Positions 1-34,631 of a stretch of 34,631 bases of DNA are shown here, piece after piece (position 1 is the first letter of the stretch; every line of letters starts with the position of its first letter). The translations under genes and the position numbers were made by a program. Location: positions 1 to 34,631 of the forward strand of contig JASHNX010000161.1 of NCBI GenBank assembly GCA_030041415.1. Direction: 5' to 3'. The notes beneath the pieces were generated by a model. It was not told the origin of the DNA and searched no databases. It worked only from the letters and a program-made list of their open reading frames with translations. The DNA comes from Candidatus Sulfotelmatobacter sp. (lineage in GTDB: Bacteria; Acidobacteriota; Terriglobia; Terriglobales; Acidobacteriaceae).

Positions 1-430
1 TCGCGCCCACGCTGCCCTGCGAGGGAACGAAAGGAGTGACGCCCCGATTCAACATCTCGCATAACATGTCGATGACCGCGGCGCGCACGCCGGAATAGCC
101 TTTAGCGAGGGAGTTGGCGCGCAGCAACATCATGGCGCGGACTTCCGGCGCGGCAAGCGGTTCGCCGATTCCGACAGAGTGAGAACGCACCAGATTGATT
201 TGTAACTCGCGAATCTGATCGCCGGCGATGCGAACATCGCTTAGCTTGCCGACGCCGGTGGTGATCGCATAGGCCAGTTTGTTCCCCGTAACGATTTCTT
301 CAACCACGGCGCGAGCGCCATCGACCAGTTCGCGCGCGTCTGCGGCGAGCAGTACCGGCCGGCGTTCCAGCGCAACCTCGCGCACCGCTTCCAGGGTAAG
401 ATCGTTGCCGTTAATGTGAAGGGCGTTCAA
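1..430 (-). CDS. hutH: Histidine ammonia-lyase, N-terminal part (cut by window edge)
   Basis: Histidine ammonia-lyase removes ammonia from L-histidine to give urocanate, the first step of histidine degradation in the cytoplasm. I translated the minus strand by eye: 143 codons are present. Family hallmarks are YAITTGVGKL near residue 50, then QINLVRSHSVGIGEPL, RANSLAKGYSGVR and, at the edge, VPSQGSVGA. The final Ala is the first residue of the Ala-Ser-Gly triad that forms the MIO cofactor, so the catalytic centre lies just outside the window. The only suitable start is a TTG at 428-430, 16 bases after the thioesterase stop; no strong ribosome site is visible. A phenylalanine or tyrosine ammonia-lyase is possible because the deciding residues are missing, but the motifs read as HutH. 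Confidence 0.88.
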   Translation of the reverse strand, partial: MNALHINGNDLTLEAVREVALERRPVLLAADARELVDGARAVVEEIVTGNKLAYAITTGVGKLSDVRIAGDQIRELQINLVRSHSVGIGEPLAAPEVRAMMLLRANSLAKGYSGVRAAVIDMLCEMLNRGVTPFVPSQGSVGA

Positions 431-446
431 GATTTGCTTCCTGTCT

Positions 447-902
447 CTAGTTTCCAGTTCGGACGGCCGAAGAATCTTTTCCTGCCGCCGCGCGGAATCT
501 TTCCAGGTACCTCTCCGGCAGCACGGCAACTTTCATGTTGAGATCGGTGACTATGTGCGTGGTTTCGCCTTCGGCAATCAAAGTTCCTTCCTGCGCGCGC
601 AGCAATTCGTATCCGAAATGGATCACCGACTCCTTTACATTCAGCAGCCACGTGCGCACCAGAATCTCTTCGTCGTACCGTGCAGGGGCGCGATAACGAC
701 ATTTGGCTTCGACCACGGCGACGCAGCGTTCATCTTCCTTCTCCATCTCGCGATAGGAGAATCCGAGTTGCCGCATGAGTTCGACGCGGCCGATTTCGAA
801 CCAGATGAAATGGTTTGAGTGATACACAATTCCCATTTGATCGGTCTCCGCATAGCGAACGCGCAACCGGGTTTCGTTCACTTCCCGACGGGGCGAATTC
901 AT
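447..902 (-). CDS. Hotdog-fold acyl-CoA thioesterase (YbgC/FadM-like)
   Basis: Probable cytoplasmic acyl-CoA thioesterase of the 4-hydroxybenzoyl-CoA thioesterase/YbgC family, about 151 aa, a usual length. The signature YAETDQMGIVYHSNHFIWFE (residues 17-36) contains the expected catalytic Asp21 in the DxMGxVYH context, followed by the long hotdog helix. An in-frame GTG lies at 914, but the ATG at 902 forms a 4-base ATGA overlap with the stop of the upstream enoyl-CoA hydratase gene (899-901), so I chose the ATG as translationally coupled. Its place at the end of an acyl-CoA catabolic operon suggests it releases CoA from short or branched acyl-CoA intermediates. The exact substrate cannot be told from sequence. 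Confidence 0.85.
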   Translation of the reverse strand: MNSPRREVNETRLRVRYAETDQMGIVYHSNHFIWFEIGRVELMRQLGFSYREMEKEDERCVAVVEAKCRYRAPARYDEEILVRTWLLNVKESVIHFGYELLRAQEGTLIAEGETTHIVTDLNMKVAVLPERYLERFRAAAGKDSSAVRTGN

Positions 903-1681
903 TTTCCGCTCCACGCAGGCTTTCGTTTCTCGAGGAACGAGTTAATGCCTTCGCGAAAATCGGCGGTGGTTCTTACGGCCGCGTTTTCGCGGATCGCTGA
1001 TGAAATCTGCGCATCGAGTTCGGCACGCGAGTGTTCATTCAACAGCTTCTTGGTCGCGCGGAGCGAGGAGGGGCTGTTCTCCATTAATTGCGATGCCAGT
1101 TCGCGGGCACGCGGCATCAGATTTTCTACGGGCACGATTTCGTTGATCAATCCCAGACGCGCTCCTTCGTGCGCGTCAAAGATTCTGCCTGTCAGCAAAA
1201 GATCGCGCGCGTATTTTTCGCCGGTCTGGCGCAGCAAGAAGGTTGAGACGATTGCGGGCACAAACCCGATGCGAACCTCCGTGTAGCCGAATTTGGCCTC
1301 GGGTGCGGCGAGCGTGAAATCGCACAGCAGAGCCAGACCAGTCCCGCCTGCAATCGCGGGACCATTAACCGCGGCAATCGTGACCTTGGGAAATTCATAG
1401 AGCGAACGGAAGAGTCGGACCATGGTTTCAGAATCTTTAAGATTTTGCTCCGGAGTGCGGCCGAGCAGCGCTTTAAGATTTTCGAGATCCATCCCGGAGC
1501 AAAAAGCCTTGCCCGCGCCCGTCAAAATGACGACAATCGCATCCGATTTTTCGACTTCGTTCAATGCGCGCAGCAGATCGTCGATCAATTCGAAGCTGAT
1601 GGCGTTTCGCTTCTCGGGACGATTCAGCTTGATGGTTGCGATGCGGGAATCGTAGGCGAGGTCAACCGTCTGGTAGTTCAT
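899..1681 (-). CDS. Enoyl-CoA hydratase/isomerase, methylglutaconyl-CoA hydratase-like
   Basis: Crotonase-fold enzyme, 260 aa from the ATG at 1681, which lies 7 bases after the HMG-CoA lyase stop. The longer reading to 1756 would run inside the lyase gene. Substrate-binding segments are visible: RPEKRNAIS (21-29), the oxyanion-hole strand FCSGMDL (60-66) and NGPAIAGGTGLALLCD (106-121). The stretch FGYTEVRIGFVPAIVS (131-146) carries one catalytic acid (Glu135). The second acid position, Glu164 in rat crotonase, aligns with Asp160. The TEVRIGFVPA pattern resembles LiuC-type 3-methylglutaconyl-CoA hydratases. Next to an HMG-CoA lyase and a methylcrotonyl-type carboxylase, hydration of methylglutaconyl-CoA in leucine breakdown is the best guess. 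A general enoyl-CoA hydratase remains possible. Confidence 0.82.
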   Translation of the reverse strand: MNYQTVDLAYDSRIATIKLNRPEKRNAISFELIDDLLRALNEVEKSDAIVVILTGAGKAFCSGMDLENLKALLGRTPEQNLKDSETMVRLFRSLYEFPKVTIAAVNGPAIAGGTGLALLCDFTLAAPEAKFGYTEVRIGFVPAIVSTFLLRQTGEKYARDLLLTGRIFDAHEGARLGLINEIVPVENLMPRARELASQLMENSPSSLRATKKLLNEHSRAELDAQISSAIRENAAVRTTADFREGINSFLEKRKPAWSGK

Positions 1682-1688
1682 AAAAGAA

Positions 1689-2567
1689 TTAGCTTGCTGC
1701 AACCGCCCGGGTAAACCGAGCTTCCAGTTCGCTGGTGGCTCGCAGTAAAGCGTCAAGAGATTTCAGCGGCGGCAATTCGGCACCATGCCCCTTCAATTCC
1801 GCAATCACTTTTTCCGTCGCAATATTCCCAACCAGTGCATCCTGCGCAAACGGACATCCACCCAATCCGCCAAGCGCAGAATCAAAGCGGCGGCAACCCG
1901 AATCGTAGGCTGCAAGAATCTTGTCGCCAGCTTGATCGGGGCGGCTATGCAGGTGGACGCCAATCTCAAGGTAATCGTAACGCGCCATCACCGCACCAAT
2001 CAGACCACCGATTTGCGGCGCTGTCGCCACGCCGACTGTATCGGCGAGCGAAATCATGCGAACATCTTCCGACTCGAGCAATCCGATTGCTTCAAGCACT
2101 TCATCTGCGCTCCACGGGTCACCATATGGATTGCCAAACGCCATCGAAATATAGACCACTAAATCAAGCCCGGCATCGTCAGCTTTCTTCTGAATCTTTT
2201 CCAGTTCCTCCAGCGCGCCGTCCGGAGATTGATTTTGATTCTTGCGCAGAAAAGTTTCGGAAATCGAATAGGGAAAGCCGAGCGTGCGCACCGCCTGTGT
2301 CTCGATCGCGCGCTGCACGCCTTTTTCATTCACCACGATCCCAATGATCTCAACATCATCAGGCGGATCCAGTTCTTTCAATACCTCCTCCGAATCCGCC
2401 ATCTGGGGTACGACTTGCGGGGACACGAAAGAAACGGCGTCGATATGCTTGAATCCTGCGCTGATCAAAGCTTGCAGATATGCTCGCTTGATGTCAGGCG
2501 GAATTAGTCCCTTCAACCCTTGCCAGGCATCTCGCGGACATTCGATCAGTTTGACTGGGTCAGCCAT
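1689..2567 (-). CDS. Hydroxymethylglutaryl-CoA lyase family protein
   Basis: Predicted to cleave 3-hydroxy-3-methylglutaryl-CoA to acetyl-CoA and acetoacetate, the last step of leucine degradation. It is a DRE-TIM metallolyase of 292 aa, full length for the family. The N-terminal motif ECPRDAWQG (9-17) supplies Arg12 and Asp13, variant to the usual PRDGLQ. VHLHSRPDQAGD (204-215) supplies the metal-binding His205 and His207. GGLGGCPFAQDALVGN (230-245) supplies the catalytic loop Cys238. The departures from the classic sequence (DAWQ for DGLQ; HLHSRP for HCHDTY) mark a divergent subgroup, so the exact acyl-CoA is inferred from context. The ATG at 2567 is the only sensible start. The 77-base gap to the upstream carboxylase shows no clear promoter. 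Confidence 0.83.
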   Translation of the reverse strand: MADPVKLIECPRDAWQGLKGLIPPDIKRAYLQALISAGFKHIDAVSFVSPQVVPQMADSEEVLKELDPPDDVEIIGIVVNEKGVQRAIETQAVRTLGFPYSISETFLRKNQNQSPDGALEELEKIQKKADDAGLDLVVYISMAFGNPYGDPWSADEVLEAIGLLESEDVRMISLADTVGVATAPQIGGLIGAVMARYDYLEIGVHLHSRPDQAGDKILAAYDSGCRRFDSALGGLGGCPFAQDALVGNIATEKVIAELKGHGAELPPLKSLDALLRATSELEARFTRAVAAS

Positions 2568-2644
2568 ATTGAGTCATTGAGCTATTGAATGATCCATTTG
2601 GGTGAACTAGATCGCAAATGGCTCGATCACCAATTATTCAGTCC

Positions 2645-4420
2645 CTATGTTTGCAGCACTCCCACTTTAAACTCGGGCACATCCGGATTCAGCGCGGCGG
2701 CTTCGAGAGCCTGAATAATCGCATCGCGCGTTTCCATCGGATCGATGATCCTATCGATCCACAGCCGCGCCGCCCCGTAGCGTGGATCGGTTTGCTCGTC
2801 GTAAGTGCGCTTCACCGATTCGTGCAGTTCTCTTTTTTCCTCGTCGCTCAGTTTCTTGCCGCCACGCTCGAGTTGCTTCACTTTGATCTCCACCAGGGTT
2901 CCTGCCGCGGAATCGCCGCTCATCACGGCGTATCTCGCAGTTGGCCAGGCGAACATGAAGCGCGGATCGTATGCTTTGCCGCACATGGCGTAGTGGCCGG
3001 CTCCGAACGATCCCCCCACAATGACGGCAATTTTTGGAACCACCGAATTCGAAACTGCATTGACCATCTTCGCGCCGGCCTTGATAATTCCGCTCCACTC
3101 CGCGTCGCGGCCGACCATGAAACCATTGACGTCGTGGAAGAAAATCAGCGGAATCAGATTCTGATTGCAGTCCATGATGAAGCGCGAGGCTTTCTCCGCG
3201 GATTCGGTGTAGATCACGCCCCCGAATTCGACGCGCTTATGGCCCTCATGATCGGTCTGTTGAGCGTGCAGTTTCTGATTAGCCACAATCCCGACGGCGA
3301 AGCCGCCGATGCGCCCATAGCCGCAGATCAGGGTTTTGCCGTATTCGGGTTTATATTCGTCGAAGCGGCTGCCATCTAGCACGCGGGCCAGGATTTCCTT
3401 CATGTCATAAGGACGGGCAGGCGAGGAATCGTAAACGCCATAGATTTCTTCCGCGGCCAACGCCGGTTCGACTGGCTTTTTTCGGTCCCAAGGCGAGAGC
3501 CGCCGGTATCCCCATTTTTCGACGATCGAACGAATGCGGCGGATGCAAGCTTTGTCATCGGGCTCATGAAAATCGACGGTGCCGCTAATGGCAGAATGCA
3601 TCGCAGCTCCCCCGAGATCTTCCGCAGAAACCTTCTGGCCGATCGCGGCCTGCACGAGTGCCGGTCCGGCAAGAAATAATCCGCTGCCGTCGGTCATCAG
3701 AACGTGATCGCACATCACCGGCAGATACCCGCCGCCGGCGACGCACATCCCCATGATGGCTGCAATCTGGGGAATGCCCATCGCCGACATGACTGCGTTG
3801 TTGCGAAAGACGCGGCCGAAATCGTCCGTGTCAGGAAAAACATCTTCCTGTAGCGGCAAAAAAACACCGGCAGAGTCGACGAGATAGATCGTCGGGATGC
3901 GGTTTTCGATGGCGATATTCTGGGCGCGAATCACCTTCTTCGAGGTCATCGGGAAAAATGCGCCGGCTTTCACGGTGGCGTCATTGGCGATGATCATCAC
4001 CATGCGGGTCTCGATGCGCGCCAGCCCAGTGATCACTCCGGCAGCCGGAGCGCCACCCCATTCTTCGTACATGCGGTGCGCGGCGTAAATTCCCAGCTCA
4101 AAGAACGTTTCCGGATCTGCCAGCAACTCGATGCGCTCCCGCGCTGTTAGACGCCCTTTGGCGTGCTGATTTTCAATTGCTTTGGCGCCTCCACCTTGGC
4201 AGATCGCTTCGCCTTCATTGCGGACCTGGGACATGAGATCGGCGAGAAACCGCATGTTGGCTTCGAATCGCGCGGAAGTGGGGTCAATCTTCGTCGTCAG
4301 AATGTTTGACGGCGTTGAGGTCTGATCGGAAACCGCTTCGCTGCGCTCGGCCATGGCGGAAGAGTTCGGACTGTTTACGGTATACCAGCCGGCGAGCGGC
4401 GCGCAACGGAGAGGAGACAC
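2645..4420 (-). CDS. Acyl-CoA carboxylase beta subunit (carboxyltransferase; methylcrotonyl/propionyl-CoA type)
   Basis: Carboxyltransferase that moves CO2 from carboxybiotin to an acyl-CoA. The sequence has the full crotonase-like N and C halves: GRLTARERIELLADPETFFEL, MYEEWGGAPAAGVITGLARI, then AGGGYLPVMCDHVLMTDGSG and GAGHYAMCGKAYDPRFMFAWP. Its pattern is closest to methylcrotonoyl-CoA carboxylase beta (LiuB/MccB), agreeing with the lyase and hydratase downstream. The GTG at 4420 begins 14 bases after the stop of the preceding crotonase gene and gives 591 aa. Family similarity begins only near KIDPTSARFEANM, so the in-frame ATG at 4354 is an equally good start. No biotin-carboxylase/biotin-carrier alpha subunit lies in this window, so the partner must be encoded elsewhere. 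Confidence 0.88.
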   Translation of the reverse strand: MSPLRCAPLAGWYTVNSPNSSAMAERSEAVSDQTSTPSNILTTKIDPTSARFEANMRFLADLMSQVRNEGEAICQGGGAKAIENQHAKGRLTARERIELLADPETFFELGIYAAHRMYEEWGGAPAAGVITGLARIETRMVMIIANDATVKAGAFFPMTSKKVIRAQNIAIENRIPTIYLVDSAGVFLPLQEDVFPDTDDFGRVFRNNAVMSAMGIPQIAAIMGMCVAGGGYLPVMCDHVLMTDGSGLFLAGPALVQAAIGQKVSAEDLGGAAMHSAISGTVDFHEPDDKACIRRIRSIVEKWGYRRLSPWDRKKPVEPALAAEEIYGVYDSSPARPYDMKEILARVLDGSRFDEYKPEYGKTLICGYGRIGGFAVGIVANQKLHAQQTDHEGHKRVEFGGVIYTESAEKASRFIMDCNQNLIPLIFFHDVNGFMVGRDAEWSGIIKAGAKMVNAVSNSVVPKIAVIVGGSFGAGHYAMCGKAYDPRFMFAWPTARYAVMSGDSAAGTLVEIKVKQLERGGKKLSDEEKRELHESVKRTYDEQTDPRYGAARLWIDRIIDPMETRDAIIQALEAAALNPDVPEFKVGVLQT

Positions 4421-4434
4421 TTGATCCGGTATGT

Positions 4435-5040
4435 TCAGAACCGCGTCGGTGTGCCAACTTTGGCAAGCATGCCAGTCGCCTCTGCAACCGGATTGTCCGC
4501 AATTGCATCGATCAATCCGATTTCGAGAGCCCGTTGCGCGTTGATCTTCTCAGCCGTAACAAATATCTCCAAAGCGCGTCCCTTGCTGATAAGCCTCGGC
4601 AAGCGCTGGGTTCCGCCCCATCCGGTAATCAATCCCAAGGCTGCCCCGCGATGGCCAAAAATCGCGTTAGGCGTGGCAATCCGGCAATGGCAGGCAAGCG
4701 CCAGGTCCAGACCTCCTCCCATACAGTATCCCGAAACTGCCGCATAGACAGGAGCAGGGAAGTGTTCGATCGCGGCCATTAGGTTCTGTCCGGTCTTAGA
4801 AAATTCGTAAGCTGATGTTGTATCAAGCGCCCTAATTTCAGCCAGGTCTGCTCCCACCGAGAAGAAGCGGACATTTCCTGTGATGACAACTGGCGTGGAA
4901 TCGTTTGCAAGTTGGTTCAATGCGTTGCTCAGGGCAATCACGCAATGGCGGGTCAGGCGATTGGTGCCGTCGGGGGATTGGAGGTGCAGAACGCAGACGT
5001 GGTCAGCACATTGCAAAGAAAAGAATGGGGATGCGATCAA
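4435..5040 (-). CDS. Short enoyl-CoA hydratase-like (crotonase-fold) protein
   Basis: Crotonase-fold protein of only 201 aa, roughly 55-60 residues shorter at the C-terminus than typical enoyl-CoA hydratases; the usual C-terminal helical segment is missing. Oxyanion-hole segments FFSVGADLAEIR (59-70) and VSGYCMGGGLDLALACHCR (102-120) are intact. GLITGWGGTQRLPRL (136-150) is strongly conserved. Against rat crotonase, the position of catalytic Glu144 is Gly132, while the Glu164 position is kept (Glu158). It may therefore be an isomerase, a hydrolase, or a hydratase with altered chemistry. The start is a TTG at 5040, 13 bases after the mutase small-subunit stop, implying one transcript. I see no frameshifted continuation; the next gene begins 14 bases downstream. 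Confidence 0.8.
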   Translation of the reverse strand: MIASPFFSLQCADHVCVLHLQSPDGTNRLTRHCVIALSNALNQLANDSTPVVITGNVRFFSVGADLAEIRALDTTSAYEFSKTGQNLMAAIEHFPAPVYAAVSGYCMGGGLDLALACHCRIATPNAIFGHRGAALGLITGWGGTQRLPRLISKGRALEIFVTAEKINAQRALEIGLIDAIADNPVAEATGMLAKVGTPTRF

Positions 5041-5053
5041 GGTAAATCCCCAA

Positions 5054-5473
5054 TCATCCTGCGAAAGTTACGCCCGCGCCCCTTACCTTCGATCGAATGA
5101 ACTGTACGATGTCGTCCATAGCCGTTCCTGGCTGGAAAATCGCGGCGACACCCTGCTTCTTGAGGTTGTCGATATCCTGATCGGGAATAATGCCGCCGAC
5201 GAGCACGAGCACATCATCCATTTGATTTTGCCGGAGCAGATCCATTACCCGTGGCACGATCGCATTGTGCGCGCCGGAGAGAATCGACAGGCCGATGACT
5301 TGTACATCTTCCTGCAAGGCCGCGCTGACGATCATTTCCGGGGTCTGCCGCAGGCCGGTATAGATCACTTCCATGCCCGCGTCTCGTAAGGCGCGCGCGA
5401 TCACCTTGGCGCCGCGGTCGTGGCCGTCAAGACCGGGCTTTGCCACAAGTACGCGAATCTTGGCATCAGCCAT
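5054..5473 (-). CDS. Adenosylcobalamin-dependent acyl-CoA mutase, B12-binding small subunit
   Basis: Stand-alone cobalamin-binding subunit of a methylmalonyl-CoA/isobutyryl-CoA mutase, 139 aa. The base-off/His-on motif DxHxxG is present as Asp16-Gly-His18-Asp-Arg-Gly21; His18 is the lower axial ligand to cobalt. The second signature, [10 protein letters not shown], and the GG of [11 protein letters not shown] complete the Rossmann-like B12 site. This subunit must pair with the separately encoded large subunit at 7132-8931, since that protein lacks a B12 domain. In this genome the two are separated by a DNA glycosylase gene and an ORF6N gene, which is unusual because the subunits are commonly adjacent or fused. 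The ATG at 5473 is the start; a GTAAGGG stretch is directly upstream but too close for an ideal ribosome site. Confidence 0.93.
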
Positions 5474-5545
5474 CCCTTACATTTAACCACAGGAAACGCG
5501 GCGAAGCACAGAGTAGCCTGCTGAAGAGAGTCGACTTTCTCTTGC

Positions 5546-6211
5546 TCAGTCGCCAACCGTCTTGATATCCAAGCTCCTCCAGAGATACCAGCAGGCCACG
5601 CTTCGGTAGGGCTTCCAGCATTCGGCGATCTTTTCCATTTGCGCAGGCGTGGGTAGTTTGATTTTTCTTTTGCGCGGATTGCTGGCGGCAACGCCTTTCT
5701 TCAACTTCTTTACCCTCCGCACATCAAGATAGTGCCTATGCATCGCCATGCGCACGCCGAAGTCGCCCGTTGGTAAAACGTTTGTGCGCCTTAGGGAAAA
5801 CATCAGAAACATCTGCGCGGTCCAAACTCCAATTCCTTTTACCTGCGTCAGGTGCTCGATGACTTCTTCATCATCCAAATCCGACAGGCGCGTGAAATTC
5901 AGCACGCCGGAGGCCGTTTTCGCGGCAAGGTCTTTCAGATAAGACGATTTCTGCTTTGACAGCCCCACGCCGCGCATCTGCTCGTCACTCAGCTTGAGGA
6001 TTCCTTCGGGAGTGAGCGGCTCACCGGCCAGCGCAGCAAAGCGGGCGAATATCGTAGCCGCAGCCTTGCCGTTCAGTTGCTGATAGATGATTGCCTCTCC
6101 CAGGCTGTGAAACTCTGCCGGGCCATACTCAATGCGATAGGGGCCGACGCGGTCGATGATGGCGCGCATCACCGGATCGGATTTCTTGAGGTGAATCAGC
6201 GCTTTCCGCAC
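5546..6211 (-). CDS. DNA-3-methyladenine glycosylase II-like (HhH-GPD)
   Basis: Base-excision repair enzyme that removes alkylated bases, 221 aa, matching short AlkA-type glycosylases without the N-terminal AlkA domain. The order is as expected: FHSLGEAIIYQQLNGKAA (34-51), GVGLSKQKSSYLKDLA (81-96), the helix-hairpin-helix LTQVKGIGVWTAQMFLMF (121-138), and the catalytic aspartate Asp150 in LPTGDFGVRMA. The C-terminal stretch WKPYRSVACWYLWR closes the fold. A Lys/Arg-rich loop (near 168-184) is longer than usual. The start is a GTG at 6211; no ATG lies in frame nearby. It is functionally unrelated to the acyl-CoA genes on both sides and, with the ORF6N gene, interrupts the mutase subunit pair. 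Confidence 0.88.
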   Translation of the reverse strand: MRKALIHLKKSDPVMRAIIDRVGPYRIEYGPAEFHSLGEAIIYQQLNGKAAATIFARFAALAGEPLTPEGILKLSDEQMRGVGLSKQKSSYLKDLAAKTASGVLNFTRLSDLDDEEVIEHLTQVKGIGVWTAQMFLMFSLRRTNVLPTGDFGVRMAMHRHYLDVRRVKKLKKGVAASNPRKRKIKLPTPAQMEKIAECWKPYRSVACWYLWRSLDIKTVGD

Positions 6212-6341
6212 GACTCATGTTTTAACACACTCATGCTGAAAAAGGCGAAGAGAAAACGAAGGAGCGCAGAGCTTTGTGAATTACCGTGTCACACTCCAGA
6301 GGGATCTGCGGCAGCAGAGAGCATCCACCAAGGTCCGCCAT

Positions 6342-6920
6342 TTACCGTTTGTTTTTTGCCGGCGCCGGCAATTGAAATCCGATGCGATCGCGCGGGGGAT
6401 CCTCAGGGGTCATCAACTCTTTAATAGCTTCGATTAATTCGCTGATCGCACCGTCGTGAGTATCCAAGCGCCGTTCCAGTTCGACGACCTTTGCGGCAAG
6501 CCGCTGGTTGGCGGCAAGCATTTCGCGCAGACGCACGAAGGCGCGCACGATAAAGACGCTCATCCGTACAGCACGGTCCGAGTTGAGAACGGTCGCAGCC
6601 ATGATTGCGCCATGCTCAGTGAAGGCGTAGGGTCTATATCGCCGGCCGCCGTGCATACCACTTGAGATCACATCTTGTGATCTCAAGAATTCGTGTTCCG
6701 CCGGATTAAGCCGAAAAACAAAATCGGGAGGGAAACGTTCGCGATTGCGTTTGAGCTGTTGGTTCAAAATGCGGACGGGAACACCGAACAGCTTCGCAAT
6801 GTCCGAGTCGAGCATGACTCTTCTGTGGCGAAGGAATAGGATGCGCGACTCTACCGAGAAGGGCGGACGCACTTGCCGCTTGGGCATTGTCACCAGTTTC
6901 GTGCTTGATCGCGTTTTCAT
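6342..6920 (-). CDS. ORF6N-domain (KilA-N-related) DNA-binding protein
   Basis: Predicted DNA-binding regulator or phage-derived accessory protein, 192 aa from the ATG at 6920. The ORF6N domain covers about residues 22-108, with VMLDSDIAKLFGVPVRILNQ, RFPPDFVFRLN, LRSQDVISS and RRYRPYAFTEHGAIMA. A C-terminal coiled coil follows (about 130-170), probably for oligomerisation. The reading frame stays open upstream to 7220, but that part overlaps the mutase gene. ATGs at 6950, 6920 and 6887 are all possible starts. I chose 6920 because a 25-bp palindrome ends one base before it; the ORF6N domain is complete with any of the three. The same palindrome recurs inside the gene at codons 79-87. The family is known from phages and mobile DNA; its function here is unknown. 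Confidence 0.82.
   Translation of the reverse strand: MKTRSSTKLVTMPKRQVRPPFSVESRILFLRHRRVMLDSDIAKLFGVPVRILNQQLKRNRERFPPDFVFRLNPAEHEFLRSQDVISSGMHGGRRYRPYAFTEHGAIMAATVLNSDRAVRMSVFIVRAFVRLREMLAANQRLAAKVVELERRLDTHDGAISELIEAIKELMTPEDPPRDRIGFQLPAPAKNKR
6662..6686. repeat. Internal palindrome, copy 2 of ORF6N-locus inverted repeat
   Basis: Perfect inverted repeat: 11-base arms TTGAGATCACA and TGTGATCTCAA around a 3-base spacer (TCT). One further flanking base pair extends the match at 6661/6687. It lies inside the ORF6N coding region and on the minus strand reads codons L79-R-S-Q-D-V-I-S-S87, a segment characteristic of the ORF6N family. All 22 arm bases equal those of the copy at 6922-6946, with the two centres 260 bases apart. 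The most likely role is a second operator for an autoregulator. A chance result of coding constraint is the alternative. Confidence 0.7.
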
Positions 6921-6921
6921 T

Positions 6922-6946
6922 TTGAGATCACAAATTGTGATCTCAA
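6922..6946. promoter_or_regulatory. Palindromic operator candidate at the ORF6N start, copy 1
   Basis: Perfect inverted repeat with arms TTGAGATCACA and TGTGATCTCAA and a 3-base spacer (AAT), ending one base before the candidate ATG at 6920. On the minus strand a TATGAT hexamer (plus 6946-6951) touches its upstream edge, so a bound protein would cover the promoter or the ribosome site. If the open frame were translated here it would be read in a different phase from the internal copy, so the DNA identity is not explained by shared protein sequence. It is not a CRP site, because the TGTGA and TCACA half sites are in the opposite order. The binding protein is probably the ORF6N product itself, by inference. 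Confidence 0.65.
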
Positions 6947-7131
6947 TCATAGTCGCGACTCGACGCCAAATTCGCGGCTTAGGTTGAATTTGTTCGAGAA
7001 TTTCCCATTTCCGGCTCTGGTCTATCACCCACAGAAAGTTGAGTCCTTGCCCTTTGAAGAGGCATTGTTCATAGTTGGGGTAGGAGAAAACGCAATGGAA
7101 CATGTAGAGCGAGCAACATTGGACAAATTGT

Positions 7132-8931
7132 TTACGTGATGCTCGTTTCTGTATAGCCGCCATAGACCTGGCGCAGTGCGTCGCAGATCTCTCCAACCGT
7201 GGCGTAGGCACGCACGGCATCGATGATGTAAGGCATGGTGTTTGCGGGAGAAATCGCTGAATTTCCGTCCGACTGCGGTTCTCGCGATGCCGCCTTCTTG
7301 AGAGCGTCCAGGCCTCGCTTCACTTCATCGTTCGATCTGCGGGCGCGCAGCGCTTTCAATTTTGCGGCTTGTTGCCTAGCGACCGTTTCATCGATGTAAA
7401 GAATCTGCGGCGGTTCTTCTTCAATCGCAAATTCATTCACTCCGACGACGATTTTTTCCTTGGCTTCGGCAGCCCGTTGATACTGGTACGAAGCCTCGGC
7501 TATTTCCTTCTGTGGATAACCGCGCTCGATGGCTTTCACCATTCCACCCATGGAATCGAGTTTCCCGAAGTAGTCGAATGCTCCTGATTCCATTTGCAGC
7601 GTGAGATTCTCAAGGAAATACGAACCGCCAAGCGGGTCGACTGTCTGCGTCACTCCGGATTCGTAGGCGATGATCTGCTGCGTGCGCAAGGCAATGCGGG
7701 CGGCTTCTTCTGTGGGCAGAGCAAGAGCTTCGTCGTAAGAGTCACAATGCAGCGATTGCGTGCCACCCAGAACCGCTGCTAAAGCCTGAAGCGCCACGCG
7801 GGCAATGTTGTTCATCGGTTGCTGTGCCGGCAACGAAACTCCCGCGGTTTGGGTATGGAAGCGCATCAACCACGTGCGTTGACTCTGCGCGCCAAATCGC
7901 TCTTTCATGACTCTCGCCCAAATTTTGCGGGCGGCGCGGTATTTTGCAATCTCCTCAAAAAAATCGTTGTGCGCGTTGAAAAAGAAACTCAACCGCGGAC
8001 CGAATTCGTCAACCTCAAGTCCGCGTTTTCGCGCCCACTCGACGTATTCGATGCCGTCATACAAAGTGAACGCTAGTTCCTGCAAGGCGGTCGATCCCGC
8101 TTCGCGAATGTGATAGCCGCTGATCGAAATCGTGTTGAAGCGGGGAGTAAATTTCGAACCGAACTCGAACGTATCGATGACCAAGCGCATCGAAGGCGCA
8201 GGCGGATAAATGTATTCCTTCTGGGCGATGTATTCCTTCAGAATGTCATTTTGAATGGTGCCGGAAATCTGCTTCCAGTCCGCCCCTTGTTTCTCTGCCA
8301 CAACCAGATACATTGCCCACAAGACGGACGCGGGAGAGTTAATAGTCATCGAGACCGTGGTTTTTTCCAGATCGATGCCATTGAACAGAATCTCCATGTC
8401 TTCGAGAGAATCGATCGCCACGCCGCATTTGCCCACTTCCCCCTCGCTTGCCGGATGGTCCGAGTCGTAGCCCATGAGCGTCGGCAGATCGAAAGCCACG
8501 GAAAGCCCGCCGCCGCCGTGCTCGAGCAAATACTTGTAGCGGCGATTGGTTTCTTCCGGTGAGGCAAAGCCGGAAAATTGCCGCATCGTAAAAAGCTTGC
8601 CGCGGTATCCGGTGGCATGAATGCCGCGCGTGAACGGAGGCCGGCCGGGATACCCGAGGTATTTTTCTTCGCTCCAATCCTCGGGAAGATCTGCTGGCGT
8701 GTAAAGGCGCCGAATGGGAACGCCGGAGATTGTCGTGAAACGGGCCCGCCCCTGCTCGTCGAGATTCACTCCAGTCGGAGCGCCGATCGGACGTTCGGGA
8801 TTTTTCTCCAGAGTGGGAGCGAGTGTTTCCTCGGCCCACTTTTTTTCCGCAGCGGAGGGACAGCGTTTTTCAAAAATGTCGGCAATCGGATTATCGGCAA
8901 CTTCCTGCTTGCCCAGCTTTTTCTCGGCCAT
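7132..8931 (-). CDS. B12-dependent acyl-CoA mutase large subunit, isobutyryl-CoA mutase-like
   Basis: Large catalytic TIM-barrel subunit of a radical B12 mutase, 599 aa from the ATG at 8931; a GGGG element lies just upstream. It has no C-terminal B12 domain, so it needs the small subunit at 5054-5473. Signatures include [21 protein letters not shown] (115-135), [40 protein letters not shown] and [14 protein letters not shown]. Methylmalonyl-CoA mutase uses Tyr89 and Arg207 to bind the carboxylate; isobutyryl-CoA mutase has Phe80 and Gln198. Here the matching positions are Phe119 and Gln237, exactly 118 residues apart as in both references, which points to isobutyryl-CoA/n-butyryl-CoA or a related non-carboxylate substrate. 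Automated annotation would probably say methylmalonyl-CoA mutase. No MeaB-type chaperone or epimerase gene is in the window. Confidence 0.88.
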
Positions 8932-8954
8932 GAGAACCCCAGTATTCTCATCTG

Positions 8955-8983
8955 ATGATAGGGAACTACGGGCTAGCGAGCAA
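8955..8983 (-). promoter_or_regulatory. Candidate promoter of the mutase large subunit
   Basis: On the minus strand a TTGCTC hexamer (plus 8978-8983) is followed after 17 bases by TATCAT (plus 8955-8960), a near-consensus -10 box. The mutase ATG lies 23 bases beyond. It sits in the 90-base gap after the divergently unrelated glycosyltransferase gene, where a promoter for the catabolic block would be expected. The -35 match is weak. Confidence 0.4.
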
Positions 8984-9021
8984 GATAACGTCGGGTCCAC
9001 AAAACGGCCGGTCGGTTAGCC

Positions 9022-9810
9022 TTAACCGTCGGTCTCTGGGGGCGTTCGCGACAATTCCCATGCCTTCGCATACTTCCAAGAAACATAACCGGCGTGGTAC
9101 AGGTGCAACAGCAGGCCTTCCCGTCCGTCGAGAAATCCCAGGCGGACAAAATAGTTGTAGATAAACGTAGCCAGCGGCCGCAGAACAATATTCGCAATGC
9201 TGAACCGGCTGTGCCCCTTGCTCGCTGCGAGTTGCGCGCCGAGGGAAGAGTAACGATTCATGTGATTGATGTAGAGAGTGAGGTTGGGATATGTGTAATG
9301 CACGATCGCACCATGAAACTGTTGCGTGCCTTGAGTCGCAATCCGATTCAGGTCTGGTTTCAGTTCGCAGCGATCGTGAGGGTCGTGCCCGGTGACGAAG
9401 CCTTTGCCGCGTCGAAACAAGCGAAGCTTCGGGTCCGGATAGAAGCCGCCATGGCGCATCCAGCGGCCGAGAAACAGGTTCTTGCGCGGCAATCGGTATC
9501 CGTCTGCGGCGTTCGGATCAGCGATAGCTGCACGAATTTCCTGCGCGAGACCGGCGCTGATTTCTTCATCGGCATCGAGCAGCAGAATCCAATCCTTGGT
9601 GCAAAGATCGATGGCATATTGCTTCTGCGCCACATAGCCGCGCCAGGGTTCCATCACGACCCGCGCTCCATGTTCGCGGGCGATGTCACAGGTTCGGTCG
9701 GTTGAGCCGGAATCCACCACCACGATTTCATCCGCCCATTTCACACTCTCGAGAGTGCGGCCAAGGTTGGCTTCTTCGTTGTGGCTGACGATGGCGACGG
9801 AAAGTGTCAT
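9022..9810 (-). CDS. Family 2 glycosyltransferase, WaaE/KdtX-like (lipopolysaccharide-type)
   Basis: GT-A fold glycosyltransferase, 262 aa, likely adding a sugar to a lipid-linked or LPS-core acceptor at the inner membrane's cytoplasmic face. The N-terminus MTLSVAIVSHNEEANLGRTL, then WADEIVVVDSGSTDRT (25-40) and the metal-binding DAD of LLLDADEE (residues 79-81), are typical. EPWRGYVAQK (54-63) and the long C-terminal hydrophobic/aromatic part match the WaaE-like group. I chose the ATG at 9810, which has TGGGA about 7 bases upstream and fits the family start; an in-frame ATG at 9867 is the alternative. It follows the PMT-family gene closely and is probably cotranscribed with it and the TolC gene. 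The acceptor is unknown. Confidence 0.87.
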   Translation of the reverse strand: MTLSVAIVSHNEEANLGRTLESVKWADEIVVVDSGSTDRTCDIAREHGARVVMEPWRGYVAQKQYAIDLCTKDWILLLDADEEISAGLAQEIRAAIADPNAADGYRLPRKNLFLGRWMRHGGFYPDPKLRLFRRGKGFVTGHDPHDRCELKPDLNRIATQGTQQFHGAIVHYTYPNLTLYINHMNRYSSLGAQLAASKGHSRFSIANIVLRPLATFIYNYFVRLGFLDGREGLLLHLYHAGYVSWKYAKAWELSRTPPETDG

Positions 9811-9877
9811 GTATCCCAGTTGACCAATCGATCGCAGACCAAAACTTTGATCGACCTGCACCATCATCAGCTAGCAG

Positions 9878-11203
9878 TCAACATTCGGCAATGCTGCGCG
9901 GGGTTCGCTTGCCGGTTTCAGACAGCAGAAACACGATGAGGATAAATAATTCCGGTTCGATGGGATGACGATAGCGAGCGTGGGGAAAGACGAAATAATA
10001 AACCAAGGGGTAGGTCAGCATGAGGCCGGCGAAAAGCCCGGCTCCTGGCCGATTCTGCCGCACCGCGCGCCCTGCGCCCCAGATCGCCAGCACAGACGAT
10101 GCCAGAAACAGCGAGCTGCGAAAATCAACTGGCGCTACGCTGTCCGTCGGCCGGGGCACGCCGTTCCAATAATAAAAAAAACGCTTCAGAGAAATGACCG
10201 CGAACTGGCTGCGGTGAGCGCCGATCCAGTCGAAGGCCCGCTGACGGCAGTATGCCTCATACTTCAGTTCGCCCATGCGCTTGAAGTTCTCGAATTCCGG
10301 GTGGTTGAGATTAGGCTGTAAAGATGCGAACAACATGCCGTCAGAAAATTTGTTGTTGCCTAACCGAAGCTGCAAGCCAAAGTCGTCGCGAATAAAAACA
10401 AAACGCCCAAAAACTTCATAGTTGCGAATCAACCACGGAGACAGAACCAGAAAGAAAACGAGCGACGAAAGGGCAGCCCCCGCGAACGATGGCAATCCTC
10501 GCCGCGATCTTCGCCACCACGCCCACAGTCCACAGAATGGCAGAAAGGCAAGCGATGCGGGATTGGCCAACGCTGCGACGCCCCACAAAACGCCGAACAG
10601 CACCCAGTGGCGCAGACCGGGCGAATCCTCGAGTTCAAGTGCTATCAGGAACGCGAAGGCTAGAATCAGTGGCGTGAGCGTCGTGTCCCAAATCCAATGG
10701 ATCGACCAATACCAGACATACGGATTTAGTGCCCACGCTCTCGCCGACCAGACAGCAATGCCTTCATCAAAGGTTCGCTGCGCAATGCGAAAGACCGGAA
10801 TTGTAGTCAGCGATGCGAGCAGGCTGTTGATCGAAAGCAGGGCCCCGGCAGACGCGTAAGTGTAGATTCCGAAAACCTTGAATATCGCACCGATCAGATA
10901 CGGATAAATCGGAGGCTCCCAGGCGCTGAGTCCAGTGTGATCACCGTAAGGATTGGCGAAACCATCGCCTGATGCAATCGAGCGGCCCACACGGCCCATC
11001 TCGAATCCGAAGCCGAAGTGATCTTCGACCGCACGCATGCGGTACTGATGCAGTGCGCCGACGAGTGTGACCTGAATGACGAACGAAACGGGAATGAGCC
11101 AGAAAACGGACTTCGGCAATGCCGACCGGGAGGGTCTGACCATCGCCGCTAGTCTATCAGGCGGCTTCGTGTTGTCGTCGTCCTGCAATGCCGGACGATT
11201 CAC
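9878..11203 (-). CDS. PMT/ArnT-like membrane glycosyltransferase (GT39/GT83 type)
   Basis: Polytopic inner-membrane protein, 441 aa, with about ten hydrophobic segments beginning at SVFWLIPVSFVIQVTLVGAL (32-51). The first periplasmic loop contains RAVEDHFGFGFEMGRVGRSI and GLSAWEPPIYPYLIG, the type of acidic loop that carries the catalytic residue in PMT_2 and ArnT-like enzymes. These use polyprenyl-phosphate sugars to modify lipids or proteins on the periplasmic side. The GTG at 11203 overlaps the TGA of the TolC-like gene as GTGA, a strong sign of translational coupling and the reason for this start. The lipid-carrier synthase that would make its donor is not in the window; the GT2 gene downstream is a candidate partner but not of the usual DPM type. 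Confidence 0.82.
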   Translation of the reverse strand: MNRPALQDDDNTKPPDRLAAMVRPSRSALPKSVFWLIPVSFVIQVTLVGALHQYRMRAVEDHFGFGFEMGRVGRSIASGDGFANPYGDHTGLSAWEPPIYPYLIGAIFKVFGIYTYASAGALLSINSLLASLTTIPVFRIAQRTFDEGIAVWSARAWALNPYVWYWSIHWIWDTTLTPLILAFAFLIALELEDSPGLRHWVLFGVLWGVAALANPASLAFLPFCGLWAWWRRSRRGLPSFAGAALSSLVFFLVLSPWLIRNYEVFGRFVFIRDDFGLQLRLGNNKFSDGMLFASLQPNLNHPEFENFKRMGELKYEAYCRQRAFDWIGAHRSQFAVISLKRFFYYWNGVPRPTDSVAPVDFRSSLFLASSVLAIWGAGRAVRQNRPGAGLFAGLMLTYPLVYYFVFPHARYRHPIEPELFILIVFLLSETGKRTPRSIAEC

Positions 11204-13281
11204 GAGCCCGGTGCGGAATTGATTTGCACCGGCTCACGCTGCGGCTGCGGCGCGACCTCCGGCACCGAGGGCATGTGCGTGACCTGGCCGCGCACGGCTT
11301 CGTCGACGCTGATACCGGAGTGGTCGAGCAGAAGGCCGGTTGCCCGGTCCACTTCGATCATCGATTTTTCATAGGCCGCTTTGGCCGAAACCAGATTCGA
11401 CTCGGAATTTGTCAGCACCGATGCATCCTGCAGAATCGCCGTGGTCGTGGTGAGCCCAACTTTCAGTTTTTGCTGGTCGGCATCGAGAGTCTGCCGCGCG
11501 AGGTCAACCGCGGATTGCGCGGCCTCGACGGCAACGCGGTTTTGCTTCACATCGAATTGCGCGTTGCGAACCTCGATGCGGACTTGGTTTTCCAGTTGAT
11601 GCAACCGCACTTGCGCCTGGCGGAGCTCCAGTACAGAACGAATCTGGTCGGCTTGGGCTTCGCGATTGCGCAACGGAATGCTCAGCGCTAAGCCGACACC
11701 TTTATCTGGAGCCGATGAATTAACGAGTTGGTTGAGAGCGTTGCCATACCCGACCGAGTTTGCCGTCTGAAATGGCGGAGGCAAGGTAGGCGATGTGTAA
11801 CAGTACTTCGCCGTAGGTTCAGCAGTGCAGTTCGGCAGAGCAGAGTTTACGTTGCCCCCAACCCCCGCCCCGCCGTAATAGGCGAACGCGTTCAGAGTGG
11901 GGAGGAGCGCGTTTCGTACGGCTCTTGCATTCAGATCGCGCGAGTTGAGATCGATGCGCGACTCCACCAGCTCTGCGCGGTGATTGAGCGCGTCATTAAT
12001 CAGATCTTCCGTTGGAGTGACCACCTCTTGCTGCGGGATGAGCATGGCCGAGGTGGGAATCACATCTGCTTCCGCCAGGGTTGGATCTTCAATGCTGCGG
12101 CTTACCGCATTCTTCATCAACAGTTCCTGCAATTGCAGGTTGTTCTGAGCCAGGATCAGATTCTGTTGATCGGTCGCAACCGTGCTCTGTGCGCTCACCA
12201 CCTGGATGGGAGGAGCGGTCCCAACCGTCGCTTGCTTTTTCGAATCGTCCAGCGCCTTCTGCGCATAAGTAAGAGCTTCCTTCTGCACGCGCACGTTTTC
12301 ATAGGCGTAGACGAGATCCCAGTACATATTTTCGACCTGGTCGACCGTGGTGATGATCTGCAGCCGGAACGCAACATCGGTAATCTCACGGTTATTTTTT
12401 GCAATGCGAATGAAACGCAGATTCGGCAGGCTGCCAAAGCCTTGCAGCAAATTTTGTGTCAAGCGGAACTGAAAGTTCGTGTTGATCAGCGGCGTGAGTT
12501 CAGAGGTGATCAGATTCGAAGTCACATGCGTGTTATCAAACCCAAGACTCAATTCCGTTCCCCATTGAAATCCCTGCGTGTAGCTAAAATTTGCGGTGTA
12601 CGTGTTTTGAGCCACGACAGGGACGGGACTGAGAAGGGTGGTGGAATCGGCTTGGCTCTTGTCGAGTTGCAGATTTCCAGTGAGAACCGGATCGAAACTC
12701 GTGATCGGCGAACCAATGCCGAGCGTCGAACTCACCAGGCCGTTGGTGCCAGTGCCAACGCCGGATGCAGCGATCGTGGTTCCCCCCGTGCCCGAACCTA
12801 CGGTTCCGCCCAGTCCGCCGACGCCGCCGCCGGGAGTGTTCTGCACGGTCCCGGCATTTACACCCAGGATGCTGGCGCCCGACTTGGCGCGCAGATAGTC
12901 GGTGGCGGCAATATTTAGGTTGTAACGCGCGATTTCGATATCGAGATTGTTCTCGAGGGCTAATGCGACGGCATCGTTAATAGAGAGATAAATCTTCCCA
13001 TCCCGCATCAGCGTATCCATGCGAGGCGCGTTTGCGAAATCCGGCGCGGGGAGTTCACGTCCTTCGTACGGCTTCAGGACGTTGGGAACAGTCGGTCGAG
13101 ATTTCGCGTAATCCTCTAAATGAATCGGCTGCGGCTGTGCCGAAGTCGCCGCCGGCTGCGGCGCCGCCGGCACGCTCTGGGCGAAGGTCATCAACCATGG
13201 CCCGCAACCGATAAAAACAAACGCAGCCAGCCGCAGGGTGCTATATGCGGCCACACTGCTTCGGGGAGAAGTAAAAGACAT
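11200..13281 (-). CDS. TolC-family outer-membrane protein (copy A)
   Basis: Outer-membrane efflux/secretion channel of the TolC type, 693 aa, longer than the usual 450-500. The start at 13281 has an AAGGAGA ribosome site 6-7 bases upstream, and a signal peptide follows (residues 1 to about 35, ending FAQS). LSINDAVALALENNLDIEIARYNL (99-122) begins the first helical repeat; the second appears at LINDALNHRAELVESRIDLN. An unusual Gly/Thr-rich segment with NTPGGGVGGLGGT (about 138-196) precedes a beta-rich region. No membrane-fusion or RND pump gene is nearby; instead two glycosyltransferase genes follow, the first overlapping by 4 bases. A role in export of a glycosylated product is possible but unproven. 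Confidence 0.88.
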   Translation of the reverse strand: MSFTSPRSSVAAYSTLRLAAFVFIGCGPWLMTFAQSVPAAPQPAATSAQPQPIHLEDYAKSRPTVPNVLKPYEGRELPAPDFANAPRMDTLMRDGKIYLSINDAVALALENNLDIEIARYNLNIAATDYLRAKSGASILGVNAGTVQNTPGGGVGGLGGTVGSGTGGTTIAASGVGTGTNGLVSSTLGIGSPITSFDPVLTGNLQLDKSQADSTTLLSPVPVVAQNTYTANFSYTQGFQWGTELSLGFDNTHVTSNLITSELTPLINTNFQFRLTQNLLQGFGSLPNLRFIRIAKNNREITDVAFRLQIITTVDQVENMYWDLVYAYENVRVQKEALTYAQKALDDSKKQATVGTAPPIQVVSAQSTVATDQQNLILAQNNLQLQELLMKNAVSRSIEDPTLAEADVIPTSAMLIPQQEVVTPTEDLINDALNHRAELVESRIDLNSRDLNARAVRNALLPTLNAFAYYGGAGVGGNVNSALPNCTAEPTAKYCYTSPTLPPPFQTANSVGYGNALNQLVNSSAPDKGVGLALSIPLRNREAQADQIRSVLELRQAQVRLHQLENQVRIEVRNAQFDVKQNRVAVEAAQSAVDLARQTLDADQQKLKVGLTTTTAILQDASVLTNSESNLVSAKAAYEKSMIEVDRATGLLLDHSGISVDEAVRGQVTHMPSVPEVAPQPQREPVQINSAPGS

Positions 13282-13457
13282 AATTCGTCTCCTTGAATCA
13301 GAACAGGGATGCCTGTGAACTGAGATACGCGTCGGATGTCGACGCGAAAAGCAAGCGTCTCTCCATCTTAGCGGGACCACTACAGAGAACGAGAGTGGAG
13401 ATTGTAAAGAATTGTTAGAAATCACGTGGTTGATGCCACGCCTGAGCCAGACGATTG

Positions 13458-15563
13458 CTACTGAGGCGGGTCGGCCGCGCCCGCTTGCGGCGCTGGTTGT
13501 GCGACCGAAGGCAGGCTCTTTCGCGGCGCGATGTACGGTGCGTTGGGCATGCGAGTAACCTGGCCGCGCACCGCATCGTCGATGCTGATGTGGTCTTCAT
13601 CGAGCAGCGTCCCGATAGCCCGAGCTAGCTCGACGCGCGACTTCTCGTAGGCCACTGTCGCATTCACCAGATTGGACTCGGCCGTCGCCAGCTGGCTCTG
13701 ATATTGCAAGACCAGAGTTGTCGTCGAGGTGCCGAATTGGTATTTCTTCTGCTCAGCGTCGAGCGATTCGCGAGCGAGATCGAGAGCGGCTTTCGAGGAG
13801 TCCACGCTCGCCCGGTTCTGCTGAACGGCGTACTGTGCGTTGCGAACTTCGATCCCCACCTGATTTTCGATTTGCTGCATCCGCATCTGCGCCTGGCGGA
13901 ATTCGAGTTCGGAGCGAATCTGCACCGCTTGCGCCGCGCGATTGCGTATCGGGATATTGAGCGTCAAGCCAATGCCTTTATCGGGGTTGGTCGAAGTGAT
14001 GAGCTGGTTCAGCGTGGGACCGATGGGAGTGGTCGGGAATAACGCATCCGGATCGTTTGGGATGGTATTGCTTGCACAGCCAAAAAGATCCTCGACCTCT
14101 TTCTGCGTGGGGCTGGGCGACGAGCTGCACTCGTTTACTGGATTTTGCCTGCCCCCCACACCAGCTCCTCCGTAATAGGCGAAGAGATTGAGCGTCGGCA
14201 GCAGCGCGCTACGCACAGCCCGGTTGCTCATGTCACGGCTATTGAGGTCGATGCGGGATTCCACCAACTCGGCCCGATGCCTCAGCGCGTCATTGATCAG
14301 ATCCTCCGTAGGAATAACCGGTTCTTGCGGTGGTATGTCCATGGTCGAAGATGGAATTACTTCCGCGGTCGCCAGAGCCGGGTCTTTTAAGGTCCGTGTA
14401 AGAGCATTTTTCATCAGCAGTTGTTCAAGCTGCAGGTTTGTTTGGGCTGCGGTTACCAGTTGCTGGTCTTGCGCGACGGTGCTTTGCGCACGCACCACTT
14501 CGATGGGAGCCAGACTACCAATTTCAACCTGTTTTTTTGTGTCGGATAATGTTCTCTGAGCGAACGCGAGAGATTCGTTCTGCACGCGAGCGTTTTCGTA
14601 GGCGTAAACCAGATCCCAGTAAATATTCTCGATCTGATCCACGCTGTCGATAATCTGCAGCCGGAATGCCACGTCGCTGATTTCCCGGTTATTCTTGGCG
14701 ATGCGAAGAAAGCGCGTATTTGCCGCGAATCCAAGTCCCTGCAAAATCGGTTGCGTGACGGTTGCTCTGAAGTTGGAGTTAAGCGCTGGGCTCACGCTGG
14801 AGAAGAAGCTGTTCGTTGTTTGCCGCTGGTTGTTGAACCCTACCGAGAGGTCCATGCCCCAATGGAACGCTTGGTTGTAGGCAAAGTTTACTGTTCCCGT
14901 GTTCTGTACCAGGCTGCTACCGGGGAATACGCCCTGGAAAATGCTGGTAGCCGTCTGGCTAAGATGATCGACCTGCAGCGTTCCCGTCACCACGGGATCG
15001 AATGGTCCGATCGTGGGTCCAACCCCGAGGGTCGAACTTACAAGCCCGTTAGTGCCCGCACCGATGCCGCCCGCGCCTAAACTCGTGCCGCCGCTCGCCG
15101 CGCCTGAGTTGGCTCCAATTCCACCAACACCGCCCCCGGGTGTATTCAAAACCGTGCCGCTTGGCGTGCCAAGGATGGATGCTCCTGCGCGGGCACGGAG
15201 CACGTCGGTGTCGGCAATGTTGAGGTTGTAGCGGGCGATGGCGATATCGAGATTGTTTTCCAGTGCCAGCGCAATGGCATCGTTGAGCGAGAGATAGACC
15301 TTGCCGTCGTGCATCAGATCCCCGATGCGCGTTGAATTGCTTAAATCCGGAGGCGGCAGATGCCGCGGCACATAGGGCGCAACCGGGTTAGGAAATTGCG
15401 GCACCGGCTTCGAATAATCTACTAATGGCAACGGGCGCGTCTCCGGCGTATTTTGCGGCACAGGGGCTGCCGGTGCCTCTTGAGCGCCGCATAGCATGGA
15501 CATTCCCAATAGAATGCCGGTGATCGTCAACCGCGTAACTGATGCAAAACGTGGCAATGGCAT
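13458..15563 (-). CDS. TolC-family outer-membrane protein (copy B, tandem paralogue)
   Basis: Second TolC-like channel, 701 aa, clearly a paralogue of the adjacent gene: LSLNDAIALALENNLDIAIARYNLNIA (91-117), FLRIAKNNREISDVAFRLQII, LINDALRHRAELVESRIDLNSRD and FAYYGGAGVGG occur in both almost unchanged. It also has the Gly-rich insert (about 130-187) with the identical phrase NTPGGGVGG. A signal peptide ends near CGAQE. The loop after GGAGVGG differs most and includes two cysteines in an acidic stretch (NECSSS...FGCAS). The ATG at 15563 has GGAG about 10 bases upstream. It is separated from copy A by 176 bases, so A may have its own promoter. The pair most likely arose by tandem duplication followed by divergence. 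Confidence 0.88.
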   Translation of the reverse strand: MPLPRFASVTRLTITGILLGMSMLCGAQEAPAAPVPQNTPETRPLPLVDYSKPVPQFPNPVAPYVPRHLPPPDLSNSTRIGDLMHDGKVYLSLNDAIALALENNLDIAIARYNLNIADTDVLRARAGASILGTPSGTVLNTPGGGVGGIGANSGAASGGTSLGAGGIGAGTNGLVSSTLGVGPTIGPFDPVVTGTLQVDHLSQTATSIFQGVFPGSSLVQNTGTVNFAYNQAFHWGMDLSVGFNNQRQTTNSFFSSVSPALNSNFRATVTQPILQGLGFAANTRFLRIAKNNREISDVAFRLQIIDSVDQIENIYWDLVYAYENARVQNESLAFAQRTLSDTKKQVEIGSLAPIEVVRAQSTVAQDQQLVTAAQTNLQLEQLLMKNALTRTLKDPALATAEVIPSSTMDIPPQEPVIPTEDLINDALRHRAELVESRIDLNSRDMSNRAVRSALLPTLNLFAYYGGAGVGGRQNPVNECSSSPSPTQKEVEDLFGCASNTIPNDPDALFPTTPIGPTLNQLITSTNPDKGIGLTLNIPIRNRAAQAVQIRSELEFRQAQMRMQQIENQVGIEVRNAQYAVQQNRASVDSSKAALDLARESLDAEQKKYQFGTSTTTLVLQYQSQLATAESNLVNATVAYEKSRVELARAIGTLLDEDHISIDDAVRGQVTRMPNAPYIAPRKSLPSVAQPAPQAGAADPPQ

Positions 15564-15684
15564 CTACTCTTCTCCGTCTCAAAATAATGCGCACAGCGAG
15601 GATTATTTGGTTTCACCTTCGAGCGATGTTTTCGGCTATAGAGCAATTTCTGGAACTCAAAAGTCTGTTACGAAATTCCAGCTC

Positions 15685-15703
15685 CCGGAGTTCCTTAAAA
15701 TCC
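15685..15703. repeat. Short direct repeat, unit 1 upstream of tolC copy B
   Basis: Reads CCGGAGTTCCTTAAAATCC. It shares 13-14 positions with the unit at 15734-15752, and a degenerate third unit (AAAAGCTCTTAAATCC) overlaps the start of the latter. Spacing between units 1 and 2 is 49 bases, near whole turns of DNA. Could be a regulator binding array for the tolC gene. Confidence 0.4.
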
Positions 15704-15733
15704 TGGGGTTCCCAAATTCAAAAGCTCTTAAAT

Positions 15734-15752
15734 CCGAAGTTCCTTAAATCGG
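15734..15752. repeat. Short direct repeat, unit 2 upstream of tolC copy B
   Basis: Reads CCGAAGTTCCTTAAATCGG, in the same orientation as unit 1. The shared core is AGTTCCTTAAA. It lies about 170 bases upstream of the tolC copy B start codon, within range of an activator or repressor site. Confidence 0.4.
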
Positions 15753-16021
15753 TGCTTGCGTGCGCCCGGTTTCAGCAATTTTCCTCATCTGCACTCAGTA
15801 CGAGACGCAATTGAAAACCAGAGCGGGTTGCGAAGGAAAGTTAAACGCACCAGTATATCCGAGGGAGCCTGGCTCTCTTTGAGACCTTCGTAGCCGAAAC
15901 TGATAAAGTGCTGACCAACGCTGCCCTTGTCCGGAGCGCAGACTTACGGCGCACCCACGGTTGTTCCCGAGGATGAAGAGCATTCGATGAAGGGACGAAT
16001 GGGTAGGACTCGAAAGATCGT

Positions 16022-16774
16022 ATGCGCAATCTCAAGCTGATTGTCTCCTACGACGGATCGGAATTCGCCGGCTGGCAGGTGCAGCCCGAGGCTCCAACCG
16101 TGCAGGGCGCCCTCGCCTCAGCCATTGGACGAATAACCGGGGAAAAGGTACTGCCGCAAGGCTCTGGGAGGACCGATGCGGGAGTTCACGCGTTAGGACA
16201 GGTGGTCACATTCGCTACCCAGTCGTCGGTCCCGACCGAAAATTTTGTGAAAGCACTTAATGACCTGTTACCGCCGTCGATTCGCATTCTTGAAGTTGCG
16301 GAGATGAATTCCGATTTTCACGCGCGCAAATCTGCGCTCGTCAAGACGTATCGTTATCGAATCTATCGTGCAGCGATTTGCCCGCCGTTTCTGGCCAGGT
16401 ATGTTTGGCATTATCCGTTTCCATTGAACGAAGCGGCGATGCAGGAAGCTGCCCTCCAGGTAGTAGGCGAGCATGATTTCAAGTCGTTTGCTGCGGTCGA
16501 TCCTGAACGCGGCCGCGAAGATGCACCAGCTTCGAACGTGCGCCGCATTTTTTTCTCGAACTGGGAGCGGCAAGGCGATGAGTTGGTTTATACCGTGAAG
16601 GGAAATGGTTTTCTACATCACATGGTCAGGAATCTGCTGGGGACATTTATCTTGGTGGGCAAGGGGACGTTGCAGCCCGATGATATTGCACGCATCCTCG
16701 AAGCGCGCAGCCGCTCGGCCGCGGGGGCAACCGCTCCGGCGAGCGGATTGTATTTGGTCGACGTGGAATACTGA
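16022..16774 (+). CDS. truA: tRNA pseudouridine(38-40) synthase TruA
   Basis: Converts uridines 38-40 of the tRNA anticodon stem-loop to pseudouridine. It is full length at 250 aa. LIVSYDGSEFAGWQVQP (6-22) and the catalytic motif GSGRTDAGVHALGQ (47-60) with nucleophile Asp52 are unmistakable. The C-terminal half has FHARKSALVKTYRYRI and the RNA-binding FLHHMVRNLLGT. It starts a plus-strand run divergent from the tolC genes, and the aldehyde dehydrogenase gene begins 14 bases after its stop, so the two probably share a transcript. The ATG at 16022 is chosen because no other start lies in frame and the family N-terminus begins here. Confidence 0.96.
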   Translation: MRNLKLIVSYDGSEFAGWQVQPEAPTVQGALASAIGRITGEKVLPQGSGRTDAGVHALGQVVTFATQSSVPTENFVKALNDLLPPSIRILEVAEMNSDFHARKSALVKTYRYRIYRAAICPPFLARYVWHYPFPLNEAAMQEAALQVVGEHDFKSFAAVDPERGREDAPASNVRRIFFSNWERQGDELVYTVKGNGFLHHMVRNLLGTFILVGKGTLQPDDIARILEARSRSAAGATAPASGLYLVDVEY

Positions 16775-16788
16775 ATTGCGGTTAAGCA

Positions 16789-18360
16789 ATGAGCGTTGAT
16801 TTACAAGTCGCGGCCCGCAAGGTTGTTTCGACGAATCCTGCGACGGGCGAAATGCTGCGCGAACTCGATTGCGCTAGGGAGACGGAGGTGCAAGCGGCTG
16901 GACTGCGCGCGCGGCAGGCGCAGACTGCCTGGATGGAGCTAGGCGTGCGCGAGCGAGTGGAGGTGCTGCGCCGGTTTCAGCGCGAGTTGCTGGGGAAAAA
17001 AGACAAAGTCGCCGCAGCGATCACTCGCGAGTCAGGCAAACCATTGGCAGAAGCTTTGACCACGGAAGTGCTGGTGGTTCTCGATGCAGCTAGATTCCTG
17101 ATCGCGAACGCATATCGCATCCTGCGCGATGAAGCGGTTCCTCATGGAAATCTCGCCGCAAAATTGAAAAGCGGGCGGATGTTGCGAGAGCCGTATGGAG
17201 TGATCGGAATTATCTCACCGTGGAATTATCCGTTTTCGATTCCCGCAACCGAGACGCTGGCGGCTTTGGTCGCCGGAAATGCGGTAGTGCTGAAGCCTTC
17301 AGAGTTCACTTCGCTGGTTGCACTTGAACTGGGTTCGCTACTGCACGCCGCTGGAGTCCCTCCAAACATTTTTCAAGTCCTCATCGGTGACGGAGCAACG
17401 GGCGTTGCGCTGATCGAGTCCCAGATTGACAAGTTAATTTTCACCGGGAGCGTACCGACTGGCAAGCGCATCGCAGCGGCTGCCGCGGCGCGATTGCTGC
17501 CGATTGTTTTGGAGTTGGGCGGGAAGGATCCCATGCTCGTGCTCGATGATGCCGACCTCGATGTGGCAACGAGCGCGGCAGTATGGGGAGCGTTCATGAA
17601 TGCAGGGCAAACCTGTTTGTCGGTCGAACGCTGCTATGTTCATCGCAGCCGATACGAAGCGTTCTTGAGTGCGTGCGTCGAGAAGACAAAGAGACTTCTT
17701 GTCGGCAACGGCTTGGATACCGACACAGACGTGGGACCGATGATCCACGAGAAGCAATTGCGGATCGTGGAATCTCAGATTGCAGATGCTACCGCCCAGG
17801 GTGCCCGCATTCTTACCGGAGGGTGCCGGCTTCCTCATCTCGGCACAAATTTCTACGCGCCCACAGTGATTGCCGACGCGACCCATGAGATGCGGGTCAT
17901 GCGCGAGGAGACGTTTGGCCCGGTGCTGCCTATCATGGCCTTTGACGCCGATGACGAAGCCGCGAGGCTGGCCAATGACTCGGAGTACGGCCTTTCGGCG
18001 AGTGTGTGGACACGCGATCAAGCGCGCGGCGAGGGGTTGGCAAGGCGCATCCAGGCCGGCACAGTAATGGTCAACGACGTGGTTTCGTGCTTCGGCATCA
18101 GCGAAGCCCCGCATGGGGGAGTCAAGAACAGCGGTGTAGGCCGCACGCATGGCCGCTTTGGCCTGGATGAGATGGTCCGGCTGAAGTACCTCGACGCGGA
18201 TCGCATGCCGGGAATGAAGAAAGTCTGGTGGTACAGATATGGCGGAGGTTTTGCGCGGCAGATGGAAGGCTTCATAGACTTCCAGTTTGCAGAAAGTCTC
18301 CGCAAGCGGTTGTGCGGAGCATTGCGTGCGGCAGGTGTGGTGAGAAGCCGAAAACTGTAA
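16789..18360 (+). CDS. NAD(P)-dependent aldehyde dehydrogenase (succinate-semialdehyde type)
   Basis: Cytoplasmic aldehyde dehydrogenase, 523 aa, oxidising an aldehyde to its acid. Key residues are present: Asn146 in SPWNYPF, Lys169 in VLKPSEF, the cofactor loop FTGSVPTGKRIA (218-229), the general base Glu242 in LELGGKDP, and the nucleophile Cys276 in NAGQTCLSVER. ETFGPVLP occurs near residue 380. The order and the PHGGVKNSGVGRTHG motif resemble succinate-semialdehyde and related dehydrogenases. The last ~60 residues (KKVWWYRYGGGFARQ onward) form a C-terminal extension with basic and aromatic residues, seen in some ALDHs of this subfamily and perhaps membrane-associating. The substrate is undetermined; the only link to truA is proximity. 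Confidence 0.9.
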   Translation: MSVDLQVAARKVVSTNPATGEMLRELDCARETEVQAAGLRARQAQTAWMELGVRERVEVLRRFQRELLGKKDKVAAAITRESGKPLAEALTTEVLVVLDAARFLIANAYRILRDEAVPHGNLAAKLKSGRMLREPYGVIGIISPWNYPFSIPATETLAALVAGNAVVLKPSEFTSLVALELGSLLHAAGVPPNIFQVLIGDGATGVALIESQIDKLIFTGSVPTGKRIAAAAAARLLPIVLELGGKDPMLVLDDADLDVATSAAVWGAFMNAGQTCLSVERCYVHRSRYEAFLSACVEKTKRLLVGNGLDTDTDVGPMIHEKQLRIVESQIADATAQGARILTGGCRLPHLGTNFYAPTVIADATHEMRVMREETFGPVLPIMAFDADDEAARLANDSEYGLSASVWTRDQARGEGLARRIQAGTVMVNDVVSCFGISEAPHGGVKNSGVGRTHGRFGLDEMVRLKYLDADRMPGMKKVWWYRYGGGFARQMEGFIDFQFAESLRKRLCGALRAAGVVRSRKL

Positions 18361-18518
18361 GCAGCGTCCAACGGAGAGACCGACATCGTTTCTGGCCGCG
18401 TGGGGCCTGATCAGGCGCAGCCGAAACAGGAGTTCAAGCCGAACCGGCTGATCGGTATAATGGCGCTCGTGGAGCCGAATTCCGCGGCCTCGCGCCGCGC
18501 AGAATCGAGGAACTGTCT

Positions 18519-18857
18519 GTGGTGACTGGCGATACCATGGCGGCAAATGCACAAACTCCGGCCCAGCTTCCGCATCATAAAGTAAAAGTCAAGAAGGCCG
18601 GACAACGTGCCTGCAACGAAAAAGATGATAAGGGCAAGTATTGCGGCGGGCATTTGAAACGATGGTTCTATGCTGTCGATGTGGTCGAGCGCGAGTGCGG
18701 CGACATTGAAAAGGCCTGGGGTTCGGAAGCCGAGGTCTATCGTTGCGAAAACTGTCGCGCGCTTTATCTGCCTAATCCAGAGGACCGGAGGGTGAACGTT
18801 GCGGGCCAGGGCCTCAAATCGGTATTTGGGCTGACATTGCCGCCGAAGGAGAAGTGA
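18519..18857 (+). CDS. Small Cys-rich (zinc-ribbon-like) protein of unknown function
   Basis: A 112-aa protein that I do not recognise by name. The GTG at 18519 has a GAGGA ribosome site seven bases upstream, so it is preferred over the in-frame ATG at 18537. The N-terminus is Lys/Ala-rich. Cysteines at 32 and 42 (ACNEKDDKGKYCGG) and 76 and 79 (YRCENCRALYLP) form two spaced pairs suited to one zinc atom. The order HLKRWF-YAVDVVERECGDIEKAWG between the pairs suggests a small alpha/beta insert. Its TGA overlaps an in-frame GTG of the long reading of the next gene, but that gene's real start is probably further downstream. A nucleic-acid or ribosome-associated role is only a guess. Confidence 0.7.
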   Translation: MVTGDTMAANAQTPAQLPHHKVKVKKAGQRACNEKDDKGKYCGGHLKRWFYAVDVVERECGDIEKAWGSEAEVYRCENCRALYLPNPEDRRVNVAGQGLKSVFGLTLPPKEK

Positions 18858-18988
18858 GTGCATGCACAGCTTCGAGCCGTGAGCTTCATACGGCCGGACG
18901 TTCTGCTTTTTGGGGTGCTAACAGGGGATTTGTTCCTCGCTACATGTTTAGCTCACAGCTCAAAGATCATATTCTTGCAGCTTTTCTG

Positions 18989-20236
18989 ATGAACACGTCC
19001 GAACTTATCTACGACTGGAATAGAAATTATCCTCCGGGATTGAAGCCTGTGGGGCCAATCCTGCTCAACGACGAAAGCCTGCGCGATGGCTTGCAGTCGC
19101 CGTCGGTTCGTGATCCGTCGATTCCCGAGAAAATTGAAATTCTTCATCTCATGGAAGCGCTGGGCATCAACTCGCTCGATCTCGGTTTGCCCGGCGCGGG
19201 TATGCGTGCGGTCGAGCATGTAACGGCTCTGGCGCGCGAAATTGCCACGCACAAGATGAAGATTCGTGCCAACTGCGCGGCCCGCACGCATGAAAACGAC
19301 ATCCGGCCAATCGCCGAGATTGTGCAGAAGACCGGTCTGCCGATCGAGGCGGCGACCTTTATCGGTTCCAGTCCGATTCGCCGATTTACCGAAGGCTGGA
19401 GCGGCGACTTTCTTCTGCAGACCACCGAGAAGGCAGTCAAATACGCGGTTTCGCTTGGGCTCGATGCCATGTATGTCACGGAAGACACCAGCCGATGTGA
19501 TCCTGAAACCGTGAAGCGGCTGTACACAACCGCCATCAACTGCGGCGCACGAGCGATCGTTATTTGCGACACAGCCGGCCACGCCACGCCCATGGGCGCT
19601 CTTGCTCTGGTCCGCTTCGTCATGGAAGAAGTGGTCACACCGTCCGGTGAGAAGATTCGCGTGGACTGGCACGGCCACAGCGATCGTGGTCTAGCGATCG
19701 CCAATTCGATGGCTGCCGTCATCGCTGGAGCCAACTGCGTGCACGGATGCGCTGTTGGGTTGGGAGAGCGGGTCGGCAATACACAGATCGATCAGATGCT
19801 GGTGAATCTTAAGCTGATGGGCGTCAAACCGTGGGACGCGCAAGACCTAACGCGGCTGAAACAATATTGCCAGGCCGTTTCGCGCGCAACTGGCGTGCCG
19901 ATTCCGGCGAATTATCCGGTGGTTGGCGATGATGCGTTTCGCACAGCAACGGGAGTCCACGCGGCGGCGATTATCAAGGCGTATCACAAGAACGATATCG
20001 CGCTCGCCAACACGGTTTACTCCGGTGTACCCTCGCATGTGTTTGGCTTGGAGCAGATCATTGATATCGGCCCAATGAGCGGAAAATCAAATGTATTGTT
20101 CTGGCTGGAGCGGCGCGGTATTCCGGCTAGCGAGGAACTGGTCGAGCGGATTTATCAGCGTGCCAAGGCCAGTGACCACACGCTCAGTGATGCCGAGATT
20201 GTCGAGTGCCTGCCTGCGGCCGCTAAGTCGAATTAA
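18989..20236 (+). CDS. 2-isopropylmalate synthase-like DRE-TIM metallolyase
   Basis: Claisen-condensing or retro-condensing enzyme of the LeuA/homocitrate synthase/citramalate synthase family, 415 aa from the ATG at 18989. The N-terminal PILLNDESLRDGLQSPSV (23-40) holds Arg32-Asp33. DWHGHSDRGLAIANS supplies the metal-binding HxH, and CAVGLGERVGNTQIDQ follows the family GxGERxGN motif. The C-terminus has the helical linker domain but no LeuA allosteric leucine-binding domain, so feedback control by leucine is unlikely. Substrate could be ketoisovalerate, pyruvate, 2-oxoglutarate or other; the sequence does not decide. The frame is open from a GTG at 18854, but conservation starts near SELIYDWN, so 18989 (or the ATG at 18944) is more likely. 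Confidence 0.82.
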   Translation: MNTSELIYDWNRNYPPGLKPVGPILLNDESLRDGLQSPSVRDPSIPEKIEILHLMEALGINSLDLGLPGAGMRAVEHVTALAREIATHKMKIRANCAARTHENDIRPIAEIVQKTGLPIEAATFIGSSPIRRFTEGWSGDFLLQTTEKAVKYAVSLGLDAMYVTEDTSRCDPETVKRLYTTAINCGARAIVICDTAGHATPMGALALVRFVMEEVVTPSGEKIRVDWHGHSDRGLAIANSMAAVIAGANCVHGCAVGLGERVGNTQIDQMLVNLKLMGVKPWDAQDLTRLKQYCQAVSRATGVPIPANYPVVGDDAFRTATGVHAAAIIKAYHKNDIALANTVYSGVPSHVFGLEQIIDIGPMSGKSNVLFWLERRGIPASEELVERIYQRAKASDHTLSDAEIVECLPAAAKSN

Positions 20237-20257
20237 GGGCGCTGCCCTGAGGAGAAT

Positions 20258-21178
20258 ATGGCGGAGATCGATTCCAAGCCTTTGAAGCACGCAATTCTGG
20301 GAGTCGGCGGTGTCGGAGGGTTGATTGGCGCCTGTCTGGCGCATGCCGGGGCTTCAGTCACCCTTATCGTTCGCACGGAGACCCTTAAGCAATATCCTAG
20401 GCAACTGCATCTCGAGAGTCCTTTCGGCAGTTTCAGCGCAGAGGTTGCGGTCGCGGACAAGGTTCCACAGGCGGATATCCTTTGGCTCACCGTAAAAGCC
20501 ACGCAGCTCAATGCGGCGCTCACGTCGATTACGAATCCCGACGGAGTACGAGCGATCGTCCCTTTGCTGAACGGCATCGATCACGTTGCCCTTTTGCGCG
20601 CCAGATATGGCGATGATCGAGTGATTCCCGCAACGTTTGCCGGAGAAACCGAGCGCGTCGCCCCCGCCCACATCGTGCATCGATCTCCGTTCGCGCACCT
20701 CAACGTTCTATCTTCCGGACACGAGTTGCTTGCTGCGCCCGTGGATCAATTTCAGAGACTCGGCTTCCAGTGCCGTTTCATCGACGATGAGCCTACTTTG
20801 ATGTGGGGCAAATTGGTGTTTCTCGCTCCATTCGCGTTGAGCACAACGGCTGCGGATAAAAGTGTTGGTGAAATTCTGGCTGATCCACGCTGGCGCGTTC
20901 TCGCCGAGGCGTGCGTTCGTGAGACTTGCGCTGTTGGAGTTGCCGAAGGCGCCCGAGTCAGCGCCGAGAAGGTCCTTTCGGGGGTGGCGATGATGCCGGG
21001 GGCCATGCGCAGCTCCATGCAGAAGGATGTCGATCGCGGCAATCCTCCCGAGCTCGATGCCATCGCTGGCCCGATTCTGCGCGGCGGGAAAAAGCATGGA
21101 ATCGATGTTCCTGCGACTCTGGAACTGGCGGGTGTCGTCGAACGAAGGGCAGGACTCAGTGCGACCCGCATCGCTTAG
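20258..21178 (+). CDS. 2-dehydropantoate 2-reductase family protein (ApbA/PanE-like)
   Basis: NADPH-dependent ketopantoate reductase-like enzyme, 306 aa. The nucleotide-binding GVGGVGG (15-21) follows the first strand. Other marks are LWLTVKATQLNAAL with the family Lys, VPLLNGIDH with the Asn of the active site, LMWGKLVFLAPF with the second Lys, and SSMQKDVDRGNPPELDAI, the usual C-terminal substrate-site signature. The start ATG at 20258 has GAGGAG upstream. It begins 21 bases after the DRE-TIM enzyme. In pantothenate synthesis this enzyme reduces ketopantoate to pantoate; being next to an isopropylmalate-synthase-like gene suggests 2-oxo-acid metabolism. Some PanE homologues act on other 2-oxo acids, so the pathway is tentative. 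Confidence 0.85.
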   Translation: MAEIDSKPLKHAILGVGGVGGLIGACLAHAGASVTLIVRTETLKQYPRQLHLESPFGSFSAEVAVADKVPQADILWLTVKATQLNAALTSITNPDGVRAIVPLLNGIDHVALLRARYGDDRVIPATFAGETERVAPAHIVHRSPFAHLNVLSSGHELLAAPVDQFQRLGFQCRFIDDEPTLMWGKLVFLAPFALSTTAADKSVGEILADPRWRVLAEACVRETCAVGVAEGARVSAEKVLSGVAMMPGAMRSSMQKDVDRGNPPELDAIAGPILRGGKKHGIDVPATLELAGVVERRAGLSATRIA

Positions 21179-21238
21179 CCGGACGCCATCGCTATTGAAG
21201 CGACCGTATTTCCTGCGTGATGTAATTCGCAGATCAAA

Positions 21239-21697
21239 ATGTTCACTCCCAAGCCTGTTGGATTTGTAAAAAGCCCGTACAACATTCCGAGCGATGTTCC
21301 CAAGGGTCTCGGCGCGAAACACACGGCTGAAGGCATACTCAGCATTTCACCGGAGTTCGAGCTCGGCTTGACAGACGTTGAAGGCTTTTCGCATCTGATC
21401 GTGCTCTGGGAATTCGATCGCTCCGGGAGTTTCGAGTTGCTCGGTACTCCGCCTTCCGACAACCGGCCTCACGGCGTGTTCGCTACTCGATCTCCGAGGC
21501 GGCCGAACCCGATTGGCCTCACGATTGTCGAACTTATTCGACGCGAAGGCGGCGAACTGCACGTTCGCGGCGTTGACATGTTGAATGGCACGCCAATCCT
21601 GGACATAAAACCTTATCTGTCGAATATTCCCGAAGATCGTCTGCGTCGGGGATGGCTGGCCGAGGCCGAGAAAAGGCAAGCCGGTCAAAGCTCGTAA
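21239..21697 (+). CDS. trmO: tRNA (t6A37) methyltransferase TrmO/TsaA family
   Basis: TrmO methylates N6-threonylcarbamoyladenosine at position 37 of tRNA using S-adenosylmethionine, giving m6t6A. This 152-aa copy is of the short bacterial/archaeal type without the C-terminal extension of E. coli TrmO. Hallmarks are PVGFVKSPYN near the N-terminus, FSHLIVLWEFDRS, the SAM-site HGVFATRSPRRPNPIGLT (78-95), and DMLNGTPILDIKPYL (112-126). The start ATG at 21239 lacks a good ribosome site but no better in-frame start exists. It stands about 60 bases after the PanE-like gene and 46 bases before the peptidase gene. Confidence 0.88.
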   Translation: MFTPKPVGFVKSPYNIPSDVPKGLGAKHTAEGILSISPEFELGLTDVEGFSHLIVLWEFDRSGSFELLGTPPSDNRPHGVFATRSPRRPNPIGLTIVELIRREGGELHVRGVDMLNGTPILDIKPYLSNIPEDRLRRGWLAEAEKRQAGQSS

Positions 21698-21743
21698 TCG
21701 TTAAACGCGATCGTCACGTTGTAAACTGAGTCATTACCTTCTA

Positions 21744-23018
21744 ATGACTCCCCCTCCGCCACGCACCGACCTGCCCGCGATCGCCCCCGCTGCGCAGGAG
21801 GACGTCGCGAGGTTGGCAGCAGCGCCCGAAGTACGATCCGCATTCAACTGGCTGCGCATGCAGGAGCCGCAACTGTCACAGTGGCAAATGGAGATGGCGC
21901 GCATTGGCGCGCCTCCCTTTGGCGAGTCGGCGCGTGCCGCCTGGTTGGCCGACCGGTTTCGCGAACTGAACCTCGATGACGTTCGCATCGACGATGTCGG
22001 TAACGTCTTCGGCGTACATCCTGGATTTCTTTCTGGGACGAGTCCGCGTTACGTCGCCCTCAGCGCTCATATCGATACAGTTTTTCCGGCGAATACGCCA
22101 TTGAATGTCAGGCAGCAGGGCAGCCGGCTCTATGGGCCGGGAGTTTCCGACAACGGCGCGGGCGTGACGGCGATGCTGGCAATCGCCTCGTTGCTTCGCA
22201 ACATACGTTTGCGGCACGCATTGCCCTTTGTATTCATCGGCAACGTCGGCGAAGAGGGCGAAGGCGATCTGCGCGGCATGCGGCACATTTTTTCGACACC
22301 GCGCTGGAAGGATTCGATCGCTTACAGCATCGTCCTGGATGGCGCAGGCGCAGACACCATCGTTGCCGAAGCGCTTGGCAGTCGCCGGTTTGAAGTCATT
22401 GTGCGAGGCCCTGGGGGACATTCCTGGAGCGATTTTGGTGCACCGAATCCGATTGTGATCTTGTCGCGGGCCATCGATGCCTTCACAGCGACGCCGGTGC
22501 CCGCATCGCCGAAAACCACCTTCAACATTGGCGTGATTCGCGGAGGAAGTTCGGTGAATTCGATTCCTGAGTCGGCCAGCATGAAGGTGGATATCCGCTC
22601 GACTTCGATGGCCGAGATGGAGAGGCTGGAACAGGCGCTGCGTTTGGCTCTGAATCGCGCGGTGGAGGATGAAACGTTGGCGGCCGAGATGAAATCTTCG
22701 GCGCAAAAACGCCCGGGCGTGAGTTGCGAGATCGTTGCGATCGGCAATCGTCCGGCGGGCGAACTAGCGACCGGTTCGCGGATCTTGCATGTTATTCGGG
22801 CAGTCGACGCGCAGTTGAATAACGCCGCGCAGGTGCAGCGGGCCTCGACCGATGCGAATATTCCACTTTCGCTCGGACTGGAGGCGATCGCCATCGGCGG
22901 CGGCGGGTCCGGCGGCGGAGCGCACACATTGCAGGAATGGTTTGACAGCAACGGGCGGGAATTAGGGCTAAAAAGAATCCTGCTGACTTTGCTCGCACTG
23001 GCGGGATCGGCAGGCTAA
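21744..23018 (+). CDS. M20-family metallopeptidase (PepT-like)
   Basis: Zinc aminopeptidase/carboxypeptidase of the M20 family, 424 aa, most similar in pattern to tripeptidase PepT-like enzymes. Metal and catalytic residues are all visible: His109 and Asp111 in SAHIDTVF, bridging Asp136 in GVSDNGAG, the general base in GEEGEGD (170-176), Asp199 in VLDGAGAD and the last metal ligand His394 in GGAHTLQEWF. The central dimerisation domain holds GPGGHSWSDFG. There is no signal peptide, so it should act in the cytoplasm. Its TAA shares one base with the ATG of the amidohydrolase gene (TAATG), so the two are translationally coupled, suggesting a joint role in processing peptides or amide-bond compounds. 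Confidence 0.9.
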   Translation: MTPPPPRTDLPAIAPAAQEDVARLAAAPEVRSAFNWLRMQEPQLSQWQMEMARIGAPPFGESARAAWLADRFRELNLDDVRIDDVGNVFGVHPGFLSGTSPRYVALSAHIDTVFPANTPLNVRQQGSRLYGPGVSDNGAGVTAMLAIASLLRNIRLRHALPFVFIGNVGEEGEGDLRGMRHIFSTPRWKDSIAYSIVLDGAGADTIVAEALGSRRFEVIVRGPGGHSWSDFGAPNPIVILSRAIDAFTATPVPASPKTTFNIGVIRGGSSVNSIPESASMKVDIRSTSMAEMERLEQALRLALNRAVEDETLAAEMKSSAQKRPGVSCEIVAIGNRPAGELATGSRILHVIRAVDAQLNNAAQVQRASTDANIPLSLGLEAIAIGGGGSGGGAHTLQEWFDSNGRELGLKRILLTLLALAGSAG

Positions 23019-24733
23019 TGAGGAAATTCCTGGGAATGTTGCTAGCCGTCATCGCGGTTGCGCATTCCGCTTCGTCGCAGTCGTCAAGCGCCGTATTCCC
23101 CGACGCCGATGCCATCTACATTCACGCCAACGTTTATACCGGCGTTGCAGACGGCCAATCGCATTCGATTCGCCGGGCGAAGGCAATTGCCGTGCGTGGA
23201 GATCGCATTCTAGCTGTAGGTACAGATGGTGAAATTGAGAGGTTGAAGGGACCGCGGACTGAGGTCATCGATTTGACCGGACACTTCGTCATGCCCGGTT
23301 TCAACGATGCGCACCTGCACTTGGCGGAAGCCGGGCTGCAAGATTTGAATGTGAACCTGGTCGGTGTGGCCAATATCCAGGAATTTCGCGAGCGCGTGAG
23401 GGCGCATGTCGAACGAGCTCGTCCTGAAGAGTGGATTCTCGGCGGGGGATGGGACGAAACTCGATGGCCCTCAAAAACCTTGCCCAGCCGCAAGGATCTA
23501 GACGACATTTCTGGTGGCCATCCGGTGTTTTTAGATCGCGGGGATGGGCATCTTGCCGTGGCAAATACGAAGGCACTTGAGTTGGCGGGAGTAACGAAGG
23601 CCACTCCAGATCCGCTGGGCGGGAAAATCGATCGCGACGAAAACGGCCGGGCGACTGGGCTCTTGCGCGATACCGCGCAAGCTGCCGTCAGAAAAGTCAT
23701 TCCTCCGCCGACGCGGGAACGACGTCGGCAAGCGCTGGAAGTTGTTCTGGCCGATCTCGCTCAGGACGGCATCACTTCGGCTCAGGATTATTCGCCTGCA
23801 TGGGAAAATTTTCAGATCTACGAAGAACTGGAAAAGGAAAACAAGCTGACGGCGCGCATTTCGGAATGGCTGCCCTTTGATGATCCGATTGAAGAATTGA
23901 AGCGCAAACGCGATTCACATTCGCGAAGTGATCTCATGCTGCATACGGGCATGCTGAAGGCTTTCATGGACGGCTCCCTCGGTGGTCACACCGCGGCTTT
24001 GCTCGAGCCATATTCGGACGAGCCCAACAATTCCGGCTTGCCGCGTTACGAGCCCGACAGGCTGAACGAAATGACGCGAGAACGTGTGTTGGCCGGTTTT
24101 CAACTTGGTTTTCATGCCATCGGAGACAAAGGCGTGCAGATGGCGCTGGATGCCTTCGCAGTCGCTGAGAAGGCTGCTCGTCACGAGAATGTGAACGCGC
24201 CCGACGGCAGCGATGATTTTCGCCTGCGAGTCGAGCATGCGCAGGTGACAACGCCTGGGCAGATTGAACGTTTTAAGGAACTGAATGTCATTGCCTCAAT
24301 GCAACCCAGTCACCTGCTGACGGATATGGGATGGGCCGAAGACCGCATCGGGGCGAAGCGCGCCGCAACTTCCTACGCGTGGGCGAGTTTTATCAGTGGA
24401 GGAGTCGCGCTCGCGTTCGGCACAGATTATCCATTTGGACCGGTTACTCCGTTCCGGGGACTTTACGCCGCATTGACACGGAGGAGCGTAGACGGCGGGA
24501 GGGAATATTTTCCCGAGCAAAAACTGAGCATCGACCAGGCCATTGCAGCTTACACAACCGGCGCGGCTTTCGCGGAATTTGAAGAGAAAGAAAAAGGCAA
24601 GCTGCAGCCGGGGATGCTCGCGGACTTCATCGTTCTCGACCGTGACGTGACTGCGGTCTCGGCGCAGGAAATCCTGGGCACAAGCGTTCTACGCACTGTG
24701 GTTGGAGGCAAGACGGTGTTCGAAGCGAAGTAA
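23018..24733 (+). CDS. Exported YtcJ-like metal-dependent amidohydrolase
   Basis: Amidohydrolase-superfamily enzyme of the Amidohydro_3/YtcJ group, 571 aa, which hydrolyses amide or ester bonds in unknown substrates. A signal peptide is present (MRKFLGMLLAVIAVAHSASS). The metal ligands are His99 and His101 (NDAHLHL), the Lys in MLKAFMDGSLGGHTA that is probably carbamylated, the histidines of GFHAIGDKG and VEHAQV, and Asp in FGTDYPFG. The C-terminal beta sandwich ends with GMLADFIVLDRDV. It is coupled to the M20 peptidase by a one-base overlap. The peptidase is cytoplasmic and this protein is secreted, so they may act on different sides of the same uptake route. Length and motif set are complete. 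Confidence 0.9.
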   Translation: MRKFLGMLLAVIAVAHSASSQSSSAVFPDADAIYIHANVYTGVADGQSHSIRRAKAIAVRGDRILAVGTDGEIERLKGPRTEVIDLTGHFVMPGFNDAHLHLAEAGLQDLNVNLVGVANIQEFRERVRAHVERARPEEWILGGGWDETRWPSKTLPSRKDLDDISGGHPVFLDRGDGHLAVANTKALELAGVTKATPDPLGGKIDRDENGRATGLLRDTAQAAVRKVIPPPTRERRRQALEVVLADLAQDGITSAQDYSPAWENFQIYEELEKENKLTARISEWLPFDDPIEELKRKRDSHSRSDLMLHTGMLKAFMDGSLGGHTAALLEPYSDEPNNSGLPRYEPDRLNEMTRERVLAGFQLGFHAIGDKGVQMALDAFAVAEKAARHENVNAPDGSDDFRLRVEHAQVTTPGQIERFKELNVIASMQPSHLLTDMGWAEDRIGAKRAATSYAWASFISGGVALAFGTDYPFGPVTPFRGLYAALTRRSVDGGREYFPEQKLSIDQAIAAYTTGAAFAEFEEKEKGKLQPGMLADFIVLDRDVTAVSAQEILGTSVLRTVVGGKTVFEAK

Positions 24734-24819
24734 ATCATTCAAGAGACGCGACCCTCGTTGGGTTCGTTGCATAGTCGAGTTGATCCACGCGATCTCAGCA
24801 GTTGCCTCGCATGGTCGCG

Positions 24820-24825
24820 TATAAT
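24820..24825 (+). promoter_or_regulatory. Consensus -10 box (TATAAT) of the htrA gene
   Basis: Perfect TATAAT 35 bases before the htrA ATG at 24860, and about 80 bases after the preceding stop. No good -35 hexamer at 16-18 bases upstream was found; an upstream TTGCCT lies only 12 bases away. An in-frame ATG of the longer reading overlaps this box, another reason to reject that longer start. Confidence 0.55.
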
Positions 24826-24859
24826 GACGAAGTTTGCAGATATTTGGAGGCAAGTCAGT

Positions 24860-26473
24860 ATGGATTTGCAGGATGTTCGTGCGAGTGGGAAAGCGCGTCG
24901 ATGGACATATTCATTGAGCATCGTGGCGACGCTAGCCGTAGGCATTTTGATCGGCACGGTCATTTCTTTCGGAGTGAAAGGCAAAGAGGGGCAGAAGTCT
25001 TCCGATGCGACTCCGCTGACCATTCCCTCGCCGCAGCAGCTTTCCAGTGTGTTTTCTCAGATCGCCAAACAACTGGGCCCGAGTGTCGTGAACATCAACA
25101 CCGAAACGATGATCAAGACGCCCCACCGCCGCCGACAAAACCCGGACGATGATCAAGACCAGGACAACGATGGCGGCGGCAATGGCAGCATGGACGACTT
25201 TTTTAATCACTTCTTCCGCGGCCCCGGTGGGCAGGGTGAGCAGGGTGGTCCTTTGGGCGGTGGAGACGACGGTTCGATCCGTGAGCGCTCGCTCGGATCG
25301 GGCGTGATCGTCGACCCGAAAGGTTACATCGTTACCAATCGCCACGTGATCGAGAAAGCTGACCGCATCCGCGTGCGTCTGCAGGACGATCCTCCCGGCG
25401 TTCAGCACGATGCCCGGGTGATTGGACAGGATCAGGAAACCGATCTGGCCGTAATCAAGATCGAACTGAATCGGGCAGCGCCGGTGGCAAAGATGGGAAA
25501 TTCCGACAGCATGGAGGTCGGCGATTGGGTGCTGGCGATTGGCAGCCCTTTCGGACAGGTTGGCACCGTCACCGCGGGAATTATCTCCGCCAAGGGGCGG
25601 GACATCGTGCCTCAGCGGCAGTTCCAGAGCTTCATTCAAACCGACGCCGCGATCAATCCTGGTAATTCCGGTGGGCCGCTGGTCAACATGAACGGGGAAG
25701 TGATCGGTATCAACACCGCGATTCTGAGCGACACCAATGCCTATGCAGGCGTCGGATTTTCGCTGCCTTCGAACACTGTGGTTCAGGTTTACAACCAGTT
25801 GATCGGTCCTGAACATCGCGTTGCGCGCGGCTCCATCGGCATTATGTTCAATTCGGTGGAGAATCCGGCTATTACGCGGGTTTATGGCAACGGCAGCGGA
25901 GTGACGATCTCCGATGTTGTCCCTGGGACCCCTGCGGATCAGGCTGGGCTGAAAGTAGGCGACACAATTACGACGATTGACGGCAAGAAAGTTTCGAAAG
26001 GTTCGGCGTTGGTCGACGATATTGCCTCGCGCAAGCCGGGAACCAAGATTCAGCTTGGTTTCCTGCGCAACGGCAAACCGATGGACGCAACCGTCACGAT
26101 TGCCGATCGTGCCAAACTGTTCGCGACTCGGTTGAATGAAGATGACAACGGCAACGACGAGAGTACGCCCAAGCAGAGCAAGTTCGGCCTCACCGTGCGC
26201 AAGTTGACGCCCGAAATGGCCGAGCGGCTCGACATGCCGGCCGGTAAAGGCGTGATCGTCGAAGACGTGAAGCCCGGGTCGTTTGCCGATGACGTGAATC
26301 TGAATCGCGGCGACGTGATCCTGGAAATCAACAAACAGCCGATTAATAGCGAGCAGGATTTGGCGCGGATCGAGGCCAGCCTCAGGAGCGGTCAAGATGT
26401 TGTGTTCCTTGTTCGGCCGCGTGGCGCAACTGCGCAGGACGGCACCGTCTTCTTGCCAGGGACACTTCCGTAA
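24860..26473 (+). CDS. HtrA/DegP-family (Do-like) serine protease with two PDZ domains
   Basis: Periplasmic quality-control protease, 537 aa, degrading or refolding misfolded envelope proteins. The start at 24860 has a GGAGG site 9 bases before it, better than the ATG at 24824. A membrane anchor or uncleaved signal lies at 17-38. The Ser-protease triad is intact: His162 (TNRHVIE), Asp195 (ETDLAVIK) and Ser270 (NPGNSGGPL). An acidic/glycine-rich loop (95-138) with DDDQDQDND lies between the N-terminal helix and the protease domain. PDZ1 is about 325-415 and PDZ2 about 440-520. It is directly followed by a secreted peptidoglycan-binding-like protein, which fits an envelope-stress neighbourhood. 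Confidence 0.94.
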   Translation: MDLQDVRASGKARRWTYSLSIVATLAVGILIGTVISFGVKGKEGQKSSDATPLTIPSPQQLSSVFSQIAKQLGPSVVNINTETMIKTPHRRRQNPDDDQDQDNDGGGNGSMDDFFNHFFRGPGGQGEQGGPLGGGDDGSIRERSLGSGVIVDPKGYIVTNRHVIEKADRIRVRLQDDPPGVQHDARVIGQDQETDLAVIKIELNRAAPVAKMGNSDSMEVGDWVLAIGSPFGQVGTVTAGIISAKGRDIVPQRQFQSFIQTDAAINPGNSGGPLVNMNGEVIGINTAILSDTNAYAGVGFSLPSNTVVQVYNQLIGPEHRVARGSIGIMFNSVENPAITRVYGNGSGVTISDVVPGTPADQAGLKVGDTITTIDGKKVSKGSALVDDIASRKPGTKIQLGFLRNGKPMDATVTIADRAKLFATRLNEDDNGNDESTPKQSKFGLTVRKLTPEMAERLDMPAGKGVIVEDVKPGSFADDVNLNRGDVILEINKQPINSEQDLARIEASLRSGQDVVFLVRPRGATAQDGTVFLPGTLP

Positions 26474-26581
26474 CCGTTAGCAGCCCGGCGAGAACTGGCA
26501 TTCCATCCTTCGATAGGGGATGATTACAGTGCCGGAGCTCGTTGGGCATTTGCTTTTTGCGAACGCTCTTGCGGAAACTTC

Positions 26582-26622
26582 TGCGCAAATCGCAGCGACG
26601 AAGCCTGCTGGGCGCATTTTTT
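26582..26622 (+). terminator. Possible Rho-independent terminator after htrA
   Basis: TGCGC (26582-26586) pairs with GCGCA (26612-26616), with an inner CAGC/GCTG stem, followed directly by six T (26617-26622). It lies about 110 bases after the htrA stop and ends 15 bases before the next start. If real, that next gene needs its own promoter within very little space, which weakens the call. Confidence 0.35.
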
Positions 26623-26636
26623 AGGGGTTCAAGTTA

Positions 26637-27290
26637 ATGCTGAGACGAACGTCTGCCGAAAGAATCCGCAGCGTGTGGATCTGCGTCGGAGTCAGTTTCG
26701 CGCTGTTCTGCGCTTCTAGTTTGCAGGAGGTCCGGGCGCAGGACGGCGCAGGAACGACAGCCGAGAAAACGGCGAACACTGACGCTCAGCCGGCAACTTC
26801 GAAGAGCAAAACCACCTCTCATCCCAGCGCAACAGCAAAGTCCCACTACCGCAAGTCGAGGCGGTCAACCTCAAAACGCAGGACGGCGCGCGGGCAGCAG
26901 AAAATCGATCCGGAGCGCGCGCAGGAAATTCAACAAGCGCTGATCAGGGAACATTACCTCAGCCCAAAGGACGAGGGAACCTGGAACCAGGCCAGCGAAG
27001 ATGCCATGCGGCGTTATCAGGCCGACCATGGTTGGCAATCGAAGACCGTGCCCGATTCCCGTGCTCTTATCAGCCTGGGTCTGGGACCGAGTCACGATCA
27101 TCTGCTGAATCCCGAGAGCGCCATGACGAGCGATCCTGCCCCGGCGCATGAAAATCATTCAACCGCGGCATCGGTGCACGCTTCCGCTTTCGGTTCTTCT
27201 TCATCGTCTCCTACGCCTCCCGCCCATTCTCAGGCCGATCCCGCGACGACTTCCAACCCTACTGCCGCTGGTCCACAGAACCCCCAATAG
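26637..27290 (+). CDS. Secreted peptidoglycan-binding-like protein
   Basis: A 217-aa exported protein with a signal peptide ending near VRAQ (residues 1-35). It has low-complexity Ser/Thr/Lys/Arg-rich linkers (37-88) and one compact domain at about 90-150: IDPERAQEIQQALIREHYLSP, GTWNQASEDAMRRYQADHGW and DSRALISLGLG. That domain follows the helical PG_binding_1 pattern (two helices, W, then a short helix), so it likely attaches to cell-wall glycan. The Pro/Ser/Thr-rich C-terminus (about 155-217) looks disordered. The start at 26637 has AGGGG about 9 bases upstream. No catalytic domain is present; it is probably a structural or targeting protein. Cotranscription with htrA is uncertain. Confidence 0.72.
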   Translation: MLRRTSAERIRSVWICVGVSFALFCASSLQEVRAQDGAGTTAEKTANTDAQPATSKSKTTSHPSATAKSHYRKSRRSTSKRRTARGQQKIDPERAQEIQQALIREHYLSPKDEGTWNQASEDAMRRYQADHGWQSKTVPDSRALISLGLGPSHDHLLNPESAMTSDPAPAHENHSTAASVHASAFGSSSSSPTPPAHSQADPATTSNPTAAGPQNPQ

Positions 27291-27612
27291 CTCGATAGGC
27301 CGCGGCCGTTCGGAGCGGAAAATCCGATGGCGTGTTTTGGAAATTACACACCGAACCGGTATGGCGTGACCATCAATCGTCAGATGGACGGCAACAGTCA
27401 ACAGCACTCCTACTACGTGTATCTCGACAACCTGACCTTTTCGTGTCAGTGAAAGAGTCGAGTAGGCTTGCGTCTCAGCAAAGCGGTCGCACGATACAGT
27501 GCTTTACAGAAAAAGCTACAGATGTCACCGTAGCCGCTCTCGAAACAGAAACCAACCACCGTTCGGCGGACTTCATCCAAGGACGCGATCTCTTTTCGTC
27601 GGATGGTGCGCC
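27291..27612. other. 322-bp stretch between the peptidoglycan-binding gene and the phospholipase gene
   Basis: Contains a possible 41-codon ORF in its first half (27327-27452). The second half is free of recognisable genes; it should hold the promoter of the lipoprotein gene, but I could not settle on -10/-35 boxes. Confidence 0.5.
27327..27452 (+). CDS. Possible 41-aa small ORF or gene remnant
   Basis: An ATG reading of 41 codons ending TGA at 27450-27452, in the same frame as the preceding gene but after its stop codon. The peptide reads MACFGNYTPNRYGVTINR and ends YYVYLDNLTFSCQ. Its Tyr/Asn/Gln-rich make-up is unlike the Arg/Ala/Pro-rich shadow frames of this genome, and third-position GC (about two thirds) is high. 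It could be a real small protein or the tail of a decayed gene. No ribosome site was found and I do not recognise it. Confidence 0.25.
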   Translation: MACFGNYTPNRYGVTINRQMDGNSQQHSYYVYLDNLTFSCQ

Positions 27613-29955
27613 ATGGTGTCGTCCCGCAGTTTATATAGTTTGTACGTGTGTGCATTGTTTCTGCTGCCGGTAGTGGGCTGCCAGGGACTGCGCCCCAATC
27701 CGCCTGCCAGTTCGACGGGTCCAAGCCCATCGACAACGTTTCAGCTCACGGTAACGTCTCCACCCGCGGGGCAGGGAACCATTACGAGCACTCCTGCAGG
27801 AATCAATTGTCCGGGAATGTGCTCGGCTACTTTCAATCAAGGCACAAAAGTTAGCCTCAGCGCAAAAGCGGGCACCAACTATTTCTTTAGCGGCTGGAGC
27901 GGCGCGTGCTCCGGCACGAACTGCACAGTGACGCTGACCGCAACAATGACTGTAACCGCATCCTTCATTGCGGGTGAGGGGGTCACCGTTGCCTTAAACG
28001 GCAGCGGAAGCGTGGTCAGCACACCGGCGGGAATCAATTGCCCGACAACCTGCTCCGCTACTTTCGAGGATAAAACTGCAGTTACGCTGAGTGAAACTGC
28101 GGGAGCGAACTCGTACTTCAGCGGCTGGAGCGGAGCCTGTTCAGGCACGGCGGCGTGCAGCCTGACCGTCACCACGGCGGAAAACGTTACCGCAACATTC
28201 TCTGGCCCGGATGCGTTAACCGTTACGACCTCGGGAACCGGCGCCGGCACAGTCACGAGCACTCCTGCGGGGATCAGTTGCACGACCGGTTCAACCGTAG
28301 GTTGCTCGGCGAATTTCCCCCCTGGTACCGGGGTTACCCTTTCTGAATCTCCGAATACGAACGACATGTTTTCCGGATGGACTGGCGCATGCACGGGCAC
28401 CGGCTCTTGCGGCGTCACGCTGAGCGCCGCAACGACGTCAGTCACTGCTACGTTCGGGTTGCCCGGTACTCTGCAAAGCCTGAATCACATTATTTTCTTT
28501 GCGCAGGAGAATCGTTCATTCGATCACTATTTCGGATATATGCGCCAATACTGGGCCAACAATGGCATTCCGGATCAATCGTTCGACGGCTTAGCGCAAT
28601 TCAATCCAAACGACGGCATCAGCCCTCCGCCGGGCCCGGCTCCGACGAATCCAGGTTGCGACCCGAACGATCCTCCGCCGGATTCGTGTGTTGCGGACAG
28701 CAACGGGACACCCGTGCCCTCGTTTCACATGCAATCCGTATGTACCGAAGAGTTGAGCCCGTTCTGGGATGAAGCTCACGTCGATTGGAATAACGATTTT
28801 TCGTTTCCCAATACAGTCAACTGGCTCGACAATGGTTTCGTACAGGCTGGGGCCAACGACGCGCGCCAGTATCCATTGGGTTCGAACGGTGGCAACCCTG
28901 TGAACGATGTGATGGGTTATCGCACCATGGGGTACTTCACCGACGTCGATCTGAATTACTACTACTTCATGGCAACAAAGTTTGCGACTTCGGATCGTTG
29001 GTTTGCTCCGATGATGACCCGCACCCAGCTGAATCGTGCATACATCTACGCGGCCACGTCGCAGGGGCACGTATACCCGCTCAGTTCAACTTCGCCCGCG
29101 CCTAATCCGCTTACAGCTGTGCCGTTTGTTGAAGCTTTACAGAAGGAGGGAGTCTCCTGGGCGATCTACGTCGATACAACGGGCACAACGTGCGGTGGCG
29201 AAACTGGCGACTCGCTTGGCGAGTGCCTGCTGGAAGGCTACTCATATCTGAACCAATTCACATACGAGGGCACGATTTTGGCCAGTGCCGGGCAAAACCC
29301 TGACTTGCTACAGAACATCAGACCGACATCCCAGCTCGCAAGCGATATGCAAAACGATCAGACCTTTCCGCAGGTAGTTTTAATCGAACCTGCCTCGGGC
29401 GCCGGTCTAGACGAGCATCCATCGGACTCTGACGAATATCCCGAAAACATTCAGGCGGGCGCGCAATACGCGGCAGGCATTATTAATTCGTTGATGAGCA
29501 GCGCCGTTTGGAAGGATTCCGCGATGATCTTTACCTATGACGAACCGGGAGGGTTCTACGATCATGTGCAGCCGCAGGTCGTTCCGGTGCCAGATACCTA
29601 CGCGTATCCAACCGACCTGGTCACTGGCGATGCCTGCCTGGGTGCCGATCAGACGACGGGAGTCTGCAGCTTCGGTATGACTGGCTATCGCATTCCGCTG
29701 ATCGTGATTTCGCCGTTCGCGAAGCAAAACTACGTCTCCCACACGGTGCGAGACACTACAGCGTGGCTCAACTTCGTGGAAGAACGGTTTAACGTCCCTG
29801 CACTTACCGCCCGCGATGCCTACTGGAGCACGACTACTCCACTGGCGACTATGGATGAGTTCTTCGATTTCGCGAACCCGCCGTGGATAACTCCGCCGAC
29901 GCCACCGGCGCAGAATACCGGTGGCACGTGCTCGACGGCAGCGCCTACTCCGTGA
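27613..29955 (+). CDS. Phospholipase C/acid phosphatase-family lipoprotein with three InlB-like repeats
   Basis: Surface lipoprotein of 780 aa; the lipobox LPVVGC places the lipidated Cys at residue 23. Three repeats of about 75 residues follow (43-118, 123-196, 202-281), each with the pattern STPAGI-C-C-A-F, FSGWSGAC-G and TVTATF, resembling divergent InlB B-repeats. The catalytic half begins at NHIIFFAQENRSFDHYFGYM (291-310), the hallmark of the phosphoesterase family that includes bacterial phospholipases C and AcpA-type acid phosphatases. It continues with SGAGLDEHPSDSDEYP and MIFTYDEPGGFYDHVQP, likely metal and phosphate ligands, and IPLIVISPFAK. The repeats probably display the enzyme away from the outer membrane. 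The ATG at 27613 is chosen because the signal peptide begins there. Confidence 0.9.
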   Translation: MVSSRSLYSLYVCALFLLPVVGCQGLRPNPPASSTGPSPSTTFQLTVTSPPAGQGTITSTPAGINCPGMCSATFNQGTKVSLSAKAGTNYFFSGWSGACSGTNCTVTLTATMTVTASFIAGEGVTVALNGSGSVVSTPAGINCPTTCSATFEDKTAVTLSETAGANSYFSGWSGACSGTAACSLTVTTAENVTATFSGPDALTVTTSGTGAGTVTSTPAGISCTTGSTVGCSANFPPGTGVTLSESPNTNDMFSGWTGACTGTGSCGVTLSAATTSVTATFGLPGTLQSLNHIIFFAQENRSFDHYFGYMRQYWANNGIPDQSFDGLAQFNPNDGISPPPGPAPTNPGCDPNDPPPDSCVADSNGTPVPSFHMQSVCTEELSPFWDEAHVDWNNDFSFPNTVNWLDNGFVQAGANDARQYPLGSNGGNPVNDVMGYRTMGYFTDVDLNYYYFMATKFATSDRWFAPMMTRTQLNRAYIYAATSQGHVYPLSSTSPAPNPLTAVPFVEALQKEGVSWAIYVDTTGTTCGGETGDSLGECLLEGYSYLNQFTYEGTILASAGQNPDLLQNIRPTSQLASDMQNDQTFPQVVLIEPASGAGLDEHPSDSDEYPENIQAGAQYAAGIINSLMSSAVWKDSAMIFTYDEPGGFYDHVQPQVVPVPDTYAYPTDLVTGDACLGADQTTGVCSFGMTGYRIPLIVISPFAKQNYVSHTVRDTTAWLNFVEERFNVPALTARDAYWSTTTPLATMDEFFDFANPPWITPPTPPAQNTGGTCSTAAPTP

Positions 29956-30013
29956 GCTCCAATAAGAGTTGCGAACGCCGCACCGAGCTTCGATCCGAAT
30001 CCCCCTTTTATCA

Positions 30014-30043
30014 CCAGTCTTGGAACTGCCGTTCCAAGACCGG
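30014..30043. other. Inverted repeat upstream of the multicopper oxidase
   Basis: Arms GTCTTGGAAC (30017-30026) and GTTCCAAGAC (30031-30040) are perfect complements around the loop TGCC. After one mismatch two more pairs extend it to 30014/30043. It lies 59 bases after the lipoprotein stop and about 43 bases before the oxidase start. There is no T-run, so it is either an attenuated terminator or an operator for the oxidase. Confidence 0.5.
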
Positions 30044-30085
30044 ATCTCACGGTAGGAATCTTCTCACCGATGGGATAATGAACCT

Positions 30086-31468
30086 GTGAGAATTCTGTGC
30101 CTCCTCGGATTTTCTCTTTTCTTGTCGTCATTATTCCAGGTTCCTGCTTGTCTGGCTGCAACGCGCCACTACTACATCGCGGCTGAAGACGTGACCTGGA
30201 ACTACGCGCCCAGCGGCATGAATTTGCTGAATGCCGTGCCAATTCGGCAGCCATGGGTTACGTTGCAATGGCCGAAAACTCGCTTCATCGAATACACCGA
30301 TGACACTTTTACGAGCAAAAAGCCGCAACCTGACTGGTTGGGCATTCTGGGACCAGTGATTCGCGCAGAAGTGGGTGACGAGATTGTCGTCGAATTTCTG
30401 AATCGGGGGCGCTTTCCGCATAGCATGCATCCGCACGGTTTGCGCTACGACAAGGATAATGAAGGCTCGGTCTACCTTCCATTCGGTAAAGGCGACCGAA
30501 TCGCACCCGGAAGAAGATATACCTATCACTGGTTCGCCACGTCGCAGAGCGGTCCGGGGCCGGCGCAGCCAAGCTCGATTGTGTGGTGGTATCACTCGCA
30601 CATTGATTCGGCAATCGAAGTCAATGCCGGATTGCTTGGGCCGATCATCGTTACCGCAAAAGGCAAAGCCCGGCCCGATGGTTCGCCAAAAGACGTGGAT
30701 CGTGAATTCGTGGCCGACTTTCAAATTTTCGACCAAATGGCGGGTAAGCCCCCGGGCCTCTTCTATGCGATTAACGGGTATATCTTCGGCAATCTTCCCG
30801 GCCTGTACATGAAGCAAGGCGAAAAAGTGCGATGGCATCTGCTCGCGATGGGTAACGAGATTGACCTGCACACTCCGCATTGGCACGGTGAGACCGTAAC
30901 TTATGAAGGGAGGCACGCGGATGTAGTTGAACTGCTTCCCGGAAGCATGCAAACCGTGGACATGACTGCCGACAATCCTGGCTCGTGGATGTTCCATTGT
31001 CATGTGGAAGATCACATGGAAGCGGGCATGATGGCCGTGTACACGATCTACAAGACCCAGACACAAAAATGCTCGGTAGAATTTGCCGCGACGCAATTCT
31101 GGAGTCATCCGGAACAGTTCACACTGACGGTAAGAAATTCGAGCGGCAAGCCGATCAGTCATTTCGATATCACGTCAGAGATGTTTATGGCTCCTCAGGA
31201 TTTGCGGCGGCCGTTCGGAGCGCAATGGTCATCGTCCAGCCTCCTGATGCCCGGCCAGGAGCAGATTTTGAGAAAAGCCGGTGCGCCGGCGAGCACCGCG
31301 CAAGGCGTTCTGGGTTGGGTGTTCTTTCCCAGCCTGGTGAAATACCAGGATGGCAGCACATGGCGCCCACAGCGCGACGGCGAGTGCTTCAAGATTTTCT
31401 GGAAAGATTCAGACCATCCCAACGTGCCTGCGCTTCCGCCGGTGCAGTTCGAAATTAATTCGGATTAA
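30086..31468 (+). CDS. Secreted two-cupredoxin multicopper oxidase, ceruloplasmin-like
   Basis: Periplasmic or extracellular copper oxidase, 460 aa; the signal peptide is cleaved near CLA/ATRH (24-25). The mature start HYYIAAEDVTWNYAPSGMN is strongly ceruloplasmin/hephaestin-like. All four copper motifs are present: HPHG (His115, His117), WWYHSH (His170, His172), HTPHWHG (His262, 265, 267) and HCHVEDHMEAGM (His304, Cys305, His306, His310, Met315). Type 1 copper is therefore in domain 2 only, and the trinuclear site lies between domains, as in two-domain laccases that form trimers. About 120 extra residues follow the last motif (about 330-460), an unfamiliar C-terminal domain. Starts at GTG 30086, with no in-frame ATG nearby. 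Likely oxidises metal ions or phenols with oxygen. Confidence 0.9.
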   Translation: MRILCLLGFSLFLSSLFQVPACLAATRHYYIAAEDVTWNYAPSGMNLLNAVPIRQPWVTLQWPKTRFIEYTDDTFTSKKPQPDWLGILGPVIRAEVGDEIVVEFLNRGRFPHSMHPHGLRYDKDNEGSVYLPFGKGDRIAPGRRYTYHWFATSQSGPGPAQPSSIVWWYHSHIDSAIEVNAGLLGPIIVTAKGKARPDGSPKDVDREFVADFQIFDQMAGKPPGLFYAINGYIFGNLPGLYMKQGEKVRWHLLAMGNEIDLHTPHWHGETVTYEGRHADVVELLPGSMQTVDMTADNPGSWMFHCHVEDHMEAGMMAVYTIYKTQTQKCSVEFAATQFWSHPEQFTLTVRNSSGKPISHFDITSEMFMAPQDLRRPFGAQWSSSSLLMPGQEQILRKAGAPASTAQGVLGWVFFPSLVKYQDGSTWRPQRDGECFKIFWKDSDHPNVPALPPVQFEINSD

Positions 31469-31690
31469 TCTGGGAAAGAGAATAAGACCCGTTAACTGCT
31501 AAACGTGTCCGGAATGCCACCAAGGGCAACAGGGGCTCCCCGAGCGAATATTCGCGCACTTAAACAGACTCACGACCGTCGAATCTTCCGTTTCCGCTAA
31601 AGTTTGTTTTTCTTAAGTCCGATGTGGCCCTTGAATGGCAAGAGCGGATGGTCGTTCCTTGTCATTTCACAGAATTCTGAGGAGACACCA

Positions 31691-32302
31691 ATGTCGACAT
31701 CTGTCGTTTCCACTAGTTCGCTCAACCAGCAGCTGCATGAGTACTTTCAGACCCGTCAATCTGATCTGAATCAACTCGGCCAGGCTCTAAGCTCGGGCAA
31801 CTTAGACGCTGCTCAAACCTCATTCAACAGCATTGTTTCGCTGGGGCAGAATGGGCCATTTCCCCAGGGAGAACCGTTTGTGAACCAGCAGCGTGAGCAG
31901 GATTTCACCGCCATCGGGCAGGCTTTGCAAAGCGGAAATCTGCAGGGTGCTGAACAGGCTTTCCAACAACTGCAAAGCACCTTCAGCCAGCAAGCATCTC
32001 AATCAGCGTCGGGTGCCGGCAGCAATTCCAGTGTTGGGCCAGAGATCGTGCTTAATCTCAGCGGCGCTGGAAATGGCGCTACCCCGGAGCAAATCACCAT
32101 CAACGTCAGCAACACGGCCAACGGAGGAGGAGAACAGGTCTCCCTAAGCGTGGGCAACCAGGGGTCCAACCCGCAGCAAGTTACCTTCAACCTGGGTTCC
32201 AACACGGGCGAAGAAATTGTCCTGAACTTGTTAGGTGTTTCTTCCACGACCGGCACATCCGGTGCGTCGACAACCGGATCGGGCATTAGCGTTTCTGCGT
32301 AA
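31691..32302 (+). CDS. Unknown protein with helical and beta-type sequence repeats
   Basis: A 203-aa protein whose ATG at 31691 has GAGGAGA about 6 bases upstream; the longer reading to 31604 is rejected. The N-terminal half has two copies of a helical unit: DLNQLGQALSSGNLDAAQTSF (25-45) and DFTAIGQALQSGNLQGAEQAF (71-91). The C-terminal half has beta-like repeats: PEIVLNLSG, EQITINVS, EQVSLSVG, QQVTFNLG and EEIVLNLLG, each ending in an Asn/Gly turn. It has Ser/Thr/Gly linkers and no cysteine, signal peptide or membrane span. The composition (many Gln, Asn, Ser, Gly) suits a structural or surface protein. It stands alone between the oxidase and a convergent peptidase gene. Confidence 0.75.
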   Translation: MSTSVVSTSSLNQQLHEYFQTRQSDLNQLGQALSSGNLDAAQTSFNSIVSLGQNGPFPQGEPFVNQQREQDFTAIGQALQSGNLQGAEQAFQQLQSTFSQQASQSASGAGSNSSVGPEIVLNLSGAGNGATPEQITINVSNTANGGGEQVSLSVGNQGSNPQQVTFNLGSNTGEEIVLNLLGVSSTTGTSGASTTGSGISVSA

Positions 32303-32316
32303 AGTTAAGCCGACCT

Positions 32317-32371
32317 GGCGCAGTGGGCAGGAATAAGCCCTCCCCAACGCTCACTGCGCCGGCAAATTTTT
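32317..32371 (+). terminator. Terminator between convergent genes
   Basis: GGCGCAGTG (32317-32325) and CACTGCGCC (32352-32360) form a perfect 9-bp stem with an inner GGGC/GCCC stem. TTTTT (32367-32371) follows six bases after the stem. It ends the transcript of the unknown repeat protein and may also serve the minus-strand peptidase gene, whose stop is at 32393. Confidence 0.65.
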
Positions 32372-32392
32372 CATTCGCTCCATCTACCGGAT

Positions 32393-33691
32393 TCAGGCGC
32401 CGAACGGATCTTCCAGGGACGGGCTTTGTGGAGTCAGCAGCTCTGCCCCATTTTCCGTGATGTGCATGTCGTCCTCAAGACGAATGCCAAATTCTCCACG
32501 AATATAAATTCCCGGCTCGTCGCTGAACGTCATATTCGGCGCCAGCTTCACGGTGTTGCCTCGCACAAGATAAGGCCACTCGTGACCATCCATGCCCATG
32601 CCGTGACCCAGGCGGTGGGTGAAGTATTTATAGTCGGGACCGTACCCGGCGTCAGTGATCACCTTGCGCGCAGCCGCGTCGATCGAGCCACACTCTAATC
32701 CTGGACGCGCCGTGGCCACTGCCGTCGCTTGTGCGCGATGAACGATGTCGAAAACCTGTTTCATCTTGTCAGAGGCTTTGCCCAGCACGAAAGTCCGCGT
32801 GATATCGGATTGATATCCCTCAACGGTGCAGCCGTCGTCGATCATCACAATCGACCCTTTGCGAATGATTTGCGGCGTGGCTGAGCCGTGCGGCAGAGCC
32901 GTATACTCCCCCGCCTGTACGCTAGCTTCGCCTGGAAACCCCAGCTGATTGTAAGCAGCCGATATCAAATCAGCTACTCGGTGCTGCGTCATCCCTGCCT
33001 GGAGTGCGTGGTAAACGGCTTGATAGGCGGCTAAAGTGACCTGGCAGGCAAGCCTCATCAGTGCGAGCTCATGGGAGCTTTTGATCATGCGGCAGCCGGA
33101 GGTTACTGGGGTCGCGCTCACGAAAGTGACTTGGGGCGCGGCTCTCGCAATGCCATCCGAAAATACAAAGCGAATGGTCTCCTCCATTCCGAGTTTGCCG
33201 GTTGAGATGCCGCGGTCTTTCAAGCCTTGGGCCACGCGGGCGTAAGGGCTTTCGTCCTCCTGCCAGGTTCGCACATCAAGGCGTCCTCCTTCGGAAGCGT
33301 TCGCTACTTGTTCGCGAGCGCGACCTTCTTCAAATGCCGGGCATACGTAGAACGCTTCTGCCTTAGCTGGCAACACCAGGGCAAACAGCCGCTCGCCACC
33401 CCACCAGCGCACTCCGGTGAAATACTCCAGCGAAGTGCCTTCCATCAGGACGATGCCATCGAGACCGTTCTCGCTCATCAGTTCGCGCGCGTGCTGCTGG
33501 CGTGCGATGCGTTCCTCACGCGTGATTGGCGTAGCTTCAGGCTTGCGCGATTGCAGTTTGGCGATCGAGGGCGGCAAAGAATTACCACGTTGCTGGTCAT
33601 CGCCGGAAGCGAACGCTCGCGATGCACGCGCCACGGTGGCAACTCCCGCCGCTATGCTGCCCGCCTCAAGAAAGTGCCGCCGTGAAATCAT
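32393..33691 (-). CDS. Tat-exported M24 (Xaa-Pro dipeptidase/aminopeptidase P-like) metallopeptidase
   Basis: Aminopeptidase-P-type enzyme, 432 aa, cutting Xaa-Pro bonds outside the cytoplasm. The ATG at 33691 has a GGAGG site 5-6 bases upstream. The N-terminus MISRRHFLEAGSIAAGVATV carries the twin-arginine signal (SRRHFL, Arg4-Arg5), so it is exported folded, probably with metals already bound. The creatinase-type N-domain includes LMEGTSLEYFTGVRWWGGERLF. The dinuclear metal site is complete: Asp residues in MIDDGCTVEGYQSDITRTF, His in HRLGHGMGMDGHEWPY, Glu in SDEPGIYI and Glu in IRLEDDMHIT. It is divergent from the small zinc protein gene and convergent with the repeat-protein gene. Confidence 0.92.
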   Translation of the reverse strand: MISRRHFLEAGSIAAGVATVARASRAFASGDDQQRGNSLPPSIAKLQSRKPEATPITREERIARQQHARELMSENGLDGIVLMEGTSLEYFTGVRWWGGERLFALVLPAKAEAFYVCPAFEEGRAREQVANASEGGRLDVRTWQEDESPYARVAQGLKDRGISTGKLGMEETIRFVFSDGIARAAPQVTFVSATPVTSGCRMIKSSHELALMRLACQVTLAAYQAVYHALQAGMTQHRVADLISAAYNQLGFPGEASVQAGEYTALPHGSATPQIIRKGSIVMIDDGCTVEGYQSDITRTFVLGKASDKMKQVFDIVHRAQATAVATARPGLECGSIDAAARKVITDAGYGPDYKYFTHRLGHGMGMDGHEWPYLVRGNTVKLAPNMTFSDEPGIYIRGEFGIRLEDDMHITENGAELLTPQSPSLEDPFGA

Positions 33692-33722
33692 GAATCCTCC
33701 GGATCGAGAGTGCGAATCGATC

Positions 33723-33728
33723 ATTATA
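33723..33728 (-). promoter_or_regulatory. Consensus -10 box of the M24 peptidase gene
   Basis: Reads TATAAT on the minus strand, 31 bases before the peptidase ATG. The matching -35 region (TTAAGT-like, plus 33746-33751) is weak and nearly touches the start codon of the divergent 59-aa gene, so transcription of the two may interfere. Confidence 0.45.
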
Positions 33729-33754
33729 GGGGTAAGCTGTTCGAGACTTAAATC

Positions 33755-33934
33755 ATGGAAGCGGGTTTTCAATGTGCAGGCTGTGGCGAATGGAATTTAA
33801 CCACCGTGGATGAATCGGCGGGCCGGACGCAGACTTATGTTGAAGATTGCCAGGTCTGTTGCAAACCGAATCTGTTGTGCATCGAGTATGATGTCTCGGC
33901 CGACGAGTACTTTGTCACGGCCGTGCTCGAGTGA
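33755..33934 (+). CDS. CPXCG-family small zinc protein
   Basis: A 59-aa protein read by eye. The layout is CAGCGEWN (Cys7, Cys10), then TYVEDCQVCCKPNLLCI (28-44) and an acidic tail. This is the pattern of the cysteine-rich CPXCG-motif family (usually CPYCGE... YIEDCEVCCRP), here with Ala instead of Pro in the first knuckle. The two Cys pairs probably bind one zinc atom. The function of the family is unknown. The start ATG at 33755 lies 63 bases from the divergent peptidase start; the ribosome site is weak (GAG 9 bases upstream). Confidence 0.75.
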   Translation: MEAGFQCAGCGEWNLTTVDESAGRTQTYVEDCQVCCKPNLLCIEYDVSADEYFVTAVLE

Positions 33935-33994
33935 AAGCTGAGAATTTCCGGCAGCGTCTCAAAAGATAGGGCACCACAAAAATTCTTCCCAACA

Positions 33995-34023
33995 TTCGCA
34001 TCCCGACCGGTTCGCGCTATAGT
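33995..34023 (+). promoter_or_regulatory. Candidate promoter of the ybjQ-like gene
   Basis: TTCGCA (33995-34000), a 17-base spacer and TATAGT (34018-34023), with the start codon 47 bases further on. Each box matches the sigma70 consensus at four or five of six positions. Confidence 0.4.
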
Positions 34024-34070
34024 ATGTGCTCCAAACGTCAGTCACTCGCGGTGAGAGGAAAAAACAACCT

Positions 34071-34436
34071 ATGGCAACCAGCTACACGGGAAGCGGACGG
34101 ATGGTCGCGCACAACATGGTCACAACGCAGTTTGAGCTCGACGGTTTTCGAGTGGTTCGCACCCTAGGCGTGGTGCGAGGCATCGTTGTTCGATCGCGCT
34201 CGATTTTCGGGACCATTGGCGCGGGCCTACAGACGCTGGTGGGCGGAAATATTACTCTGCTGACAAATCTCTGCGAAAAGACTCGCGGGGAAGCCTTCGA
34301 CCTGATGCTCATTCATGCTGCGGAGCTGGGCGGCAATGCCGTGGTTGCCGCGCGCTATGACGCGACCGAGGTCATGCAGGGCGTGACAGAAGTGCTCGCT
34401 TATGGCACAGCCGTGTTTGTCGAACCAATCAAATAG
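34071..34436 (+). CDS. YbjQ/UPF0145 family protein
   Basis: A 121-aa protein of the heavy-metal-binding-like YbjQ family, which forms ring-shaped pentamers and has no settled function. Marks are [31 protein letters not shown] (28-58 region), the helix [26 protein letters not shown] and the final strand [13 protein letters not shown]. The ATG at 34071 follows AGAGGA by about 12 bases and gives the family's usual N-terminus; the GTG-type reading from 34026 is rejected. It is preceded by its own candidate promoter and ends 79 bases before the stop of a convergent gene. Confidence 0.88.
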
Positions 34437-34473
34437 ATATCCCTGCTATCGAATCCTGATTATCCACTCGAAG

Positions 34474-34498
34474 GGCGTGTCTGCCTTGCAGAGACGCC
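34474..34498. terminator. Hairpin between convergent ybjQ and the edge gene
   Basis: Arms GGCGTGTCTGC (34474-34484) and GCAGAGACGCC (34488-34498) pair with a single internal mismatch around a CTT loop. It lies 38 bases after the ybjQ stop. No T-run on either strand, so terminator function is only likely from its position. Confidence 0.4.
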
Positions 34499-34514
34499 GG
34501 TCGCCGCGTGGATT

Positions 34515-34631
34515 CTAGTGCGCCGCTGACAAGTCCTTGTAGAGAAAGCCCGCGACCATGGACGCGAGGATGGCGCCGATCCACATTTCAACCATCCAGC
34601 CGAAGGGGAAAACGCGAGTGATCGGCGACCA
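34515..34631 (-). CDS. C-terminus of a small membrane protein (cut by window edge)
   Basis: Reading the minus strand from the edge gives 38 codons ending in TAG at 34515-34517. The peptide has TRVFPFGWMVEMWIGAIL followed by ASMVAGFLYKDLSAAH. A hydrophobic span is followed by a short basic/acidic tail, typical of the last membrane helix of an integral protein. Family not recognisable from this fragment. Confidence 0.55.
   Translation of the reverse strand, partial: WSPITRVFPFGWMVEMWIGAILASMVAGFLYKDLSAAH

Follow-up and report, generated by a model that had tools for sequence, protein, structure and literature searches.

The question raised by this locus is why a single ORF6N gene should carry the same 25-bp palindrome twice, once inside its coding sequence and once just ahead of it. 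In the window, by which we mean the whole 34,631-nt stretch of DNA that was analyzed, the pattern TTGAGATCACA-N3-TGTGATCTCAA is found exactly at 6662-6686 and again at 6922-6946, both on the reverse strand, which is that of the gene. Scanning the whole window with up to three mismatches gave no third copy, and 100 shuffles gave none. At the same tolerance, a scan of the whole assembly (4.8 Mb in 350 contigs, 95.6% complete) returned only these two sites. The twins are thus real, as the sequence-only reading had proposed, exact at both places and the sole near-exact copies in the assembly. The 17-bp core is likewise exact at both sites and occurs with 2 mismatches at 12 other places, against 2 for a reversed control pattern. 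A dispersed palindromic repeat of the REP or MITE kind was considered and rejected, since such an element needs many copies per genome and the assembly has two (three or fewer mismatches).

The gene itself is an open frame at 6342..6920 on the reverse strand, 192 codons long from the first candidate ATG (Pfam PF10543, E 3.2e-27). The internal copy (6662..6686) corresponds to codons 79-87 and does spell L-R-S-Q-D-V-I-S-S; we regard it as a putative intragenic operator, and a palindrome stands at the same place family-wide. The upstream copy (6922..6946), whose arms are those of the internal site, is in another phase, as had been noticed: the same open frame reads EITICDLK there. It is a minority feature of the ORF6N family. 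The start codon that was proposed beside it exists, at 6920, but an ATG at 6887, 33 nt further in behind GGTGAC, is as plausible a start. On the same strand the upstream palindrome is bordered by a TATGAT (6946..6951), which could be a -10 element or belong to an in-frame ATG; it is present here and in three relatives (L143, L097 and L020). The first of these comes from a genome of the same genus (G084), in which the upstream palindrome is also present and all 22 arm bases are kept in both palindromes, the aligned DNA being 72% identical.

The window protein scores 95.1 bits against PF10543, for which the gathering score is 27.8, and is thus a member of the family; its gene is the sole ORF6N match at E 0.001 in the assembly. 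No other Pfam domain was found in the protein, and no recombinase or nuclease domain. In the AF2 model (mean pLDDT 83.9) the ORF6N domain is followed by long helices. In the same model helix 38-45 precedes helix 49-58, an arrangement that we read as helix-turn-helix-like. The second of these, encoded at 6747..6776 on the reverse strand, is the predicted recognition helix, based on the AF2 secondary structure and on covariation with the palindrome bases; its residues R50, I51, Q54 and R58 correspond to profile columns 39, 40, 43 and 47. The codons of the internal palindrome encode the end of a helix and a loop of low confidence (mean pLDDT 54 for residues 81-90 of the AF2 model). Foldseek with this model gave no PDB match that passed E 0.001, the best one having E 0.34, and a PDB sequence search gave one weak, irrelevant match and no solved structure of the ORF6N family. 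A second fold search placed a human Ski-like domain first (Z 7.4), followed by RacA, MerR-type and partition proteins, in the uncertain range of the tool. DdrC is also among the fold matches listed for this ORF6N model (Z 4.7).

Is the internal site peculiar to this gene? With one genome per species, the exact 22-base pattern was found in at least 117 stretches from organisms of many groups. Among the matches listed there are 125 sites, and 93 of them lie in an ORF6N domain, 83 at one codon; 14 lie within 700 bases upstream of such a domain, 6 lie elsewhere and for 12 none was found. Relics of ORF6N stand close to the site in three of the 13 pattern-scan loci that lacked an initial ORF6N match (L114, L066 and L050). 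Ten loci (L012, L016, L042, L043, L046, L070, L091, L103, L112 and L116) hold exact copies of the pattern as orphan sites, and a search beyond the site in these ten found no clear ORF6N sequence (best E 0.0047).

Frequencies within the family come from gene sets collected with Pfam PF10543 or by protein searches. The Pfam ORF6N search covered 941 genomes belonging to the phyla of five centre genomes, together with eight genomes picked for the pattern, and gave 174 unique genes with the relevant column, 143 of them near-full. Because the best matches of each search, at most 30, supplied the loci, strong Pfam matches are over-represented; weaker ones were examined later, among the held-out genes and the divergent loci. 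Because the eight genomes, which supplied genes L151-L178, were picked for carrying the pattern, the sets are not wholly unbiased. The profile that places the column came from loci found via the palindrome pattern; an alignment-free test does without that profile.

At the fixed codon, 9-11 of the 11 complementary pairs are formed in 117/143 near-full genes, with a mean of 8.98 pairs compared to 2.92 (sd 0.39) when the position is moved by over 30 nt. When a shift of 12 nt is allowed either way, the count rises to 138/143 genes, one of which (L230) has just a shifted 9-pair palindrome, and genes on viral contigs score 62/64. Counted jointly over the best matches per search, at least 9 of 11 pairs are formed in 201/208 near-full ORF6N genes. 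The alignment-free test finds a palindrome of 10-11 of 11 pairs in 102/131 domain regions, in 4/131 and 5/131 of the flanking windows, and in 0/131 shuffled regions.

A more ordinary explanation would be that the peptide is conserved and that biased codons turn it into an accidental palindrome. LRSQ and the T/S residues are indeed common in the aligned family. However, synonymous recoding of the same peptides with each gene's own codon usage yields a mean best of 6.14 pairs, compared to the observed 10.15, and gene by gene the palindrome exceeds this null at p<0.05 in 201/208 genes and at p<0.01 in 184/208. The 208 genes were taken without regard to their number of pairs; an earlier codon test had taken only genes with 9 pairs. 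The arms themselves differ widely, each standing opposite its own reverse complement (TTGAGGTCACA, TTAAGGTCGCA, TTGAGGTGCCA, TGGAGGTCACA, CTAAGGTCACA, AGGTTGCCGCA and more), and differences between genes come in pairs, as in TTGAGG..CCTCAA (L..S) compared to TTAAGG..CCTTAA (L..L). In 160 genes the palindrome occupies the main offset; in 41 it is shifted by -2, -5, +12, +3, -3, -6, +1 or +9 nt. Where the shift is not a multiple of three, the same DNA core is read in another frame and encodes different peptides, for example EVVTNCDHL and ELVTNCDRF. We therefore reject the peptide-plus-codon-bias origin, which is barely credible against the codon null.

Base composition at the site was also compared. 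The leucine that opens the motif (Leu68) is encoded by TTG or TTA in 34/34 genes from loci of at least 58% GC, compared to 62/454 for the other leucines there, and the site has 37% GC in 18 loci above 60% GC and 39% in 54 loci below 40% GC.

Because the palindrome exceeds codon choice in 201/208 genes, has diverse arms and is read in several frames, it is almost certainly the DNA rather than the peptide that is conserved in this ORF6N segment, and the peptide LRSQxVTS is largely what the palindrome happens to spell. The suggestion that part of the ORF6N protein motif is a conserved DNA site is borne out by these counts, by the several frames and by the helix covariation described below.

Some genes depart from this pattern. 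Five second-copy Pfam ORF6N genes from Acidobacteriota were searched for the palindrome, and it is absent from them; each of these ORF6N-like genes (L127, L130, L137, L138 and L146) shares its locus with a palindrome-bearing one. Among 14 divergent Pfam ORF6N loci missed by the column profile, 6/14 have at least 9 pairs in the domain region, and one of these six (L533) may be a chance palindrome. One ORF6N query matched 5 of 50,697 phage records and 21 of 72,556 plasmid records.

If the site is a DNA target, its bases might be expected to track the protein that binds it. Over 191 genes (effective number 98), we computed the mutual information of the arm bases with those protein columns that lie outside the motif. 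Columns 43, 40, 39 and 47, which are residues 54, 51, 50 and 58 of the window protein, are among the first six covarying pairs. The covariation, tree pairs and code score are restricted to genes with 9 pairs or more, and sites with mismatched pairs are excluded. Base 9 follows column 43: glutamine goes with A in 102/102 matched pairs, glutamate with G in 45/45, arginine with C in 22/22 and lysine with C in 6/6, leaving out 4 mismatched pairs for Q43, 9 for R43 and none for E43 or K43. Base 10 follows column 47, where arginine goes with C in 170/170 and asparagine with A in 19/19 (0 and 1 mismatched left out). Base 6 follows column 39, with lysine to G in 100/100 (none left out) and a looser rule in training for arginine to A, 36/41 with 23 more mismatched and left out. 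Columns 81-84, just past the site, covary with the outer bases 1-5, and this could stem from subfamilies that differ in their loops as well as from contact. Column 89 is nearly invariant (F in 187/191) and also has a high mean Z, which we take as an artefact of few variants.

The rules were also checked against the phylogeny. On a tree built without the columns under test, we count at least 68 changes in column 43 and at least 62 in base 9. Among independent pairs on well-supported branches, the base follows column 43 in 9/9 cases for Q/E, 6/6 for Q/R,K and 5/5 for E/R,K. Independent pairs give 3/3 for column 47 and an average of 5.8 of 7 for column 39, for which the base was taken from the 5' arm. 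The code was then scored on held-out genes, which were fetched later, come partly from the same genomes as the training genes and exclude repeats of the same 120-nt stretch; 34/35 have the palindrome. It predicts base 9 in 29/31, base 10 in 32/32 and base 6 in 25/27, each better than all 5000 shuffles, and all three bases jointly in 23/28; base 9 is predicted wrongly for L516 and for the divergent L530. For the window gene, R50, Q54 and R58 predict A6, A9 and C10, and the site TTGAGATCACA has exactly these bases. Because the bases follow the predicted recognition helix, also on held-out genes, the palindrome is very probably read by the gene's own ORF6N protein.

The same evidence bears on the idea that the palindrome works in the mRNA, as a hairpin or attenuator. 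RNA could form an 11-bp stem closed by a 3-nt loop, and there is one terminator-like match at the internal site, on the opposite strand. However, an RNA stem does not explain a palindrome whose bases track a recognition helix, and the 136 mismatched pairs include 20 G-U on the sense strand compared to 47 A-C or C-A, so that there is no preference for G-U. A regulatory hairpin is very unlikely, and we reject it.

What, then, is the upstream copy for? The sequence-only reading considered a looped autorepression circuit of the two copies plausible, and suggested asking whether homologues each carry an upstream palindrome matching the internal one. We searched for such copies (at least 18/22 bases, within 450 nt) and found them upstream of 15/138 genes, downstream of 4/133 and in 0/138 shuffled upstream regions; when sites are set against the regions upstream of other genes, the same threshold is reached in 59/2346 comparisons. 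Twins are real in some lineages, that of the window gene included, and 10/14 of the upstream sites listed in the pattern scan sit 33-59 nt ahead of the domain. Because an own-site upstream copy is rare, a promoter-proximal circuit is not the rule, and the spacing of 17 sites gave no significant helical phasing (p about 0.12 to 0.31), which leaves the looped circuit unsupported. The core idea of a conserved DNA element survives this mostly negative upstream test because the internal site is near-universal; the identical upstream twin as a general design does not.

Upstream regions hold other palindromes as well. Extra 10-pair palindromes occur upstream of 34/201 genes, downstream of 15/201 and in 1/201 shuffled regions. 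At base 9 these showed no agreement with the gene's own internal site beyond chance (0.36 observed, 0.36 expected), and many of them look like foreign or relic sites. One locus (L203) has four different ORF6N-class palindromes at an exact spacing of 34 nt, 261-363 nt upstream of its internal site; the array adjoins an ORF6N N-terminal part. Two or more palindromes stand in the loop itself in 10/304 genes, and in each of these genes at least one agrees with the gene's own code wherever a rule applies. A further loop palindrome fits a different helix type in L093 and L235, and in L069 and L346 the second one is chance-like. We infer from the multiple loop sites that a new site is gained and the helix is then re-keyed.

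Observations of this kind could also point to mobility, with ORF6N modules recombining, inserting or shuffling at the palindrome and the protein helping. This idea would fit the partial ORF6N matches next to full genes, the loops with more than one site and the palindromes spaced by 34 nt. The window gene lies between genes for methylmalonyl-CoA mutase and an HhH-GPD glycosylase, with a gene for a B12-binding domain beyond (window 5054-9000), and the ORF6N gene of G084 likewise follows the methylmalonyl-CoA mutase gene. Three genomes of the same family have the mutase gene with no ORF6N behind it, which would also fit mobility. Against mobility, ORF6N is the sole Pfam domain of the protein, the gene's own genome holds two sites only, and comparison with genomes lacking ORF6N resolved no insertion ends and no clean empty site. 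We consider a recombination or mobility site improbable.

Related families were examined in the same way. Bro-N (loci L373-L492) was chosen as a negative control, and its chromosomal subfamily turned out positive. In a first set, with 27 of 30 loci used, 6/27 domain regions have at least 10 pairs, and one codon position has a mean of 7.7 over 15 rows compared to 2.69 (sd 0.75). In an enlarged set, 9 pairs are found within 12 nt in 56/91 placed rows. Chromosomal Bro-N rows, chosen by helix pattern alone with the palindrome ignored, give 35/38, and the other rows, mostly phage-type, have 9 pairs in 21/53 as a raw count. Bro-N columns 38, 41, 42 and 46, near the presumed recognition helix, covary with the inner bases in 37 rows filtered for 8 pairs, by statistics that ignore relatedness. 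For RhuM (L378, L393, L400 and L493), 8-11/11 pairs are formed at one codon in 5/5 placed rows (mean 9.6), and a RhuM query found one locus in viral contigs. These small sets show chromosomal Bro-N and RhuM apparently sharing the self-site design, and in our reading the site lies close behind the presumed recognition helix in all three families. One chromosomal Bro-N protein (L377) shows a weak resemblance to DdrC, a DNA-damage protein, that does not reach the cut-off (E 4e-4).

We propose that an ORF6N dimer binds the internal palindrome with one recognition helix per half-site. The protein would then limit its own transcription by acting as a road-block at an intragenic operator, whatever promoter precedes the gene, and the second copy near the 5' end, in the minority that includes the window gene, may strengthen this autorepression. 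The site lies in a tolerant coding loop 60 bp beyond the codons of the helix predicted to set specificity. Because it sits in this loop, near the helix codons, the gene and its target are passed on together; in the window both fall within 115 bp (6662-6776), and because of this short span transfer or recombination tends to keep the lock with its key. We infer that a solitary gene would bring its own control. An operator alone need not be intragenic, which counts against the operator reading. On balance, we put the probability that autoregulation through the intragenic operator is the main use of the site at about 0.6.

The most serious alternative is a self-recognition element that confers immunity. 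The protein would act on foreign or replicating DNA, and the site in its own gene would switch it off on DNA that carries the gene, as aba does for BstA. This precedent, BstA, is a KilA-N-like protein of abortive infection whose cognate DNA element, aba, lies at the start of its own gene, each tested locus having its own (PMC8585504). Window protein residues 22-172 match PADLOC PDC-S05, a candidate defence family, at E 2.6e-45, which places the protein in that profile family; a RhuM protein also matches PDC-S05, and a chromosomal Bro-N protein matches PDC-S13. Because these candidate families match ORF6N, RhuM and Bro-N proteins, the comparison with BstA and aba has to be taken seriously. Cognate specificity with frequent switching (68 times for column 43, as counted above) fits self/non-self discrimination, and the palindromes of genes on viral contigs fit it as well. 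However, the PDC names mark candidates and a defence role of ORF6N is putative, the window gene is chromosomal and stands among metabolic and repair genes, and aba is described with direct CCCGCC repeats and sits at the gene start, the word palindrome being absent from the main text of that paper (PMC8585504). In addition, paralogues within one genome do not avoid having a core in common (13/96 pairs share one, shuffled mean 11.6), and we reject insulation between paralogues on the same comparison. An immunity element of this type is unlikely as the main use, although less so than the other alternatives to autoregulation.

Tentatively, the families may belong to a broader class. In this speculative and somewhat doubtful proposal, ORF6N, chromosomal Bro-N, RhuM and perhaps phage-type Bro-N would be self-addressed genes, each with a site in a specificity module of about 115 bp that serves as the self/non-self tag of candidate defence proteins. 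The DNA bearing the gene would be spared or silenced, and specificity would be re-keyed as a unit.

Taken as a whole, the analysis turns a conserved "protein motif" of ORF6N into a DNA target, and it yields a recognition code from sequence alone for a family with almost no experimental literature (the word ORF6N occurs in 5 papers of the open-access collection searched). It also advises caution, as protein conservation at the motif partly reflects selection on DNA. If the code is right, the target of such a protein would be predictable from its gene, and the family would offer ready-made pairs of repressor and operator with many specificities. It would also connect the candidate phage-defence genes of PDC-S05 and PDC-S13 with the notion, taken from BstA-aba, that DNA can carry a cognate tag. 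In titles and abstract openings of the open-access literature we found no description of the embedded site; an account deeper in a paper is possible.

Several known systems place a site within or near the gene of the protein that reads it. Autoregulators with an operator downstream of the promoter, such as E. coli PurR, have the operator in transcribed DNA and repress by road-block. Such cases are known as single examples, whereas ORF6N genes have a site in the same loop in 201/208 cases. Spo0J/ParB, with parS in spo0J, and lambda O, with the origin repeats in gene O, have a site in their own gene too, but they serve partition or replication, and no such role is indicated for ORF6N. The phage anti-repressors of PHROG 4792 are a family match to the window protein (E 1e-17), and in the same open-access titles and abstract openings no embedded site was found described for them. 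The closest likeness is to BstA of prophage BTP1, which has a KilA-N(-like) domain and a cognate aba element in its own locus that gives immunity (Owen et al. 2021, PMC8585504). This aba runs from 29 bp upstream of the gene through its first 34 bp and has direct repeats of CCCGCC (PMC8585504); immunity belongs to BstA-aba and would be a putative role for ORF6N. Both have a short DNA element in their own locus, for BstA specific to each homologue tested, but the aba described for BstA lies at the gene start, whereas the ORF6N site is a palindrome set midway within the DNA-binding domain and linked base by base to the predicted helix.
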